The notes under the pieces: generated by a model
Seen by the model: the letters and a program-made list of their open reading frames with translations, nothing else
The model's database searches: none
What the model was told of the DNA's origin: nothing
Assembly (NCBI GenBank): GCA_030626025.1
Contig: DAOUPT010000003.1
Coordinates: 62,001 to 126,000 of the forward strand
Direction of reading: 5' to 3'
Length of the DNA: 64,000 bases
Origin: Anderseniella sp.
GTDB taxonomy: Bacteria > Pseudomonadota > Alphaproteobacteria > Rhizobiales > Aestuariivirgaceae
Made by a program: the position numbers and the translations under genes
Shown here: positions 1-64,000 of the stretch, one piece after another
Layout of the letters: each line of letters opens with the position of its first letter
How positions within the stretch are numbered: position 1 is the first letter of the stretch

Positions 1-1
1 G

Positions 2-730
2 CTGGTACGCACCGGTGTTTATCGCCTGGCCCGCGAAGGCTGGCTGACCGCACGGCAAGAAGGCCGTCGCAGCTTTTACACCATTACCAAAGAGGGCCTA
101 AACTCTTTTGCCGAAGCCGATGCCCGCATATATACAGCATCCCCCATGCCCTGGAACGGTCAATGGGTTATCGTCCAGACCCTGCCTGAGGCCACCCCGC
201 AGACTCGCAAGAAAATACGTGAATTGCTCACCTGGCATGGCTTTGGCCAACTCTCGCCTACCATGATGATCAAGCCCGGCACCGATACCAAAACAGTAAA
301 TCAGGTTTTAACCGCATCCAGACTGTCCACCTCCAGTATAATTTTTACCAGCCAGCTCGATAACCATGACGACACCGGATTGATCGTTACCAATGGCTGG
401 AATCTGGAAGACCTGTCGATGGCCTATTCCCGACTGTTACAATGTTTCACGGCACCCGATAAAACAACCCGAAACAATGCGCACGACGCTTTTGTTGTCC
501 GTACATTGTTGATCCATCAATACCGCCGCATTCTGCTCAAGGACCCGCAACTGCCAGTCGAGTTATTACCCTCAAGCTGGAGCGGAACAAAGGCCCGCCA
601 ACTGGTTGCCGATGCCTATCACGCCCTGGCCCCGTCAGCAGACCGTTTCATAATTGAAACAATGCAATTTGGTGACAACAAATGCCCCACCCCGACCCAA
701 TCCTACCACAATCGTTTTAGTGGTAGCTGA
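2..730 (+). CDS. PaaX-family transcriptional regulator, 5' truncated by the window edge
   Basis: The reading frame is open from base 2, so the gene begins outside the window; the ATG at 146 is internal. The visible start (GVYRLAREGWLTARQEGRRS, then a beta-hairpin-like stretch ending near ITKEGL) looks like the end of a winged helix. The C-terminal part (RTLLIHQYRRILLKDPQLP, then LLPSSWSGTKARQL) matches the PaaX C-terminal domain. In known systems PaaX is a GntR-like repressor of phenylacetate catabolism that responds to phenylacetyl-CoA. No paa catabolic gene is in view, so the target here is unknown. Family assignment is good; the specific function is inferred. Confidence 0.8.
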   Translation: MVRTGVYRLAREGWLTARQEGRRSFYTITKEGLNSFAEADARIYTASPMPWNGQWVIVQTLPEATPQTRKKIRELLTWHGFGQLSPTMMIKPGTDTKTVNQVLTASRLSTSSIIFTSQLDNHDDTGLIVTNGWNLEDLSMAYSRLLQCFTAPDKTTRNNAHDAFVVRTLLIHQYRRILLKDPQLPVELLPSSWSGTKARQLVADAYHALAPSADRFIIETMQFGDNKCPTPTQSYHNRFSGS

Positions 731-790
731 GTCCCGGTAACCTAGCGGTATATACTTGCCAGATTCGTTGTTTTCTGTCAGTATAACAAT

Positions 791-1507
791 ATGATACGCA
801 CATTCCTTGCACTCGTTTTTACGATCTTGCTAAGCACAGCAGGTTTTGCTGGCGATACGGCACAACGCAATATCATCGGTTTTTCTGATGACGGTGGATG
901 GTTCGCCTTTGAGGAATTTGGCACATCTGATGGTACCGGCGCGCCCTATACCAACATTTATGTGATCAACGTCGATGATGACAAATGGGCCCAAGGCACG
1001 CCGATCCGTGTCAACTACGGCGAGCAAGTGGTTCCACTGTCAAAGGCCCGCCGCGAGGCCATGGCCAAAGCCCAAGCCATTCTCGACCGGCTTGGCATTG
1101 GCGAAGCGGGTAATTTGCTGGCTTCAAACCCGGTAACCGAAATTTCCACCAACCCGCGTCGGGTGGATTTTTACCGCAACAAAAACCTCAAGGACCCGGC
1201 TCACAAATTGTCTTATGTGTTGAAGGAAATCAACTTTCCCGACAACAAAACCTGCAAATCCTTTGGTGTTGAGGAAAAAGGCTTTTCCCTTTCCCTGACC
1301 AAAGGCGGCTCGCCATTAACGCAGGTTTACAAAGACAAAAACGTTCCGACCTCGCGCCACTGCCCGTCCGCTTACGCGATTTCTGACATCATAGAATACA
1401 ACCCCTCGGCTGGCCCATCCCGCCATATCGTGCTTATCCACATGTTCTCGCTCGGCTTTGAAGGCCCCGACAGCCGTTTTCTGGCCGTCCCGGTGACGCT
1501 GCCCTAA
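791..1507 (+). CDS. secreted DUF2259 family protein
   Basis: A 238-residue protein with a clear N-terminal signal peptide (MIRTFLALVFTILLSTAGFA, cleavage near residue 20), so it is exported to the periplasm or beyond. The mature start, NIIGFSDDGGWFAFEEFGTSDG, followed by NIYVINVDDDKW, fits the DUF2259 family of predicted secreted proteins with unknown function. It lies about 100 bases upstream of purB on the same strand but has its own 60-base leader after the PaaX-like gene. No catalytic motif is evident and I do not assign a function. Confidence 0.7.
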   Translation: MIRTFLALVFTILLSTAGFAGDTAQRNIIGFSDDGGWFAFEEFGTSDGTGAPYTNIYVINVDDDKWAQGTPIRVNYGEQVVPLSKARREAMAKAQAILDRLGIGEAGNLLASNPVTEISTNPRRVDFYRNKNLKDPAHKLSYVLKEINFPDNKTCKSFGVEEKGFSLSLTKGGSPLTQVYKDKNVPTSRHCPSAYAISDIIEYNPSAGPSRHIVLIHMFSLGFEGPDSRFLAVPVTLP

Positions 1508-1607
1508 AACTTCATTTGATACCTTGATGACACATTGAGCATTCACCGCAGGTCTGCTAAGTGCATGTTCGAATCTTCTCCTGTTTTATCGAGTGAAAGA
1601 GCTGCAA

Positions 1608-2909
1608 ATGATCCCGCGTTATTCCAACGACGAAATGACCGCCATATGGTCCCCCGAAACCAAATTCCGCATCTGGTTTGAAATCGAAGCCCACGCGGCA
1701 GATGCACAAGCCGAGCTGGGTGTGATCCCCAAAGAAGCAGCTAAAATCGTCTGGGAGAAAGGCAATGCGGCAGAGTTCGATGTCACCCGCATTGATACCA
1801 TTGAAGCTGAAGTCAAACATGACGTCATCGCCTTCCTCACCCACCTGTCAGAAATCGTCGGCCCCGAGGCCCGTTTCGTCCATCAGGGCATGACCTCATC
1901 TGATGTGCTCGACACCTGCTTTAACCTCCAGCTTGTCAAAGCCAGCGACCTGCTGATGAAAGACCTCGACAATCTGCTCGCAGCCCTGAAAAAACGTGCC
2001 CTTGAGCACAAGGACGATGTCTGCATCGGCCGCAGCCACGCCATCCACGCCGAACCCACCACCTTTGGCCTGAAACTGGCCCAGGCCTATGTTGAGTTTG
2101 AACGCTGCAAAAAACGCCTTGTCGTTGCCCGTGAAGAAATCGCCACCTGTGCCATCTCCGGGGCCGTTGGCACCTTTGCCAATATCGACCCGTCCGTAGA
2201 AGCCCATGTCGCCGAAAAACTTGGTTTGGCCATCGAACCGGTCTCAACCCAGGTCATTCCGCGCGACCGCCATGCAATGTTCTTTGCCGTATTAGGCGTC
2301 ATCGCCTCATCAGTTGAGCGCCTTGCAACCGAAATCCGCCATCTGCAACGCACCGAAGTTCTCGAAGTTGAAGAATTCTTCTCCAAGGGCCAAAAAGGCT
2401 CATCAGCCATGCCCCACAAGCGCAATCCGATCCTGACCGAAAACCTCACCGGCCTTGCCCGTCTGGTGCGCTCAAGCGTTTATCCGGCCATGGAAAATGT
2501 TGCCCTTTGGCACGAACGCGATATCTCGCACTCCTCAGTCGAACGCGGCATCGGCCCCGACGCCACCGTGCATCTCGATTTTGCCCTGCGCCGTCTCACC
2601 GGCGTCATCGACAAATTGCTGGTCTATCCTGAAAACATGCAAAAAAACATGGACCGCCTCGGTGGCCTCATCCACTCACAACGCGTCCTGCTGGCTTTGA
2701 CCCAAAACGGCGTTGGCCGCGAAGACGCCTACCGCCTCGTTCAGCGCAACGCCATGCCTGTTTGGCGCGGCGAAGGCAATTTCCTTGAGCTGTTAAAGGC
2801 AGATGACGAAGTAACCGCCGCCCTGTCCCACGCCGATATCAAGGCTTTGTTTAATCTCGACTATCACACCAAACATGTCGACACGATTTTCGCGCGGGTG
2901 TTTGGCTAA
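1608..2909 (+). CDS. purB: adenylosuccinate lyase
   Basis: PurB removes fumarate from SAICAR and from adenylosuccinate in purine synthesis. The fumarase/aspartase-superfamily signature GSSAMPHKRNP lies near residue 265, and the N-terminus MIPRYSNDEMTAIWSPE is typical of alphaproteobacterial PurB. I chose the ATG at 1608 (433 aa) because AAGAG lies about seven bases upstream and family members start with MIPRYS; the frame stays open to a GTG at 1593. The rest of the purine genes lie 6.5 kb downstream, with unrelated operons between. It is full length with no anomalies. Confidence 0.96.
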   Translation: MIPRYSNDEMTAIWSPETKFRIWFEIEAHAADAQAELGVIPKEAAKIVWEKGNAAEFDVTRIDTIEAEVKHDVIAFLTHLSEIVGPEARFVHQGMTSSDVLDTCFNLQLVKASDLLMKDLDNLLAALKKRALEHKDDVCIGRSHAIHAEPTTFGLKLAQAYVEFERCKKRLVVAREEIATCAISGAVGTFANIDPSVEAHVAEKLGLAIEPVSTQVIPRDRHAMFFAVLGVIASSVERLATEIRHLQRTEVLEVEEFFSKGQKGSSAMPHKRNPILTENLTGLARLVRSSVYPAMENVALWHERDISHSSVERGIGPDATVHLDFALRRLTGVIDKLLVYPENMQKNMDRLGGLIHSQRVLLALTQNGVGREDAYRLVQRNAMPVWRGEGNFLELLKADDEVTAALSHADIKALFNLDYHTKHVDTIFARVFG

Positions 2910-3003
2910 TTTCATAGCATCTGCATAGCCGGGTTATCGCACTTAAATACATTTGGTTTTTACCGTTGTTTTCCACTGCTGGATTGCCGTTTCCACTGGA
3001 CTC

Positions 3004-3026
3004 TACTTTAGAGGAGTTCTAAAGTA
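3004..3026. promoter_or_regulatory. Irr-type iron control element (ICE-like palindrome) upstream of rubrerythrin
   Basis: A perfect inverted repeat: TACTTTAGA (3004-3012), spacer GGAGT, TCTAAAGTA (3018-3026). Its core at 3007-3023 differs at one position from the ICE/Irr-box consensus TTTAGAA-N3-TTCTAAA recalled for Rhizobiales. It sits about 63 bases before the rubrerythrin ATG, a sensible operator position. Irr senses haem/iron status and represses iron-using genes under iron limitation. The palindrome is seen directly; Irr binding is inferred. Confidence 0.65.
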
Positions 3027-3029
3027 TCC

Positions 3030-3053
3030 GCATAGCAGACGAGTCTGTTATGC
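3030..3053 (+). other. stem-loop in the putative rubrerythrin leader
   Basis: GCATAGCAGA (3030-3039) pairs with TCTGTTATGC (3044-3053) over ten positions, one of them G-U, around a CGAG loop. It lies between the Irr-like box and the rubrerythrin ribosome binding site at 3077-3082. There is no U tract, so it is not a simple intrinsic terminator. A role in mRNA stability is possible but unproven. Confidence 0.4.
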
Positions 3054-3088
3054 GGATTTCCAACAAGACTATTTTCAGGAGAAAGCCC

Positions 3089-3508
3089 ATGTCTTTGAAA
3101 GGCAGTAAAACCGAGCAGCATTTGAAAGATGCATTTGCTGGTGAATCACAAGCAAACCGTCGTTACCTCTATTTCGCAGCCAAAGCTGACATTGAAGGTT
3201 ACAACGATGTAGCAACCGTGTTCCGTTCAACCGCTGAAGGTGAAACCGGCCACGCGCACGGCCACCTTGAATATCTTGAAGAATGCGGTGACCCGGCAAC
3301 CGGCATGCCTTTTGGCCCCACAGCGGCCAATCTGGCAACAGCCGTTGCAGGCGAAACCCATGAGTACACTGACATGTACCCAGGTATGGCCAAAGATGCC
3401 CGTGAAGAAGGTCACGATGAAATCGCTGACTGGTTCGAAACACTGGCCAAAGCCGAACGCTCACACGCCAACCGTTTCCAGAAAGCTCTTAACGAGCTGG
3501 ACGGCTAA
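3089..3508 (+). CDS. rubrerythrin-type diiron protein without a rubredoxin domain
   Basis: A 139-residue protein with ferritin-like diiron ligand motifs: EGETGHAHGHLEYLEE near residue 50 and AGETHEYTDMYPGMA followed by AKAERSHANRF in the second half. Rubrerythrins reduce hydrogen peroxide at a diiron site; this one lacks the usual C-terminal rubredoxin Cys4 domain, so it needs another electron donor. The ATG at 3089 is chosen because AGGAGA precedes it by six bases; an upstream ATG at 3050 falls in the leader hairpin. It is followed by an Fe-S protein and DUF3501, a recurrent trio, and the Fe-S protein is a candidate electron partner. Control by Irr is suggested by the palindrome upstream. 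Confidence 0.9.
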   Translation: MSLKGSKTEQHLKDAFAGESQANRRYLYFAAKADIEGYNDVATVFRSTAEGETGHAHGHLEYLEECGDPATGMPFGPTAANLATAVAGETHEYTDMYPGMAKDAREEGHDEIADWFETLAKAERSHANRFQKALNELDG

Positions 3509-3522
3509 CTGACAGCATTGAT

Positions 3523-3550
3523 CGTCATTCCAGCGAAAGCTGGGATGACG
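3523..3550. repeat. REP-like palindrome with GAAA loop
   Basis: CGTCATTCCAGC, GAAA, GCTGGGATGACG: a 12-pair stem with one wobble, between the rubrerythrin gene and the Fe-S protein gene. The outer CGTCATTCC...GGATGACG is shared with elements at 13546-13565 and 22337-22421, so this is a dispersed palindromic family. Here it could act as a partial terminator or an mRNA-stability hairpin, lowering expression of the downstream genes relative to rubrerythrin. Confidence 0.7.
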
Positions 3551-3576
3551 AGTTACTACGATCAGGATATACACCC

Positions 3577-4911
3577 ATGAGCCCTCCCCGCGAAGGCAGC
3601 CTTGAGGCGCCAACACGTCACCCTGTCGACTGGAAAAATCCCGACTATTACGACGAGCAGAAAGTTCTGGCCGAAATGGAGCGGGTGTTTGACCTCTGCC
3701 ACGGTTGCCGTCGCTGCGTCTCTCTGTGCAATTCCTTCCCGACATTGTTTGATCTGGTCGATGAATCAGAAACCTTTGAGGTTGATGGCGTCGCCAAGGA
3801 AGATTACTGGAAAGTGGTCGATGAGTGCTATCTGTGTGATTTGTGCTTCATGACCAAATGCCCCTACATCCCGCCGCATGAATGGAATCTCGACTTCCCG
3901 CACCTGATGTTGCAGGCAAAAGCAGTTCAGTTCAAAAAGAATGGCGCAAAACTGCGCGACAAAGTCCTGACCAGCACCGATGCCATGGGCAAAACCCTGG
4001 CTAGGCCGGTCATTTCAACCATCACCAACGCTGTCAACAAAGTCACCGTTTTCCGCAATGTGCTCGACAGCACAGCCGGCATTCACGCCAAAGCCTGGTT
4101 GCCCGAATACACCGCCAAGCCAATGCGCAAACGCCTTGCTGACAAATTAAACAACACCCGTCCGGGAACTCCGGCAGGTAAAACCACAGGCAAGGTTGCC
4201 CTGTTCACCACCTGCTATGGCAATTTCAACGAACCGGTTATCGGCGAAGATCTGGTTGCCGTGTTTGAACACAACAATATCCCCGTAACCCTCGCCACCA
4301 AAGAAGCTTGTTGCGGTATGCCCAAGCTCGAACTGGGCGATCTGGAATCCGTTGAAAAGGCCAAAAACGCCAATATCCCGATGCTGGCAAAACTGGTTGA
4401 TGAAGGCTACGACATTATTGCCCCGGTCCCTTCATGCGCCTTGATGTTCCGTCAGGAAATCCCCCTGATGTTCCCCAATGAGGCCGATGTCAAAAAGGTT
4501 CAGGCAGCCATTTTTGATCCGTTCGAATACCTCGCCCTGCGCCACAAGGCCGGTGTTCTCAATACCGAATTCAAAAACCCGATGAACAAGATTTCCTATC
4601 ACGCAGCCTGTCACCAGCGGGTGCAGAATTTCGGCCAGAAAACCCGCGAGGTTCTTTCGCTTATTCCCGATACCGAAGTCAAAATCATCGAACGCTGTTC
4701 GGGCCATGACGGCACTTATGCAATCAAGTCAGAGCACCATGAAGCAGCCATGAAAATCGCCCGCCCGGTTACCCGCCGGATCAAACAGGATGAAGCTGAT
4801 CATTATGGCTCAGACTGCCCGATGGCCGGACATCACATTGAGAACGCGCTGGGCGATGGCAGCAAAACCGAGCACCCCATCGCCCTCCTCCGCCAAGCAT
4901 ATGGAATATAA
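3577..4911 (+). CDS. GlpC/heterodisulfide-reductase-like Fe-S protein of the rubrerythrin-DUF3501 trio
   Basis: A 444-residue soluble protein. Two ferredoxin-like cysteine clusters, CHGCRRCVSLC (about residues 42-52) and CYLCDLCFMTKC (about 84-95), would hold [4Fe-4S] clusters. The C-terminal half has CCG-domain features (EACCGMPKLELGD and CSGHDG). This organisation resembles GlpC and heterodisulfide reductase subunits, which pass electrons between a flavin or quinone partner and an acceptor. No GlpA or GlpB is present; its neighbours are rubrerythrin and DUF3501 (two bases downstream). A plausible role is feeding electrons to rubrerythrin, but that is inference. Annotation as glycerol-3-phosphate dehydrogenase subunit would be misleading. 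Confidence 0.82.
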   Translation: MSPPREGSLEAPTRHPVDWKNPDYYDEQKVLAEMERVFDLCHGCRRCVSLCNSFPTLFDLVDESETFEVDGVAKEDYWKVVDECYLCDLCFMTKCPYIPPHEWNLDFPHLMLQAKAVQFKKNGAKLRDKVLTSTDAMGKTLARPVISTITNAVNKVTVFRNVLDSTAGIHAKAWLPEYTAKPMRKRLADKLNNTRPGTPAGKTTGKVALFTTCYGNFNEPVIGEDLVAVFEHNNIPVTLATKEACCGMPKLELGDLESVEKAKNANIPMLAKLVDEGYDIIAPVPSCALMFRQEIPLMFPNEADVKKVQAAIFDPFEYLALRHKAGVLNTEFKNPMNKISYHAACHQRVQNFGQKTREVLSLIPDTEVKIIERCSGHDGTYAIKSEHHEAAMKIARPVTRRIKQDEADHYGSDCPMAGHHIENALGDGSKTEHPIALLRQAYGI

Positions 4912-4913
4912 TC

Positions 4914-5501
4914 ATGACCAGCCTGCTATCACATGAATCCCTGATGAGCCTTGAAGAATACGCCAAAGCCCGCCCGGAATTTCGCGCCAAAGTCATGGAG
5001 CATAAAAAGAGCCGTCGAGTCGCCATCGGCCCCGATGCCACCTTGTACTTTGAAGACAGCTTGACCCTTCAATACCAAATTCAGGAAATGCTGCGTATTG
5101 AGCGGGTGTTTGAGGCCGAGGGCATTCAGGACGAACTCGATGTCTACAACCCGATGCTGCCAACCGGTTCCAACTGGAAAGCCACCTTTATGCTCGAATA
5201 CCCCGACCCGCAGGAACGCGCCGAAATGCTCGGCAAGCTGCTGGGCATCGACAAACTGGTCTGGGTCCGTATTGAAAGCTTTGACAAGGTCCACCCGATC
5301 ACCAACGAGGATCTCGACCGCGAAACCGAAGACAAAACCTCGTCCGTCCATTTCATGCGCTTTGAACTCAGCGATGCCATGGTGGCAGCAGCAAAATCGG
5401 GTGCAAAAATCTCCATGGGCGTTGATCACGCGGTCTATAGCCACGAGACCATAGAAATAGACGAAGCGGTTCGCGCCTCACTTGTTGAAGATCTGGCATA
5501 G
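4914..5501 (+). CDS. DUF3501 family protein
   Basis: A 195-residue protein starting two bases after the Fe-S protein stop, so the two are very likely co-translated. DUF3501 is a family of unknown function commonly found beside rubrerythrin and a GlpC-like Fe-S protein, the order seen here. It has no signal peptide, membrane segment or cysteine motif, and is rich in acidic residues (ESFDKVHPITNEDLDRETED). I cannot name a reaction; context points to the same peroxide or iron role as its partners. Confidence 0.8.
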   Translation: MTSLLSHESLMSLEEYAKARPEFRAKVMEHKKSRRVAIGPDATLYFEDSLTLQYQIQEMLRIERVFEAEGIQDELDVYNPMLPTGSNWKATFMLEYPDPQERAEMLGKLLGIDKLVWVRIESFDKVHPITNEDLDRETEDKTSSVHFMRFELSDAMVAAAKSGAKISMGVDHAVYSHETIEIDEAVRASLVEDLA

Positions 5502-5513
5502 AAAGAACACTCA

Positions 5514-6281
5514 ATGCTCGCCGTCGTTTCTCCCGCCAAAAAACTCGATTTCAGCCGACCTGCCATTACCATTGAAAGCTCAACCCCGGTTTACACCAAA
5601 CAGGCAAACCAGTTGGCTAAAGTAGCCAAAAAACTTACCCGATCCGACCTACGCCAGTTAATGAAACTGAGCGAAAACCTGGCCGATTTGAATTACGATC
5701 GTTTCCAGCGCTATACCCCCTCACCGACAGAAGACATCACCAAACAGGCTGCTCTTGCCTTTGCCGGCGATACCTACACCGGCCTTGATGCGGCAACCCT
5801 TGATGAAGATGATCTGCACTTTGCCCAGAACAATTTCCGCATACTTTCCGGTCTTTACGGGCTGCTGCGCCCTCTTGATGCCATCCAGCCCTATCGCCTT
5901 GAAATGGGCCGCAAGCTGACCAACCCCAAAGGCGAGGATTTATATGATTTCTGGGGCAGCGATGTCTCCAAAGCTCTTGATGATCAATTGTCAGACCATA
6001 AATCCAAAACAATCATCAATCTGGCCTCAAATGAGTATTTCAAGGTCATTGACCGTAAAGCACTCAAAGCCAACGTTCTCAATATCATTTTCAAGGAAGA
6101 ACGCGACAGCGCCCTGAAAATTATCAGCTTTTTCGCCAAAAAAGCCCGTGGCTCCATGGCACGTTATGTCATCAAAAACCGTATCGAAAACCCCGATGAC
6201 TTGAAAAACTTCACAGTAGGTGGCTATGTTTACCAACCAGCACTCTCAACCGAGACCGACTGGGTTTTCACCCGCCAATAG
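5514..6281 (+). CDS. yaaA: peroxide stress protein YaaA (DUF328)
   Basis: A 255-residue protein with the diagnostic N-terminus MLAVVSPAKKLDF and the internal GLYGLLRPLDAIQPYRLEMG and NLASNEYFKVID motifs of YaaA. In E. coli YaaA lowers unincorporated iron during hydrogen peroxide stress and limits Fenton damage; the family binds DNA. It starts 12 bases after the DUF3501 stop and so belongs to the same unit as rubrerythrin, which makes functional sense. The stop is three bases from the convergent L,D-transpeptidase stop. Confidence 0.93.
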   Translation: MLAVVSPAKKLDFSRPAITIESSTPVYTKQANQLAKVAKKLTRSDLRQLMKLSENLADLNYDRFQRYTPSPTEDITKQAALAFAGDTYTGLDAATLDEDDLHFAQNNFRILSGLYGLLRPLDAIQPYRLEMGRKLTNPKGEDLYDFWGSDVSKALDDQLSDHKSKTIINLASNEYFKVIDRKALKANVLNIIFKEERDSALKIISFFAKKARGSMARYVIKNRIENPDDLKNFTVGGYVYQPALSTETDWVFTRQ

Positions 6282-6284
6282 AGA

Positions 6285-6731
6285 TTACCTGACAATCCTG
6301 ATCCGCGTATTGCGCCGACCGTGCTGTTTTACCAGCGCAAAAAGTTTCCGGGCATTGCTCGGGTGCAGGCGAATGCAGCCATGCGAGGCCGGTCGGCCAA
6401 GACTGCGTATTGAATTGGTGCCGTGAATGGCATACCCGCCAAGAAAAAAGATCGAATGCGGCATCGGGGAATTGTCATATTTACTCGAATAATGCATTCG
6501 TGCCAGCCATTTTGGCCGCCAGCTGCCAATCGGTGTCCTGTACCCTCTGCGGGCGGTAGAAACCTTCCAGCTGGCATAATACCAGCCATTTACGTGCACG
6601 GTCATGCGTTGCGATGACAGGTCAATTTTAGCGACAACTTCAGCCACAGCCACAGACGAATTAAACGACACCGCACCAACTGCCAAAAATCCGGCGGCCA
6701 CAATGGAAATAATATTACGCTTTACAAACAT
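6285..6731 (-). CDS. small L,D-transpeptidase (YkuD domain), secreted
   Basis: The YkuD signature is present: HGTNSIRSLGRPASHGCIRL near the C-terminus, with the nucleophilic cysteine in SHGCIRL. Such enzymes form 3-3 peptidoglycan cross-links or attach proteins to peptidoglycan in the periplasm. With the ATG at 6731 the protein is 148 residues and begins with a signal peptide (MFVKRNIISIVAAGFLAVGA); GGCGAG lies about six bases upstream. In-frame ATGs at 6743 and 6767 are alternatives. There is no separate peptidoglycan-binding domain, so this is a minimal catalytic module. Confidence 0.88.
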   Translation of the reverse strand: MFVKRNIISIVAAGFLAVGAVSFNSSVAVAEVVAKIDLSSQRMTVHVNGWYYASWKVSTARRGYRTPIGSWRPKWLARMHYSSKYDNSPMPHSIFFLGGYAIHGTNSIRSLGRPASHGCIRLHPSNARKLFALVKQHGRRNTRIRIVR

Positions 6732-6844
6732 ATCGCTCGCCATCTCGAAAACCACGTCAGAAACCATACTTCACTAAACGTAACACTTCGTCAGATCAAT
6801 TACAATAATGCCTGAATAACAATACAGTGATCGGCAAAAGAAGG

Positions 6845-8077
6845 TCACTCAATCAGGAACTCACGCCCGACCTTGACCCGCTTTTTACCGTTGTAGGAAA
6901 TAATATCTGCCGTTGCATAGGTTTCCGTAAGTGTGGCCGGTAAAAAGCTGCCGGTGCCAATCATGTCAACCGGCACCCCGGCAGCCCCTATTACGTGGCA
7001 CTTCTGCGGGTTAAAGCCTGACGAGACCACGATTTTTGCATCGTTAAACCCGCCTTCATCCAGCACATGGCGCATATGAATAATCGATGCTGCTGACACC
7101 CCGGCACCAAAAAGAATACGCCGCACCCGGTCAACCATCAAGTTTCCCGCATCAAGGTGCACAGCACCCGGTCCCAGGATTCGTTCAACGATGTTGTATT
7201 CACCCTCAACGTCCAGAAATTCTCCAACAATGTGGATCGATTTGTCAAAATTCAGCCCTTCCGAGAACCGCCCGCCATGGGTATCAAGCCGAACGCCAAA
7301 GGTTTTGCCTTTGTCCTGCAATTTAGCCTCATTAAAAAACCAGTCAGCACATTTAAGAGCATCGGAAGTCTCATGGCCTTCATAATCCACCAGCGAAATA
7401 ACCGTTGGCGCATCGGGAATTTCTTTCATAAACAGCTTGGTTGCGGCAACCACGTCACCATCAGTATAACCAACCAGAGCGTGAGGCATGGTCCCGATGC
7501 CGTTTTTTGCTCCAAACAGCGGCGCTGTAAGGTCTTGAGATGAACCAACAAAACCAGTCACATCAGGGTTATCTGCCCGTGCAGCATCAGACCCCACCGC
7601 GGCGCCGTAAGCTGCCAGCAAATTCATTTCCGCTCCGGCTCCATGCCGGGCATGCATGTCCATGAAACTGGCTTTTGGCACAGCGCTACACATAGAATGA
7701 GCATTGCGGGCTGAAATGCACGGAAAGCCGACCTTTTGCAGCATCACAGTTTCAACTTCCGAAAGCTTTGACATCGGACCGGTGATTTCCAGCATTTTAT
7801 CCTCAGCCGGTACAATCTCACCTTCTTCAAAAAATCGGGTAACCACAGCCTCCGGCACCAGCGCCTTGATCAGGCGAATGGCAGGTTCAAGCGCTGCAAT
7901 CGACCTACGACGCAGAAACACCGCATAAGTGACCTCAGCATCGTTGTTGCCAGCAACAATCCGGCTGGTATTGGTGAAATACTTATCAGTGATGCTCGAC
8001 AGCGGCCCCGCTGCCATCGCCACATCAACCATCAGGTCCAAAACTTTAGACCGTTCCACGCTTATTTTATTACTCAC
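6845..8077 (-). CDS. nicotinate phosphoribosyltransferase-like protein (archaeal-type)
   Basis: The family makes nicotinate mononucleotide from nicotinate and PRPP in NAD salvage. Recognisable parts are ITDKYFTNTSRI near the N-terminus, the GTMPHALVGYTDGDVV segment, and GVRLDTHGGRF, which aligns with the VRLDTPSSRRG region of archaeal-type enzymes. I propose the GTG at 8077 (410 aa): it is preceded by GGGAGAG and its GTGAGTAA overlaps the stop of the upstream aldolase, suggesting coupling. The frame continues open to an ATG at 8125, which would overlap the aldolase by 56 bases. Pairing with an HpaI-type aldolase is unusual, so the true substrate could differ. Confidence 0.82.
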   Translation of the reverse strand: MSNKISVERSKVLDLMVDVAMAAGPLSSITDKYFTNTSRIVAGNNDAEVTYAVFLRRRSIAALEPAIRLIKALVPEAVVTRFFEEGEIVPAEDKMLEITGPMSKLSEVETVMLQKVGFPCISARNAHSMCSAVPKASFMDMHARHGAGAEMNLLAAYGAAVGSDAARADNPDVTGFVGSSQDLTAPLFGAKNGIGTMPHALVGYTDGDVVAATKLFMKEIPDAPTVISLVDYEGHETSDALKCADWFFNEAKLQDKGKTFGVRLDTHGGRFSEGLNFDKSIHIVGEFLDVEGEYNIVERILGPGAVHLDAGNLMVDRVRRILFGAGVSAASIIHMRHVLDEGGFNDAKIVVSSGFNPQKCHVIGAAGVPVDMIGTGSFLPATLTETYATADIISYNGKKRVKVGREFLIE

Positions 8078-8870
8078 CCAACTCTCCCTCAATTGCCGCA
8101 ACGCCCTGACCGATAAAGGCAACATCGGTCAACGCCGGCATCAGGCTGAACCCCATTGCCGTATATTTTTTAACATCATCAGAACTGCCAGTGTAAATCC
8201 CGGCAAATATCCCGGCATTTTTCGCTGCCGCAACAATTTTCGGCAATGCCTCCTGCACCATTGGGTGATTTACATCAGCCGCCGTGCCATTGGTCAGTGA
8301 GATACACAAATCATTCGGCCCGACAAACACCCCATCAAGCCCTTCAACCGCGCATATCTCATCGAGATTATCCAGCGCCGCTCTGGTTTCCACCATCGCA
8401 AATATTGCATTGAGGTCATTAGCTGTGGCCAGATACTGTTCTTTTGACAGGCCCATTTGAGATTGCCCCAGATAAGCTCCCCAGCTTCGCCCCCCAATGG
8501 GTGGGAATTTGGCAGCATCAACCAGTCGCCGGGCATCATCAGCGCTGTTGATCATTGGGCAGACAATACCCGCTGCCCCAACATCAAGCGCCCGCGAAAC
8601 CATAGCAAAATCATCCAGCGGCGGACGTATAATGGCATAGGTACTGGCAGCCCCTGTAGCTCCGGCGGTATTGACCGCTTGAACCATCTCAACCATGTCG
8701 CGATAGCCAATCATGCCGTGCTGCATATCAATCAACACCGCATCCAGCCCGGCACTTGCTCCAGAACTGGCAAAAACCCCGGCCTGAAACCCTCCCGGCA
8801 TCATCAGCCACGAACACAAAAGCGGCCTGACCTGGCCAAGCCGCTTGTTTATCGACGATTTACCCGGCAA
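8070..8870 (-). CDS. HpcH/HpaI family class II aldolase or lyase
   Basis: A 266-residue protein with family hallmarks: VLIDMQHG (metal/base histidine), an IIRPP segment carrying the conserved arginine, LDVGAAGIVCPMI, and VETRAALDNLDEI with the metal-binding glutamate. Members cleave 2-keto-3-hydroxy acids to pyruvate or a related keto acid plus an aldehyde, or act on citramalyl-type substrates; the substrate here cannot be told. The start appears to be TTG at 8870, eight bases after the DUF1476 stop and with AGAGGG upstream. It overlaps the phosphoribosyltransferase start. DUF1476, this gene and the phosphoribosyltransferase look like one transcript. Confidence 0.85.
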   Translation of the reverse strand: MPGKSSINKRLGQVRPLLCSWLMMPGGFQAGVFASSGASAGLDAVLIDMQHGMIGYRDMVEMVQAVNTAGATGAASTYAIIRPPLDDFAMVSRALDVGAAGIVCPMINSADDARRLVDAAKFPPIGGRSWGAYLGQSQMGLSKEQYLATANDLNAIFAMVETRAALDNLDEICAVEGLDGVFVGPNDLCISLTNGTAADVNHPMVQEALPKIVAAAKNAGIFAGIYTGSSDDVKKYTAMGFSLMPALTDVAFIGQGVAAIEGELGE

Positions 8871-8878
8871 AATATCGA

Positions 8879-9202
8879 TCAGCCCTCTTTTTCCAACTGC
8901 TCAATGGCCTTGGCCATCAATTCATCCATGGTCCGGCGCAATTGGTGGTCTGACTGGTCAATATTCTTGGCATCAAAATCGGCCCGCACCTTGCGGAACA
9001 CATCATTATCGCCTGCTTCTTCAAAATCCGACTTAATCACTTCCTTGGCGTATTCATGGGCTTCATCGCCAGTGATGCCCATTAGATCTGCAGCCCAAAG
9101 TCCAAGCAACTTGTTGCGTCGTGCTTCAGCTTTAAATCTCATTTCCGCATCGTGGGCAAATTTGCGTTCAAAGCCCGCTTCGCGTTTATCCAGTTCAGAC
9201 AT
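8879..9202 (-). CDS. DUF1476: F1Fo-ATPase inhibitor zeta subunit
   Basis: A 107-residue, highly charged, helical protein (start MSELDKREAGFERKFAHDAE) that matches DUF1476, known from Paracoccus denitrificans as the zeta subunit. Zeta inserts its N-terminal helix into F1 and blocks ATP hydrolysis, the alphaproteobacterial counterpart of mitochondrial IF1. It lies divergent to purC, the usual alphaproteobacterial arrangement. The start is supported by AGGAGGC a few bases upstream on the minus strand. Inhibitory strength varies between species and cannot be read from sequence. Confidence 0.9.
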   Translation of the reverse strand: MSELDKREAGFERKFAHDAEMRFKAEARRNKLLGLWAADLMGITGDEAHEYAKEVIKSDFEEAGDNDVFRKVRADFDAKNIDQSDHQLRRTMDELMAKAIEQLEKEG

Positions 9203-9436
9203 AGGCTTGTCGCCTCCTTTTTAGATTCGCATAAATTAAACTCTCACCCCTGAGATAGCCCTCATTTGCCATAACTTCAACACTTGCAACGTCGCAAATC
9301 ACAATATGCGGCAAATGGTTTGTGGATTTCACTTCTGATTGATTGTCGCCGACCGGTTTTTACGGTAATGAATGGTTCTTGATACAGCCCCGTAAACTCG
9401 ATTCGCCCTTAAACCTGATTCCGAAAGCTGTTTGCC

Positions 9437-10213
9437 ATGAAATCCCGCCGTAAACGCCTCTATGAAGGCAAAGCCAAGATTCTTTATGAAGGCCCCGAGC
9501 CCAATACGCTGATTGTTCATTTCAAGGACGACGCAACGGCTTTCAACGCTGAGAAAAAAGCCGTTATTGACGGCAAAGGCGTGCTCAACAACCGGATTTC
9601 AGAACTGATTTTCCAGCGTCTGAACGATCTTGGCCTGCCCACTCACTTCATCAAGCGCCTCAATATGCGCGAGCAATTGATCCACAAGGTTGAAATCATC
9701 CCGCTAGAAGTCATCGTCCGCAATGTCGCTGCCGGGTCGATTTGTAAAATGCTCGGCCTGACCGAAGGTGATGCCCTGCCCCGCTCAATCATTGAATTCT
9801 GCTACAAGGACGACAAATTGGGCGATCCGCTGATTGCCGAAGAACACATCACCGCATTTGGCTGGGCTTCCCCGCAAGAGCTGGATGACATCGTCGCCAT
9901 GACCACCCGCATTAACGACTTTTTATGCGGCCTGTTCTCAGCCATCGGCATTCGCCTGGTCGATTTCAAAATCGAATTCGGTCGCCAATATGACGGCGAC
10001 ATGGTGCGGGTCATTCTGGCCGATGAAATATCCCCCGACAGTTGTCGCCTGTGGGATATGGAAACCAACCAAAAATTCGACAAAGACATCTTCCGCCGCG
10101 ATTTAGGCGATCTGGTAGAAGGCTATTCAGAGGTCGCAAGACGTCTGGGAATTCTAAAGGAAGAAAACAGCAAACCAAAACCAAGCAAACCGGTGTTGGT
10201 AAAAAGCGATTAA
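9437..10213 (+). CDS. purC: SAICAR synthase
   Basis: PurC ligates aspartate to CAIR using ATP, giving SAICAR. Diagnostic segments include the N-terminal [30 protein letters not shown], here cited only by its ends, [11 protein letters not shown] near residue 95, and the C-terminal [14 protein letters not shown] and [14 protein letters not shown]. Length (258 aa) is normal. It opens a plus-strand purine cluster with purS, purQ and purL, but a palindromic repeat lies between purC and purS, so expression may change at that point. Confidence 0.96.
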
Positions 10214-10252
10214 AAAACACAATGCTGATGACAATCACCGGACGAGCAAAGC

Positions 10253-10299
10253 GAGGACTAGCACCATTGCGGCGCGCAGGCTGCGCGCCGCTTGAGCGC
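10253..10299. repeat. GC-rich palindromic repeat, copy 1 (purC-purS gap)
   Basis: GCGGCGCGCAG (10269-10279) and CTGCGCGCCGC (10281-10291) form a nearly continuous palindrome, flanked by GAGGACTAGCACCA and CTTGAGCGC. The same flanks and core recur in diverged form at 13463-13535 downstream of purL. This marks a dispersed intergenic repeat family. It may act as a transcription attenuator or mRNA-protecting hairpin within the purine cluster. Confidence 0.7.
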
Positions 10300-10325
10300 C
10301 AACAGCGAACAAAGTGAGCGAAACT

Positions 10326-10568
10326 ATGAAAGCAATGATTAAGGTAACCCTCAAAAACGGCGTCCTCGACCCGCAAGGCAAAGCCATCATGGGGTCGCTG
10401 AATTCACTGGGTTTTGAAGGGTATGACAATGTCCGGCAAGGCAAATACTTCGAGCTCGACATAGACGCCGACAACAAAGCCGCAGCACAAGCCAAAGTCA
10501 AAGACATGTGCGAAAAATTGCTGGCCAATACGGTGATTGAAAATTACGAGATCGAGATTGCGGGCTAA
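10326..10568 (+). CDS. purS: phosphoribosylformylglycinamidine synthase subunit PurS
   Basis: An 80-residue protein ([20 protein letters not shown]) of the PurS family, a small dimer that bridges PurQ and PurL in the three-part FGAM synthase. [16 protein letters not shown] is a typical central strand. The ATG at 10326 is preferred; a GTG at 10314 in the same frame lies inside the repeat-derived leader. It is five bases upstream of purQ. Confidence 0.94.
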
Positions 10569-10573
10569 AGTTA

Positions 10574-11233
10574 ATGAAAACCACCATCATCCAGTTCCCC
10601 GGCCTCAACCGTGAGTCTGATATGATTATGGCTCTGGAAAAAGTTTCCGGTGCCAAAGTCAAAACCGTCTGGCATACCGAGACCTCCCTGCCCGACACCG
10701 ACCTCGTGGTCATTCCCGGCGGTTTTTCTTATGGCGATTATCTGCGCTGCGGTGCCATTGCCGCCCGCTCACCGGTGATGAAAGCCATCATCGATCACGC
10801 CAACAAGGGCGGCAAGGTTTTGGGAGTTTGCAACGGTTTTCAGATACTGGTCGAGACCGGCATGCTGCGCGGCGCGTTGATGCGCAATGCCAATCTTAAA
10901 TTTGTTTGTAAACGGGTGGTTCTAAGCGTTGAGAATGACTCAACCTTTTTCACTTCTAAAATGACCAAAGGCGACAAGGTCGCCTGCCCCGTTGCCCACC
11001 ATGACGGCAATTATTTTGTTGACAAGGAAACCCTCAAACGCCTCGAAGGCGACGGCCAGATTGTTTTCCGTTATGCCGACGGCACCAACCCCAACGGCTC
11101 GCTAAACGACATTGCCGGTATCTGCAATGCCAAAGGCAACGTCATCGGCATGATGCCCCACCCAGAAAACATGATCGAACCCCTACACGGCAAAATCGAC
11201 TGTCGCCCCTTGTTTGAGAGCATCGCAGCATGA
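10574..11233 (+). CDS. purQ: phosphoribosylformylglycinamidine synthase glutaminase subunit PurQ
   Basis: A class I glutamine amidotransferase of 219 residues that provides ammonia to PurL. The nucleophile motif GVCNGFQIL (cysteine near residue 86) and the C-terminal [11 protein letters not shown], with catalytic His and Glu, are intact. Its stop overlaps the purL start by four bases (ATGA), typical of translational coupling between the two subunits. Confidence 0.96.
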
Positions 11234-13428
11234 TCCCTAACGACATTAAAATCACCGACGAGATGGTCGCTGACCATGGCCTTAAACCTGATGAATATCA
11301 GCGTATTTTAGAACTCATCGGCCGCGAACCGTCTTTCACCGAACTTGGCATCTTCTCGGCCATGTGGAATGAGCATTGCTCATATAAATCTTCCAAACTC
11401 TGGCTCAAAACTCTGCCGACTGAATCCGAATGTGTCCTCATTGGTCCCGGCGAAAATGCTGGCGCTGTTGATATCGGTGATAATCAGGCGATTATTTTCA
11501 AGATGGAAAGCCACAACCACCCGTCTTTCATTGAGCCCTATCAGGGTGCGGCCACTGGTGTTGGCGGGATTTTGCGCGATGTCTTTACCATGGGTGCTCG
11601 CCCCATTGGCGCACTCAATGCTCTTTTCTTTGGTGCTCCCGATTATGATAAGAACCGCCACTTGATCTCTGGTGTTGTTGCCGGCGTTGGTGGCTATGGC
11701 AACTGCTTTGGCGTGCCGACCGTAGGCGGCTCAGTTAATTTCCACAAACGTTATGAAGGCAACAATCTTGTCAACGCCATGGCCATTGGTCTGGCAGATG
11801 CTGACAAGATATTTCTTTCTCCTGCCAAAGGCGTTGGCCGCCCGGTGGTTTATCTGGGTGCAAAAACCGGTCGCGATGGCATTCACGGTGCCTCCATGGC
11901 TTCGGCCGAATTTGCCGATGATGCCGACGAGAAACGTCCAACCGTACAAGTAGGTGACCCCTTCACCGAGAAATGCCTGCTCGAAGCCTGCCTTGAACTG
12001 ATGAAAACCGGCGCGGTGATTGCCATTCAGGACATGGGGGCGGCAGGTTTGACCTGTTCAGCCGTTGAAATGGGCGCATCCGGTAGCCTTGGTATCAAGC
12101 TTGACCTGAATAAAGTGCCCTGCCGTGAAGAACGCATGAGCCCCTATGAAATGATGCTATCGGAAAGTCAGGAGCGCATGCTCATGGTGCTTGATCCTGA
12201 AAAAGAAGCCGAAGCTGAAGCCATTTTCATCAAATGGGGCTTGGATTTTGCCATTGTCGGTGAAACAACCGATGATCTGCGTTTTTCCATCTGGCATGAT
12301 GACGAAGAAGTCGCCAATCTGCCGATCAAGGAACTTGGCGATGAAGCCCCCGAATATGACCGCCCGTGGACCGTGCCGCCAAAACAACCCGAATTGACAG
12401 ATGTACCTGCTCCCGGTGATCTTACAGAGGCAATTCTGCAAGTCGTCGGCTCACCAGATAATTGCTCAAAACGCTGGGTGTGGGAGCAATACGACCATCT
12501 CATCCAGTCAAACACCGCCCAAATTCCTGGTGGCGACGCTGCCGTGGTGCGCATTGACGGTACCAACAAAGCTATTGCCACCTGCGCCGATGTCACCCCA
12601 CGCTATGTCGAAGCCGACCCGATGGAAGGCGGCAAGCAGGCTGTAGCCGAATGCTGGCGCAACCTTACAGCCGTTGGCGCCGACCCGCTGGCCATCACCG
12701 ATAATCTCAATTTCGGCAACCCCGAACGCCCTGAAATCATGGGCACCTTCGTTCACGCCATAAAAGGCATTGGCGAGGCCTGCCGCGCCCTCAACTTCCC
12801 GGTCGTTTCCGGCAATGTGTCCCTCTACAATGAAACCAAAGGCAAGGGCATTCTCCCAACTCCGACTATTGGCGGCGTTGGCCTGCTGCCAAATATCGAC
12901 CAGATGGCAACCCTGGCCTTTAAAACCGGCGGCGATGCCATTATCCTTATTGGCGGGCACGGCACCCACATGGGCCAAAGCTCATATCTGCGCGATACGC
13001 AGGGACGCGAAGAAGGCCCGCCACCACCGGTTGATCTGACTCTGGAGAAAAAACATGGCGACTTCGTCCGCACCATGATCCGCTCGGACGAAACCACTGC
13101 CGTTCACGATATTTCAGACGGTGGTCTGGTCATGGCCCTTACCGATATGGCGCTGGCTTCAAATCTGGGCGCAAAAATCCAGATTCCATCAGATATTGAT
13201 GCTCACATCTCGCTGTTTGCAGAAGACCAGGCCCGCTATGTCATCACCTGCAAACCGGGCAAAACATCAGAATTTATCCGCAATGCGGAAACAGCCGGTG
13301 TTCCAGCCACAAGAATTGGAACTGTGACACCTTCTGCATTGAATATAGAAGGCCACGTCACTATATCGCTAAACATGCTAAAGACAGCCCACGAAGATTG
13401 GCTGCCTAATTATATGGCTGAAGCGTAA
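11230..13428 (+). CDS. purL: phosphoribosylformylglycinamidine synthase subunit PurL (small form)
   Basis: At 732 residues this is the short PurL that works with separate PurS and PurQ, both present just upstream. It converts FGAR, ATP and ammonia to FGAM. Family features include the N-terminal [32 protein letters not shown] (ATP-site region, quoted in part: ESHNHPS), and the second AIRS-like half with VHDISDGGL near residue 620. It is complete and ends the purine cluster; a weak hairpin with a T tract follows. Confidence 0.97.
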
Positions 13429-13462
13429 CTCAACTATCTGTTGCTTTACGAAGGAGCGTAGC

Positions 13463-13535
13463 GACGACTAGCGCCATCATGCTGAAAGCATGTTTTTAAA
13501 TAGGTGGCGCGCAGCCTGCGTGGCCGCTTGAACGC
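13463..13535. repeat. GC-rich palindromic repeat, copy 2, split by a small hairpin
   Basis: GACGACTAGCGCCA and GGCGCGCAGCCTGCGTGGCCGCTTGAACGC (in two parts) match the flanks and core of the element at 10253-10299. Between them lies a 26-base segment with its own stem, which is absent from copy 1. Either a second small element inserted or copy 1 lost it. Only two copies are visible in this window. Confidence 0.55.
13478..13497 (+). terminator. weak intrinsic terminator after purL
   Basis: CATGCT and AGCATG pair around a GAA loop and are followed directly by TTTTT. The stem is only six pairs, so termination would be partial. It lies 50 bases after the purL stop. Confidence 0.4.
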
Positions 13536-13545
13536 AAACTAAAAC

Positions 13546-13565
13546 CCCGCCTGCGCGGGAATGAC
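13546..13565. repeat. REP-family half element before bolA
   Basis: CCCGCCTGCGCGGGAATGAC, identical over 20 bases to 22402-22421. Only one arm of the larger palindrome is present, although CCCGC/GCGGG gives a small internal hairpin. It supplies an in-frame ATG at 13561 upstream of bolA that is probably not the natural start. Confidence 0.65.
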
Positions 13566-13584
13566 GAAGGTAGGTACATCATTC

Positions 13585-13818
13585 ATGGCAATGCAACAAT
13601 CAGAAATCGAATCCATGATTCTCGAGGCCCTGCCCGACGCCGTCATAGAAATTCAGGATTTGGCTGGCGATGGCGACCATTACCAGGCCAAAATCACATC
13701 AAGCGCTTTTGAAGGCAAAAGCATGGTCCAGCAACACCAGATGGTCTATGCTGCCCTCAAAGGCAAAATGGGCGGCGAGTTACATGCACTGGCCCTCACA
13801 ACAGCCACCCCTAAATAA
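13585..13818 (+). CDS. BolA family protein
   Basis: A 77-residue BolA/IbaG-like protein: VEIQDLAGDGDHYQAKITS-type strand, the conserved FEGKSMVQQHQMVYAAL helix region with the histidine that co-ligates Fe-S clusters, and GELHALALTT at the end. The partner, a CGFS monothiol glutaredoxin, follows 21 bases downstream; such pairs form [2Fe-2S]-bridged complexes in Fe-S trafficking and iron sensing. I chose the ATG at 13585 because the upstream ATG at 13561 belongs to a repeat. Confidence 0.92.
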   Translation: MAMQQSEIESMILEALPDAVIEIQDLAGDGDHYQAKITSSAFEGKSMVQQHQMVYAALKGKMGGELHALALTTATPK

Positions 13819-13839
13819 ATAAAATCAGGAGACACTAAA

Positions 13840-14169
13840 ATGGCAGACGTAAACGAATGGATCGAAAGCGTTGTAAAAGACAACGACGTTGTTTTGTTTA
13901 TGAAAGGCACGCCTGAAGCCCCTCAGTGTGGTTTTTCAAGCCGCCTGACCCAAATTCTTGGCCACATGCAAGTTCCCTATCAGGGCATCAATGTGCTGGA
14001 AAGCGGCACCCTGCGTGAAGGCATCAAAGCCTACACCAACTGGCCAACCATCCCACAGCTTTATGTAAAAGGCGAGTTCGTTGGCGGTTGTGACATCGTT
14101 ACAGAAATGTTCCAGAACGGTGAACTGAAAAAAACCATGGAAGCCGGCGGCGTCGCTGTCGAAGCTTAA
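13840..14169 (+). CDS. grxD: monothiol glutaredoxin (Grx4 type)
   Basis: A 109-residue glutaredoxin with the CGFS active site (APQCGFSSRLTQIL), which binds a [2Fe-2S] cluster with glutathione and passes it to target proteins. Other fold markers are NWPTIPQLYVKGEFVGGCDI. AGGAGA precedes the ATG at a good distance. It pairs with the BolA gene just upstream, the common alphaproteobacterial order, and is followed by two REP-like hairpins and a convergent dehydrogenase gene. Confidence 0.95.
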   Translation: MADVNEWIESVVKDNDVVLFMKGTPEAPQCGFSSRLTQILGHMQVPYQGINVLESGTLREGIKAYTNWPTIPQLYVKGEFVGGCDIVTEMFQNGELKKTMEAGGVAVEA

Positions 14170-14206
14170 AACGTTTCCCACACTTACCTAATAAATAGCA
14201 CTCCTC

Positions 14207-14229
14207 ATCACCGGCCTTGTGCCGGTGAT
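14207..14229. repeat. REP-like hairpin (ATCACCGGC arm)
   Basis: ATCACCGGC and GCCGGTGAT pair over nine bases around CTTGT, downstream of grxD. It forms a pair with the hairpin at 14259-14281 and lies in the convergent gap, where it could end transcripts from both sides. Confidence 0.6.
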
Positions 14230-14258
14230 CCATGGAGCGGCGGTTCGTTGGAAAATAG

Positions 14259-14281
14259 ATTACCGGGACAAGCCCGGTAAT
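14259..14281. repeat. REP-like hairpin (ATTACCGGG arm)
   Basis: ATTACCGGG and CCCGGTAAT pair over nine bases around ACAAG. The loop ACAAG is the approximate complement of the CTTGT loop at 14216-14220, so the two hairpins look like inverted halves of one larger element (14207-14281). Confidence 0.6.
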
Positions 14282-14332
14282 GAGGGGAGATGGTTGACCA
14301 TAGCCTCACTCCCACCTAACATTTACCCAAAA

Positions 14333-15379
14333 TCAGTGACTTTGAATAATCGCGCGCGCCATGTCGCTTGCCACCGCATGGGTCGAGCGACCCTCGGCGG
14401 CTGACTTGGCAAATATTTCTGCCGTGCGCTCACCCACCATTTTGATACGAGCATCAACTTCGGCTGAATCAGCTCCATCCTCGCGTTCGGCTGAGACCGA
14501 AATCACCCCGCCGGCATTCACAACAAAATCGGGGGCATAAAGAATGCCGTTCTGAAACAACCGCTCGCCATCAGGATCAGTAGCAAGTTGATTATTGGCA
14601 GCACCGGCAACAATTTTCATCGACAACCACGGAATAGTCGCTGCCGTTAACAACCCGCCCAGCGCACAGGGTGCCAGAATATCGGCTTCAACATTCAAAA
14701 TCTGATCCGCCTCAACCCCTTCAGCGCCAAATTCCTCAACCACGCGGGCAGTTTTTTCCTCGGCAATATCGCCAACAATAAGTTTGGCACCAGCCTCATG
14801 CAGTTGTTTGCAAAGTTGATAACCAACATTACCAAGCCCTTGCACCGCCACACTGATCCCTTCCAGATCATTACGGTCATACGCCACTTTGACAGCCGCT
14901 TTCATCCCTTCAATCACACTTTGGGCAGTGCGCGGAGACTGATCACCACCAACATATCCCGAAGTACGGGGAATACCGTTCACATAGTCTGTTTGTTTTG
15001 CCACACAACGCATGTCATCGATATTAGTGCCAACATCTTCAGCAGTAATATAGGCCCCGCCCAGAGACTCGATCACCTTGCCCAGACCCTCAAACATTTC
15101 CGGGGTTTTCTCTGTCCGCGGATCAGCCATTATCACTGCCATCCCGCCGCCATAAGGAATGCCCGCCATGGCATTTTTATAACTGACACCGCGCGACAGC
15201 CGCAGGGCATCGGATAAGGCAACATCTTCATTATCAAATTTCCAGCACCGACAACCACCAAGTGCCGGTCCCAGCTTTGTAGAATGGACGACAATAAACC
15301 CCTTGAGATTTATCTCCGCATTGTAAAAAGCGTGAACCGCTTCATGGTTGTCAAAGTCCAATTGTCCGAATATAGGCAT
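14333..15379 (-). CDS. leucine dehydrogenase-like protein with one catalytic lysine replaced by Met
   Basis: A 348-residue Glu/Leu/Phe/Val dehydrogenase-family protein. Such enzymes oxidatively deaminate branched amino acids with NAD+. The first catalytic lysine is kept (K68, VSYKNAMAG) and the Rossmann motif GLGNVGYQL is intact near residue 180. The second lysine, K80 of the GGGK motif, is methionine here: IPYGGGMAVIMADP, codon ATG at 15140-15142 (minus strand). Lysine AAG to ATG is one base change. K80 is considered essential as the general base, so the product may be inactive or altered; a sequencing error is also possible. A GGGAGG site lies upstream of the ATG. Confidence 0.85.
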   Translation of the reverse strand: MPIFGQLDFDNHEAVHAFYNAEINLKGFIVVHSTKLGPALGGCRCWKFDNEDVALSDALRLSRGVSYKNAMAGIPYGGGMAVIMADPRTEKTPEMFEGLGKVIESLGGAYITAEDVGTNIDDMRCVAKQTDYVNGIPRTSGYVGGDQSPRTAQSVIEGMKAAVKVAYDRNDLEGISVAVQGLGNVGYQLCKQLHEAGAKLIVGDIAEEKTARVVEEFGAEGVEADQILNVEADILAPCALGGLLTAATIPWLSMKIVAGAANNQLATDPDGERLFQNGILYAPDFVVNAGGVISVSAEREDGADSAEVDARIKMVGERTAEIFAKSAAEGRSTHAVASDMARAIIQSH

Positions 15380-15531
15380 TAGTGGCCTCCCTTGCCGTGC
15401 GAATATTTGTGTTCAAATTATGATACATGAATGAGACAATTGCACAAATAAAACCCGACATTCAGAGTAATACATTTTGACACGCCCTCACCAGCGCTTG
15501 ATCCGGGTTTCCAATCAGGCCATATTAAGTC

Positions 15532-16446
15532 ATGGTTTTATCACTACTCACATCAGAAAAATCTTTTACCAATCCATGGGTCGGTAGCGAACGACTCAAC
15601 CAAATCGGCTTGCACAAAGCACGAATGAGGCTGGCGGCTTTTAATGCTACCCTGCGAAAATCCCAGGTGTTTTACCGAACAGGTCAATGGCGCAAGCAGT
15701 TTGCCCGCGATGGCTTCATCATGGTTGAGAACTTCTTGCCTGAAAACGATTTTTTCCGTTTGCAAAAAGAGGTTTCAAACGCTGCCGACCAAGCCCGGCA
15801 ACGCACGCCCTCTGAAAACAGTTTGACCCGCGGATTCGGAGCTCCAAAGGCCCGAGAATGGGGAATTGACCGGTTCGATGGGGGCACCCTTAACAGGTTT
15901 ATTCATACTGACAGGGCCACAATGCCCGAAACTCTCGCCTTTTCCAAAAATCGCAAATTGCAATCTCTTTGCCGCACCATCGTTGGCCTGCCATTGCGGA
16001 CAAGCAACGTCCGCATATATGAGTTGGTACACGGCAATGACGAGGTCAATCATGATCTGCAAAAAGATTTTCATCGCGATACATTCTTTTCCTCAATGAA
16101 ATTCTGGTATTTCATTAATCCAGTAGGAATTGATGATGGACCGTTTATTTATGTACCCGGCAGCCACAAGCTAACCCCCGAGCGTCTGGACTGGGAACAC
16201 AAACAGGCATTACATGCCAGCAAAGATGCCCCGAATGAGATTAAGGGCGGCTCTTTCCGTATTTCGCCATCAGCCTTGAAGGCCATGAATCTACCAGCCC
16301 CGGTCACTCTTACTGCCAAAGCCAACACCCTTGTCATGGCAGACACATTGGGGTTTCACCGCCGCGGCGATGCCAGGCCGGGAACAAGCCGCTTGTCAAT
16401 TTACTCCAGCAACCGCCCCTACCCCTTTTCCCCATTTGGTATTTAG
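15532..16446 (+). CDS. phytanoyl-CoA dioxygenase (PhyH)-like Fe(II)/2-oxoglutarate oxygenase
   Basis: A 304-residue protein. The candidate iron ligands are in FHRDTFFSSMKFWYF (His-x-Asp) and a distal histidine in LGFHRRGDARPGTSRLSIY, followed by the arginine that would bind 2-oxoglutarate. FIYVPGSHKLTPERL is a typical PhyH core strand. The family hydroxylates small molecules, lipids and CoA esters; no substrate can be assigned. The TPR gene starts 11 bases downstream, so the two are probably co-expressed. Confidence 0.75.
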   Translation: MVLSLLTSEKSFTNPWVGSERLNQIGLHKARMRLAAFNATLRKSQVFYRTGQWRKQFARDGFIMVENFLPENDFFRLQKEVSNAADQARQRTPSENSLTRGFGAPKAREWGIDRFDGGTLNRFIHTDRATMPETLAFSKNRKLQSLCRTIVGLPLRTSNVRIYELVHGNDEVNHDLQKDFHRDTFFSSMKFWYFINPVGIDDGPFIYVPGSHKLTPERLDWEHKQALHASKDAPNEIKGGSFRISPSALKAMNLPAPVTLTAKANTLVMADTLGFHRRGDARPGTSRLSIYSSNRPYPFSPFGI

Positions 16447-16457
16447 AGGAGACGACC

Positions 16458-17843
16458 ATGACCGCCAGTGATTGCCGCAATGTACCCGTTTCATACAACA
16501 ATTCCGCCGCTATCGCGTCACTGGAAAACGCCCACGAATACGCTCTGGTCTTTGAAGGTGATCCCGTTGCCCTTATTAACGATACTCTTAAAGAGCATCC
16601 CAATTTCATCATGGCTCACTGCTTCAAGGCCGCCATGCTGTCACAAGCCATGGAAACCCGGATATACGATGAATTCGCCGCCAGTGTATTGGCTGCCGAA
16701 GCTCTGTGGAACACTGCCAATCAACGCGAGCGCTTTCACATAAATGCTGTTCGAGCCTGGCGTGAAGGTAATTTTTTCGGCGCTGTCCAGCATTGGGAAA
16801 AGGCTCTCACCCAATACCCCTACGACCTGCTCGCCCTGCAAATGATCCACCTGACCGATGTACTGCTTGGCGATGTTGCCGGCCTGCGCGATTGTGTCGC
16901 CCGGGTCTTTGCCCTGTGGGATGAATCAATGCCCGGCTACGAATTCGTCCTCGGTTTCTTTTCCTTTGGCCTTGAAGAAAACCGCGATTTCATGCGCGCT
17001 GAGGAGCTTGGTCGTCAATCCCTCGCCATCCGCATTAAAAACCCCTATGCCGTACACGCCGTTGCCCATGTGATGGAGATGAAGGGCCGTCAGTCCGGTG
17101 GCATCAGCTTTATGGAGTATCACCGCAAAAACTGGGCTGAAACCAACTTTGCCAACCATTTGTGGTGGCATTTGTCACTGTTTCACCTCGACAATGGTAA
17201 TATTGACCGTGTGCTCGATATATACGATGCCCAACTCCGCTCCAGCGAACAAAGCAGCGATAAATATTCAGAACTTGATGCTGCTGCGCTATTATGGCGC
17301 CTGAAACTTCTCGATATTGATGACGGTGGCCGCTGGGCTGATCTGGCCGATAAATGGGAGGCCAGCGCCGCCGACACACTTTATGCTTTCAATGACGTTC
17401 ACGCCATGATGGCCTTTGTCGCCGACAACCGCCGCGATGCGGCTGAAACCCTGATTAACGCCAATGCCCGCTATGTCAAGCACGCCAGCGATGCCAACGT
17501 TGCCATGAGCCGTGACATGGGCCTGCCCTTTTGTCTGGCCCTGCAGGATTTCGCCAATGGCAAATACGCCGATTGCGTCAAACGCCTGATGCCCCTGCGC
17601 TATACCACCCACCGCCTCGGTGGCAGTTTTGCCCAGCGCGATATCATCGGCTGGACGCTTCTGGAAGCATCTTTAAGGGCCAGAAACTTCCACCTCGGCC
17701 TGTCCCTGGCCAACGAGCGCTGCTCGCTAAAACCAACCAGCGGTCAAAACTGGCACTACATCGCCCGCGCCCACAAAGGCCTGGCCGATTTCGACCGGGC
17801 CAGATATGCGCAAGCCCAGGCAAATGCTTTGCTGGTGGCGTAA
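16458..17843 (+). CDS. TTC38-like tetratricopeptide repeat protein
   Basis: A 461-residue soluble helical protein. The central NPYAVHAVAHVMEMKGR and NHLWWHLSLFHLDNGN segments are characteristic of the tetratricopeptide-repeat-38 family found in bacteria and animals, for which I know no established bacterial function. GAGGAG lies ahead of the ATG, and the gene starts 11 bases after the PhyH-like oxygenase. The last codons contain a 20-base sequence repeated at 18563-18582. The stop is 20 bases from the convergent cytochrome gene. Confidence 0.8.
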   Translation: MTASDCRNVPVSYNNSAAIASLENAHEYALVFEGDPVALINDTLKEHPNFIMAHCFKAAMLSQAMETRIYDEFAASVLAAEALWNTANQRERFHINAVRAWREGNFFGAVQHWEKALTQYPYDLLALQMIHLTDVLLGDVAGLRDCVARVFALWDESMPGYEFVLGFFSFGLEENRDFMRAEELGRQSLAIRIKNPYAVHAVAHVMEMKGRQSGGISFMEYHRKNWAETNFANHLWWHLSLFHLDNGNIDRVLDIYDAQLRSSEQSSDKYSELDAAALLWRLKLLDIDDGGRWADLADKWEASAADTLYAFNDVHAMMAFVADNRRDAAETLINANARYVKHASDANVAMSRDMGLPFCLALQDFANGKYADCVKRLMPLRYTTHRLGGSFAQRDIIGWTLLEASLRARNFHLGLSLANERCSLKPTSGQNWHYIARAHKGLADFDRARYAQAQANALLVA

Positions 17844-17863
17844 TCACTTTCTAAAAAAGACGA

Positions 17864-18442
17864 TCAACCACCAAGGCCATTTCTCAGATAGTGAATAATC
17901 GACCAGCGCTGTTTCTCGCTCAAAGCGTCCTTAAACGCCGGCATATCGGTTTGAAGAGGCTCACCACCTTCACTTATTGCCCAAAACAGGAACGGGTCAG
18001 TGGCAATCCACTTGTCCATGATAAAAGCAATATTGGCTGGCGGTGGTGATAATTCACGTCCGGCCTCGCCATCACCAACACCTTTTGCGCCATGACAGCT
18101 GGCGCAATTATCAGCATAAAGTTGCTTGCCTAGCTTTATCGTTGCAGCATCAGCCACCAGCGGGTTTTTCTTGTCCATATAAGCCTCCGGGATACCCTGA
18201 TGGCGAACGACACGGTGCCGAACCCGGTTACCCTGATGGCCTCCCCCGCCCTGGCCCATACCCATGCCTCGCCCCATACCCCGGCGCATACCGTATCCTT
18301 GGCCCTGGCCTTGCGCCATTTGCATGGTTCCATTGCCGCCTCGCTCATAGGAGCTGTTTTGTGCGTGTGAAATGCCAGTTCCGGCAAACAGGGCAACCCC
18401 GGTTGCGATAACGGCAGGCAGTACAAATTTAGTGGTTTTCAT
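17864..18442 (-). CDS. small secreted c-type cytochrome with Gly/Met/Gln-rich linker
   Basis: A 192-residue protein: signal peptide (MKTTKFVLPAVIATGVALFA...SHAQ), a low-complexity stretch rich in Gly, Met, Gln and Arg at about residues 35-75, then one haem domain with CASCH near residue 117 and a likely axial Met in TDMPAFKDALS. It would carry electrons in the periplasm. I chose the ATG at 18442 because GGAGAA lies upstream and the signal peptide starts there; the frame extends to 18544. Its redox partner is not evident. The Met- and Gly-rich linker might bind metal, which is speculative. Confidence 0.85.
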   Translation of the reverse strand: MKTTKFVLPAVIATGVALFAGTGISHAQNSSYERGGNGTMQMAQGQGQGYGMRRGMGRGMGMGQGGGGHQGNRVRHRVVRHQGIPEAYMDKKNPLVADAATIKLGKQLYADNCASCHGAKGVGDGEAGRELSPPPANIAFIMDKWIATDPFLFWAISEGGEPLQTDMPAFKDALSEKQRWSIIHYLRNGLGG

Positions 18443-18562
18443 AAGATTTCTCCGTGAATATCTCGAGTACATTTCTCGAATAGATACCCATAAAACGCAC
18501 CAGCCCCGCCAAACCGTCGCTAACTTTACGCGGCGTTTTGACACAACGATTTTACGCTGCCA

Positions 18563-18582
18563 GCAAATGCTTTGCTGGTGGC
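18563..18582. repeat. second copy of a 20-base direct repeat
   Basis: GCAAATGCTTTGCTGGTGGC occurs here and at 17820-17839, the end of the TTC38-like gene. In this copy the preceding CCA makes a palindrome, CCAGCAAA/TTTGCTGG, around TGC at 18560-18578. It lies directly beside the arginine kinase stop, in the gap before the cytochrome gene. Confidence 0.6.
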
Positions 18583-19677
18583 TTAACCTTCAACCTCCAG
18601 CGCCCACAACGCCGCCGCGCCATCGTACAGCCGTTGCATGATCTGCATCTCGGTCACCCCGAGCCGCGCGCTGGGTGATACATCAACCAGACCATCACTG
18701 CCGGCATCAGAATGCTCCCCACCTGCCCCGCGCACCGCAAGACCAAGCTTTTTGGCTGCATCTGTCACCCGCGACAAGTCAGTTCCACCCTTGGTCAGGT
18801 TCGGCAACTTCATGTGCAGACTGGCCCGCATACCAGCACCCAGATTTGTCGGACAGGAAGTAACATTGCCGTAGACTAGTGAGGTGGCAAAGGGCGGTAG
18901 AAGTTGACTCAAAACCTCAAGTCCCTTGTGTAACCGGTTGAAAAGCGCCCCCAAATTACCACCATTCATCATCGCCATAATACGCAAATGATCTTCCTCA
19001 CCAACCCAGACCAGAAAATCCTCGTCAGCCGACACATACATGCCGCGCCCATAGGGCCAGTCACCACTTATGCCAGCGACATTGAGATAACGATCAGCAC
19101 TCATGTCCTTGAACATCTGGTGGCTGGCCACACGACGCTCATACTCGGCACTATCAATTTCGTGCGGCGAACCCGGCGTGATCGACAAATACTGCCCGCC
19201 ATAAGCATCATCCTCTATTAGCTTGGCAAAAGCGGCCGCGGCCACGTCTTCAAAGGCAACCCGCTGCTCCTTGCTCATCGCCCCCGGCAACGGAAACGTC
19301 GAAGCATTGCGCGCCACCCGCACCCGCATCGAAACATCTTTCAACCGAGCGTCAATCGCCGCCAGATCACAAGATGCCCCTTCAACATTCCAGTCATGCT
19401 GCTGGGCAATTTTTACCCGTGCCGGAATACCGTGAAAATCTCTGATCATCGGTTCAAGCTGAGTGGAAAAATCATCATAGTCGCCCGGATTCATAGCATA
19501 TGCCCCCATGGCGCTGTCCGGATTTTCAATACCTGTAGCACAAATCCTTAACAACCGCTGTTGATCAGCCTCATCAAGCCCTCGAAAATAATCACCATCA
19601 AAATGCCGGGCCATCAAATTACCCGGATGCGCTTTCCTGATCCCGGCAATTTTCTCAATAATCTGCTCGACGCCCAT
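18583..19677 (-). CDS. arginine kinase / ATP:guanidino phosphotransferase (bacterial phosphagen kinase)
   Basis: A 364-residue complete phosphagen kinase, which reversibly transfers phosphate from ATP to a guanidino compound, usually arginine, to buffer ATP. All key residues of arginine kinase are present by alignment of motifs: R118 and R120 (SMRVRVARN), E228 and R232 (WVGEEDHLRIM), C275 and R284 (TSCPTNLGAGMRASLH), R316 and E321 (VRGAGGEH), and the C-terminal ARLGVTEMQIMQRLYDG. The GEH glutamate and the active-site cysteine favour arginine over creatine. This is not an McsB-type protein kinase, since the N-terminal phosphagen-kinase domain is present. Such genes are rare in bacteria and probably arrived by transfer. 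Confidence 0.92.
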   Translation of the reverse strand: MGVEQIIEKIAGIRKAHPGNLMARHFDGDYFRGLDEADQQRLLRICATGIENPDSAMGAYAMNPGDYDDFSTQLEPMIRDFHGIPARVKIAQQHDWNVEGASCDLAAIDARLKDVSMRVRVARNASTFPLPGAMSKEQRVAFEDVAAAAFAKLIEDDAYGGQYLSITPGSPHEIDSAEYERRVASHQMFKDMSADRYLNVAGISGDWPYGRGMYVSADEDFLVWVGEEDHLRIMAMMNGGNLGALFNRLHKGLEVLSQLLPPFATSLVYGNVTSCPTNLGAGMRASLHMKLPNLTKGGTDLSRVTDAAKKLGLAVRGAGGEHSDAGSDGLVDVSPSARLGVTEMQIMQRLYDGAAALWALEVEG

Positions 19678-19704
19678 TAACGTATTCTCCCTGTTCTTAT
19701 TCAG

Positions 19705-20223
19705 TTACAAAGCCAACCGCTCTTGTAATCTTGAAATTATAGCATGCTGGCTGACAGTTGCTTCACCATCCACCCCGGCAAGCCGTTGCACCATTGCCAA
19801 AAAAGTCCGTCGTTCCGTTTCACTCAAACCGTTCAGCCACATTTTGGCAAATCTGCGGCTGACGTTATCAGGATCGGCAGTTTGTTGCACCACCCATTTG
19901 GTAAATGTCACCATTTCTTCTGGATCCTGAACATCGATTGAATTCCGCAACTCCCGCCGCAGTATATCCTCGGTTTCTCGTGACAACGGTCCTTTTTCTT
20001 CCATCACAGCCACCGCCATCACACTTGCAGCCGTCTGAGGGTCGTCAATGGCTGTAAGTGGTGATCCCTCAACCTTGTTACGGAACTTTCGCCGATTATA
20101 AGCCCCCCGCATTTTCCCGGCAGTATCAACCATTTCATTGGCAGCCTGGCCTAGGTATTTCAATCGATAATACCAAAATACCAGTGCCCCGAGCACACCT
20201 AAAACTCCGATAATAATATGCAT
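19705..20223 (-). CDS. membrane-anchored protein with TerB-like helical domain
   Basis: With the ATG at 20223 the protein has 172 residues: one N-terminal membrane helix (IIIGVLGVLGALVFWYYRL), a basic linker (MRGAYNRRKFRNK), then an all-helical acidic domain (about residues 55-170) that resembles tellurite-resistance TerB-like domains. The frame extends to 20319, but the membrane helix is best placed at the N-terminus. It starts 27 bases upstream of arginine kinase on the same strand and may share its transcript. The TerB resemblance is by general pattern only; no function is assigned. Confidence 0.55.
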   Translation of the reverse strand: MHIIIGVLGVLGALVFWYYRLKYLGQAANEMVDTAGKMRGAYNRRKFRNKVEGSPLTAIDDPQTAASVMAVAVMEEKGPLSRETEDILRRELRNSIDVQDPEEMVTFTKWVVQQTADPDNVSRRFAKMWLNGLSETERRTFLAMVQRLAGVDGEATVSQHAIISRLQERLAL

Positions 20224-20338
20224 TTGCCAGCTCTGCCCTCGAAGAACGATAATTATATCGCAGTGTACCAGTCTGACAAAAGCGATCAAGCTTTGAAAAT
20301 CCAAAACAAAAAATTTCACTCAAACTCTATACATTAGA

Positions 20339-20356
20339 ATATCAGAATATTGATAT
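20339..20356. promoter_or_regulatory. AT-rich inverted repeat upstream of the sulfur-globule-like gene
   Basis: ATATCA, six bases, TGATAT: a symmetric site about 125 bases before the ATG of the gene at 20482 and about 116 bases before the divergent gene at 20223. It could be an operator for either. An ArsR-type sulfur regulator is possible but unproven. Confidence 0.3.
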
Positions 20357-20481
20357 ATGTTAGATGCTGTGCTACACAATTGTCCTAAGATGCGGCAATG
20401 AAGGGTTGACTTTCAGCTCTTGGGGGCAAGTTTTGGAGCTTTTAGCTTCAATGAATTTTAGTCTGCAAGGAGAAACACGCA

Positions 20482-20976
20482 ATGAATAAATTTTTCAAAA
20501 CCATCGCTCTGGCCGGCATGCTTGGTCTCAGCGCAACAGTTCTAACAGCCACCAGCGCTCAAGCCCAATGGGGTGGTGGCCCCTGGAATAACGGCGGCTA
20601 TAACAATGGCCCATGGAATAACGGCTGGGGCAACAACAACGGCTGGGGCAACAACAATTGGGGTAACAACTGGATGCCCTGGAACTGGGGTAACAACAAC
20701 AACGGCTGGGGCAACAACAACGGTTGGGGTAACAACAACAACGGTCGGGGCAATATGTTCGGCAACGGTCGTGGCGGAATGAATTTCTCATTTTCCGGAA
20801 ATGCCCGCGGCAACGGCAATGGCTATGGCAATAACCGTTGGAACAACCGCTGGAATAATCGTTGGAACAATGGCTATTACGGCAGACCTTATGGTTACGG
20901 ATATGCGCCTTACGGTTATGCTCCACCACGCGCACCGGTAGCACCTGCTGCACCAGCTGCGCCAGCAACCAAATAA
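20482..20976 (+). CDS. secreted Asn/Gly/Trp-rich protein resembling sulfur globule proteins
   Basis: A 164-residue protein with a signal peptide (MNKFFKTIALAGMLGLSATV...SAQA), then low-complexity repeats of WGNNNGWGNNN type, a short NMFGNGRGGMNFSFSGNARG segment, a YGRPYGYGYAPYGYAPP segment and an APVAPAAPAAPA tail. This order resembles proteins of the sulfur globule family, which coat periplasmic sulfur deposits in sulfide oxidisers. A sulfide:quinone oxidoreductase gene elsewhere in the window makes the idea reasonable. Low-complexity sequence makes homology uncertain; a generic Gly-rich envelope protein is the alternative. It is not a DNA artefact: codon-level repeats differ and GGAGAA precedes the ATG. 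Confidence 0.6.
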   Translation: MNKFFKTIALAGMLGLSATVLTATSAQAQWGGGPWNNGGYNNGPWNNGWGNNNGWGNNNWGNNWMPWNWGNNNNGWGNNNGWGNNNNGRGNMFGNGRGGMNFSFSGNARGNGNGYGNNRWNNRWNNRWNNGYYGRPYGYGYAPYGYAPPRAPVAPAAPAAPATK

Positions 20977-21102
20977 ACCACCGACTAAACACGAGTCTTG
21001 ACGCGCCATCGCACAAATCATATTGAAATAATATGACAGCGATGGCGTCGCTGTTTTCTTCTTTATTTTTATCCTGCACGCCGGGAATTTAGGAGAAACC
21101 AC

Positions 21103-22305
21103 ATGCGTCCCCAACATTTCATCTATCACAACGGCGAAAAAGCCCCCCTGCCCTTTAGCGATGCCGAATATGACGCGCGCCTGAGCGGACTGCGTGCAAT
21201 CATGGCCGAAAAATCCCTTGATGCAGTACTGCTCACCTCGATGCACAACATCGCCTATTATTCGGGCTTTCTGTATTGCAGCTTCGGTCGCCCCTATGCC
21301 TGCGTGGTTACCGCCGATAACTGCACTACTATTTCCGCCAATATCGATGCCGGGCAACCCTGGCGGCGCTGTTATGGCGAAAATCTGGTTTTTACCGATT
21401 GGCAGCGTGATAATTACTGGCAAGCTGCTGCCCACATCATCGGCGACAAAGCCAATATCGGTTTTGAAGCCGATCACCTGACCATCACCCGGTACAAAGA
21501 GCTGTCAGCAACCTTCCCTGCCGCCAAACTCACCGACATCGCCCCTGCTGTGATGGCCAAACGGATGGTTAAATCACCGGCAGAAATCGAACTCATCACC
21601 CACGGTGCCCGTATCGCCGATATCGGCGGTGCCGCCATCCGCGATGCCATCAAACAGGACACCCGCGAGATTGATGTCGCCATTGCCGGACGCGATGCCA
21701 TGGAACTGGCCATTGCCGAAACCTTCCCCGATGCCGAATACCGCGACACCTGGGTGTGGTTCCAGTCCGGTCTCAACACCGATGGTGCCCACAACCCGGT
21801 CACCGCCCGCAAATTGCAGATCGGTGATATTCTGTCGCTGAACACCTTCCCGATGATCAACGGCTATTACACCGCCCTTGAACGCACCCTGTTTCTGGGC
21901 GAACCGGATGCCGCCTCCCTGAAAACCTGGCAGGCCAATGTTGATGCCCATGAAATCGGCCTCAACGCCATCAAGCCCGGTGCCACCTGCTCAGGCATTT
22001 GCGCCGAGGTTAACGCCTTTTTTGAAGAAAAAGACCTGTTGCAATACCGATCCTTCGGCTACGGCCATTCTTTCGGCATCCTTTCCCACTATTATGGCCG
22101 TGAAGCCGGTTTGGAACTGCGCGAAGACATCGACACAGTTCTCGAACCGGGAATGGTTGTTTCCATGGAACCCATGCTGACCATCCCCAATGGCCAGCCC
22201 GGTGCCGGTGGTTATCGCGAACATGACATATTGATTATTGAAGAAAATGGTGCCAGAAACATCACCAAATTCCCTTACGGCCCTGACCATAATATTATTG
22301 TTTGA
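21103..22305 (+). CDS. creatinase (creatine amidinohydrolase)
   Basis: Creatinase hydrolyses creatine to sarcosine and urea. The 400-residue protein has the two-domain M24 pita-bread fold without a metal site, and it matches Pseudomonas creatinase over its whole length: HNIAYYSGFLYCSFGRPYA, FQSGLNTDGAHNPVT (catalytic histidine), YYTALERTLFL and the C-terminal LEPGMVVSMEPM with substrate-binding glutamates, and GGYREHDILI. The metal ligands of aminopeptidase P relatives are absent, as expected for creatinase. GGAGAA precedes the ATG. No sarcosine oxidase or urease is in view. It lies about 1.4 kb from the arginine kinase gene. Confidence 0.93.
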   Translation: MRPQHFIYHNGEKAPLPFSDAEYDARLSGLRAIMAEKSLDAVLLTSMHNIAYYSGFLYCSFGRPYACVVTADNCTTISANIDAGQPWRRCYGENLVFTDWQRDNYWQAAAHIIGDKANIGFEADHLTITRYKELSATFPAAKLTDIAPAVMAKRMVKSPAEIELITHGARIADIGGAAIRDAIKQDTREIDVAIAGRDAMELAIAETFPDAEYRDTWVWFQSGLNTDGAHNPVTARKLQIGDILSLNTFPMINGYYTALERTLFLGEPDAASLKTWQANVDAHEIGLNAIKPGATCSGICAEVNAFFEEKDLLQYRSFGYGHSFGILSHYYGREAGLELREDIDTVLEPGMVVSMEPMLTIPNGQPGAGGYREHDILIIEENGARNITKFPYGPDHNIIV

Positions 22306-22311
22306 GTTTTC

Positions 22312-23511
22312 ATGAAGTTTTGCACTCTCTCTGATCGTCATTCCCGCGCAGGCGGGAATCCAGGGCCACTACGCCGGCGCTCTGCTGTTTTGCTCTGGAT
22401 TCCCGCCTGCGCGGGAATGACAGCGTTGGTTGCGCTAGCCTCACCAGCACATGCCGCCCCCAGCACCAATGCCAAAATCGGCCAGATGATCATGGTTGGC
22501 TTCACCGGCACCACACCACGCTACAAGGGCGTTCAGGGGGTCATGCAACAACTCAAAGAAGGCTCCATCGGCGGCGTCATGCTGATGAAGCATAACATCG
22601 TTTCCCGTCAGCAACTGCGCCAGCTTACCAGCGCCCTTAAACAGGCGGCAAAATCTGGTGGTCAAATGGCCCCTTTCATCGCCGTAGATCAAGAAGGCGG
22701 CACCGTCCAGCGCCTGAAATTCACCCGCTATCCTTCGGCAAGACGTATCGCCAACAAGTCACTATCACAGGCGGCACGGGTTTATGACAAACTGGCCTGC
22801 GAACTGCGCGCCACCGGTATTAATGTCAATTTCGGCCCGGTGGCTGATCTTGATTTGCGCGGCCGAGCCAACCCGATTATTGGCCGCATGGCCCGCAGCT
22901 ATGGCAAAGCCCCCCAAACCGTCATCAAATACGCCCGGCAATTTGTTGCGGCCCACAAGCGCCACGGCATCATGACCGCCGCCAAACATTTTCCTGGCCA
23001 CGGCTCAAGCCTCAAAGACAGCCACAAGGGCTTCACCGCCATCCCCAAATGGAATCGCCTCGGCGATGAATTAGCCCCCTTTACCGCACTTGCCGCAGGT
23101 AGGGCCGACCAGCGCGTCGACATGATGATGATTGGCCACCTCTACAACAAAGCCTGGGACGCTCCGGCCAGCCTGTCCTACACCGCTGTCTCGGATATTC
23201 TGCGCAATAAGGTCGGCTTCACCGGCATCGCCATTACTGATGATATGGAAATGGGTGCCATCCGCAAAAATTACAAACCCGACACCGCCATCATCAGAGC
23301 GGTCAAAGCTGGCAACGATGTATTGCTCTATGCCAACACCATCACCCATTCACGCTATCTGGGCCGAAAAATCCGTGATACCATCATCGGCGCAATGTGC
23401 AGTGCCAACAAAACAACCAACTGCATCACCACGCAAACCATCACTGCCTCATACAACCGAATAGCCACTCTGAAACGCCGCCCTGTCAAAGCCTCGGCCA
23501 ATTGCCGCTAA
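22312..23511 (+). CDS. GH3 family beta-N-acetylhexosaminidase-like protein (NagZ-like), secreted
   Basis: A 399-residue glycoside hydrolase family 3 protein. NagZ-type motifs are intact: AVDQEGGTVQRL, KHFPGHGSSLKDSH (histidine/aspartate loop acting as acid-base) and ITDDMEMGAI (aspartate nucleophile). NagZ removes GlcNAc from muropeptides, normally in the cytosol; here the N-terminus is a signal peptide (RRRSAVLLWIPACAG followed by a hydrophobic run and SPAHA), so the enzyme should act outside the cytoplasm. The first 37 codons contain a complete REP-type palindrome (22337-22421), whose right arm encodes WIPACAGMT inside the signal peptide. The ATG at 22312 has only a weak ribosome site. Confidence 0.8.
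   Translation: MKFCTLSDRHSRAGGNPGPLRRRSAVLLWIPACAGMTALVALASPAHAAPSTNAKIGQMIMVGFTGTTPRYKGVQGVMQQLKEGSIGGVMLMKHNIVSRQQLRQLTSALKQAAKSGGQMAPFIAVDQEGGTVQRLKFTRYPSARRIANKSLSQAARVYDKLACELRATGINVNFGPVADLDLRGRANPIIGRMARSYGKAPQTVIKYARQFVAAHKRHGIMTAAKHFPGHGSSLKDSHKGFTAIPKWNRLGDELAPFTALAAGRADQRVDMMMIGHLYNKAWDAPASLSYTAVSDILRNKVGFTGIAITDDMEMGAIRKNYKPDTAIIRAVKAGNDVLLYANTITHSRYLGRKIRDTIIGAMCSANKTTNCITTQTITASYNRIATLKRRPVKASANCR
22337..22421. repeat. REP-type inverted repeat inside the GH3 gene
   Basis: Two perfectly complementary 27-base arms, 22337-22363 and 22395-22421, separated by 31 bases. The left arm starts GTCATTCCCGCGCAGG and the right arm ends GCGCGGGAATGAC. The element lies within the 5' coding part of the GH3 gene and is translated as HSRAGGNP and WIPACAGMT. 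Related pieces are at 3523-3550 and 13546-13565. Confidence 0.85.
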
Positions 23512-23527
23512 TAAAAAGACCCACCCC

Positions 23528-23734
23528 ATGTCCGAAACCCGCATCACCGAACTCGAAGTCCAACTCGCCCACCAAACTGCCACCGTTGACGAGCTAAACG
23601 ACATGGTCGCCAAACAATGGCAGGAAATCGACTGGCTGAAAAAACAACTGACCCGCCTGACCGGGCGTCTGGAATCCGTAGAACAATCCCTCCCCAAAGG
23701 TGCCACAGACGACCAACCCCCACCGCATTATTGA
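23528..23734 (+). CDS. SlyX family protein
   Basis: A 68-residue coiled-coil protein: TRITELEVQLAHQTATVDEL, then NDMVAKQWQEIDWLKKQ, ending in the family's PPPHY tail. SlyX proteins are widespread in proteobacteria and their function is not established. It starts 16 bases after the GH3 stop and converges on folD. Confidence 0.85.
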   Translation: MSETRITELEVQLAHQTATVDELNDMVAKQWQEIDWLKKQLTRLTGRLESVEQSLPKGATDDQPPPHY

Positions 23735-23820
23735 TTTTGCCGGTTACGTCCAACTTTTGCTGCCAACCAGCAGATCAACAGACCAACTAAAAGCAGCGCG
23801 ACACCTGCGAACAAGATCAA
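23728..23820 (-). CDS. possible 30-residue membrane peptide coupled to folD
   Basis: Beginning with a TTG that overlaps the folD stop (TTGA at 23817-23820), the frame encodes a single hydrophobic helix, ILFAGVALLLVGLLICWLAA, followed by a basic tail KVGRNRQNQ. The helix-plus-positive-tail form and the stop-start overlap suggest a real small membrane protein. Against it: it is short, has a weak ribosome site, and overlaps the slyX end by a few bases. No homology was recognised. Confidence 0.3.
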   Translation of the reverse strand: MILFAGVALLLVGLLICWLAAKVGRNRQNQ

Positions 23821-24713
23821 GCCTGGCCAAATTGTCCTTCATAACGGGTTTTGATCAGTTCTGCCGCGGTCACAGAATTGCGCATTAGAACGGCCACTGT
23901 CACCGGCCCGACGCCGCCCGGCACCGGGGTAATCCAGCCAGCGGTTTCAAGGCAAGAGTCAAAGTCGGCATCACCGACAACTTTGCTGTTACCATCGGTA
24001 TCGGTAATCTGGTTGATGCCGATATCAATCAGCGCCGCACCTGGTTTGATCATATCACCTGTCACCAGCCCCGGTTTACCGACCGCCACAAATACTGCAT
24101 CGGCCTGACGTGAATGAACCCGCAAGTTTCGGGTCATGTGGTGGCAGACAGTCACCGTCGCCCCCTCACTCATCAACAAAAACGCGATAGGTTTGCCAAC
24201 GATTTCCGAATGGCCAATGATCACCACTTCCAGCCCTTTAAGCTCGAGCCCGGTTTTTTTGAGCAATTCCACCGAGGCCACCGCCGTACACGGCCCCATC
24301 ACCAATTCGTTGTAGACAATATTGCCGATCGATGACGGGTGCATGCCCTCGACATCTTTTAACGGGTGAATCTTGGCCTGCAAGGTGCGCACCGGCACAT
24401 GATCGGGCACCGGTCGCTGGATGATAATGCCGGTCACCCGCGGGTCGGTATTCAACCCGCCAATCACCCCGGTCAATTCATCAACACTGATATCAGCGGG
24501 ATATTCCCGCTCATCAAAACCAATGCCCAGTTTTTCCGCCGTGCGCTTCTGATTGCGCACATACAATCTCGATGCATCACTCTCACCCACACTGACCGAA
24601 ACCAGATTAGGTGCAAAGCCGCTAGCGGCCAGCTCTGCCGCCCGATGGGAAATATCATCATACATTCCCGCCGCCACAGTTCGGCCATCGAGAATTTTGT
24701 GATCAGTAGACAT
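23817..24713 (-). CDS. folD: FolD-like methylenetetrahydrofolate dehydrogenase, divergent catalytic site
   Basis: A 298-residue FolD-family protein. FolD oxidises 5,10-methylene-THF and hydrolyses methenyl-THF. The family end TPVPGGVGPVTVAVL and the nucleotide-site GHSEIVGKPIAF are clear. The catalytic segment reads SRLYVRNQKRTAEKLG: the tyrosine is kept, but the lysine four residues later (K56 in human and E. coli enzymes) is Gln (codon CAG, 24549-24551, residue 55). KDVDG is changed to KDVEG. In the human enzyme, changing this lysine to Gln is known to remove cyclohydrolase activity while keeping dehydrogenase activity. This may be a monofunctional paralogue. The ATG at 24713 is preferred over the open frame to 24815. 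Confidence 0.85.
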   Translation of the reverse strand: MSTDHKILDGRTVAAGMYDDISHRAAELAASGFAPNLVSVSVGESDASRLYVRNQKRTAEKLGIGFDEREYPADISVDELTGVIGGLNTDPRVTGIIIQRPVPDHVPVRTLQAKIHPLKDVEGMHPSSIGNIVYNELVMGPCTAVASVELLKKTGLELKGLEVVIIGHSEIVGKPIAFLLMSEGATVTVCHHMTRNLRVHSRQADAVFVAVGKPGLVTGDMIKPGAALIDIGINQITDTDGNSKVVGDADFDSCLETAGWITPVPGGVGPVTVAVLMRNSVTAAELIKTRYEGQFGQA

Positions 24714-24832
24714 CAAAGGGTTCGCCTGTTTTGCGATTGGAAACAGCCTTGTATTAACCCGAATTCTGTTTTGCAAAATAACGCCAGCGACACTGCCCGC
24801 GCAACCGGCGACCAATGCTGACTTGCAGGCGT

Positions 24833-25852
24833 TTACTCAACTTTTAAAAGCAAATCTTCCGTGCGTTTTTTGAAGTCAGCCCGCTTATAGTCGGCAATGA
24901 GGAACTCCCAGCCCTTGGTCCGTGCGGCAATCGCATCTGCAGCTTTTGTATCGCTGCCCTTTGCAACAACCTCCAGAGATACCCAGCCCTTGCCGTATTC
25001 CTCCACCAGTCTCAGCACCAGTTTCAACCCGCTATCGGTTTCAATAAAGGCTTTGGATATAGGTTTGCCGCCAGATTTTGCCGGGCGCACATCGATCAAA
25101 TCCAGATTAACCAGATCAGTTGCAACAAATTTGAGCATGGTTGAAGTCCGGGTTTTGCGTCCCTCTGGTACTTCAAGCATTTCAAACAAACTGCTGCCGC
25201 TGTCAGATTTCCCGGTACGGCGCACTTCGACCTTTTCACCGTCAAACTCAATCCGGCCATAAATAACGCTGTCCACATCCAGCTTCAAAAACCGCGGTTC
25301 AACCCAGCTTGGCAGGGCCGCCGTTGCATCCACGCTGCCAAGCGCCAACCAACTGGTCTTATCACTAGCAATCCGCACATATTGCGCATCACGACCCGGC
25401 CCAGCTTTGCCAGCTGCGGTTTTGCCAAGCACAATTTTTGACAGATCCTTGTTGCTTCCATCAAGCAGCGTAAATTGTCGACCGCGCCCGTTCTTTTTGC
25501 CCGGCCCATCAACGTCAATCAGCAAATATTTCTTCGCATTAGCGGTCTTGGCTTCCAGCTTCGATAGATTAACCAGCCCGACAAGCGCGGTTTTCACTTT
25601 GGTAGCTGACACCGGATAGCCGCTATCCTTAACCTGCCAAATGCCATCTTTGCGTACCAGCGCCAACTTCTCGGTGCCCTGTTCAACAATAATAGCGCTA
25701 ACATTATTGACCTTGTCGGCAAAACCGATCAGCATTTTCTCACCAACACCGGCCTGTGGTACAAAAACATTATTTGCCTGATAGGCCCAAAAAGCCCCGG
25801 CAACTGAAACGACTGCTGCAATCGCCAGCATGCCAACAAATCTCGGGGTCAT
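24833..25852 (-). CDS. DUF4340 protein of a Gld-type ABC export system
   Basis: A 339-residue protein with one N-terminal membrane helix (FVGMLAIAAVVSVAGAFWAY) and a large extracytoplasmic part made of repeated beta-rich modules (VSAIIVEQGTEKLALVRKDGIWQV and similar), as in the DUF4340 family. Its start overlaps the stop of the GldG-like gene by four bases. In this kind of cluster DUF4340 is thought to work with the GldG-like protein on the periplasmic side. The transported substrate is unknown. Confidence 0.82.
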   Translation of the reverse strand: MTPRFVGMLAIAAVVSVAGAFWAYQANNVFVPQAGVGEKMLIGFADKVNNVSAIIVEQGTEKLALVRKDGIWQVKDSGYPVSATKVKTALVGLVNLSKLEAKTANAKKYLLIDVDGPGKKNGRGRQFTLLDGSNKDLSKIVLGKTAAGKAGPGRDAQYVRIASDKTSWLALGSVDATAALPSWVEPRFLKLDVDSVIYGRIEFDGEKVEVRRTGKSDSGSSLFEMLEVPEGRKTRTSTMLKFVATDLVNLDLIDVRPAKSGGKPISKAFIETDSGLKLVLRLVEEYGKGWVSLEVVAKGSDTKAADAIAARTKGWEFLIADYKRADFKKRTEDLLLKVE

Positions 25853-27708
25853 GCCGCACCTCCCGCCCCGGCGCGACGCAACCGCCGCAAACCAAACCAG
25901 CCCAGCGCTCCAAACAGAATGAGCAGCGGCACACCGATGGTATTGATCATCTGCACCCGTAAATCCAGCCGCTCAATATCCTTGTTCAATGACCGTTGAA
26001 CATCGCGCAAACCGCGGCGGGTTGAAACCACTTCCTGACGAATATTCAAAATAGTCACTTTGTCTTCGTCGCTGATAACCACCTGCCCTTTTGAGACTTT
26101 TGCCTGAATGTCCGTCAGTTTCTGTTGCGCCAGTTTCAATTTGTCACTCAGTTCCTGCTCGCGCTTTCGATAGCGCCCCTCGGCCTTGCGCTGCAAGTCC
26201 TGCACCTTTGTAAAGGGCCGGTTCTCAATACCGCGCCCCCGCAAGCCCGACAACGCCGCGCCACCTGACATGTTCTCCAAAATGTTGAGCAGCAGATCCT
26301 GATTGTTGGCGGTTGGCACAATCACCCGCTGGCCTCCGGCATTTGATGCCCGGGCCCAAAAATTGTCAAACAGCATATCAGCATCAGAAACCACCACCAC
26401 GTTGATCTCACCCTGGGTTTTCTGTCCCGGCTTGCTTTGTTTACCGATCGAAATGCTGGCCTGCGCCATGCCAGACAATCGCGCCGCCAGAGTTTTTGTT
26501 TTTCTGTCAGAGGAATATTGTTGCAAAAGCTTGACCGGGTCCGGCGGCACCATCAATTCCGTCGACAACAAGGCCGTATCAGTACCGGTTTGAATAAGCG
26601 GTTGAAACTTCGTGCCAGCCTCCTTGTTGGCCGTAAATGCCCCCGGTGTGGCAATCACCAACCGCTTGACCTTGGAAAACACCGGATCGCTCTCATCAAA
26701 CACTTTTTTATCATAACTCAACCAGACAATGTAGTTGACGATCATTGGCTGGGTCCGTGAATTAAACTGAATCCGGCGAGAATTTTGCGGATCAGCCACC
26801 ACTTTGTCGGCTGCAATATCAGCCCCCCAACCCGACAGCAGTTTCAGGAAGTTTTCGCCATTCTTTTTCAGGCCAGTCGGATTGCGCGGATACAGTTCAG
26901 AAAATGGATCAGCAAATGCAATTACCGGCTTGCCCGACAAGGCAAATTGATCGATCGAGAAGGCCAATTCATCTGACAGCTTTTTCGGTGCCACAATCAG
27001 CAAAATATCAATATTGTCCAAAACCTCTTTGGCATCACTCTTGATCGTGCGGACATTAAAAAACTCTTCCATCTGCTGAATGATCAACCACGGCGGCTTT
27101 GGCTTGCCATCCGGCCCCATCGCCCCTTGCATATCCAGTCCGGTGATTAAACCGACGGTTTTGCGAGCCGGTTTGGAAAGCTTGTGAACCATCCGTGTCA
27201 AATCATATTCAAGGAATGCCGAGCGATCCAGCGTCATAAAGGCAATGACTTCTTCATCATCGGTACTATTGGAACCAACCAGCGCCAAATAGCCTTTTTC
27301 CGCTGTATTGCCGAGCGGAATGGCCGTCAGACCGGCTGCCACCGCCCGGTCCTCTTCGTCACTGAACGCCTCTGGCGAAATTTTCTGAAAAATAATCTTG
27401 CCATTCGACAGGCTGGAATAATGGGTCAGCAACGCCTGCACCCGATCCGCGTATAATCCATAGGCCGGTGCCCGCGCGCCCAGCGCATCGGTATAGTAAA
27501 ACTTCAACGTAATCGGATCATCTACATCAGCAATGACCTTGCGGGTGCTGTCAGTCAGGGTGAACAGTTTGTTTTCAGTCACATCCAGCCGGTAAAGCTT
27601 TAAACTTTCCCAGCCGATCATATTCACTGCAAGCAGGATAATCGCCCCGAGCACCAGTGCGATCCATGATAATTTTGTTTTTGATATTTTCGCAAGCCAG
27701 CTCATCAT
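25849..27708 (-). CDS. GldG-like ABC transporter accessory protein
   Basis: A 619-residue protein with membrane helices at both ends (about residues 14-34 and 590-610) around a large periplasmic region typical of the ABC-type uncharacterised auxiliary family (LDVTENKLFTLTDSTRKVIAD, then FLEYDLTRMVHKL, and VGLITGLDMQG). A coiled-coil stretch near residues 480-570 precedes the last helix. It overlaps the permease stop by one base and the DUF4340 start by four, so the four genes form one translationally linked operon. In Bacteroidetes GldG works in gliding; here the role is unknown. Confidence 0.87.
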   Translation of the reverse strand: MMSWLAKISKTKLSWIALVLGAIILLAVNMIGWESLKLYRLDVTENKLFTLTDSTRKVIADVDDPITLKFYYTDALGARAPAYGLYADRVQALLTHYSSLSNGKIIFQKISPEAFSDEEDRAVAAGLTAIPLGNTAEKGYLALVGSNSTDDEEVIAFMTLDRSAFLEYDLTRMVHKLSKPARKTVGLITGLDMQGAMGPDGKPKPPWLIIQQMEEFFNVRTIKSDAKEVLDNIDILLIVAPKKLSDELAFSIDQFALSGKPVIAFADPFSELYPRNPTGLKKNGENFLKLLSGWGADIAADKVVADPQNSRRIQFNSRTQPMIVNYIVWLSYDKKVFDESDPVFSKVKRLVIATPGAFTANKEAGTKFQPLIQTGTDTALLSTELMVPPDPVKLLQQYSSDRKTKTLAARLSGMAQASISIGKQSKPGQKTQGEINVVVVSDADMLFDNFWARASNAGGQRVIVPTANNQDLLLNILENMSGGAALSGLRGRGIENRPFTKVQDLQRKAEGRYRKREQELSDKLKLAQQKLTDIQAKVSKGQVVISDEDKVTILNIRQEVVSTRRGLRDVQRSLNKDIERLDLRVQMINTIGVPLLILFGALGWFGLRRLRRAGAGGAA

Positions 27709-28442
27709 TAATCAGCTTTCTTGTTTGACAGAACAATGACCGTGGCAAACAACCAGAACACAACCATCGAAATTGCATAAACTACTGAGCTGAGCGCCAC
27801 AAAGCCCTGCCCGGTGCCAATAAAATGGGTCAGTGCACTCATTGCCGCGACCGCATCAACAATTGGTTTGGGCGCAATAGCCCGCACTGTATCCAGCACA
27901 ATCGGTGTCCCGCTGGTAACGATCACAAATGCTATAGCCACGGCCAAAACAAAGGCAATCACCTGATTTTTGGTAAAGGCCGAAACGCAAGACCCCATCG
28001 CCAATAACACCGCCGCCAGTGCCAGTGCGCCAAGATAGCTGACCATAATCACCCCGTTGTCAGGGTCGCCCAGATAATTGACTGTAATCCACAAAGGAAA
28101 CGTTGCCACAAAGGCAACTGCAATAAAGCCGACGCTGGCCAGCCATTTCCCGGTCACCGCTTCCCACGGTGAAATTGGCAACGTCATCAACAGCTCAACC
28201 GTGCCCGATTTTCGTTCCTCGGCCCAAAGGCGCATCGAAACTGCGGGAATAAACACCAGCAACAGCCACGGCACATAGTTGAAAAACGCCGACAGATCAG
28301 CCGATCCACGGGCGAAAAAGTTGCCAAGGTGAAAGGTCACAACGCCTGACAAAATCACAAAGATCACCAAAAACACATAGGCGATCGGTGTGCCGAAATA
28401 TCCGGCCAGTTCGCGTTTGGCGATGGTAAAAACGTTAGCCAT
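27708..28442 (-). CDS. GldF-like ABC-2 type permease
   Basis: A 244-residue permease with six predicted membrane helices, starting MANVFTIAKRELAGYFGTP, a standard opening for ABC-2 permeases of the Gld/Nos type. MRLWAEERKSGTVELLMTLPISPWEAV is the conserved cytosolic loop region (cited by its core, EERKSGTVELLMTLP). The ATG at 28442 overlaps the ATPase gene by eight bases; the frame extends to 28499 without support. Confidence 0.9.
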   Translation of the reverse strand: MANVFTIAKRELAGYFGTPIAYVFLVIFVILSGVVTFHLGNFFARGSADLSAFFNYVPWLLLVFIPAVSMRLWAEERKSGTVELLMTLPISPWEAVTGKWLASVGFIAVAFVATFPLWITVNYLGDPDNGVIMVSYLGALALAAVLLAMGSCVSAFTKNQVIAFVLAVAIAFVIVTSGTPIVLDTVRAIAPKPIVDAVAAMSALTHFIGTGQGFVALSSVVYAISMVVFWLFATVIVLSNKKAD

Positions 28443-29199
28443 GATCGCCCTCACTCCGGTGAACCGCATCACTGGTGGTAATATAACGAAAAACCTCATC
28501 CAGCGATGGCGTCTTTTTGCCGGGGATCAGCTGGCGTAATTCATCCGCCGTGCCATCGGCAACAACTTTGCCCTGATCGATAATCACCGCCCGGCTGCAA
28601 ACCGCATCAACTTCGTCAAGGATGTGGGTGGAAATAACAATCGCCCGCCCCTCAGACAATTCAGCAATCAGGTCACGCACCTGTTGTTTCTGGTTCGGAT
28701 CAAGACCATCGGTCGGCTCATCCAGCACCAGCACTTTGGGTTCATGCAAAATCGCCTGAGCAATCCCGACCCGGCGTTTAAAGCCCTTCGACAAGGTGTC
28801 AATGGTTTGCCCGGCAACCGATGAAAGCGCCGTGCGCTTGATTGCTTTATCAACTGCTGCCCGCCCTTGCGCCCCTTTAAGACCGCGTATGGACGCACAG
28901 AATTTCAAAAACCCGACTGGCGTCATTTCACCATAAGCTGGCGCGCCCTCGGGCAGATAACCAAGATTTTGCTTGGCAGCTTTGGGAGACAACAAAATAT
29001 CATCACCGCAAATCCTGGCGCTGCCTTGATCAGGGTCCAAAAAACCGGCCACCATTTTCATCGTCGTTGACTTGCCGGCACCATTGGGTCCCAAAAACCC
29101 AAGCACCTCACCGGCAGGCACTGACAGCGAAATTCCATTCACCGCCCTGACCGGCCCAAAGGCCTTGTAAAGCCCGTCAATTTCCAACAATGCCGTCAT
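28435..29199 (-). CDS. ABC transporter ATP-binding protein, GldA-like
   Basis: A 254-residue ATPase: Walker A GPNGAGKST near residue 38, signature LSKGFKRRVGIAQ, Walker B VLVLDEPTDGLDP, and a final switch histidine in ISTHILDEVD. It powers the permease encoded immediately downstream. It is the first gene of the four-gene export operon; the 117-base gap to the rpsD terminator region would hold the promoter. Confidence 0.93.
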   Translation of the reverse strand: MTALLEIDGLYKAFGPVRAVNGISLSVPAGEVLGFLGPNGAGKSTTMKMVAGFLDPDQGSARICGDDILLSPKAAKQNLGYLPEGAPAYGEMTPVGFLKFCASIRGLKGAQGRAAVDKAIKRTALSSVAGQTIDTLSKGFKRRVGIAQAILHEPKVLVLDEPTDGLDPNQKQQVRDLIAELSEGRAIVISTHILDEVDAVCSRAVIIDQGKVVADGTADELRQLIPGKKTPSLDEVFRYITTSDAVHRSEGDHG

Positions 29200-29267
29200 A
29201 ATCCAAAGCGTCTCCCGAATCGCGATTAGGTCAGAAAATATGTGAACACATGCCTTTTTTCAATAAA

Positions 29268-29291
29268 AAACCCCGGACACTGCCGGGGTTT
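29268..29291 (-). terminator. intrinsic terminator of rpsD
   Basis: Read on the minus strand: AAACCCCGG, six-base loop, CCGGGGTTT, then a run of T residues (29265-29270 are A on the plus strand). A nine-pair GC-rich stem with a T tract, 25 bases past the rpsD stop. Confidence 0.88.
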
Positions 29292-29316
29292 CTCTGAAAT
29301 CGCAACACTCAATAAA

Positions 29317-29931
29317 TTACGAGTAAAATTCGACCACCAGATTTGGTTCCATCATCGTTGGGAACGGCACATCAGCCAGACCGGGAACCCGGGTCATGCT
29401 AGCTGTCATTTTCTTGTGATCAACTTCGTAATAATCAGGCACATCGCGCTCAGCCAGTTGAACGGCTTCAAGAACCAGCGGCAACTCACGTGATTTTTCG
29501 CGAACTTCAATCACGTCACCAAGTTTCACCCGGTAGCTGGGAATATTAACCCGCTTGCCATTGACCAGAATGTGGCCGTGGTTGACGAACTGGCGTGAGG
29601 CAAAAACTGTTGGGACAAATTTGGCCCGATAAACCACCGCATCAAGACGTGATTCCAGAATAGCGATCAGGTTTTCAGCCGTATTGCCTCTGACCCGAAC
29701 AGCTTCACGGAAAATCGCCCGGAATTGTTTTTCACCGATATTGCCGTAATAGCCTTTAAGCTTTTGCTTGGCCCGCAACTGAATACCAAAGTCAGAAGGC
29801 TTGCCCTTGCGGCGCTGACCGTGTTGGCCGGGGCCATATTCACGGGTGTTGACAGGACTTTTAGGACGTCCCCAGATATTTTCGCCCAAACGGCGGTCAA
29901 TTTTATATTTAGAACTTAAACGTTTGCTCAT
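29317..29931 (-). CDS. rpsD: 30S ribosomal protein S4
   Basis: A 204-residue S4: [21 protein letters not shown] at the start, [15 protein letters not shown], and the S4 RNA-binding domain ([13 protein letters not shown], then [21 protein letters not shown]). S4 nucleates 30S assembly. GGAGAC precedes the ATG at 29931; the frame is open to 30072 but that extension is not S4-like. As in many alphaproteobacteria the gene stands alone near murI rather than in the alpha operon. Confidence 0.97.
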
Positions 29932-30131
29932 TGTAGTCTCCAATAGATGGGCCAACTTGCCCACAAGTGTTAAAGGCGCGGGACATGACCCCCGCAATAA
30001 AACTTGCCCTCCTAAACCATCTCTCAATGGCTGACAGGGTGCCGGTCCAACGCTCCAAAAAAGGAAGACCATCGCCCCACAGGCAAGCAGTTACACGCAA
30101 AATGCTGATCAGCACTGCGATGGCGCGGTTT

Positions 30132-30938
30132 CTAGGGGTTTTTGTCGGAGATGTCAAACCCATACTGCGACAAAGCCGATACAATTCCTGCATCATTATC
30201 TACATCACCCGTCAACAGCGCACGGTTGGCGAATTTCCCCCCACGATCCAGCTGCGTTCTGCCTTCCAGCACCCGCAAAACCTGCCGTGCAATCGCTGGA
30301 GCCGGGTCTATAAATGTCACCGGCCATGGCGCACCCTGTTCCAGTTCTTCGAGCAACAATGGATAATGGGTACAGCCCAGCACCACCACATCGGTACGCC
30401 CGTTCTCGTCTTCAACAAACACCGGCACCACCTCTGCCCGCAAGGCATCAAGATCAACCTCCTTGCCGCTCAATTTGGCCTCGGCCATTTCCGCCAGATT
30501 TTCAGCTCCATGCAATTTCACATGGCAATGAAACGCATAAGTATCAATCAGCGCCTTGGTATATTCGCGATTGACGGTGCCCGGTGTTGCCAGCACGCTG
30601 ATATGGCCTGATTTGGTCAGATTGGCCGCCGGTTTGATCGCCGGTACCGTACCGACAAACGGCACATCAAACCGTTCGCGCAAGGTCGCCAGGCCAATCG
30701 TGCTGGCCGTGTTACAGGCAATCACCACCACATCAGGCTGCATCTTGTCGATGAGATTGCCAATAATTTCACACATCCGCTCAACCAGTGCGGTTTCTTC
30801 CCAGTCCCCATAAGGAAACGCCGCATTGTCAGCCGCATAAGCCAGCTCGGCCTCGGGCGCGATTTCCCGTAACGCCCTGACAACGCTCAAGCCACCCAAC
30901 CCGGAGTCAAAAACCAGTATCCGGGCCGCATCTGTCAT
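30132..30938 (-). CDS. murI: glutamate racemase
   Basis: MurI makes D-glutamate for peptidoglycan. Both catalytic cysteines are present (VIACNTAST and VLGCTHYPLL), with the N-terminal VFDSGLGGLSVVRAL. Length 268 residues is normal. The start overlaps the stop of the RNA methyltransferase by four bases, so the two genes are coupled. The 200 bases between murI and rpsD carry nothing I can identify other than the probable rpsD promoter. Confidence 0.95.
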   Translation of the reverse strand: MTDAARILVFDSGLGGLSVVRALREIAPEAELAYAADNAAFPYGDWEETALVERMCEIIGNLIDKMQPDVVVIACNTASTIGLATLRERFDVPFVGTVPAIKPAANLTKSGHISVLATPGTVNREYTKALIDTYAFHCHVKLHGAENLAEMAEAKLSGKEVDLDALRAEVVPVFVEDENGRTDVVVLGCTHYPLLLEELEQGAPWPVTFIDPAPAIARQVLRVLEGRTQLDRGGKFANRALLTGDVDNDAGIVSALSQYGFDISDKNP

Positions 30939-31714
30939 TTGTTTTGATCACGTTTGAAACGGCCCCGACTCAATGAGGAAATAACCCCGCGAAATGTCCG
31001 CACCTCTTGCTCGGTGAACTCGGCCCGGCCCAGCATATTACGCAAATTGACTTTCATGCGCGGGCGAATACCGTCAGTCTTGAAAAACCCGCCCTCCTCC
31101 AGCTCATCTTCAAGATGCTCAAACATGCCGACCAGTTCTTTCTTGTTCGCCGGTCGGGTGTCGGGCATTTTCAGACCGGTTTCAATCTCGGGTCCCGCTT
31201 CATCAGTCCCCATCCCCATCGACTGCGCAATCGGTTTGTACCATTCATAACCAATCAACAGCACCGCCTGGGCAATATTTAACGAGGCGTGCGAGGGGTC
31301 AACCGGGGCCATCACCGCCGCATCGGCCAGCGCAATCTCGTCATTGTGCAAACCCCAACGCTCGCGCCCGAACATCACCCCGACCTTTTGCCCGGCGGCA
31401 ATCCGCTTATGCATGTCAGCAGCGGCCTGATCCGGCGTCATCACCATTTTAATCATATCGCGTGGCCGGGCGGTCGTGGCATAAACGAAATTAAGGTCAC
31501 CTAAGGCCTCATCAAGCTTGTCATGCACGCTGGCGTCATCAATAATCCAGCCGCCTTTAACAGCCGATGAGCGCGCCTTGGCATTGGGCCAGCCATCACG
31601 AGGGTCAAAAATCCGCAGATCAGACAAACCAAAATTGGCCATCGCCCGCGCCGCCGTGCCAATATTCTCGCCAAGTTGCGGATTAACCAATATAACACTG
31701 GGGGCATTCGCCAT
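30935..31714 (-). CDS. TrmH/TrmJ-family RNA 2'-O-methyltransferase
   Basis: A 259-residue SPOUT methyltransferase: NPQLGENIGTAARAMANFG (motif 1), GVMFGRERWGLHNDEI (motif 2) and ASLNIAQAVLLIGYEW (motif 3, trefoil knot with SAM site). The C-terminal extension resembles TrmJ, which methylates the ribose at position 32 of tRNAs, and TrmJ is the likely identity. It is coupled to murI and divergent from icd. Confidence 0.86.
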   Translation of the reverse strand: MANAPSVILVNPQLGENIGTAARAMANFGLSDLRIFDPRDGWPNAKARSSAVKGGWIIDDASVHDKLDEALGDLNFVYATTARPRDMIKMVMTPDQAAADMHKRIAAGQKVGVMFGRERWGLHNDEIALADAAVMAPVDPSHASLNIAQAVLLIGYEWYKPIAQSMGMGTDEAGPEIETGLKMPDTRPANKKELVGMFEHLEDELEEGGFFKTDGIRPRMKVNLRNMLGRAEFTEQEVRTFRGVISSLSRGRFKRDQNK

Positions 31715-31849
31715 CGTAATATTTCACATTCCTGTTAACACCTGATTGCATAGCTGCATAAGCCAAATGGGGGGTTTGATCAATGCGTGATGCTCTGCTA
31801 CATACTGCCACGACAATCCAAATGTACTGTTTGAAAGGCACTTCCCCTC

Positions 31850-33061
31850 ATGAGCAAAATCAAGGTCAAAAACCCGGTCGTTGAACTCGACGGAGACGAA
31901 ATGACACGGATCATCTGGCAATTCATCAAGGAAAAGTTGATCCACCCCTATCTCGACATCGATCTCCGCTACTATGACCTTGGCATCCTGGAACGTGACC
32001 GCACCAACGACCAGATCACAATTGATTCTGCCAATGCCATCAAAAAATACGGCGTCGGCATCAAATGCGCCACCATCACCCCCGACGAAGACCGGGTTGA
32101 GGAATTTGGTCTTAAAGAAATGTGGCGTTCGCCCAATGGCACCATTCGCAACATTCTCGGCGGGGTGATCTTCCGCGCGCCAATCATCTGCTCCAACGTT
32201 CCACGTCTGGTTCCCGGTTGGACCCGGCCGATCGTTGTTGGCCGTCACGCCTTTGGTGACCAATACCGCGCCACCGATTTCCGTTTTCCCAGCGCTGGCA
32301 AACTTACGATTAAATTTGAAGGTGAAGACGGCACAGTGATCGAAAAAGAAGTCTTTGAGGCCCCCGGCTCCGGCATTGCCATGGCCATGTACAACCTTGA
32401 TGACTCAATCCGCGATTTCGCCCGCGCCTCGCTGAATTACGGACTGAAACTCAATTACCCGGTCTATCTGTCGACCAAAAACACCATCCTCAAAGTCTAT
32501 GATGGCCGCTTCAAGGATATTTTCCAGCAAATCTTCGAGGACGAGTTCAAAGAAAAGTTCGACGCAGCCGGCCTCACCTATGAGCACCGTCTGATTGATG
32601 ACATGGTCGCTGCGGCGCTGAAATGGTCCGGCGGATATGTCTGGGCCTGTAAAAACTATGACGGTGATGTGCAATCAGACATCGTTGCCCAAGGCTTTGG
32701 TTCCCTCGGTCTGATGACCTCTGTGCTGATGACACCTGATGGCAAAACCATGGAGGCAGAAGCCGCTCACGGCACCGTCACCCGCCATTACCGTCTGCAT
32801 CAGCAAGGCAAGGAAACCTCCACCAACTCAACCGCTTCGATTTTCGCCTGGACCCGTGGTCTGGCCCATCGCGGCAAACTCGATGACAACGCCGAACTGG
32901 TGCGCTTTGCCGAGACACTGGAACAAACCGTTATCGACACCATCGAGTCCGGTGACATGACCAAAGATTTGGCAATTCTGGTCGGCCCGGAGCAAAAATG
33001 GCAGTCAACACAAGGCTTCCTCGATAAGATCGATACCAATTTGCAAAAGGCCATGAGCTAA
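31850..33061 (+). CDS. icd: NADP-dependent isocitrate dehydrogenase (eukaryote-like homodimer type)
   Basis: A 403-residue enzyme of the TCA cycle, converting isocitrate to 2-oxoglutarate. [23 protein letters not shown] is typical of the mitochondrial-like type II family found in Rhizobiales. Substrate residues lie in [12 protein letters not shown], and the metal aspartates in [13 protein letters not shown] and NYDGDVQSD. It stands alone with a 135-base divergent promoter region shared with the RNA methyltransferase gene. Confidence 0.96.
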
Positions 33062-33157
33062 ACAGCCCGGCCTTTGATTTGATTGACGTTAAGCAATAAA
33101 TTCTGCTATCTTCTGTGAGGTGCGAGCAAAAACACCACCTCCCGGGAGATTTCAGGC

Positions 33158-33487
33158 ATGAAAAAACTTTTCCTTTTAACGGTTTTATTGGCCACAGCAG
33201 CAGGTGCCAGCACCACTCAGGCAGCGAGTTTCAACTGCCGCTATGCCAAGCTTCCAGTTGAAGTGGCCATCTGCCAAAACGACAATTTACACGTCCTTGA
33301 TGAAAGAATGGCCCGTAAGTATTTTCAACTGCGAGACCGTCTCCCCGGCCATTTGTGGCGCGAAGTAAGGGGCGAGCAAAAAAGCTGGATACGCCGCCGC
33401 AATCGTTGCGGTTACGATAATTATTGTATTACAGGTCGCTATACATCCCGGATCAGACAACTAAACCGCTGGCTGCAAGACTTTTAA
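33158..33487 (+). CDS. secreted LprI-like (DUF1311) protein
   Basis: A 109-residue protein with a signal peptide (MKKLFLLTVLLATAAGASTTQA) and a four-cysteine domain: SFNCRYAKLPVEVAICQN, then EQKSWIRRRNRCGYDNYCITGRY. This pattern matches the LprI N-terminal/DUF1311 family, some members of which inhibit lysozyme. It is a candidate periplasmic lysozyme inhibitor. CGGGAG lies upstream of the ATG. Its end overlaps the end of the convergent channel gene by four bases. Confidence 0.75.
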   Translation: MKKLFLLTVLLATAAGASTTQAASFNCRYAKLPVEVAICQNDNLHVLDERMARKYFQLRDRLPGHLWREVRGEQKSWIRRRNRCGYDNYCITGRYTSRIRQLNRWLQDF

Positions 33488-34671
33488 GAACTCTTTTCCG
33501 CATTCACTTCCTCCTGCCGCCGCACCTCGGCAGTTCGGCGGATTTCTGCCAACAGTTCCGGGCGGTCGCGCATCAAGCGATGAAAATCCGGGGTTTCCAG
33601 CACCAGTAATCGACATTTGGTATCGGCCCGGATCGTGTGGCTGCGCTGGCGGTGTTCAAGCAGCGCCATTTCGCCAAAATGCTCACCCTCACTGATCATA
33701 ATCGGACCGTTGGCGGTTTCCACTTCCACCTTGCCTGAAGCAATGAAATACATTGCAACAGCAAAGTCCCCTTCATGCACGATCAACTCACCTGCCTCAT
33801 ATGTTGCCGAGTTCAGCACCGGCAGCAGACGGGCAATTTCAGCGGCATCAAGTCGGGCAAACATAGGTACATTAGCAACCAGATTCCATGACACAACAAA
33901 CTCGCGCCGGTGAGATTCTTGCGAAAATCCAGTGGCCATAATCCCGATTGGCAGGGCAAACATACCAAGACCAAAAATCATCACAAAACCACCAAAAACT
34001 TTTCCGATCGGCGTGATTGGCGTTACATCACCATAACCAACCGTGGTCAGGGTGGCAATTGCCCACCACATCGAGGCCGGTACCGAACCAAACACATCCG
34101 GTTGAGCTTTGTGTTCAACGAAATAAATCCCGGTTGAGGCAAACAACAACAAACACACCATCAGCAATAATGCCCCGACCAGCGCCCGTTTCTCATTGCT
34201 GACAACCGCCACCAGCGATTGCATGGCCGGAGAATAGCGCGCCAGTTTGAGCAGCCGAAACAGTCGCAAAATCCGCAACATGCGTAAATCAATGGCAAAC
34301 AGGAATGACAGATAAAACGGCAGGATCACAACAAGATCTATCAGTTGCAACGGACGCAGGCCATATTTTAAACGGGTTTTCCAAGACGGTTCACTGCGCG
34401 AGAATGGGAATTCAGCCGCCGCCCAAATCCGCAAAACATATTCAATCGTAAAAACCAAAACCGAGAAAACTTCAAACTGTTCAAGCAACGCCCCGTAATC
34501 AGCCTCAATATGAGACACGGTGGAAAGCATGAAGGCAATTATATTTGCCACCACCAGACCGATAATAAACAAATCAACCGACTTGCTGGTAATATCTTCC
34601 GACGACCCGCTCTCCAAAACTTCATGGGTGCGGCGGCGATATCTTTGCCATCTGGTCGGTTCTGTCTTCAT
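33484..34671 (-). CDS. voltage-sensor K+ channel with C-terminal cyclic-nucleotide-binding domain
   Basis: A 395-residue six-helix channel like MlotiK1. S1-S3 lie at about residues 31-126, the S4 sensor is RMLRILRLFRLLKLAR (130-145), the selectivity filter is TTVGYGD (209-215) and S6 ends near 250. The C-terminal cNMP domain (about 265-375) has the phosphate-binding cassette FGEMALLE plus RSHT, where the conserved arginine (R343) is kept and the usual alanine is His. It probably conducts K+ under cAMP or cGMP control. It starts 12 bases after alaS and may be read through from it. Confidence 0.9.
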   Translation of the reverse strand: MKTEPTRWQRYRRRTHEVLESGSSEDITSKSVDLFIIGLVVANIIAFMLSTVSHIEADYGALLEQFEVFSVLVFTIEYVLRIWAAAEFPFSRSEPSWKTRLKYGLRPLQLIDLVVILPFYLSFLFAIDLRMLRILRLFRLLKLARYSPAMQSLVAVVSNEKRALVGALLLMVCLLLFASTGIYFVEHKAQPDVFGSVPASMWWAIATLTTVGYGDVTPITPIGKVFGGFVMIFGLGMFALPIGIMATGFSQESHRREFVVSWNLVANVPMFARLDAAEIARLLPVLNSATYEAGELIVHEGDFAVAMYFIASGKVEVETANGPIMISEGEHFGEMALLEHRQRSHTIRADTKCRLLVLETPDFHRLMRDRPELLAEIRRTAEVRRQEEVNAEKSS

Positions 34672-34683
34672 TGGCGAAATTAC

Positions 34684-37341
34684 TTATCCTTTGATGGCCT
34701 CACGGACCGCTTTTACTGCTGCATCAGCTTTTGACCCGTCGGGTCCACCTGCTTGCGCCATGTCTGGCCGTCCACCGCCACCCTTGCCGCCCACCGCAGC
34801 CGAAGCCAGCTTAACCAGATCAACCGCGCTATGCGTACCGGTCAAATCAGCGGTAACGCCAACCGAAACACCGGCCTTGCCGTCATTGACCGCAACCAGC
34901 ACGATGACCCCGGATCCAAGTTTCTGCTTGGCTTCGTCCATCAGCCCGCGCAGTTCCTTGGGATTGATGCCATCAAGCACCCGGGACATGAACGCACAAC
35001 CATCTATATCTTCAACCTCATCACCGCCACTCGAACCAGGTCCTGCCATTGCCAGTTTTTTACGGGTCTCGGACAGTTCCTGTTCAAGTTTCTTGCGTTC
35101 TTCAAGCAGGCTGGTCACCCGCTCACTCACCTTGGCCGGAGCCACTTTAAGACGATCGGCTGCCTGGCGAAGTTGTTGATCACGGGTTTCGAAGTAAGCC
35201 AGCGCTGCATCACCAACCACCGCTTCAATCCGCCGGACACCCGAAGAGGTCGCAGATTCCGACGTTACTTTAATCAAACCGATATCGCCAGTGCGTGATA
35301 CATGAGTGCCGCCACACAGTTCGAGTGAATAAATGCTCTTGCCGTCTTGTTCCGGCAGGCCCTCACCCATCGAAACCACGCGAACTTCTTCGCCATATTT
35401 TTCGCCAAACAATGCCATCGCACCGGCCTCAACCGCATCATCAACCCCCATAAGGCGGGTCGTCACCGGACTGTTTTGCTGAATAACCCGGTTGGAAATT
35501 TCCTGCGCTCTTGCCAGTTCGTCCTGACTCATGCCTTTTGGATGCGAGAAGTCAAAGCGCAAACGGTTTGGCTCTACCAGTGATCCCTTTTGCGCCACAT
35601 GGCCGCCAAGCACCATCCGCAAAGCTTCATGCAACAAATGGGTGGCCGAATGATGTTGGCGGGTGCCTGAGCGATAATCATGATCAACCTGCATTTCCGC
35701 CGCATCACCAACCTGCAAGGTGCCTCTTTCAACCACGCCCGTATGGATGACAAGATTATCAAGTTTCTTCTGGGTGCCCGTCACCTTGAACACCATATCA
35801 TCCGAACTGATCACACCCTTGTCACCAACCTGACCGCCGGACTCACCATAAAACGGCGTTTGATTGGTAATGATCGAGGCTTCATCGCCCTGTTTGATCG
35901 ACATTTCCCGGTTACCATTGGCAACGATTGCCGCAACAACCGCTTCGGATTTCTCGGTGTCGTAACCAAGGAAATCCGTAGCACCGACTTCTTCTTTCAG
36001 GTCGTACCAGATTTCATCAGTGGCAGCCTCGCCAGAGCCGGACCACGCAGCCCGCGCTGTGGCTTTTTGTTGCTCCATCGCTGCATTAAAAGCATCGGTA
36101 TCAACGGTGATATCGCGGGCGCGAAGAGCATCCTGGGTGAGATCAAGTGGAAAGCCGTAGGTATCATAAAGCTTGAACGCCACATCACCGGAAAACTTGT
36201 CGCCGCTGGTCAAATCGCTGGACTCATCGCCAAGCATTTTCAAACCGCGCTTAAGTGTCTTGCGGAAACGGATTTCTTCACCCTTGAGGGTTTCAGTAAT
36301 CAGATCAGCTGCCTGGCCCAGTTGCGGATAGGCCTGCCCCATCTCGCGTTCCAGCGCTGGAAACAATTTCCACATGGTTGGATCTTTAACGCCAAGCAGC
36401 TCAAGATGGCGCATGGCCCGGCGCATGATACGTCGCAACACATAACCACGGCCCTCATTTGATGGCAAAACACCATCAGAAATCAGGAATGACGAAGCCC
36501 GCAAATGGTCGGCAATAACCCGGTTCGAGGCTTTATGTTCACCCACAGCTTCCACCCCGGTTTCATCAACAATGGCGGCAATCAACGATTTGAACAGATC
36601 GGTTTCGTAATTATCATGGGTTCCCTGCAACAAAGCCGACAGCCGTTCCAACCCCATTCCCGTATCAATCGAGGGTTTCGGCAGATCAACGCGAAGCTCG
36701 GTAGTCTTCTGCTCATATTGCATAAACACCAAATTCCAGATTTCAATAAACCGGTCACCATCCTCATCGGGTGAACCGGGAGGACCGCCGGGAATGTGGT
36801 CACCATGATCGTAAAAAATTTCCGAACAGGGACCGCATGGACCGGTGTCGCCCATCGCCCAGAAATTATCGCTGGTTGGAATGCGGATGATTTTGGAGTC
36901 GGGCAATCCGGCTATTTTCTTCCACAGATCAAAGGCCTGATCGTCAGTATGATAAACCGTCACCAGCAACTTATCTTTGTTCAGACCAAATTCTTTGGTG
37001 ATCAAATTCCAGGCCAGTTCAATCGCCCGATCCTTGAAATAGTCACCAAAGGAAAAATTGCCCAGCATTTCAAAGAACGTATGATGGCGGGCCGTATAAC
37101 CGACATTGTCCAGATCATTATGTTTGCCACCGGCCCGGACGCATTTTTGTGAGGTAACAGCCCGCTTGTAATCGCGGGTCTCCTTGCCGACAAAAACGTC
37201 TTTAAATTGGTTCATACCGGCATTGGCAAACATCAAGGTTGGATCATTGCGCGGCACCAGCGGACCCGATGCAACAATCTGGTGATCATTTTTGCCAAAA
37301 TATTCCAAAAAGGTGGAGCGGATTTCGTTTACGCCGGTCAT
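34684..37341 (-). CDS. alaS: alanyl-tRNA synthetase
   Basis: An 885-residue AlaRS with the class II catalytic core at the N-terminus ([33 protein letters not shown] in part), the editing domain with [11 protein letters not shown], and [13 protein letters not shown] carrying zinc-site cysteine and histidine. The C-terminal C-Ala domain is present ([12 protein letters not shown] onward, ending with a Gly-rich [16 protein letters not shown]). Full length. It lies downstream of recA, as in many Rhizobiales, with a strong recA terminator between. Confidence 0.97.
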
Positions 37342-37422
37342 TTCTATATCAAGCCTTCATTATACTTTTTTCAAGTTTTATGACTTGTTTGATAAGCGAA
37401 AGCGCCGCCAACAGCAACAAAC

Positions 37423-37466
37423 AAAAAAAGGCACCTCCCCTGTACGAGTCTCTATGGGGAGGTGCC
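37423..37466 (-). terminator. intrinsic terminator of recA
   Basis: On the minus strand GGCACCTCCCC and GGGGAGGTGCC form an 11-pair stem (37430-37440 with 37456-37466) followed by seven T residues. It separates recA from alaS. Confidence 0.9.
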
Positions 37467-37511
37467 TCTGCGGCTGCCGGGATATTCACAGAATAGTCAG
37501 ATCAATTGGTT

Positions 37512-38582
37512 TCAACTGGCAGCATCCGCCGCCTTGTCTGATCCCTCAGCCACATCTTCCTTGATCAATCCGGCACTCACCCGGATTTTACGTTCAATTT
37601 CATCGGCAATATCAGGATTTTCAATCAGGAACCGTTTGGAGTTTTCGCGACCTTGACCAAGACGTTCACCATCATAAGAGAACCATGACCCGGCTTTTTC
37701 AACAATACCGTGATCAACACCCATATCGAGAATTTCACCGGTTTTGGAAATCCCCTCGCCATACATGATATCAAATTCAACCTGCTTGAACGGCGGTGCG
37801 ACTTTGTTTTTAACCACTTTCACCCGCGTATGGTTGCCAACAACCTCGTCACGGTCTTTCAGGGCCCCAATCCGGCGAATATCAAGACGGACAGAAGAGT
37901 AAAATTTCAGCGCATTACCACCCGATGTAGTTTCAGGTGAACCAAACATCACGCCGATTTTCATCCGGATTTGGTTGATGAAAATCACCATGGTACCCGA
38001 TTTCGAAATCGAACCGGTCAGCTTGCGCAAGGCCTGGCTCATCAACCGGGCCTGCAAACCGGGCAGACTGTCACCCATTTCACCCTCAAGTTCAGCCCGT
38101 GGTGTTAACGCGGCAACCGAGTCGATCACCAGCACATCAATCGCACCTGAACGCACCAGCGTATCGGTAATTTCCAGTGCCTGTTCACCTGTATCAGGTT
38201 GCGAGATCAACAATTCATCAACATCAACCCCAAGTTTCCTGGCATATATCGGATCCAGCGCGTGTTCTGCGTCAACAAAAGCGCAAATACCGCCCCGCTT
38301 TTGGGCTTCAGCAATCACATGTAAAGTGAGAGTTGTCTTACCTGATGATTCCGGGCCGTAAACTTCAACCACCCGCCCCTTTGGCAAACCACCAATACCA
38401 AGTGCCACATCAAGCCCGATAGAGCCGGTTGAAATTGCCTCTATCGCGGTTATCGGATTTTGTCCCAGCTTCATCACTGAGCCCTTGCCAAACGCCCGTT
38501 CAATCTGCCCCAGCGCGGCATCAAGTGCCTTTTGTTTATCCATTGAAGAATTCTCTACCAGTTTCAGTTTGGCCTGTGCCAT
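37512..38582 (-). CDS. recA: recombinase A
   Basis: A 356-residue RecA: Walker [11 protein letters not shown] near residue 76, [17 protein letters not shown] Walker B region, the L2 loop [15 protein letters not shown], and an acidic C-terminal tail. It drives strand exchange and triggers LexA self-cleavage. A canonical alphaproteobacterial SOS box lies 46 bases upstream. GGAGTA precedes the ATG. Confidence 0.98.
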
Positions 38583-38628
38583 GATTTGTACTCCTTATTT
38601 CACATGGATCGAACGAAAGCAAATGATC

Positions 38629-38643
38629 GAACAAAAATAGAAC
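38629..38643 (-). promoter_or_regulatory. LexA (SOS) box of recA
   Basis: GAAC-N7-GAAC on the plus strand (GTTCTATTTTTGTTC on the minus strand), the exact alphaproteobacterial LexA consensus GTTC-N7-GTTC. It is 46 bases upstream of the recA start, within the expected promoter region. Confidence 0.85.
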
Positions 38644-38759
38644 ATGAACTTATATGTACCGTTTTTGTTCTCCTTGGCAAGAGGTTTTTTAACCCATTGA
38701 AATTATTGGTTAATTTATAATTTTGCCACTGTTTGACTAAAGGATTTCAGGGGTACCAG

Positions 38760-40043
38760 TTAGAATCCGGCTTCCCGCAACAATACAGAAACCGCATGAC
38801 GAGAGAATCGCCCCATCACACTTTGCGCTTTTGCCTCTATCACAACGGTGCCGCGCTGCTCATGCATCCATCCTGAAACCTCACCTGTCAGCACCTTGAA
38901 CAGCACCGGATAAACCGCATTTGCCGGACGCACTTCACCGCCAGCGCTTTGGTCCATTACAACCGCCCCGCCATTGGTCGAGGACAAATAGGCCAACTCA
39001 CGCCCGGCCCCGCCAGCAGCATTGCCCAATCCAATATTTTGCACCGCCACATCCAGTTTAACCGGCCCGGCATTTTCAGAAACAAACACCCCGCTGTTGC
39101 CCGGCTGCAAACGCCCGACATCTGTTTCCAAAACCAGCCCATGGGCAACAAAGCCTTTGTCTCTGGCAACCATATGCACCAGCCGCAAATCCTGATTGAC
39201 CCACAGCCCCCGCTGCAAACCGTGCGCAACTTCGGTCACCACACCATCTATTCCAGCCCGCAAAACCAGTTCATCCACTTTGCCCGCCAATCCGACCAAT
39301 TCGCCCTGCAAGGCGCTTTGTTCACGCTGCAAAACCACCCGCAAAGCCCGCTCTTGCAAATTGGCCCCGCCACGGGCCAGACGCTTGTTCACCAGCGCCA
39401 GTTTTAAGGTTGCCAGCAATTGCCCGTCTCGATGTATCGGCGATGACAATCGCACCAGCACATCCCCGGCTTTGACCACAGAACCGGGGCGCACCAGCAC
39501 CTCATCAACCCGGGCCACCACAGGGGCATAATGCTGTGCCTCAACCGCTGCCACAAGCACGGCTGGAATATTCACGTTGCGGCCCAACGGTAAAAACAAC
39601 AAGGCCAGAACCAGCCCAAAGATCGAAAAGGTCACCAGCGCCCGCCGCTGTTGCCTGATATCACCGCGCCGCTGCCACCATTCCTGCACTTCCCTGAAAA
39701 TAGGCAGACCGAGAAACCAGATAATTTCAACCACAAACAGGAAAATCCCCAGCAGTTTGAAAAACATAAAATAGACCAGCAGGGCAATGCCCAGAAACAG
39801 GAAAAACCGGTAAACCCACGTCCCCCAGGCATAGGCAACCAGCAAACGATGCAATCGCGGTGAAAACTGTTCGGGTGCCTCATCGCTCAAACCAAATAAA
39901 ACCTTGCGCATCTGCCAACGGCCAAGAGCAAAGCCGCGCGATTGCAGATTATGAATGCCCAGACTGTCGGCCAGAATATGATAACCGTCAAAACGCATAA
40001 ATGGCGACAGGTTGACCGCCACACTCATAATCCAGCCAGTCCG
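38760..40043 (-). pseudogene. 3' remnant of an M50/HlyD-type membrane adaptor gene, 5' end deleted
   Basis: The frame encodes the last helix region of an M50-like domain (VNLSPFMRFDGYHILADSL), three to four membrane helices, then a HlyD-type periplasmic adaptor with a biotinyl-lipoyl-like part (VVARVDEVLVRPGSVVKAGD, continued as VLVRL) and a beta-barrel. Family members start about 200 residues earlier with a zinc-protease-like HExxH segment, which is missing. The DNA upstream of about 40043 belongs to the adhesin in another frame, so the frame has no proper start; the first ATGs are 40028 and, inside adhesin DNA, 40067. Such adaptors normally serve export systems; no ABC partner or TolC is present. 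Confidence 0.75.
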
Positions 40044-43000
40044 TCGGGTCGGGATTGTGCACATCATTTGTGCTCGGCAGGAAGGTCATCGATTGCAGAA
40101 CCGAGTTCCAGTCCGCATTGGTCGTTGATGCATCACCGGTGAAAGTAATGGTCAGCGTTCCCGACGCAGTTAGTGTCGCCAGCGGCACCACTGCGGCCGA
40201 AATATTGCCCGGTAGAACTGACGGAAAATTGATGGTGTCACCAATTTGCCCATCAGTGAGGATTACCACCATTTCTACAATATTTTCTTCAGCGTCACTG
40301 ATGGTTGAATCGCTGTCGACCAAATTTATGGCCAACGCATTTTCCACATAGGTATCTTCAAAATCACCTGCCGGGGCCAGTGATGAGCCATCGCCATCAT
40401 TGCTTAACGAAGGTGTATCGTTGACGCCATCGATGGTCAGGGAAACCGTCGCTGTCTCAGTTCCACCATCACCGTCACTAATCGTGTAGGTGAAGCTGTC
40501 GCTTGCCGTCGCACCAGCAGCCAGATTGTCGAATACCCCATTGGGATCATAATCATATGAACCATCGGCATTGAGCGTTAAAAGCGCGCCCGATGCCAGC
40601 GTAATCTGGTTACCCACATCAGCCGCATTGCCGTTAACCTCTGAAACGACAAGCAAGGCAGAATCGATGTCAGTATCATTGGATACAATCACACCGCTCG
40701 CGGCAAGCACACTTAAAACCGTATCTTCATCGGTCGAGCCAGTATCATCAACCGCAACCGGCGGATCATTGACCGGCGCGACCGGGCCAAATGTCAAATC
40801 AGCTGTATCACTACCGCCTTTCCCATCCGATATTGTGTAGGATGCAACCGGCACAGAGCCGTTATAATTAAGAACCGGGGTGAAGGTGAAAGAGCCATCA
40901 GGATTAATGACGAGATCACCAACCCCTGCGATGGTCGCCGTACTGCCTGCACTGTACACCGTCAGATCACCGGCAATAACAAACTGAGTTACAGTTAAGG
41001 GATCACCATCTGCATCACTGTCGGCACCATTGCCATTATCAACCAGCACATTACCTGAAACCGGGGTGTCTTCTGTTACTGTAACAGGACCGTCATCCTG
41101 TGCAACCGGGTCTGCATTACCCTCGCGGTAGCCCACCTCGGAAGTATCGCCGGACTGGTTGGCAAGATCGCTTGACGGGTTATTCACCACACCATCAGGA
41201 TCTGAATAACTGACACCGATAGACGCATCATCATCAATACCATCATTATTGGCATCGGTGCCGGAAAGCGTCAGGCCACTTTCAGCACTGCCCAACAGCA
41301 GATCATTGTCAGAATCTGTATCAAGATAATCTGGATTATCTACACCATCAGTATTTTCGGGTGCCACAAAAGTACCACCAAAGATACCACTAGTACCATC
41401 ATTGGTATCAAAAATGTCGATAACGCCATCACCATCGGCATCATTGTCGCTCACATCGCCATCATTGGTCACATAACCGGCAGTGGGGCGCGCTTCAATG
41501 GTGTCAGAAATGCCGTCATTGTCGCTGTCGAGGTCAAGCAGATCATCAATGCCATCAAGATCGCTATCGACGGGAGCTACACCACCGGCTGCCACTATGG
41601 GCACACCGTTTGCATCTACCGCACCATCATGGACACCATCATTATTGGTATCGACAATCAAGGCATTCTGGCCGCTTTCCACCAGATCAGAGATGCCGTC
41701 ATTGTCAGAATCAAGATCATGGGCATCTTCAACGCCATCGCCATCGGTATCAGCAAATGCACCGGTGAAGGCAATATCTCGAACGCGCTGATCATTGGTC
41801 GCCCCGCCGGTTGAAGCGCTGAAACCAAAGAAAACCTCATCACTACCGCCAAACCGGTTGTTGGCGATATTTGGATCGGTATAACTGGCCATGGCAACGC
41901 CATCGATAGAATAGGACAAAGTTGATGTCGCCACATCCCAACTTACTTCAACCCTGTGCCATACACTGTCTTCCAGTTGCCCCAAATCGGTAACAGCAGT
42001 AATCGCGCCAGCTGCATCATTGGCACTGTTATCTGTATCTCTTATCTGGGTATGGTCACCGACGGTATCACCGGAATTTGTCGCCCCAAACGCGGTATTA
42101 TTAAAGGTATCAAATTCGATGAAAACACCGTCCTGAATGCCGGTTGCACCAATGCCGATACCGGCCTGGCCCACTGCATTACTACCTGCAGGATCATTGT
42201 GCAAAATGAAGGCAATGCCGTCTGCGCCATTCAGGAAAGAGGTTTCATCGCCAAGGAAAATATCATATTCGAAGGTGAAATCATCGTCGATACTGATCCG
42301 GTTAAAGGACATGATTGTCCCTGCCTGATTATTCGCATCCGGCGTTAACTGTACTTCGGTAGCCGAGATTCTATTGGCGCTACCAACAACATTGAAAAGG
42401 TCATTTATCTCGGTAAAATTCAACGCCCCTTCATCAACATCCAAAATACCGTCATTGTCATCGTCGAGATCATCGACATCCAACACCCCGTCACCATCAG
42501 TGTCATTGGGCACATCAATCACATTGAGCAAAGAATTAGCGATATTTGAAGTCAGGGCCTCATCATCGGTCACCTGAACAGAGACATTTCGCACCACTGT
42601 GTCATTTGGAAAAGCCGAGGTATTCTCAAAGGTGATCGCCTTGATAGCCGTTTCATAATCTGCCGCACTGGCAGTGCCGGTCAAAATGATATTGATGGCC
42701 GTTGATGCCGGATCAACGGTGATACCGGTCGGCAGCCCTGCCCCGGTCGGCGCATTGAGCAGATCATCAGCCTGAGCATTGGTCAAGGTTATCGTTGCGC
42801 CGGTAAGCTGACCATCATCGGTGATGGTCATATCAGACGCCGCAACAGTTACCGGGGCCTGGCCCTCAGTGAAAGTATTACCAAAGTCGGGGTTGGTATC
42901 GATAGTGACCGGATTGGTGAAGAACCCGGCAGAAAAGTTGCCGTCAAGGGTAAAATTCCCGGCAAACGAGCGAATATAGGTAATCTCAAACGAACTTGTA

Positions 43001-44403
43001 CCGGAAAACGCAAGCTGAACCGCATTGGTCGGGTCCGTCCCCGGGGTTCCCGGATCCTGATCGGTAGGCGAAAACGTCACCACTCCACCAGAACTGGTTG
43101 CCGTTATATCGGTAACCCCGTTCAGAGTATATCCATCAACCTCGCTCTCATTAACCGAAATACGCTCAAATCGATCTGCAAATAATGGACTTTGATCAAT
43201 GTCAGTAAGAAGAACAGTAAAATCTCCGGTGACAGGCGTGTCGGTTCCAGCAAGAACCATTTCCCAGCGCACCACGGCATTGTCCGCTACACCAACCGTC
43301 CCCGGCACTTTTATATTGGCATCATCGCCAACCGTGCTGAAGGTAACATCTGGCCCTGTTCTGGACACCACAACCGCGCGCAAATCTATGGACTGGCCAT
43401 TAACGGTTCCAACATTGGCATAGACCGCCGTTTCACCGTTTCCAGCCCCATCAACCGCCTCTGTTTGCGTGTCATTGGTCACAACCGGTGCTGTGGAAAA
43501 ATCCAGATCAATTGTATCTGGAATGCCCGGCACCGGCGCCGTTGCAACGAGATCAAGATCGATGGTCGGTGCTACAAGAACGCTATCAAATGCAGCAGCT
43601 CTAATGGCCCCGGCTTCAATAGACCCCGATTTCACCTCCAGATCCCAGTCGCCACCCAGCGCCGCCGCTCCAGTCAGATCATTGGAAGCTGCCACATCTG
43701 CCCCGGTCGCAGCCGCTAAAGCATCTACCGCAGCACTGCCACGGGCAAACTGAGCAAAATTACAGCCATAAATCAGGATGTCGCCACTTTCATCGAGCGC
43801 ATCGCGGATGACCGCCATTTCATCAGCATATTTTCCCGCCATCGACGCCGCCGTCAGCTTGGAGGTGCCAAGGTCCAAAGTCCACAGTCCAAAGTCCAAA
43901 GTCCCTGAACGCCCATGCGATATTATGTGAATGCCGTCAATGTCTTGACGATCACTGAGAACAGAGGCGATTTGCTCGACCCCATCCCCAGTGTTGTCAA
44001 TCAGTATAATTTCTATGCTGTCCGCAAAGCTTGCGATTATCTGCTCATAACCTTCAACCGAAGTATCAACGAAGGCAATTTCGTTCCGCCTTTCGTTTTG
44101 TGGGCCAAAGTCAGACAACGCCTCCAGCAAGGCGGTATCATCGGCCGCTTGACTGTTACTACCAGGTTGATCGGCAACCTCGCCATCAACCGCATCAAAA
44201 GCCTCCAGACCAGTAGCAACTGCTGCCCCGTCAAAAAGAATACGGGGTTCGAGCGCAAGGAGATCCGCCTCCATCAGTTTTGTTTTGGTTGCATTGCTTC
44301 CGCCAAATCCCGTTTTAGTTGATTTGCGCACGTCGTTCTTTTTCAAGCCCACAATGTGTTCCTCTGCCCAGAAGTTATTCGCTGAAATCAAGCAACGTAT
44401 CAT
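39988..44403 (-). CDS. large LEPR/DUF4347 surface protein with lectin, TSP3 and cadherin-like domains, 3' truncated
   Basis: A 1471-residue predicted surface or secreted protein. In order: a LEPR-type N-terminal tag (LLALEPRILFDGAA, residues 48-61); a DUF4347 domain (about 105-270) with a caspase-like His-Cys pair, ISHG H163 and IYGCN C214; cadherin-like modules; Asp-rich calcium-binding repeats (DTDGDGVLDVDDLDDDNDG, about 640-665); an L-type lectin-like domain (about 670-880); more TSP3-type repeats (880-1050); and cadherin/VCBS-like domains (1100-1450). It ends abruptly with the out-of-frame tail DYECGGQPVAIYAF, derived from the adjoining HlyD gene, and lacks a C-terminal secretion signal. 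A GTG at 44352 with GAGGAAC is an alternative start. Five heptamer repeats lie in codons 166-177. Confidence 0.82.
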   Translation of the reverse strand: MIRCLISANNFWAEEHIVGLKKNDVRKSTKTGFGGSNATKTKLMEADLLALEPRILFDGAAVATGLEAFDAVDGEVADQPGSNSQAADDTALLEALSDFGPQNERRNEIAFVDTSVEGYEQIIASFADSIEIILIDNTGDGVEQIASVLSDRQDIDGIHIISHGRSGTLDFGLWTLDLGTSKLTAASMAGKYADEMAVIRDALDESGDILIYGCNFAQFARGSAAVDALAAATGADVAASNDLTGAAALGGDWDLEVKSGSIEAGAIRAAAFDSVLVAPTIDLDLVATAPVPGIPDTIDLDFSTAPVVTNDTQTEAVDGAGNGETAVYANVGTVNGQSIDLRAVVVSRTGPDVTFSTVGDDANIKVPGTVGVADNAVVRWEMVLAGTDTPVTGDFTVLLTDIDQSPLFADRFERISVNESEVDGYTLNGVTDITATSSGGVVTFSPTDQDPGTPGTDPTNAVQLAFSGTSSFEITYIRSFAGNFTLDGNFSAGFFTNPVTIDTNPDFGNTFTEGQAPVTVAASDMTITDDGQLTGATITLTNAQADDLLNAPTGAGLPTGITVDPASTAINIILTGTASAADYETAIKAITFENTSAFPNDTVVRNVSVQVTDDEALTSNIANSLLNVIDVPNDTDGDGVLDVDDLDDDNDGILDVDEGALNFTEINDLFNVVGSANRISATEVQLTPDANNQAGTIMSFNRISIDDDFTFEYDIFLGDETSFLNGADGIAFILHNDPAGSNAVGQAGIGIGATGIQDGVFIEFDTFNNTAFGATNSGDTVGDHTQIRDTDNSANDAAGAITAVTDLGQLEDSVWHRVEVSWDVATSTLSYSIDGVAMASYTDPNIANNRFGGSDEVFFGFSASTGGATNDQRVRDIAFTGAFADTDGDGVEDAHDLDSDNDGISDLVESGQNALIVDTNNDGVHDGAVDANGVPIVAAGGVAPVDSDLDGIDDLLDLDSDNDGISDTIEARPTAGYVTNDGDVSDNDADGDGVIDIFDTNDGTSGIFGGTFVAPENTDGVDNPDYLDTDSDNDLLLGSAESGLTLSGTDANNDGIDDDASIGVSYSDPDGVVNNPSSDLANQSGDTSEVGYREGNADPVAQDDGPVTVTEDTPVSGNVLVDNGNGADSDADGDPLTVTQFVIAGDLTVYSAGSTATIAGVGDLVINPDGSFTFTPVLNYNGSVPVASYTISDGKGGSDTADLTFGPVAPVNDPPVAVDDTGSTDEDTVLSVLAASGVIVSNDTDIDSALLVVSEVNGNAADVGNQITLASGALLTLNADGSYDYDPNGVFDNLAAGATASDSFTYTISDGDGGTETATVSLTIDGVNDTPSLSNDGDGSSLAPAGDFEDTYVENALAINLVDSDSTISDAEENIVEMVVILTDGQIGDTINFPSVLPGNISAAVVPLATLTASGTLTITFTGDASTTNADWNSVLQSMTFLPSTNDVHNPDPTDWLDYECGGQPVAIYAF
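43873..43907. repeat. heptanucleotide tandem repeat in the adhesin gene
   Basis: Five consecutive 7-base units on the plus strand: GTCCAAA, GTCCACA, GTCCAAA, GTCCAAA, GTCCCTG. They encode the insert TLDFGLWTLDLG next to the DUF4347 catalytic-like histidine. Seven is not a multiple of three, so gain or loss of one unit would shift the frame. Confidence 0.85.
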
Positions 44404-44520
44404 TTATCATGAAACTACTATGACGTGCATATATTAATCAAGAATTACTTTTGGTTGTATTTTTAAACAAAAGATTGCACTAACGGCGAATTACTCGCCC
44501 CTACCGTGTGTTTTTATTAA

Positions 44521-45876
44521 CTAAAGCGTAACAGGTGAAACGATTGTTTCCACAGCCTCAGCGACGCTAAACAGCGCCTGATCGGCTAAAAACGGGGCCA
44601 TAAGCATCAACCCGACCGGCGCATCGCCCTGCTCGTGGGCTGGAATTGAGATGGCGCAACAGTTTAGAAAGTTACCAACAAAAGTATTGCGCAAAGCCAT
44701 CAGATTTATCCGGCCATAATCGTTATCTTGATCTAAGTCACTGATTGGGGCGGCAATATCGGGAGTCGTCGGCATTATAAACGCATCAAAATCAGCCATC
44801 AGCCTGTTGGTAGTAACGATCATTTCCGCCCGTTTGCCTTTCAACTGATCCAAATCATAAGCAGAGATCCCGGCACCTTTTAGAATACGCGTGCGCACCC
44901 GCTGATCAAATATATCGCCATGATCAGCCAGCGCCTGAGCATGAACACCATAAGCCTCAACCGCACCAATGCCACCACCAGCGTTAATACCGGGCAATTG
45001 AGCAAGGTCATCAAAGGGCACATCAATGATTTCAACACCATTGCAGGCCAGACGGGTCAGCGCCCCGCCAAAAACCATCGCCACGTCGTCGTCCAGATCA
45101 TCAAGAACCAGCGACAACGGCACACCAAGGCGCAAACCCGAAACAGACCGGGGCTTAATAACACCATCCCAATCCCTGGCCATAATCGCATCGCTAGCAG
45201 CACAGCATTGCACCGTTCGAGCCAAAGGACCAACCGTGTCAAAGCTTGCAGCCAGCGGGAATACACCATCAACCGGCACCCGGCCAAGGCTCGACTTATA
45301 GCCAACCAAACCATTAAATGCGGCTGGAACCCGGCACGACCCGCCCGTATCAGTACCAATCCCCAGCACGCAAGTACCGTCAGCGACAGACACCGCTGCC
45401 CCGGACGACGACCCGCCCGGTATCCGCCCGGTATCACGATCCCAAATAGATTTCGGCGTGCCATAATGAGGATTAAGCCCGACCCCGGAATAGGCAAACT
45501 CGGTCATATTGGTACGGCCCAGAGCAATAAACCCGGCCAGCTTTAACCGCTCAATCGCCACCGCATCACGTTTGGCCGGATCTGCACCTTTCAAAACCAC
45601 CGACCCGGCTGTGGTCACCTGCCCGGCAACATCAAACAGGTCTTTCACGGAAAATGGAATACCGGCGAACCGCGACGGCGCCCGCCCGGCTTTGCGCAAG
45701 GCATCCATATAATCAGCACTGGCCAGAGCCTGCTCATCGTCCACTTGTACAAAAACCGGCCCACCATCGCCAGCCTGATCGGCAATATTAGCCAGAGCCG
45801 TTTCAACCAGCGCCCGGGCGCTGGTCCTGCCAGCAGCCAAATCTTCAGCAAGTTGCTGCACACTCAATGACAACAT
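44521..45876 (-). CDS. amidase signature family hydrolase
   Basis: A 451-residue amidase. The Ser-cisSer-Lys triad is in place: SVKDLFDVAG (lysine near residue 78), RIPGGSSSGAAVSV (cis-serine) and GTDTGGSCRVPAAFNG (nucleophile). The family covers amidases, GatA-like proteins and allophanate hydrolases; no GatB or GatC is nearby and the substrate is unknown. Its start is directly at the cckA stop (one base apart), so it may be co-transcribed with cckA, an unusual coupling to a cell-cycle gene. Confidence 0.88.
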   Translation of the reverse strand: MLSLSVQQLAEDLAAGRTSARALVETALANIADQAGDGGPVFVQVDDEQALASADYMDALRKAGRAPSRFAGIPFSVKDLFDVAGQVTTAGSVVLKGADPAKRDAVAIERLKLAGFIALGRTNMTEFAYSGVGLNPHYGTPKSIWDRDTGRIPGGSSSGAAVSVADGTCVLGIGTDTGGSCRVPAAFNGLVGYKSSLGRVPVDGVFPLAASFDTVGPLARTVQCCAASDAIMARDWDGVIKPRSVSGLRLGVPLSLVLDDLDDDVAMVFGGALTRLACNGVEIIDVPFDDLAQLPGINAGGGIGAVEAYGVHAQALADHGDIFDQRVRTRILKGAGISAYDLDQLKGKRAEMIVTTNRLMADFDAFIMPTTPDIAAPISDLDQDNDYGRINLMALRNTFVGNFLNCCAISIPAHEQGDAPVGLMLMAPFLADQALFSVAEAVETIVSPVTL

Positions 45877-48414
45877 CTAGGACCTCAAAGCGTCTTTCAC
45901 CGCACCGGTAAGTTGTTTGAGGGAGAATGGTTTGGCCAAAAAGGCAAAATCTTCCTGCCCTTCGAGATTTTTCTCAAAAGCTTCTTCGGCATATCCCGAG
46001 ATAAAGATAAACTGCGTTGTCACGCCCCGTTTGCGCAATTCCTTGAGCAAGGTCGGGCCATCCATCTCCGGCATCACCACGTCAGACAACACCAGATCAA
46101 TCTCCCCGGTATGGCCTTCCATCACTTCCAGAGCCGTTTCACCACTATCTGCTTCAAGCACTTCATAGCCACGCGTTGCCAGCGCCCGGGCGGCAAACAT
46201 CCGCACCGCATCTTCATCCTCAACCAGCAATATGGTTGCATCACCGGTCATGTCAGCCTTTTTGACATCAACCTTGACGGTTTCTTCAACCTGATCGGTT
46301 TCTTCCTTGTAAACCCGCGGCAGATAAACCTTAAACGTCGTCCCGCGCCCTACTTCACTGTCACAGAAAATAAACCCGCCGGTCTGTTTGACAATCCCGT
46401 ACACGGTCGAAAGCCCCAACCCGGTGCCTTTGCCCACTTCCTTGGTCGAAAAGAACGGCTCATAAATTTTCGCCAGCACCTCAGGCGGCATGCCGCTGCC
46501 ATTGTCTTCGACTTCACACACCACATACTCGCCTTCCGGCATCAGATTTGGCGCCACAATTTTTGACTCATGTTCTGAAACATTCGACGTCCTGATGGTC
46601 AGTTTGCCGTTGGCCCCCATGGCATCACGGGCATTAACCGCCAGATTGATAATCACCTGTTCAAACTGGTTCAGGTCAACCTTGACCAGACCAAGATCAC
46701 GCCCGTAAATCACATCAAGCTTGATCGTTTCACCGAGCAGGCGACCAAGCAGATTACCCAGGTCGCTCATGACATCACTAAGTGAAATGACTTCCGGTCG
46801 CAAAGTCTGGCGCCGCGAAAAGGCCAACAATTGCCGCACCAGATTGGCCGCACGGTTGGCATTTTGCTTGATGTTCATAATATCGGCAAAAGCCGGATCA
46901 GTCGGGCGGTGAGTAGCCAGCAACAAATCCGAAAAGCCGATAATGGCGGTCAGCACATTGTTGAAATCATGGGCTACCCCGCCGGCCAGTTGCCCGACCG
47001 CCTGCATTTTCTGGCTTTGGGCCAATTGCAGTTCAAGCGCCGAGTGCTTGCTGGTATCAACCACATAGGCATAAATGCTTTCTGCCGTTTCACTTTCATG
47101 GTCAAGACGCACCAGTAGAATGTTGGCGGTATTCTCATCATCGCCTTTAAAACCAACATTTACAGCCACCCGCCCGGCATCGCCCTGCAAGGCTTCACTA
47201 ATCCCGTCAGCCAGAGCCTGCTTGCTACGCTCTATCACCATATCGGTTAAAAGGCTGCCCAGAACTTCAACATCGCTGAGTGCCACAAATGCGCTGTTGG
47301 AATGAAGCACTTTGCCGTCAGCGGCAATTTCGGCAATGCCAAATGGTGCCCCATTCATCAACCGGGCAAATTTGACACTGCCCTGTTTAGCATCACCCGA
47401 AGCGGTTTCACGCATATCCAGCACCAGCGAACGCGAGGGCTGAGCCACACCGTCATCGTCAAAATCGGTCCTGTGAATAATTCGCACCGGTAAAAAACCA
47501 CCTGTAACCGGCCTCAAATCAATATCAAAAACAGCGGTACGCGCCTCATTATTTGCTGGCTTGAGATTAAGCAGCATTTCCGCATCCTCTGGCGCAATAA
47601 AGTCCGAGAGCTTGACACTGCCATCGGTTGTGTCTTGCAAATCAAGCCCCAGCCAGGTGGCAAGTGTTGCGTTGATGTAGGCAATCTCACCATTTTTGCG
47701 GGTTGAGAAAAATCCTGCCGGGGCGTGATCAAGATAGTTGATAATATACTGCAAATGCGAAAACGCCGCTTCCTGTCGCGAGCGGGTTTCACTGATATCA
47801 CGATAGCGCCACAAGGCATATGTGCGCCCCAGTCTGGCCCCGATCTGTTGAACCGAAATCCTCACCCAGGTTGGCTCACCGGCTCGCGCCCCGGTCACCG
47901 AGGAGCCCTCAGCCAAACGAAACTCTTCAAGCCCCGGCTCACCGGCTCTGGCCGCCTGCGACAGGCGATAAATCTTGTCAGCCAGATCAGGATATCCGGC
48001 ATACAGGTTTTCAAATCCCACCAGTCGCGAATAACCGGAATCTTCCAGCATCGTCCGATAATGGATATTACTGTAAATCACCCGGCCACGCTTGTCGGTA
48101 ACCACGCAGGCTTCGCTCAAACCATCAACCAGACTATCAAAAAACGCCCGCTGTTGCGGCGCTCTGCCAAGATGGGCAAACCCGGTCAACAGGGCAACAA
48201 GTCCAACCAGACCCAACAGCGCAAACCCGCCTAATACCGCAACAACGGCAAAACTTACCGGCTCCGGCATTTGACTGCCAAATGTCCGCACCAGCAAAAT
48301 CACACAAGCCGCCAGCACGACGACCAACCCGACAGCCAGCCACGGCTTTGGCTGCCTCGTCGCGCCATCTGGGATTTTCATCTTTGGCTGCTCTGCTAAT
48401 TCACTGTTGGTCAT
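45877..48414 (-). CDS. cckA: hybrid sensor histidine kinase CckA
   Basis: An 845-residue membrane hybrid kinase. Two membrane helices (about 24-43 and 53-77), PAS-like regions (about 90-460), the dimerisation/phosphoacceptor motif [21 protein letters not shown] with H482, an ATPase domain with N-box [10 protein letters not shown] (590-599) and G-boxes, and a C-terminal receiver with D778 ([12 protein letters not shown]). The [12 protein letters not shown] and [17 protein letters not shown] segments are diagnostic of CckA, which feeds phosphate through ChpT to CtrA in the alphaproteobacterial cell cycle. Location near recA and the FliO-like gene fits. Promoter DNA carries 12-base tandem repeats. 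Confidence 0.94.
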
Positions 48415-48448
48415 ACTCGCCTTGATCTTTGGCTACCCCTTTGGACCC

Positions 48449-48496
48449 CCTGTGGATGTCCCTGTAGATATTCCTGTAGATATTCATGTGAACACT
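48449..48496. repeat. 12-base tandem repeats upstream of cckA
   Basis: CCTGTGGATGTC, CCTGTAGATATT, CCTGTAGATATT, then a degenerate CATGTGAACACT: three clear units plus a diverged fourth. They lie 35-82 bases upstream of the cckA start, in a 261-base gap shared with the divergent FliO-like gene. They might bind a regulator on one helical face or affect spacing. Confidence 0.65.
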
Positions 48497-48675
48497 ATAC
48501 CAATGATGCATTGCCACTCCCGCCACACGAATCAGCCCCATAGAATCATATTCATATAATATAGGCAAATCACCATATTTCATCGCAAATAACCAATAGC
48601 GGATAGTTTTTTGGATTTTCGTAATTTTTTCCACTACAATACCCGTTGACAATATTTTTGGGGGAACCGGGAACA

Positions 48676-49134
48676 ATGGAATTTATCGAACCATATATGA
48701 ACCACATCATTTTTGGTGCAGTCGCGGTAGTCGCTGTAATTGTACTGCTAATGATCCTGCAGGCCTTCGGTGGCCGGGTTCGTGGCCGCAAGGGAAAACG
48801 ACTCGGGGTCAGTGAATACCGCGAGCTGGACCAGTCCCGTCGCCTGATGCTAATCCGCCGCGATGATGTGGAACACCTTATTCTTGTCGGAGGTGGTCAA
48901 AGCCTGGTGATCGAGCAAAACATCAACTTCAATCAGGACGGCAGCTATGCCAGCGAGCCGGTTGCCCACCATCGCGAAGCCCCCCAGAGTGTTGAAAATG
49001 ATGAACCCGAATTTGTCTCCCCCGAACCAAGCCACCGCCCGGCCCCCCGCGCCCCGGTCTTTGCCGACCGCGCCCCAAACATCCGCCCAATCCACCGCGA
49101 GGCTCCAAAGTTTGACCGCAACGACGATTATTAG
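48676..49134 (+). CDS. FliO-like flagellar export membrane protein
   Basis: A 152-residue protein with one N-terminal membrane helix (IIFGAVAVVAVIVLLMILQAF), a basic stretch, and a small beta-rich domain (LDQSRRLMLIRRDDVEHLILVGGG...LVIEQ) typical of FliO/MopB in Rhizobiales. FliO helps assemble the FliP export gate. The C-terminal third is a proline-rich disordered tail. The ATG at 48676 has GGGAAC upstream; the frame extends to 48646. No other flagellar gene is in the window, so a non-flagellar role cannot be excluded. Confidence 0.72.
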   Translation: MEFIEPYMNHIIFGAVAVVAVIVLLMILQAFGGRVRGRKGKRLGVSEYRELDQSRRLMLIRRDDVEHLILVGGGQSLVIEQNINFNQDGSYASEPVAHHREAPQSVENDEPEFVSPEPSHRPAPRAPVFADRAPNIRPIHREAPKFDRNDDY

Positions 49135-49145
49135 GGCTCAATCGA

Positions 49146-50597
49146 TTACTTCTTTCCCGGCGCACGCTTCTGCGGAAAACCGGTAATCTCGTGATAGGTG
49201 TGCCCTACTCTGAGAACACGCGCATCATCTCCGCGCTTGCCGATTAATTGCAAGCCCATGGGCAGGCCTGCGGTGCCAAAGCCAACCGGGATACACAGGG
49301 CTGGCAGACCGGTGAGTGAGGCCGGGACAACGACTTCCATCCAGCGGTGATAGGTGTCCATGGCCTGATTAGCCACTTGTTTGGGCCAGTCCAGCGTGGC
49401 ATCAAAAGGAAACATTTGGGCCGATGGCATGGCCAGCATATCCACCTTTTCCATTGTTGCAAAGGCGCTGAACCATTCAGACCGAATTACACTTGCCTCA
49501 TGCACTTCCAGTGATGTCAGGGCCAATCCGCGCTCAATTTCCCAGATCATTTCCGCTTTGAGAAGATCGCGGGTAACCGGGTCAGAAAAAAGCGGTGCAA
49601 ATTTTGATGCTATGGCAAAATTGCGCAATGTAACCCACGATTGCCACAGTTTTTCCGGCCCAATTGGCGGGATAACCGGGTGCACCTCACAACCAAGATC
49701 AGCAAGCGTATCAAGCCCCCTGACACAGAGATCAAGAACCTCCGGCTCCATTGGATAATACTTGTCCCAATCACCAACCCAGCCGATTTTGGTGCCTTTA
49801 ATATCCCCCTGCCCCATGCCGCTAAAAGCCGTGGTGCTATGAGGATCGCGGCTGTCCGGCACGCCGATGACCTTCAGTAATAATTCCAGATCACGCACCG
49901 AACGCGCCATCGGCCCTGAGGTGGCTAGCTGATGCAGAAAACTGTCACCACCAGGTTCGCCCGGCACCAGCCCATAGCTTGGCCGAAACCCGTAGACATT
50001 GTTCCAGCCAGCCGGGTTGCGCAACGACCCCATCATGTCGGAACCATCGGCAATCGGCAGCATTTGCGCCGCCAACGCCGCTGCCGCGCCGCCCGAAGAC
50101 CCGCCAGCCGAACGGCTCAGATCATAAGGATTGCGCGTCACCCCATAAACCGGATTATAACTGTGCGAACCAAGGCCAAATTCCGGCGTATTGGTCTTGC
50201 CGATAATCAACGCCCCGGCGCGGCGCAACCGACTGACCATCAAACAATCTTTAGTCGGCACATAGTCCTTGTAAATCGGCGCGCCAAAGCTCGTAATGAT
50301 GCCCTTGGTTTCAGCCAGATCCTTAATCGCCATCGGCAGACCATGCAGCGGCCCAACCGCATCCATCTGCTCCATCTGCTCGGCTTCAGCCAATATCTCA
50401 GCCCGTGGTCGCAGCGCCACAATGGCATTGATCTCAGGGTTTAACGCCTCAATGCGGTCAAGATAAACAGTAGCGATTTCGGGAATTGATATTTCCCCCC
50501 GCCGCTGCGCCTCACATAGCCCGGTTGCATCGCTGTTTTCTAGCACCGACAAATCAACAAGTCCTCGCACCGGTTTGTTTCGAAAAGAAATAAGCAT
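49146..50597 (-). CDS. amidase signature family hydrolase (second)
   Basis: A 483-residue amidase, different from the one at 44521. Lysine in AIKDLAETKG, cis-serine in SAGGSSGGAAAAL, and nucleophilic serine in SDMMGSLRNPAGWNN; the last has MMGS where GGS is usual, a mild deviation next to the nucleophile. It converges on the FliO-like gene with an 11-base gap and lies downstream of the sqr terminator. Substrate unknown. Confidence 0.87.
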   Translation of the reverse strand: MLISFRNKPVRGLVDLSVLENSDATGLCEAQRRGEISIPEIATVYLDRIEALNPEINAIVALRPRAEILAEAEQMEQMDAVGPLHGLPMAIKDLAETKGIITSFGAPIYKDYVPTKDCLMVSRLRRAGALIIGKTNTPEFGLGSHSYNPVYGVTRNPYDLSRSAGGSSGGAAAALAAQMLPIADGSDMMGSLRNPAGWNNVYGFRPSYGLVPGEPGGDSFLHQLATSGPMARSVRDLELLLKVIGVPDSRDPHSTTAFSGMGQGDIKGTKIGWVGDWDKYYPMEPEVLDLCVRGLDTLADLGCEVHPVIPPIGPEKLWQSWVTLRNFAIASKFAPLFSDPVTRDLLKAEMIWEIERGLALTSLEVHEASVIRSEWFSAFATMEKVDMLAMPSAQMFPFDATLDWPKQVANQAMDTYHRWMEVVVPASLTGLPALCIPVGFGTAGLPMGLQLIGKRGDDARVLRVGHTYHEITGFPQKRAPGKK

Positions 50598-50694
50598 CTT
50601 GCGCCGATATACTTATGCGCAGATCACCCTCAGGAATTTTTTCATCGCCGCCGGGTGCAACGATCACCGGCGTCCCGCCAACAGGCGTATGCAA

Positions 50695-50729
50695 AAGCCG
50701 CCGACCTTTTTCAAGGCCGACGGCTTTTT
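50695..50729 (-). terminator. intrinsic terminator of sqr
   Basis: AAAAGCCG and CGGCTTTT frame a 15-pair stem around a TTTTTCA/TGAAAAA loop. On the minus strand the two mismatches become G-U pairs, and the stem runs into TTTT, so it best fits the end of the sqr transcript, 28 bases past the stop. Confidence 0.7.
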
Positions 50730-50756
50730 CAAATCTTGTGCTATTTGCGCGCAACC

Positions 50757-52025
50757 CTATTTGATCTTGCGAACCTTGATCATGTCGAGCATGTATTTCT
50801 CATAGAATGGCTCGCTTTTGCCGATGCGGATTTTGCGCATAAAGTACTTTTCAAAAGCGATCTTGGCAAAGTGAACCCATTTGCCTTGCGAAGCCCAGTT
50901 CAGATTGCGTGGCGGATTTTGTGGCTTGGCGATAAAGGCGATGCCTTTGTTACCAAGGTCAGCCAGACAGAACGCATTCCACGTTGGTTTGTGGCTTGGA
51001 TCCTTGCCATCCAGCAGTTCTTTAATGTTGTGAGCTGTCGCAGTGACCATGCTTTCAATCATGTAACCGGTTTTTGGCACACCAACAGGAACAGCGGTTG
51101 CTTCAAGCGGCGCGATGGCAATACACACACCAACAGCAAAAATGTTGGGGTATTTTTTATTGCGCTGATGCTCATCGACAATAATAAAGCCGCGCGGGTT
51201 ATCAAGACCCTCAATACCGGTCACCGCAGGAATACCGCGGAAGGCCGGAAGCATCATCGAATAGCTGAACGGCAATTCGTGTTTTTGCTTTTCAGAACCG
51301 TCCTCATTAAACTCGCTGACATGCATGGTGCCTTCTTCGACCTTGTCGACCTTGGCATTGGTGATCCACTTGATGTGGCGATCACGCATTTCTGATTCCA
51401 GCATACCCTTGGTATCGCCAACACCGCCAAGACCAAGATGGCCCACATAAGGTTCAGCGGTAATAAAGGTCATCGGAACCTGATCACGAATACCGCGCTT
51501 GCGCAGATCAGTATCCATGATCATTGCATATTCATAAGCCGGTCCGTAGCAGGACGCGCCCTGCACTGCACCAACAGTAATCGGTCCGGGGTTTCTACAA
51601 AACTCTTCCCAGGCCTCATTGGCGTTAACCGCATGGTCTACATGACAAACAGACTGGGTATAGCCTTTTGGTCCAAGTCCTTCGATTTCATCAAAGGCAA
51701 GCTCAGGTCCAGTGGCAATGACCAGATAATCATATTCAACACTGTCACCAGATGCCAGTTCCAGACGATTTTCTTCCGCATGCAATTTCTTGGCTGAACC
51801 CAGAACAAATTCAATACCGTGTTTTTTGAAAACCGGTGCCAGATCAATTGTAACGTCTTTTTTACTGCGCCAGCCAACGCCAACCCACGGGTTCGAGGGG
51901 GTAAACTGAAAAAATGGGTTGTCATTGACAACCGTGATTGTGTGACCCTTACCGGCCATACCCTTCATTTCGTAGGCCATCGGAATGCCGCCGACGCCAG
52001 CTCCCAAAACAACTATACGGGCCAT
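50757..52025 (-). CDS. sqr: sulfide:quinone oxidoreductase
   Basis: A 422-residue FAD enzyme that oxidises sulfide to polysulfide or sulfur and reduces membrane quinone. The FAD motif VVLGAGVGGIPMAYEM opens the protein. Three cysteines match the Acidithiobacillus ferrooxidans enzyme: SVCHVDHA (C128-like), GASCYGPAYEYA (C160-like) and FAVGVCIAIAPLEAT (C356-like), followed by GVPKTGYMIESM. The C-terminal amphipathic part would contact the membrane. GGGAGG precedes the ATG. The gene stands alone; an AT-rich inverted repeat lies upstream at 52109-52132. Confidence 0.94.
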   Translation of the reverse strand: MARIVVLGAGVGGIPMAYEMKGMAGKGHTITVVNDNPFFQFTPSNPWVGVGWRSKKDVTIDLAPVFKKHGIEFVLGSAKKLHAEENRLELASGDSVEYDYLVIATGPELAFDEIEGLGPKGYTQSVCHVDHAVNANEAWEEFCRNPGPITVGAVQGASCYGPAYEYAMIMDTDLRKRGIRDQVPMTFITAEPYVGHLGLGGVGDTKGMLESEMRDRHIKWITNAKVDKVEEGTMHVSEFNEDGSEKQKHELPFSYSMMLPAFRGIPAVTGIEGLDNPRGFIIVDEHQRNKKYPNIFAVGVCIAIAPLEATAVPVGVPKTGYMIESMVTATAHNIKELLDGKDPSHKPTWNAFCLADLGNKGIAFIAKPQNPPRNLNWASQGKWVHFAKIAFEKYFMRKIRIGKSEPFYEKYMLDMIKVRKIK

Positions 52026-52108
52026 ATTTTATGCCTCCCTGACATATTTACTTACAATTTCACAAAGCAGACACCGGCCCCTCCAGCCTCGGCAACGCTG
52101 CCAACCAG

Positions 52109-52132
52109 ACATATCTTAACAGGAATATATGT
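52109..52132. promoter_or_regulatory. AT-rich inverted repeat upstream of sqr
   Basis: ACATAT, 12 bases, ATATGT, about 84 bases before the sqr start. ATATATGTT also occurs next to the inverted repeat upstream of the sulfur-globule-like gene (20353-20361). A shared sulfur-responsive operator is a weak hypothesis. Confidence 0.25.
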
Positions 52133-52188
52133 TCAAATGCCATAGCAATTGTGGTCGCAATCACAATTTCACGATTTCAGGGGCGCAA

Positions 52189-52221
52189 CTAATCGTTACT
52201 CAATCGTTTCTCAATCGTTTC
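52189..52221. repeat. 11-base triple tandem repeat at the dksA 3' end
   Basis: CTAATCGTTAC, TCAATCGTTTC, TCAATCGTTTC on the plus strand. The last unit contains the dksA stop codon and final codons (RND), and the other two lie just downstream, so the gene's end appears to have been duplicated in tandem. Confidence 0.6.
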
Positions 52222-52633
52222 TGTGAACTTTTTCGCGCCGCTCATGGGCTTCCTGCGCTTCAATTGACAGCACTGCAATCGGCCGGGCATCAAGTCGGCG
52301 CAAACCTATGGGCTCACCGGTTTCTTCGCAATAACCATAGGTGTCATTGGCGATACGTTTAAGCGCTGCATCAATTTTAGAGATTAACTTGCGCTGCCGG
52401 TCACGGGTACGCAGTTCAAGCGACCGGTCAGTTTCAGAAGAAGCCCGATCAGCAACGTCGGCCTGTTGTTTGTTTTCTTCTTTCAAATGGGTGATGGTTG
52501 AGCGGCTCTCGCGCAGAATGTCATCTTTCCAGTTTTGCAGTTTTTTCTGGAAATATTCCTTCTGCTTTTCGCCCATAAACTCTTCGTCATCACTGGGAAC
52601 ATATTCCGGTTTATTAGAAGCAAGCATCGCCAT
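52211..52633 (-). CDS. dksA: DksA-type RNA polymerase regulator, cysteine-poor
   Basis: A 140-residue DksA: long coiled-coil helices (about 20-95) and the degenerate zinc-finger region YGYCEETGEPIGLRRLDARP...LSIEAQEAHE. Only one of four zinc cysteines remains, as is usual in Rhizobiales DksA. DksA binds the polymerase secondary channel and with ppGpp adjusts rRNA and amino acid promoters. The ATG at 52633 (MAMLASNKPEYVPSD) is preferred over 52651. Confidence 0.92.
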   Translation of the reverse strand: MAMLASNKPEYVPSDDEEFMGEKQKEYFQKKLQNWKDDILRESRSTITHLKEENKQQADVADRASSETDRSLELRTRDRQRKLISKIDAALKRIANDTYGYCEETGEPIGLRRLDARPIAVLSIEAQEAHERREKVHRND

Positions 52634-52724
52634 TATCCCGTAACAATTCAAAATAACAAATCAAACGTTTTGCCGCCTTATATCGACACTGATGCCCAAG
52701 GACAATAGAAACATTTACCGGTCG

Positions 52725-52761
52725 CATTTATTTGATCAAGCCAGTCTCATTTATTTGATCA
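52725..52761. promoter_or_regulatory. 14-base direct repeats between dksA and the MoxR gene
   Basis: CATTTATTTGATCA at 52725-52738 and again at 52748-52761, starts 23 bases apart, about two helical turns. They are 80-117 bases upstream of the MoxR ATG and 90-130 upstream of dksA. Such spacing suits a dimeric or tandem regulator. Confidence 0.45.
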
Positions 52762-52841
52762 GGAATGGCGAAAGTCCGTGACAGAAATTTTCAGACTGTT
52801 TAAACAGCAGGCAACAAAAATTTTATTTTCAGGCAGACAAC

Positions 52842-53687
52842 ATGCAATTTGAAGGCACCCAAAACTACATCACCACCGATGATTTACGCATCGCCGTCAA
52901 CGCCGCCATCGTCCTCGAGCGCCCGCTTCTGATCAAGGGCGAGCCGGGCACCGGCAAAACCGTGCTGGCCCATGAAATATCACAAGCCCTGAACACACCG
53001 CTAATCGAATGGCACATCAAATCCACCACCAAGGCCCAACAGGGCCTGTATGAATATGACGCCGTGTCACGATTGCGCGACAGTCAGTTGGGCGATGAAA
53101 AAGTCCACGACATTGCCAACTACATCAAGCAAGGCAAGATGTGGGAAGCCTTCACCTATAAAGAGCGCACCATCCTGCTGATCGATGAAATTGACAAGGC
53201 CGACATCGAATTTCCCAACGACCTGCTGCAGGAAATCGACCGGATGGAGTTTTTTGTTTATGAGACCGGACAAACCATCAAGGCCAATCATCGCCCGATT
53301 GTTATCATTACCTCAAACAACGAAAAAGAACTGCCCGACGCCTTCCTGCGCCGCTGCTTTTTCCACTATATTAAATTCCCCGACCCGGAAACCATGCGCG
53401 CCATTGTTGATGTCCACTTCCCCGACCTGAAAAAACGTCTGGTCAATGAGGCCCTCAATGTTTTCTACAATGTCCGCGACATCCCCGGCCTGAAGAAAAA
53501 GCCATCCACCTCAGAGTTGCTCGACTGGATCAAACTTCTGCTCAACGAAGATGTCTCTCCTGAAGTTTTGCGCGAAAGCGATCTGAAAAAGATCATCCCG
53601 CCGCTGCACGGCGCCTTGCTCAAAAATGAACAGGACGTCTCAGTATTCGAACGCCTCGCCTTCATGGCCCGCCGGGAACGGCGTTAG
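52842..53687 (+). CDS. MoxR family AAA+ ATPase
   Basis: A 281-residue ATPase: Walker A GEPGTGKTVLA near residue 37, Walker B LLIDEIDKAD, sensor 1 VIITSNNEKELPDAF and arginine finger FLRRC. MoxR proteins remodel or activate partner proteins, often with a VWA-domain protein encoded next door (as in CoxD/CoxE). No VWA gene follows; the next gene is a surface lipoprotein 149 bases away. The partner may lie elsewhere. Confidence 0.92.
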   Translation: MQFEGTQNYITTDDLRIAVNAAIVLERPLLIKGEPGTGKTVLAHEISQALNTPLIEWHIKSTTKAQQGLYEYDAVSRLRDSQLGDEKVHDIANYIKQGKMWEAFTYKERTILLIDEIDKADIEFPNDLLQEIDRMEFFVYETGQTIKANHRPIVIITSNNEKELPDAFLRRCFFHYIKFPDPETMRAIVDVHFPDLKKRLVNEALNVFYNVRDIPGLKKKPSTSELLDWIKLLLNEDVSPEVLRESDLKKIIPPLHGALLKNEQDVSVFERLAFMARRERR

Positions 53688-53836
53688 GAAAGAAGTCGCG
53701 AACGGCATTAGAAAAAAATCGAAACCGGAATTAAATTTGTCAACACTTATTTTGCATATTTCGTTCAGGCAATATTAACCTTAACAGTTCATTTTCGCAT
53801 CATCAGTTTGTAAGTATTTATTTGATGAGGCGTTTC

Positions 53837-55075
53837 ATGCGTACCGGGTCGTTAATTGCGTTAGCAGGGCTTGCAGCCCTTGGTTTGAGTGGTTGTGCAT
53901 CAATCGAAAAAACCCAATCTGCAGCCGCAGCTGCAGCTGCAGATGTCACCGATGAAATCACCGAAGCAACGACAGCGGGCGTAATCACACCCGCGGACCC
54001 TGATGCACCTGCGACAACCGGAAGCTCTTCTGGCTCGTCATCCGGCCAAAACATCCCCGATGGAGAGGGAAGCACCGCTTTTGTTTATAACGACCGGGCA
54101 TTCAATGTAGGTGGTAACGCCAAGTTGTTGGTCACTGTAACAGATGCTGCCCCAGGAGATGCACCCATTACCAATGAAACGGCAAATGTTGCCGTTGCTA
54201 CCGGTTTCAGCGCGATGACCTGGGCTGACCCGATAGAAATGGCACTATTCCGAACAACCGTAGATGGCATTATCCCTGAAGATTCCAACATCGAAGTTCC
54301 CACCGATGGTCTCAGCTTCAATCCAGATTTTTATTCCGCCGCTGTCACGAATCCAAATTTCACCGGTTATAAAGAATACCGCAAAATCACATCAACATCG
54401 GATGCTGAACTTCAGGTTTGGTCATACCAACACTCCAGAATTGGCCAATATACAGTCTTTAACGACCCGTCAGCGCCAAACAACAACAATGTAGCCGTGT
54501 TTTTTGACGGGGACGCCACACCTACGAGCGGTCTGCCCGCAAACACGGCAACTTATAACGGTAAATTTGGCGGGGTAGCCACTGTCTCAAACTTTACCCC
54601 AATATTAAGAACGGTAAATGACCCATTTGTCTCGTCAGAACCCTCAGATTTCGCAGGCCAGACTTATGATCCAAATGGCATCTGGCGAATTGCCGGCGAT
54701 TCTAGGGTAGTGGCCGATTTCACCAACGGCACAGTTAACGGTACGATCACCAATACAACATGGCGTAAGTTTACCGGGAGACACACGCACACAATCGTTC
54801 CTGCTGAACCCAATAAACCGTTCCATGACTACACATTTAACGGCACCATTACAGACAACACTTTTTCGGGCAGGACACTCGGTCCAGCCGGGGGTGTTGT
54901 AACCGGCAACAATGGCGTGAATGGTGGGTTTTTTGGACCTAATGCGGAAGAAGTTGCCGGTGTTGTTTCCGCTGAAACCACAGTTGCCCAACCTTCAGAC
55001 GGTATCACAACAAACGACATAAATCGTCGCGCCTTCATAAATATGCGTGGTGTCTTCCAGGGGACCAAACAATAG
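53837..55075 (+). CDS. TbpB-like surface lipoprotein, Slam substrate
   Basis: A 412-residue lipoprotein. Signal peptide with lipobox LSGC (MRTGSLIALAGLAALGLSGC, Cys20), then an Ala-rich helix, a Ser/Gly linker (GSSSGSSSGQ) and beta-rich domains. The C-terminal third (TYNGKFGGVATV, DFTNGTVNGTITN, FNGTITDNTFSG, GVNGGFFGPNAEEVAGVVS) has the repeat pattern of the TbpB-type C-lobe beta-barrel. Such proteins are displayed on the cell surface and bind transferrin, haem carriers or other host or environmental ligands. I prefer the ATG at 53837 since GATGAGG precedes it; 53825 is an alternative ATG. The Slam gene overlaps its stop, so it is the likely cargo. Confidence 0.82.
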   Translation: MRTGSLIALAGLAALGLSGCASIEKTQSAAAAAAADVTDEITEATTAGVITPADPDAPATTGSSSGSSSGQNIPDGEGSTAFVYNDRAFNVGGNAKLLVTVTDAAPGDAPITNETANVAVATGFSAMTWADPIEMALFRTTVDGIIPEDSNIEVPTDGLSFNPDFYSAAVTNPNFTGYKEYRKITSTSDAELQVWSYQHSRIGQYTVFNDPSAPNNNNVAVFFDGDATPTSGLPANTATYNGKFGGVATVSNFTPILRTVNDPFVSSEPSDFAGQTYDPNGIWRIAGDSRVVADFTNGTVNGTITNTTWRKFTGRHTHTIVPAEPNKPFHDYTFNGTITDNTFSGRTLGPAGGVVTGNNGVNGGFFGPNAEEVAGVVSAETTVAQPSDGITTNDINRRAFINMRGVFQGTKQ

Positions 55076-56463
55076 TGCCGCCCAGAATTATTGCAAAGCA
55101 TTTGTTTACAAATAAAGTGCACATCGCAAGATACACTCTTGGTTTCGTTTTGGTCCTACTGTCTCTAATCACCTGTTTATCGCCGGTGAACGCCCAGAGT
55201 GTGACCAAATCGGCAAAAACCAGCCAGGTCAACTTTGCCGCCCTGCCTGAAAACCAGCGCCTGCGTATCATGCTCGGAATGATCAAATCCGGTCGCCATG
55301 ACGAGGCCGAGCGTTTCTTGCAGGCCCATCCCCTTACCGACCAGCACTCAGCCAACCGCACCTTGTTCCTTGAAGGTCTGATCGCCAAAGTTCGCAAGCA
55401 ATACGATATTGCCACCAAAAAATTCCGCGCCGCTCTGGCCAGCGACCCAAAACTGACAATGGTCCGGGCCGAATTGGCCCACACCCTGTTCATCACCAAA
55501 CATGACGACGGCGCCAAGCATCATTTACAATTACTGTCTAGCGCCGCCCCGACGCCAGAACTTGCCAAACAGTTTGATCAATTCATTGATGCGGTAGATG
55601 CCCGTCGCCCGTGGAAACTATCGGCTTATCTGGCCATGGCGCCAAGTACAAACTTCACTTATGGCACCACCCGGCGCCTTACATCAAATGGCGGTGTAAT
55701 CGCTGGTAATTCACGCAAAAAGAGCGGCATTGGCGTTACCGGTGGTGCAAATGCTGGCTACACTTTCCACCCCGGTAAAGATTTGTCTGTGGTGGTCGGG
55801 GCCGGTGTGAACTTCCGGCAATATGAGGGTAAAACCTTTGACGACCTGATTTTTTCACAAAACGTATCAGTGGTGAGAAAACATAAAGCAGGCCAGATCA
55901 GCATTGGTGTATCAGCCAGTCAGCGTCGCGCCGGTAAAAATGAAATCATCTATGAGGGCGGCCCTCACCTTTCGATTACTCGAAACATCAACAACAAGGT
56001 CCAGTTTTTTACCAAACTGCGCCATCTCAAAACTGATTTCAAACTGGCCGACTACCGCAACGGCCACACCACTACCATCGACAACCGTCTTTCAGTTGCT
56101 CTTGCTCCAGACACGGTTTTCTACATGCTATCAGGTGGCCAGCGCACCACGACCACCCTCGAGCATCTCGATTTTTGGGCAGGGTATGGCGGTGTGGCCC
56201 TCTACAAAGAATTGCCGATGGGCTTAACCATCTACGCTCAGGGAAAACTCACCCGCAAACACTATGATGGTGACTTCCCCGGCTTGAGCGAACCCCAACA
56301 AGACACCAAAGTCGACATCGTTGCCTCTTTCACCAAACGCGATTTAAACATCTTTGGCCTTGCCCCGCGCTTTGATTACATTTATTCAAAAAGCATGTCG
56401 AACTCAGTATTTTCCGAGTATTCCACCCACGGTGCCAATCTGACCATGACCAAAGCTTTCTAA
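55075..56463 (+). CDS. Slam-type surface lipoprotein assembly modulator
   Basis: A 462-residue outer-membrane protein: signal peptide (about residues 14-40, ending SPVNAQ), an N-terminal TPR domain (about 45-170: EGLIAKVRKQYDIATKKFRAA-type helices, cited in part), and a beta-barrel of about 280 residues with alternating hydrophobic strands ending in Phe. This is the layout of Slam (SlipAM) proteins, which move lipoproteins such as TbpB to the outer surface. The GTG start overlaps the lipoprotein TAG stop (TAGTG) with GGGGA upstream, so the pair is coupled. The stop overlaps the next ATG (TAATG). Confidence 0.85.
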   Translation: MPPRIIAKHLFTNKVHIARYTLGFVLVLLSLITCLSPVNAQSVTKSAKTSQVNFAALPENQRLRIMLGMIKSGRHDEAERFLQAHPLTDQHSANRTLFLEGLIAKVRKQYDIATKKFRAALASDPKLTMVRAELAHTLFITKHDDGAKHHLQLLSSAAPTPELAKQFDQFIDAVDARRPWKLSAYLAMAPSTNFTYGTTRRLTSNGGVIAGNSRKKSGIGVTGGANAGYTFHPGKDLSVVVGAGVNFRQYEGKTFDDLIFSQNVSVVRKHKAGQISIGVSASQRRAGKNEIIYEGGPHLSITRNINNKVQFFTKLRHLKTDFKLADYRNGHTTTIDNRLSVALAPDTVFYMLSGGQRTTTTLEHLDFWAGYGGVALYKELPMGLTIYAQGKLTRKHYDGDFPGLSEPQQDTKVDIVASFTKRDLNIFGLAPRFDYIYSKSMSNSVFSEYSTHGANLTMTKAF

Positions 56464-57287
56464 TGCAAGCATCCCCTCAGCAAACCATCGGTATTGCCGG
56501 TTGTGGTGCCATGGGCCTGCCGATGGCTCGGGCTTTGTTGAACGCAGGCTTTCCTGTCAGCGGTTATGACATCCGCCCTGCCAATGAGTTTGCCGATTTC
56601 GCGCCACAGATGATCAGCGACCCGCACCAATTCTCGGACCTGTGCACCACAGTCATCTGCGTTGTCCGCGATGAAAAGCAGGTGCTCGACCTGTGTTTTA
56701 ACGATCAGGCCATTTTCGAAGCTGAAAACCCGCCACAAACATTCGTCTTGTCCTCAACCGTCTCCCCACGCTTTGTGCATAAATTGCGGGAAAAACTGCC
56801 GCAAGATGTCGTATTGATAGACGCTCCCATGTCCGGTGCGCCGCTGGCAGCCATTGCTGCGACACTGACCTTCATGGTCGGTGGCCCTGCCCAACCCGTC
56901 ACCGACCTGCAACCTGCCTTCCAGGCCATGGGCAGCAAAATCCATCATCTCGGCCACCTTGGCACTGGCATGACCGCCAAAGTCCTCAACAATTTTGTTG
57001 CCGCTTCAACCGTCGTTGCGGTTCGCAACGTCCTTTACCACGCTGACAAATTGGGCATGGACAAACAAACCCTTCTGGACGTTATGAGAAAAAGCTCTGG
57101 CCAGACATGGTTCGGCTCAAACTACCAACAAATCGACTGGGCCAATGAAATCCACGACAGCGCCAATACCATCGGCATTCTGGAAAAAGACGTCCGCTCT
57201 TTTATCAATGCCCTTGAAGATGGTCCCGAACCTTTGCACGATGCAATCATCACCGCCCTGCAAACCTTGCCGCCAGCCCCCTCTTAG
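56463..57287 (+). CDS. NAD(P)-dependent 3-hydroxyisobutyrate dehydrogenase family protein
   Basis: A 274-residue beta-hydroxyacid dehydrogenase: Rossmann motif GIAGCGAMGLPMARAL at the start, substrate motif DAPMSGAPLAA near residue 120, and catalytic lysine in GTGMTAKVLNNF near residue 177. It may reduce tartronate semialdehyde, methylmalonate semialdehyde or a similar compound. Its ATG overlaps the Slam stop by one base, so it is translated from the same mRNA, though the functional link with surface lipoproteins is not obvious. Confidence 0.88.
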   Translation: MQASPQQTIGIAGCGAMGLPMARALLNAGFPVSGYDIRPANEFADFAPQMISDPHQFSDLCTTVICVVRDEKQVLDLCFNDQAIFEAENPPQTFVLSSTVSPRFVHKLREKLPQDVVLIDAPMSGAPLAAIAATLTFMVGGPAQPVTDLQPAFQAMGSKIHHLGHLGTGMTAKVLNNFVAASTVVAVRNVLYHADKLGMDKQTLLDVMRKSSGQTWFGSNYQQIDWANEIHDSANTIGILEKDVRSFINALEDGPEPLHDAIITALQTLPPAPS

Positions 57288-57340
57288 AGTAATAAGTCTC
57301 CAAACAAGTTTGCAAGATTTGATTGAGGCAGGACGGGCAG

Positions 57341-58201
57341 ATGAAATTTTCATCCGGCGACGAATTTTTAAAATGGCCACAAAAAGCCATTACCATCATC
57401 GGCATGTCCGGTGTCGGCAAAACCACCCTTGCCAATATGGCGCGCCAAAACGACTGGTTCACCTACAATGTCGATTACCGCATTGGCACCCGTTACATGG
57501 GTGAACACATTGTCGATAATTTCAAGCGTCAGGCCATGAAAATCCCGCTTTTGGCCGACCTGTTGCGCTCGGATTCAATCTACATTTCGTCAAACATCAC
57601 TTTTGACAATCTCGCCCCCCTGTCCACCTATCTGGGCAAACCCGGCAATCCGGACAAAGGCGGTATCAGCTTTGATGAATATCGCCACCGCCAGGCCCAG
57701 CATAAAAAAGCCGAAATCGCTGCCCTCACCGATATTCCACACTTTATCCAGCGAGCTCATGACATTTATGATTACGATAATTTTTTCTGCGATACCGGCG
57801 GTTCGCTATGTGAGGTCATAAATTTTGACGATTCCGATGATCCGGTGCTGAAAACTCTCACCGACCACACCATGATCGTCTACATCAAGGGCTCAAGCGT
57901 TCATACCCAAACACTGGTCAAACGCTTTTCCAAAGCCCCCAAACCGATGTATTACCTGCCCGAATTTCTCGAACAGAAATGGGCTGAGTATAAAACCATC
58001 AACAAAATCTCAAATGACGATGATGTTGATCCCGACGACTTTATTGTCTGGGGGTTTGAGCAATTGCTGCATGATCGAATGCCGCGCTATGAACGCATTG
58101 CCAATGAGCACGGCTACACCATCGATATGGAAGACGTGCCCGGCCTCAAAACCGACAAAGACTTTTTGTCTTTACTCGCCAAAACCATAGACGCACAATA
58201 A
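57341..58201 (+). CDS. P-loop ATPase/kinase-like protein of unknown function
   Basis: A 286-residue protein with a clear Walker A ([15 protein letters not shown]) near residue 24. The following segment ([20 protein letters not shown]) and [15 protein letters not shown] look like a nucleotide or shikimate kinase fold but are not a family I can name. No membrane helix is present. The ATG at 57341 with GGACGGG upstream is chosen over a TTG at 57323. It lies between the dehydrogenase and metA, on the same strand with a 53-base gap. Confidence 0.65.
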
Positions 58202-58224
58202 AACTCCCGATAAAGACCCCAATC

Positions 58225-59157
58225 ATGCCAATAAGAATTCCCAACAATCTCCCTGCTCGCGCCACGCTGGAAAGCGAAGGCGTAATGGTGATGTCAGAAG
58301 CCACCGCCGCTCGTCAGGACATACGCCCTTTGCATATCGGCCTGTTAAACCTGATGCCCAAAAAAATTATCACCGAAACCCAGATTGCCCGATTGGTCGG
58401 CGCCACACCCTTGCAGGTGGAACTGACACTTGTCAAAGTCGGCTCCCATGTGGCCAAGAATACCTCCCAAGACCACATGCTGGCCTTTTATGAGGAATTT
58501 GCTGACATTCGCGACAGAAAGTTCGACGGTTTTATCACCACCGGCGCCCCGATTGAATTGCTCGATTTTACTGACGTCAATTATTGGGATGAGCTATGCG
58601 AGGTGTTTGACTGGACCCAGACCAATGTTCACTCGACCCTGAACATCTGCTGGGGCGCACAAGCGGCCCTGCACCATTTTCACGGCGTCCCCAAACACGA
58701 CCTGCCCGAAAAAGCCTTTGGCGTATTCCGACACGACAACCTCAATCCATCATCGCCTTTCTTGCGCGGCTTTTCCGATGATTTTTCCATCCCGGTCTCA
58801 CGCCACACCGAAATACGACGCGCCGACCTGCCGAAAGATCACGGACTTGAAGTGCTGATGGAATCAGAAGAAGCAGGTCTGTGCTTTATTAACGACCCAA
58901 AGCACCGCCAGCTCTATATGTTCAACCATCTGGAATATGACAGCCATTCCCTGGCTGAAGAATACTGGCGCGATATCAAGGCTGGCAAAAAAATCGACCC
59001 GCCGGCCAATTATTTCCCCGATGACAATCCTCAAAACCCGCCGATTAACCACTGGCGCAGCTCCGCTCACTTGCTGTTTGGCAACTGGATAAACGAGCTA
59101 TATCAAACTGTGCCCTATGACAGGGACGATATCGGCGCTAAGATCAGCAGGGACTAG
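58225..59157 (+). CDS. metA: homoserine O-acetyltransferase, MetA family
   Basis: A 310-residue MetA-family acyltransferase, first step of methionine synthesis from homoserine. Catalytic Cys142 (NICWGAQA) and the His-x-Glu pair (FNHLEYD) are present. Residue 111, which decides acyl donor, is Glu ([10 protein letters not shown]); Glu111 goes with acetyl-CoA use, Gly111 with succinyl-CoA. The enzyme is therefore predicted to be an acetyltransferase despite the usual succinyltransferase label of the family. It starts 24 bases after the ATPase stop. Confidence 0.93.
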
Positions 59158-59213
59158 TAAAGACGTCACAGCCCCCCGGGTCCCCGAATCCTGTAGACAT
59201 TCAAGGAATCTCA

Positions 59214-59729
59214 ATGCTCAAACTGCTATTGCTTCGTCATGCCAAATCTGACTGGGCCGATCTTGATCACACTGATCATCAGCGTCCTTTAAGCAACCGC
59301 GGTCTTAACGCAGCTCCCAAAATGGGCAAATACATTGCCGGGCAAGGCATCACACCAAAGCTGGTTTTGTCCTCAACCGCAACCCGGGCCCGCCAGACCA
59401 CACAATTGGTCACCGAACAGTTTTCTGGCGAAGTCGAAACCCGTTTCATTGACCAACTTTACAGTTTTTCCGCCTTTCACACCCCGCTCAATGTTATTCG
59501 CGATAATGGTCAAAGCACCTCTCCGCTGATGTTGGTCGGCCACAACCCGACCATGGAAGAACTGGCTGGTGAATTAACCGGTGCCGGCAATTCAGCTGCC
59601 CGCGCCTTGATGTATGAGAAATACCCCACAGCGGCACTTGCCGTCATCGATTTCGATATTCCCAAATGGGCCGATTTACAAACCGGCATCGGCACCCTGG
59701 TACAGTTTGTCCGACCGCGCGATTTGTGA
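59214..59729 (+). CDS. SixA-like histidine phosphatase
   Basis: A 171-residue histidine phosphatase superfamily protein: the RHG-type motif is LLRHAKSDW (phospho-accepting His), with SSTATRARQTTQLV and VGHNPTMEEL supplying the second histidine. SixA removes phosphate from histidine phosphotransfer domains; the target here is unknown. It precedes the ycjX-ycjF pair. Confidence 0.87.
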   Translation: MLKLLLLRHAKSDWADLDHTDHQRPLSNRGLNAAPKMGKYIAGQGITPKLVLSSTATRARQTTQLVTEQFSGEVETRFIDQLYSFSAFHTPLNVIRDNGQSTSPLMLVGHNPTMEELAGELTGAGNSAARALMYEKYPTAALAVIDFDIPKWADLQTGIGTLVQFVRPRDL

Positions 59730-59818
59730 GCATCCTTGAAATTTTTCATTGAACGCTCAATATGTTACAGTGGGCAGATGAATAAATTTGTCACCTGAAC
59801 GACAATAAATGGGGCAAC

Positions 59819-61273
59819 ATGAAACTATCCACTCTGACAGATGGCACCCGCATTGCGCTCGGCAATGTCGGCGATTTTGCCAGCGACCTTGTCGCCCCAT
59901 CCCTGCGCCTCGGGGTCACTGGTCTGTCACGTGCCGGTAAAACCGTCTTCATAACCTCACTGGTTCACAACCTCATTCACAATGGCCGCCTGCCCCTGTT
60001 CACTCCGCACGCCAAAGGCCGCATTATCAGGGCCTATCTCGAACCGCAACCCGATGATGATCTGCCCCGCTTTGCCTATGAAGAACATCTCAAAGCCCTC
60101 ACCGGCCCGGAGCGATGCTGGCCACAAAGCACCCGCCGCCTCAGCCAGCTACGCGTTACTGTTGAATATGCCCCGCAGAGTTTTTTCGCCCGCAATATTC
60201 ACGGCGGTAAATTACACATCGATATTATCGACTACCCCGGCGAGTGGTTGCTCGATCTACCCTTGCTCAATCAATCCTATGAACAATGGTCGGCCAATGC
60301 CCTTTCGATCAGCACCAAACCACCTCGTGACAAACTTGCCAAAGACTGGCGCGAGTTCACTCAAACACTAAACCCTTCAGACCCGGCCAATGAAGCAGAT
60401 GCGGTTCAGGCGGCAAAACTTTTCACCGCCTATCTCGCCCGTTGTCGCGATGATGAATTTGCCCTGTCAACTTTGCCGCCGGGACGTTTCCTGATGCCCG
60501 GAGATTTGGAGGGATCACCCCTTCTAACCTTTGCTCCACTGGCATTCTCCACAAATTCCAGGCCGGATTCCGGCTCTCTCTCCGCCATGATGAAAAGGCG
60601 CTATGATGCCTATGTTGATCACATTGTCCGGCCGTTTTATGTCAACCATTTCGCCCGTCTCGACCGCCAGATTGTACTGGTCGACACCATGGCTGCCCTT
60701 AATGCCGGCCCCGAGGCCATAGCCGATCTCAAAGCCGCGCTCAGCGACATTCTGGCCAGTTTCAGACAGGGTGAAAACAGCATCCTGTCATCGATTTTTG
60801 CCAAGCGCATCGACAAGGTATTATTTGCTGCAACCAAGGCCGACATGCTCCATCACCAAACCCATGACCGGTTGGAAAACATTCTGTCCCTGATCATCGA
60901 GGATGCCGCAAAAAGGGCAGAAATCTCCGGCGCAGGCTATGATGTAACCGCTATCGCTGCCCTGCGCGCCACCCGCGAAACCACCATTGAACATGACGGT
61001 GAAAGCCTTGCCTGCATCACCGGCATTCCAGCCAAAGGTGAAATTATTGGCGATGATACCTTCGATGGCAAAACCGATGCCGCCATCTTTCCCGGCGACC
61101 TGCCAACAGACCCCGCTCAAGCCCTAGACGGCTCGCTAAAAGACGCCCTGCACTTTGTTCGTTTCCGGCCTCCACTGATCGAAACCGCCAAACCCCTGCA
61201 GCCGGTCCCGGCCCTGCCCCACATCCGCCTGGACCGGGCCATGCAGTTCCTTTTGGGAGATTACTTCCAATGA
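59819..61273 (+). CDS. YcjX family GTP-binding protein
   Basis: A 484-residue protein: P-loop GLSRAGKTVFITSLVHNL near residue 38 and IDIIDYPGEWLLDLPLL as the Walker B/switch region. YcjX proteins are stress-associated predicted nucleotide-binding proteins paired with YcjF. The start is ATG at 59819 and its stop overlaps the ycjF start by four bases. Confidence 0.9.
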   Translation: MKLSTLTDGTRIALGNVGDFASDLVAPSLRLGVTGLSRAGKTVFITSLVHNLIHNGRLPLFTPHAKGRIIRAYLEPQPDDDLPRFAYEEHLKALTGPERCWPQSTRRLSQLRVTVEYAPQSFFARNIHGGKLHIDIIDYPGEWLLDLPLLNQSYEQWSANALSISTKPPRDKLAKDWREFTQTLNPSDPANEADAVQAAKLFTAYLARCRDDEFALSTLPPGRFLMPGDLEGSPLLTFAPLAFSTNSRPDSGSLSAMMKRRYDAYVDHIVRPFYVNHFARLDRQIVLVDTMAALNAGPEAIADLKAALSDILASFRQGENSILSSIFAKRIDKVLFAATKADMLHHQTHDRLENILSLIIEDAAKRAEISGAGYDVTAIAALRATRETTIEHDGESLACITGIPAKGEIIGDDTFDGKTDAAIFPGDLPTDPAQALDGSLKDALHFVRFRPPLIETAKPLQPVPALPHIRLDRAMQFLLGDYFQ

Positions 61274-62328
61274 CCAGAAAACCCATTGCATTCAGTATTC
61301 AAAAACCAGCCACCAAGCGGCCTGCAGCCAAAACAAAGGCCAAGAGAAAACCGCGCGCCATACCAGCCATCGAAGTCATTATCGAGCCGGAAGATTTTGA
61401 ACAACCGGTTGAAAACACACCGGTTTCCACATCTCCGGCGCCTGAAACCATCACCAAAACCATGCGCTGGGGTGCCCTGTTCCTTTCAGCTTTCACCGGT
61501 TTGCTGATGATGTGGGCCTCCATCACCTTCGTTAAACTGATTGAAGACCTTTTCGCCCGTTCAGAAATTCTCGGCTGGATCGGCACCGGCCTTCTAACCC
61601 TTGCCGGACTGGCCGCACTGGCAATAATCCTGCGCGAAATCTACGGCATATTTTCCCTACGCAAAATTACCAAAATTCAGGACAACGCCGAAATAGCTCG
61701 CAATACCAATGACTTGAAGGTGGCCAAGCAGGTCGTCAACAACCTACGATCCATCTACGCCGACAGATCAGACGTAGCCTGGGGACTGGCCGCCCTGCAG
61801 GAACATGAAGACGACATCATCGATGGTCGCGACCGCATCAACATGGCCGAGCGCGACCTGCTTGCCCCGCTTGATGAAGCTGCCGGACAAATCATCGCCA
61901 GCGCTTCGCGGCGCGTGACCCTGATCACCGCAGTTACCCCTGCCGCCGTTCTCGACATTTTATTCGTTGCCGCCCAGAACATGAAAATGCTGCGCCAGCT
62001 CGCCACCTTATACGGCGGCAGACCCGGTACGCTGGGCACTTTCAAACTGACTGGCATGGTTATCTCTCATCTGGCTGTCACTGGCGGTTTGGCCCTCACC
62101 GACAATCTCGTTCAACAGTTCATCGGTAAAGGTGTCCTTGGCCGCCTGTCTGCCCGCTTTGGCGAAGGTGCCGTCAACGGTATTCTGACCACCCGCATTG
62201 GTCTCGCCGCCCTTGATCTGACCCGCCCGATTTCATTCAGCCCCGAGATGAAACCCAGCCTCGCGGACTTCCTGAAAAACATTGTTTCTCTCAATACATC
62301 CAGTGACGAAAACGTGAAACCAAGTTGA
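61270..62328 (+). CDS. YcjF family membrane protein (DUF697)
   Basis: A 352-residue inner-membrane protein: a basic N-terminal tail (AAKTKAKRKPRAIPA), two helices near residues 75-120, and a C-terminal DUF697 domain (AVTPAAVLDILFVAAQNMKML). YcjF and YcjX always occur together and are linked to envelope stress (phage-shock-type) responses in gammaproteobacteria. Four-base overlap with ycjX indicates coupling. Confidence 0.9.
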   Translation: MTRKPIAFSIQKPATKRPAAKTKAKRKPRAIPAIEVIIEPEDFEQPVENTPVSTSPAPETITKTMRWGALFLSAFTGLLMMWASITFVKLIEDLFARSEILGWIGTGLLTLAGLAALAIILREIYGIFSLRKITKIQDNAEIARNTNDLKVAKQVVNNLRSIYADRSDVAWGLAALQEHEDDIIDGRDRINMAERDLLAPLDEAAGQIIASASRRVTLITAVTPAAVLDILFVAAQNMKMLRQLATLYGGRPGTLGTFKLTGMVISHLAVTGGLALTDNLVQQFIGKGVLGRLSARFGEGAVNGILTTRIGLAALDLTRPISFSPEMKPSLADFLKNIVSLNTSSDENVKPS

Positions 62329-62390
62329 CAATTGTAAACAGCGTAATGTGGCAATGTCCCGACAATTTTTCACCAAACGGGAGACTTACA

Positions 62391-62888
62391 ATGCGCCTTT
62401 TTCCACTTGCTGTAATTTTCACAGCGGTCCTTTCCGGACTGGTTTTTCTAACCGTCATTGCCAACGCCTCAAGCCTTGCCAGCCAACCCGGCTGGTCCGC
62501 TATAAAAACATCTCATGACTATGCAACCTTGGTTAAACGGGTTAATACCGCCGCAAAAGCCCACAAAATCGGCATCGTTTCGCGGGCATCAGCCACGGTT
62601 GGCGCTGCCAGAGTGCTGAAAAAAATAATCCCCGGCAACATGGTGGTCGGCCTCTACCATCCGCGCTTTGCCGTTCCGATGCTGGAAGCTTCAATCGCTG
62701 CTGGCATCGAGGCCCCTATCCGGGTTTACATCACCGAAAACACCGATGGCACCGCAACATTGTCCTATAAAAAACCCAGCACAGTTTTTGCCCCGTATAT
62801 GAAAGAAGGCGGTGACAAGTTGAAAAATCTGGCGGCTGAGCTTGATACCCTTTTTGCTTCTCTGGTCAAACAAGCTACCAGCAATTAG
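62391..62888 (+). CDS. secreted DUF302 protein
   Basis: A 165-residue protein with a signal peptide (MRLFPLAVIFTAVLSGLVFL...ANA) and a DUF302 domain: DYATLVKRVNTAAKAHKIGIVSRA (cited in part), MVVGLYHPRFAVPMLEASI and YITENTDGTATLSYKKPSTVF. DUF302 proteins are of unknown function and are often periplasmic in sulfur-oxidising or metal-stressed bacteria. GGAGAC is well placed before the ATG at 62391; the frame is open to 62325. Confidence 0.82.
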   Translation: MRLFPLAVIFTAVLSGLVFLTVIANASSLASQPGWSAIKTSHDYATLVKRVNTAAKAHKIGIVSRASATVGAARVLKKIIPGNMVVGLYHPRFAVPMLEASIAAGIEAPIRVYITENTDGTATLSYKKPSTVFAPYMKEGGDKLKNLAAELDTLFASLVKQATSN

Positions 62889-62972
62889 TCCACCATACAA
62901 AATGCTATATTGCAACTAATTCGCAAAAACCATATATAGCAAGCTGAAATGGGCAAACCAAAAAGGTGAAGT

Positions 62973-63272
62973 ATGACAGTCGAACTCCCTGAGCGCGATG
63001 GCGATGGCTATTTGCTGGATATGCGCGGATGGACACCCGAAATAGGCCGGGCAATGGCACAAGCAGATGGCTTTAACATCAACGATGACATGTGGAAGCA
63101 GATCGATCTCGCCCGTGGTATCTACCAAAAAACCGACGCCGTGCCACCGATCCGAAAATTCATCAAATTCATCGGCGCCGACAAAAAAGAAATGTTCAAA
63201 ATGTGGACCACCGGCCCGATGAAGCCGATCACCAAATACGGCGGCCTGCCCAAACCTACCGGTTGCGTGTAA
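62973..63272 (+). CDS. TusE/DsrC/DsvC family sulfur relay protein, single C-terminal cysteine
   Basis: A 99-residue protein: DGYLLDMRGWTPEIGRAMA at the start, PPIRKFIKFIG in the middle, and the diagnostic C-terminus GGLPKPTGCV. The last cysteine (Cys98, CysA) is present; the second DsrC cysteine, eleven residues earlier, is Thr87. That excludes a full DsrC and favours a TusE-like persulfide carrier. TusE normally takes sulfur from TusBCD for tRNA thiolation; no tusBCD is in view. It lies between DUF302 and a DmdA-like gene and may serve a sulfur-oxidation or relay role. Confidence 0.85.
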   Translation: MTVELPERDGDGYLLDMRGWTPEIGRAMAQADGFNINDDMWKQIDLARGIYQKTDAVPPIRKFIKFIGADKKEMFKMWTTGPMKPITKYGGLPKPTGCV

Positions 63273-63348
63273 CTGCCTGCAAAGGACTTGCTTGACTTGT
63301 TTGACTGGAAAAAACTAGAGTTTTTCAATCATCAAGGAAGGCTGTTTC

Positions 63349-64000
63349 ATGTTCTCAATTTCACCGTCTGCCCGCCTACGCACCTCACCCTTTTACCAGG
63401 CAACATTGGCTGAAGGCATGACCCATGTCACCAGTTACAACAACATGTTGTTGCCAACCGGTTTTGGCAATCCGGAAGAAGAATACTGGCGGATCATTAA
63501 TGGAGCATCCTTATGGGATGTGGCCGTGGAACGTCAGGTTCAGTTGCTAGGGCCCGATGCCGGACGGTTGGCCCAAATCCTTTGCCCCCGCGATCTTTCA
63601 AAATGTATTGTCGGACAAGGCAAATACGTCGCGCTGTGCAATCATCAAGGTATGCTGATCAACGATCCGATTTTGCTGAAACTGGCCGATGACCGCTATT
63701 GGCTGTCGATTGCCGATTCCAACATCTGGTTCTGGGCCGAAGCAATCGCTGCTGAGCGTGGGCTAAACGTTGAAGTCAGTGAGCCCGATGTCTCCCCTCT
63801 GGCCATTCAGGGACCCATGGCTGAAAATGTCATTGCCGCACTATTTGGCGATTGGGTTCGTGATTTGAAATATTTCTGGTTTAAAGAAACCAAAATCGAA
63901 GGCATTCCCGTCGCCGTTGCCCGTTCCGGCTGGTCAAAACAGGGCGGCTTTGAGATTTACCTGATGGATGGCTTAAAAGGAACACCCCTGTGGAACCTTG
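63349..64000 (+). CDS. DmdA-like DMSP demethylase/aminomethyltransferase family, 3' truncated by window
   Basis: The first 217 codons of a GcvT-family protein. The sequence closely follows DmdA, the tetrahydrofolate-dependent dimethylsulfoniopropionate demethylase of marine bacteria: SARLRTSPFYQATLAEGMTH opening, WDVAVERQVQLLGPDA, NDPILLKLADDRYWLSIADS, EPDVSPLAIQGP and ARSGWSKQGGFEIYL. DmdA has close non-DMSP relatives, so the function needs phylogeny. AAGGAAGG sits before the ATG. The FolD paralogue in this window would fit C1 oxidation of the released methyl group. Confidence 0.75.
   Translation, partial: MFSISPSARLRTSPFYQATLAEGMTHVTSYNNMLLPTGFGNPEEEYWRIINGASLWDVAVERQVQLLGPDAGRLAQILCPRDLSKCIVGQGKYVALCNHQGMLINDPILLKLADDRYWLSIADSNIWFWAEAIAAERGLNVEVSEPDVSPLAIQGPMAENVIAALFGDWVRDLKYFWFKETKIEGIPVAVARSGWSKQGGFEIYLMDGLKGTPLWNL

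Follow-up and report, generated by a model that had tools for sequence, protein, structure and literature searches.

Within the window, i.e., the whole stretch of 64,000 nucleotides of Anderseniella sp. DNA that was analyzed, three genes follow one another on the forward strand, coding for a 412-residue lipoprotein (53837-55075), a 462-residue Slam protein (55075-56463) and a dehydrogenase (56463-57287). A reading-frame check recovered these frames and the stop/start overlaps that join them, TAGTG at 55073-55077 and TAATG at 56461-56465, as the preliminary description had given them. The lipoprotein frame extends 5' to a TTG at 53822, and the alignment of its relatives supports the ATG at 53837 as the start; the Slam gene begins with a GTG (55075). 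A predicted CtrA-type operator, TTCA-N7-TTAACC (53764-53780, forward strand), starts 73 bases 5' of the lipoprotein start. Taken together, the first two genes probably constitute a type 11 secretion (Slam) unit with a CtrA-type box, dedicated to a TonB-independent surface lipoprotein, to which the dehydrogenase would be incidental.

The lipoprotein and its putative exporter

The lipoprotein combines a lipobox, a handle and a C-terminal eight-strand barrel of the TbpB type, as judged from sequence, Pfam and a structure model. The lipobox, LSGC (residues 17-20, 53885-53896), had been proposed before, and its Cys20 is conserved in 14/14 aligned proteins, the window's among them. A low-complexity linker precedes the handle-barrel pair. 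The handle, or pedestal, beta domain covers residues 76-251 (54062-54589; model strands within 79-251, with support from the structural comparison, VIA), and the barrel covers residues 281-412 (54677-55072; model strands 281-411). TbpB_B_D is matched over residues 281-379 (E 9.5e-13, 49.2 bits, cut-off 26) and is present in 13 of the 14 aligned cargo proteins. The barrel predicted in the preliminary description thus stands, both in the profile search and as an eight-strand C-terminus in the model, but not its repeats, since there is one Pfam stretch and one eight-strand unit. With 42.5 bits against a cut-off of 80 for slam_lipo (NF041636, NCBIfam), the protein is related to this equivalog and lies outside it.

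The nearest folds of the cargo model are fHbp, NHBA, haemophilin and the TbpB lobes, and all 50 rows listed by VIA are Slam-type surface proteins. They include fHbp (4ayi; Z 16.4, rmsd 3.9, 188 aligned, 17% identity over the aligned part), the NHBA C-terminal domain (6cuj; Z 16.1, rmsd 2.6, 142 aligned, 28% identity), the TbpB C-lobe (5kkx; Z 15.5, rmsd 3.7, 203 aligned) and haemophilin (6om5; Z 15.4, rmsd 4.3, 191 aligned); many of the listed rows for fHbp, haemophilin and TbpB start at cargo residue 73-107 and end at 411-412. Searches of the PDB with single sequences gave weak matches, and the lipoprotein family profile did better, matching TbpB chains with a best E of 2e-14. As had been anticipated, the cargo is unlike a two-lobed TbpB: Pfam and the model find one barrel only, and the genome holds no Plug match for a TonB-dependent partner.

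The layout proposed for the second protein, TPR helices followed by a beta-barrel, was recovered as well. SlipAM (PF04575) is matched with 61.6 bits (E 1.2e-16, cut-off 22) and TPR_19 with 30.6 bits (cut-off 25), and TPR_Slam, at 34.7 bits, falls half a bit below its cut-off of 35.2; at E values up to 0.01, SlipAM and TPR_Slam are both matched by 13/13 aligned Slam proteins, including the window's. In the model, a helical TPR domain, presumably periplasmic (residues 51-177, 55225-55605), is followed by a barrel in which we counted 14 strands of 11-17 residues each (residues 180-461, 55612-56457), with OmpG and CymA as best fold matches (Z 21.7). The Slam family profile matched TPR parts and nothing else in the PDB, and the fold-match lists for the Slam model, which do not speak to structures outside them, contain no solved Slam barrel.

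Slam-dependent surface display of the lipoprotein is very likely on these profile and model matches, and the Slam export reading is well supported. The lipoprotein would pass Sec, be lipidated at Cys20 and be carried to the outer membrane, as its lipobox and the known pathway suggest. The 14-strand barrel and the periplasmic TPR domain of Slam would then move it to the surface, and family membership suggests that Slam would recognize the C-terminal eight-strand barrel of its cargo.

Gene order and the dehydrogenase neighbor

Relatives of the pair belong to the Aestuariivirgaceae and other Hyphomicrobiales (alignment query, 17 loci); a scan of genome contigs with a single protein gave 19 stretches that fit the pattern and no confirmed relative. 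The lipoprotein gene lies directly 5' of Slam in 16/16 Slam-bearing genomes of the family, counting G024, where the lipoprotein frame is split, and G011, where Slam is cut by the contig end. The same P-loop gene adjoins the pair in 13/14 genomes, and a MoxR-like gene directly precedes it in eight, with two ORFs intervening in two more. Lipoprotein and Slam co-diverge beyond two neighboring genes (partial correlation 0.69 with 10 loci and 0.68 with 12), to a degree reached by 0/2000 label shuffles in either set, and the amino-acid changes of the pair are few relative to near-saturated silent changes.

The third protein matches NAD_binding_2 and NAD_binding_11 and is a member of the beta-hydroxyacid dehydrogenase family. 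The family part of the earlier designation as a 3-hydroxyisobutyrate-type dehydrogenase holds; the equivalog does not, TIGR01692 being matched with 127.5 bits, well below its cut-off of 291.6. The preliminary description also regarded the enzyme as coupled to the Slam system. A joint operon of the three genes, with the dehydrogenase cooperating functionally with the surface protein, would agree with the one-base stop/start overlap of Slam and dehydrogenase in this genome, with purifying selection on the enzyme (dN/dS 0.13 vs. G002 and 0.14 vs. G001) and with its conserved position in three species. However, the two frames abut in G002 and are 2 bases apart in G001, and the enzyme carries no export signal visible by eye. 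The three-gene order is kept in only 3 of the 14 genomes whose next gene is visible: the congeneric genome G003 and 10 others lack the dehydrogenase at this position after Slam (G006, with 855 bases visible after Slam and no match there, was left out of the 14). A search of 18 whole genomes found homologues of at least 65% identity in the same three only; the best match in the other 15 is 21-34% identical, with pieces of about 36 residues reaching 50%. Synteny and the search for enzyme relatives thus led us to reject the coupling, and joint function is very improbable. The dehydrogenase is very likely incidental to the Slam system, and probably a late insertion next to the pair.

Proposed display without TonB and comparison with known systems

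Much known Slam cargo serves metal or haem uptake. The lipoprotein could be a nutrient-capture co-receptor whose ligand, be it iron, haem or a different metal, is passed to a TonB-dependent receptor from another locus, a role in keeping with TbpB and haemophilin among its nearest folds, with the TonB receptor gene found in 120/185 lipoprotein-bearing Slam clusters (PMC5449769), and with Plug domains in 4/16 Slam-bearing genomes of the family. Against this, the remaining 12 lack Plug (two of them, G011 and G028, are rated 82% and 78% complete), and the window's own genome, rated 100% complete, has no match to the Plug or the TonB C-terminal domain, for each of which 3/14 control genomes were positive. 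The preliminary description had correctly reported no TonB-dependent receptor beside the pair, and this extends to the genome, where no receptor barrel exceeds the cut-off. The sole match (19.8 bits, cut-off 27) lies in a cut gene at the start of contig C86, and its translated frame looks FadL-like by eye. A receptor partner was discarded for this genome on the absent Plug and the sub-cut-off barrel. Capture through conserved ligands fared no better: Met1 and Cys20 are the sole His, Cys or Met residues of the window's protein that persist in at least 12 of 14 aligned proteins, which argues against metal or haem capture, although a site based on tyrosine (Tyr178 and Tyr240 are kept in 14/14) or on the backbone may exist. 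The co-receptor role is consequently unlikely. With no TonB parts found, the displayed protein most likely functions alone and feeds no TonB-dependent receptor. Like fHbp or NHBA, it would have a single lobe and serve in binding or attachment; such a function without TonB has about an even chance, and an adhesin in particular is doubtful.

Pairs of this kind are known above all from animal-dwelling bacteria. The present one resembles Neisseria Slam1/Slam2 (TbpB, LbpB, HpuA, fHbp; subcluster 1A) in its TPR and 14-strand exporter and in its handle and eight-strand-barrel lipoprotein. It differs in that the cargo is single-lobed, with no second transferrin-type lobe, in that the genome has no match to TonB parts or Skp, in the family being described as free-living, and in the CtrA-type box of the promoter. 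Neisseria fHbp and NHBA, among the best structural matches, share the single-lobed surface lipoprotein fold, but no animal host is expected here. Neither of them is known to have a TonB receptor partner.

Slam in an alphaproteobacterium is less unusual than first claimed: PMC5449769 reports Slams from every clade of Proteobacteria, network cluster 1C is largely Sphingomonadaceae (PMC8406197) and cluster 3 is largely Rhodobacteraceae (PMC12282271). Alphaproteobacterial Slams are already published, and the one described here stands in an unusual setting. The seven type 11 secretors that PMC12282271 counts as experimentally verified all come from an animal-associated cluster. Cluster 3 loci of Rhodobacteraceae/Roseobacteriaceae are also alphaproteobacterial and rarely have TonB neighbors; genes for DUF1194 proteins and lactoylglutathione lyase are frequent in them (PMC12282271), a layout seen in our locus L054, and a TbpB barrel is rare, whereas 13/14 of the cargo proteins aligned here match TbpB_B_D (neighbors were compared with window genes only). 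Sphingomonas surface proteins of subcluster 1C likewise join an alphaproteobacterial Slam to TbpB barrels, but are described with several barrels and N-terminal proline-threonine repeats (PMC8406197, PMC12282271), compared with one handle-barrel pair here.

One point counts against the proposed unit: TbpB display via Slam requires the chaperone Skp, as shown in E. coli and Neisseria (PMC9090332). A single profile for Skp (PF03938) found no match in the window's genome at E up to 0.001, and 6/14 control genomes were positive; another holdase must therefore be assumed, or Skp has diverged. The pair offers a way to ask which chaperone Slam export really needs and, in a family described as free-living and a genome without TonB or Skp matches, a compact place to ask what Slam does outside hosts.

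The conserved upstream box

TTAA-N7-TTAA, the CtrA regulon site, occurs at 7/8 bases between -80 and -50 in 16/16 orthologous lipoprotein promoters (G024, with its split frame, G005, at another locus, and L045, whose contig begins at Slam, are not among them), compared with 0.051 per promoter in a shuffle null; motif and interval were picked after inspecting the sequences. The box was found in 0/68 upstreams of neighbor genes. An intergenic control (n = 55) was added because many of these 68 are coding or short gaps; it gave 0/55 in the same interval and 2/55 anywhere within 120 bases, at a GC content of 0.47 vs. 0.42 for the lipoprotein promoters. Among upstreams of cargo-like genes from other alphaproteobacterial Slam stretches and G005, 1/15 has a site within 200 bases, a rough control, as several starts are approximate (L035 is cut in-frame, with no start codon) and TbpB_B_D was shown in some genes only.

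The box might instead belong to the promoter itself or bind a different regulator. A single mismatch occurs in every one of the boxes, the perfect TTAA-N7-TTAA being absent from these promoters and from the window; in several promoters, TTAACCTTAAC is an equally valid reading of this block; an N2 spacing occurs in 11/16 within the same interval and in 15/16 within 120 bases; and the sequence downstream of the box is partly conserved too. Yet, of the spacings N2 to N14, N7 alone is present in all 16, the perfect half is the 3' one in 11 promoters and the 5' one in the other five, and the CenR motif reported for alphaproteobacteria, TGA-N8-TGA (PMC9275681), occurs in only 2/16. A non-CtrA identity is thus the less probable one, though a serious contender. 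Between 53600 and 57700, a sigma-70 promoter scan gave 4 observed vs. 4.2 expected, and an Rfam scan nothing above the gathering score.

CtrA control of the lipoprotein gene through this predicted site is likely. The window also holds, at a distance of 5.4 kb, a gene for a CckA-like kinase, and the box would tie expression to the CckA-CtrA program of cell cycle and motility, a testable link between Slam export and the alphaproteobacterial cell cycle. More tentatively, Slam could have been rewired throughout this family of free-living bacteria, with display under CtrA, at a cell-cycle stage or in one daughter cell, and without TonB or Skp; if so, the lipoprotein would be a surface or attachment protein whose appearance is timed by development, and Slam export would be independent of Skp. 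Our literature searches returned no paper joining Slam, CtrA and a surface lipoprotein, or Slam, a surface lipoprotein and Rhizobiales. As a separate observation, the gene at 48646-49134, which has no family match, resembles fliO by eye.

The lipoprotein-Slam pair and its predicted folds

The three open reading frames of the preliminary description, joined by two one-base stop/start overlaps, are present as described. The first (53837-55075) encodes a lipoprotein with a lipobox and one TbpB_B_D domain (Pfam, E 9.5e-13), the second (55075-56463) a Slam protein with a SlipAM domain (E 1.2e-16) and TPR repeats, and the third (56463-57287) a protein with both domains typical of beta-hydroxyacid dehydrogenases, which stays under the cut-off of every one of the 17 NCBIfam models listed. 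The lipoprotein scores 42.5 bits against the NCBIfam model of Slam-dependent surface lipoproteins, under its cut-off of 80. The whole assembly (139 contigs, 3.7 Mb, rated 100% complete; the window is on contig 31) holds one Slam match and one TbpB_B_D match.

The Slam model, built from 17 sequences (mean pLDDT 79.7, pTM 0.71), consists of TPR helices (residues 51-177) followed by 14 strands, and its barrel matches two 14-strand porins at Z 21.7, OmpG (2iwv; 259 aligned, rmsd 3.3) and CymA (4d5d; 265 aligned, rmsd 3.2). In the lipoprotein model, from 14 sequences (mean pLDDT 73.1, pTM 0.74, residues 1-66 under 50), the linker is disordered, residues 79-251 form a beta handle and residues 281-411 an eight-strand barrel. 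All 50 matches shown by the VIA fold search were fHbp, NHBA, haemophilins, TbpB or LbpB, and the 37 chains found by Foldseek at E up to 0.001 fell exclusively into the same groups; their whole-chain TM-scores against the query are low (0.20-0.30), as is to be expected with a multi-domain model. With the lipoprotein family profile, TbpB chains gave the best match (E 2e-14) and NHBA a weak one (E 0.068). The type 11 cargo layout described in PMC12282271 combines a variable effector part with a beta pedestal and, at the C-terminus, an eight-strand barrel; this single-lobed protein agrees with it. The lipoprotein is probably lipidated, and its display would depend on Slam.

Distribution, selection and gene neighbourhood

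Slam-type proteins have been reported from all clades of Proteobacteria (PMC5449769), and their network falls into ten clusters, of which cluster 1 is the best studied (PMC8406197). Among 60 genomes of kin, own genome included, 16 carry a relative of this Slam, all within the family (16/36, versus 0/24 from other families of the order). SlipAM was detected at E up to 0.001 in 43 of 385 genomes sampled class-wide, own included, and was over cut-off in 39. The relatives named by the Slam alignment search are MAGs titled Hyphomicrobiales, Aestuariivirgaceae, Aestuariivirga and Anderseniella, among others, several of which share identical proteins with genomes of the own family, so that the own genome probably belongs in or near Aestuariivirgaceae; a free-living life has been inferred for Aestuariivirgaceae from gene content (PMC8555084). 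The lipoprotein gene lies immediately 5' of Slam in all 16 Slam-bearing family genomes. Three of them deviate in detail. The G024 lipoprotein frame, close to the end of a contig, is broken up into two ORFs that overlap (locus L032, 1046-2265), representing either a broken gene or an assembly error; the G011 contig stops within Slam; and G005 has a diverged pair at a different genomic place, its lipoprotein still matching TbpB_B_D (40.1 bits).

Between the relatives G001 and G002, dN is 0.09 for both lipoprotein and Slam, against dS values of 1.5 and 2.1. Because silent sites are near saturation between species and amino-acid changes are few in the two proteins, both are under purifying selection, although their divergence outpaces that of MetA and MoxR. 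The partial correlation of lipoprotein and Slam distances, with two neighbouring genes accounted for, is 0.69 over 10 loci, and 0.68 over 12 with the complete G016 and G022 added; none of 2000 label shuffles, which ignore the tree, reaches either value, and both leave out G001, G005, G006, G011, G024 and the loci L045 and L046.

The gene 3' of Slam is identifiable in 14 of the 16 genomes (G006 shows 855 bases only, G011 none). A P-loop gene (57341-58201) comes after Slam in 13 of these, G005 being the sole exception, and in three of the 13 the dehydrogenase gene sits between the two. These three are the own genome, G001 and G002; in G003, of the same genus, the dehydrogenase is absent after Slam. 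Among 18 genomes searched, only the same three hold a dehydrogenase homologue of at least 65% identity, whereas in the remaining 15 the top match by score shows 21-34% identity (up to 50% in short pieces of about 36 residues). The coupling of a dehydrogenase to the Slam system, as initially proposed, is therefore a late, local insertion, seen by synteny in 3/14 genomes and with a close homologue in 3/18 only.

On the other side, the first conserved gene 5' of the lipoprotein encodes a MoxR-like AAA ATPase in eight genomes (own, G001-G004, G011, G024 and G031). In G020 and G028 two ORFs separate this gene from the lipoprotein gene; G005, G006, G016, G022 and G030 did not show it upstream of the lipoprotein, and little is visible there in G033. 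In G039, which belongs to a different family of the order, genes for the AAA ATPase, the P-loop protein, MetA, a phosphohistidine-phosphatase-like protein (named by eye) and YcjX are contiguous and the pair is absent. This arrangement fits an insertion of the pair into an older gene block, though with this single outgroup a loss of the pair may also account for it.

The P-loop protein (286 aa) is conserved, 57-81% identical in relatives, with no Pfam family over cut-off and nothing matched in NCBIfam at E up to 1e-5; its gene adjoins metA whether or not the genome carries Slam.

A CtrA-type box before the lipoprotein gene

The CtrA consensus is TTAA-N7-TTAA (PMC9437464, PMC7200025), and a one-mismatch version lies at 53764-53780, ahead of the lipoprotein start. 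Upstream regions of 11 lipoprotein promoters align on one block, AA(T/A)ATTAAC, whose 24-base version in the window (53764-53793 region, 21 bases specified) occurs nowhere else in the own genome at up to three mismatches. TTAA-N7-TTAA with 7 of 8 bases matched occurs at -80 to -50 in 16/16 family lipoprotein promoters, which are related rather than independent events, the motif and interval having been picked after viewing the sequences; dinucleotide shuffling predicts on average 0.051 sites per promoter. Within the same loci, upstream regions of eight neighbouring genes contain the site in 0/68 cases in the interval and 2/68 anywhere in 120 bases, and other intergenic upstream regions in 0/55 and 2/55. 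Among spacings N2-N14, N7 alone is present in all 16 promoters, N2 and N13 reaching 11/16 and 7/16 in the interval, and 15/16 and 12/16 anywhere in 120 bases. Because the perfect half-site differs, being the right one in 11 promoters and the left one in five, the site has changed while retaining its form. The 64-kb window contains 14 such sites, inside and outside genes. Outside this lineage, the site precedes 1/15 cargo-like genes that lie near a Slam. CckA is the top of the CtrA phosphorelay, and the gene at 45880-48414 encodes a CckA-like kinase, which scores 982.8 bits against the Brucella-type CckA model with its cut-off of 1000. From the conserved box, we infer that CtrA probably controls the lipoprotein gene.

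A proposed surface role in a setting without TonB or Skp matches

At E up to 0.001, searches of the own genome with one profile each, which a diverged homologue could escape, matched neither the TonB Plug nor the TonB C-terminal domain nor Skp/OmpH, and the one receptor-barrel hit stayed under its cut-off (19.8 bits versus 27). Plug likewise gave no match in 12 of the 16 Slam-bearing family genomes; the four with a match are G006, G020, G024 and G030. Many Hyphomicrobiales are not known to have a skp gene beside bamA. In E. coli the display of TbpB requires Skp, which is also of importance in N. meningitidis (PMC9090332). Since neither a receptor nor TonB was detected, nor any conserved ligands for haem or metal, the favoured role of the lipoprotein is TonB-independent binding or attachment, in which it would act at the surface on its own. 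The Slam pair itself is of a known kind; what is new is its setting, with no TonB or Skp matches and a CtrA-type box. The words Hyphomicrobiales and Rhizobiales are absent from the main text of PMC12282271.

According to the same source, the TbpB barrel is rare in cluster 3 (Rhodobacteraceae, Roseobacteriaceae), where DUF1194 and lactoylglutathione lyase genes accompany Slam (PMC12282271). The published layout of this marine cluster recurs in a Loktanella MAG (locus L054, 1543-4456), in which a gene of the glyoxalase family and two DUF1194 genes come after Slam; the protein before Slam has no Pfam family match at E up to 0.01. In two Rhodobacteraceae loci, the protein directly 5' of Slam (L052, 2632-3300; L053, 7090-7758) has no TbpB_B_D at E up to 0.01, and could be an unrecognised cargo. 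Finally, locus L096 carries, near one Slam, two genes judged by eye to be lipoprotein-like with Pro-Thr repeats (2726-3739 and 7279-8322), the first with a TbpB_B_D domain (E 2.2e-13); both genes are reminiscent of Sphingomonas surface proteins as described in the literature.
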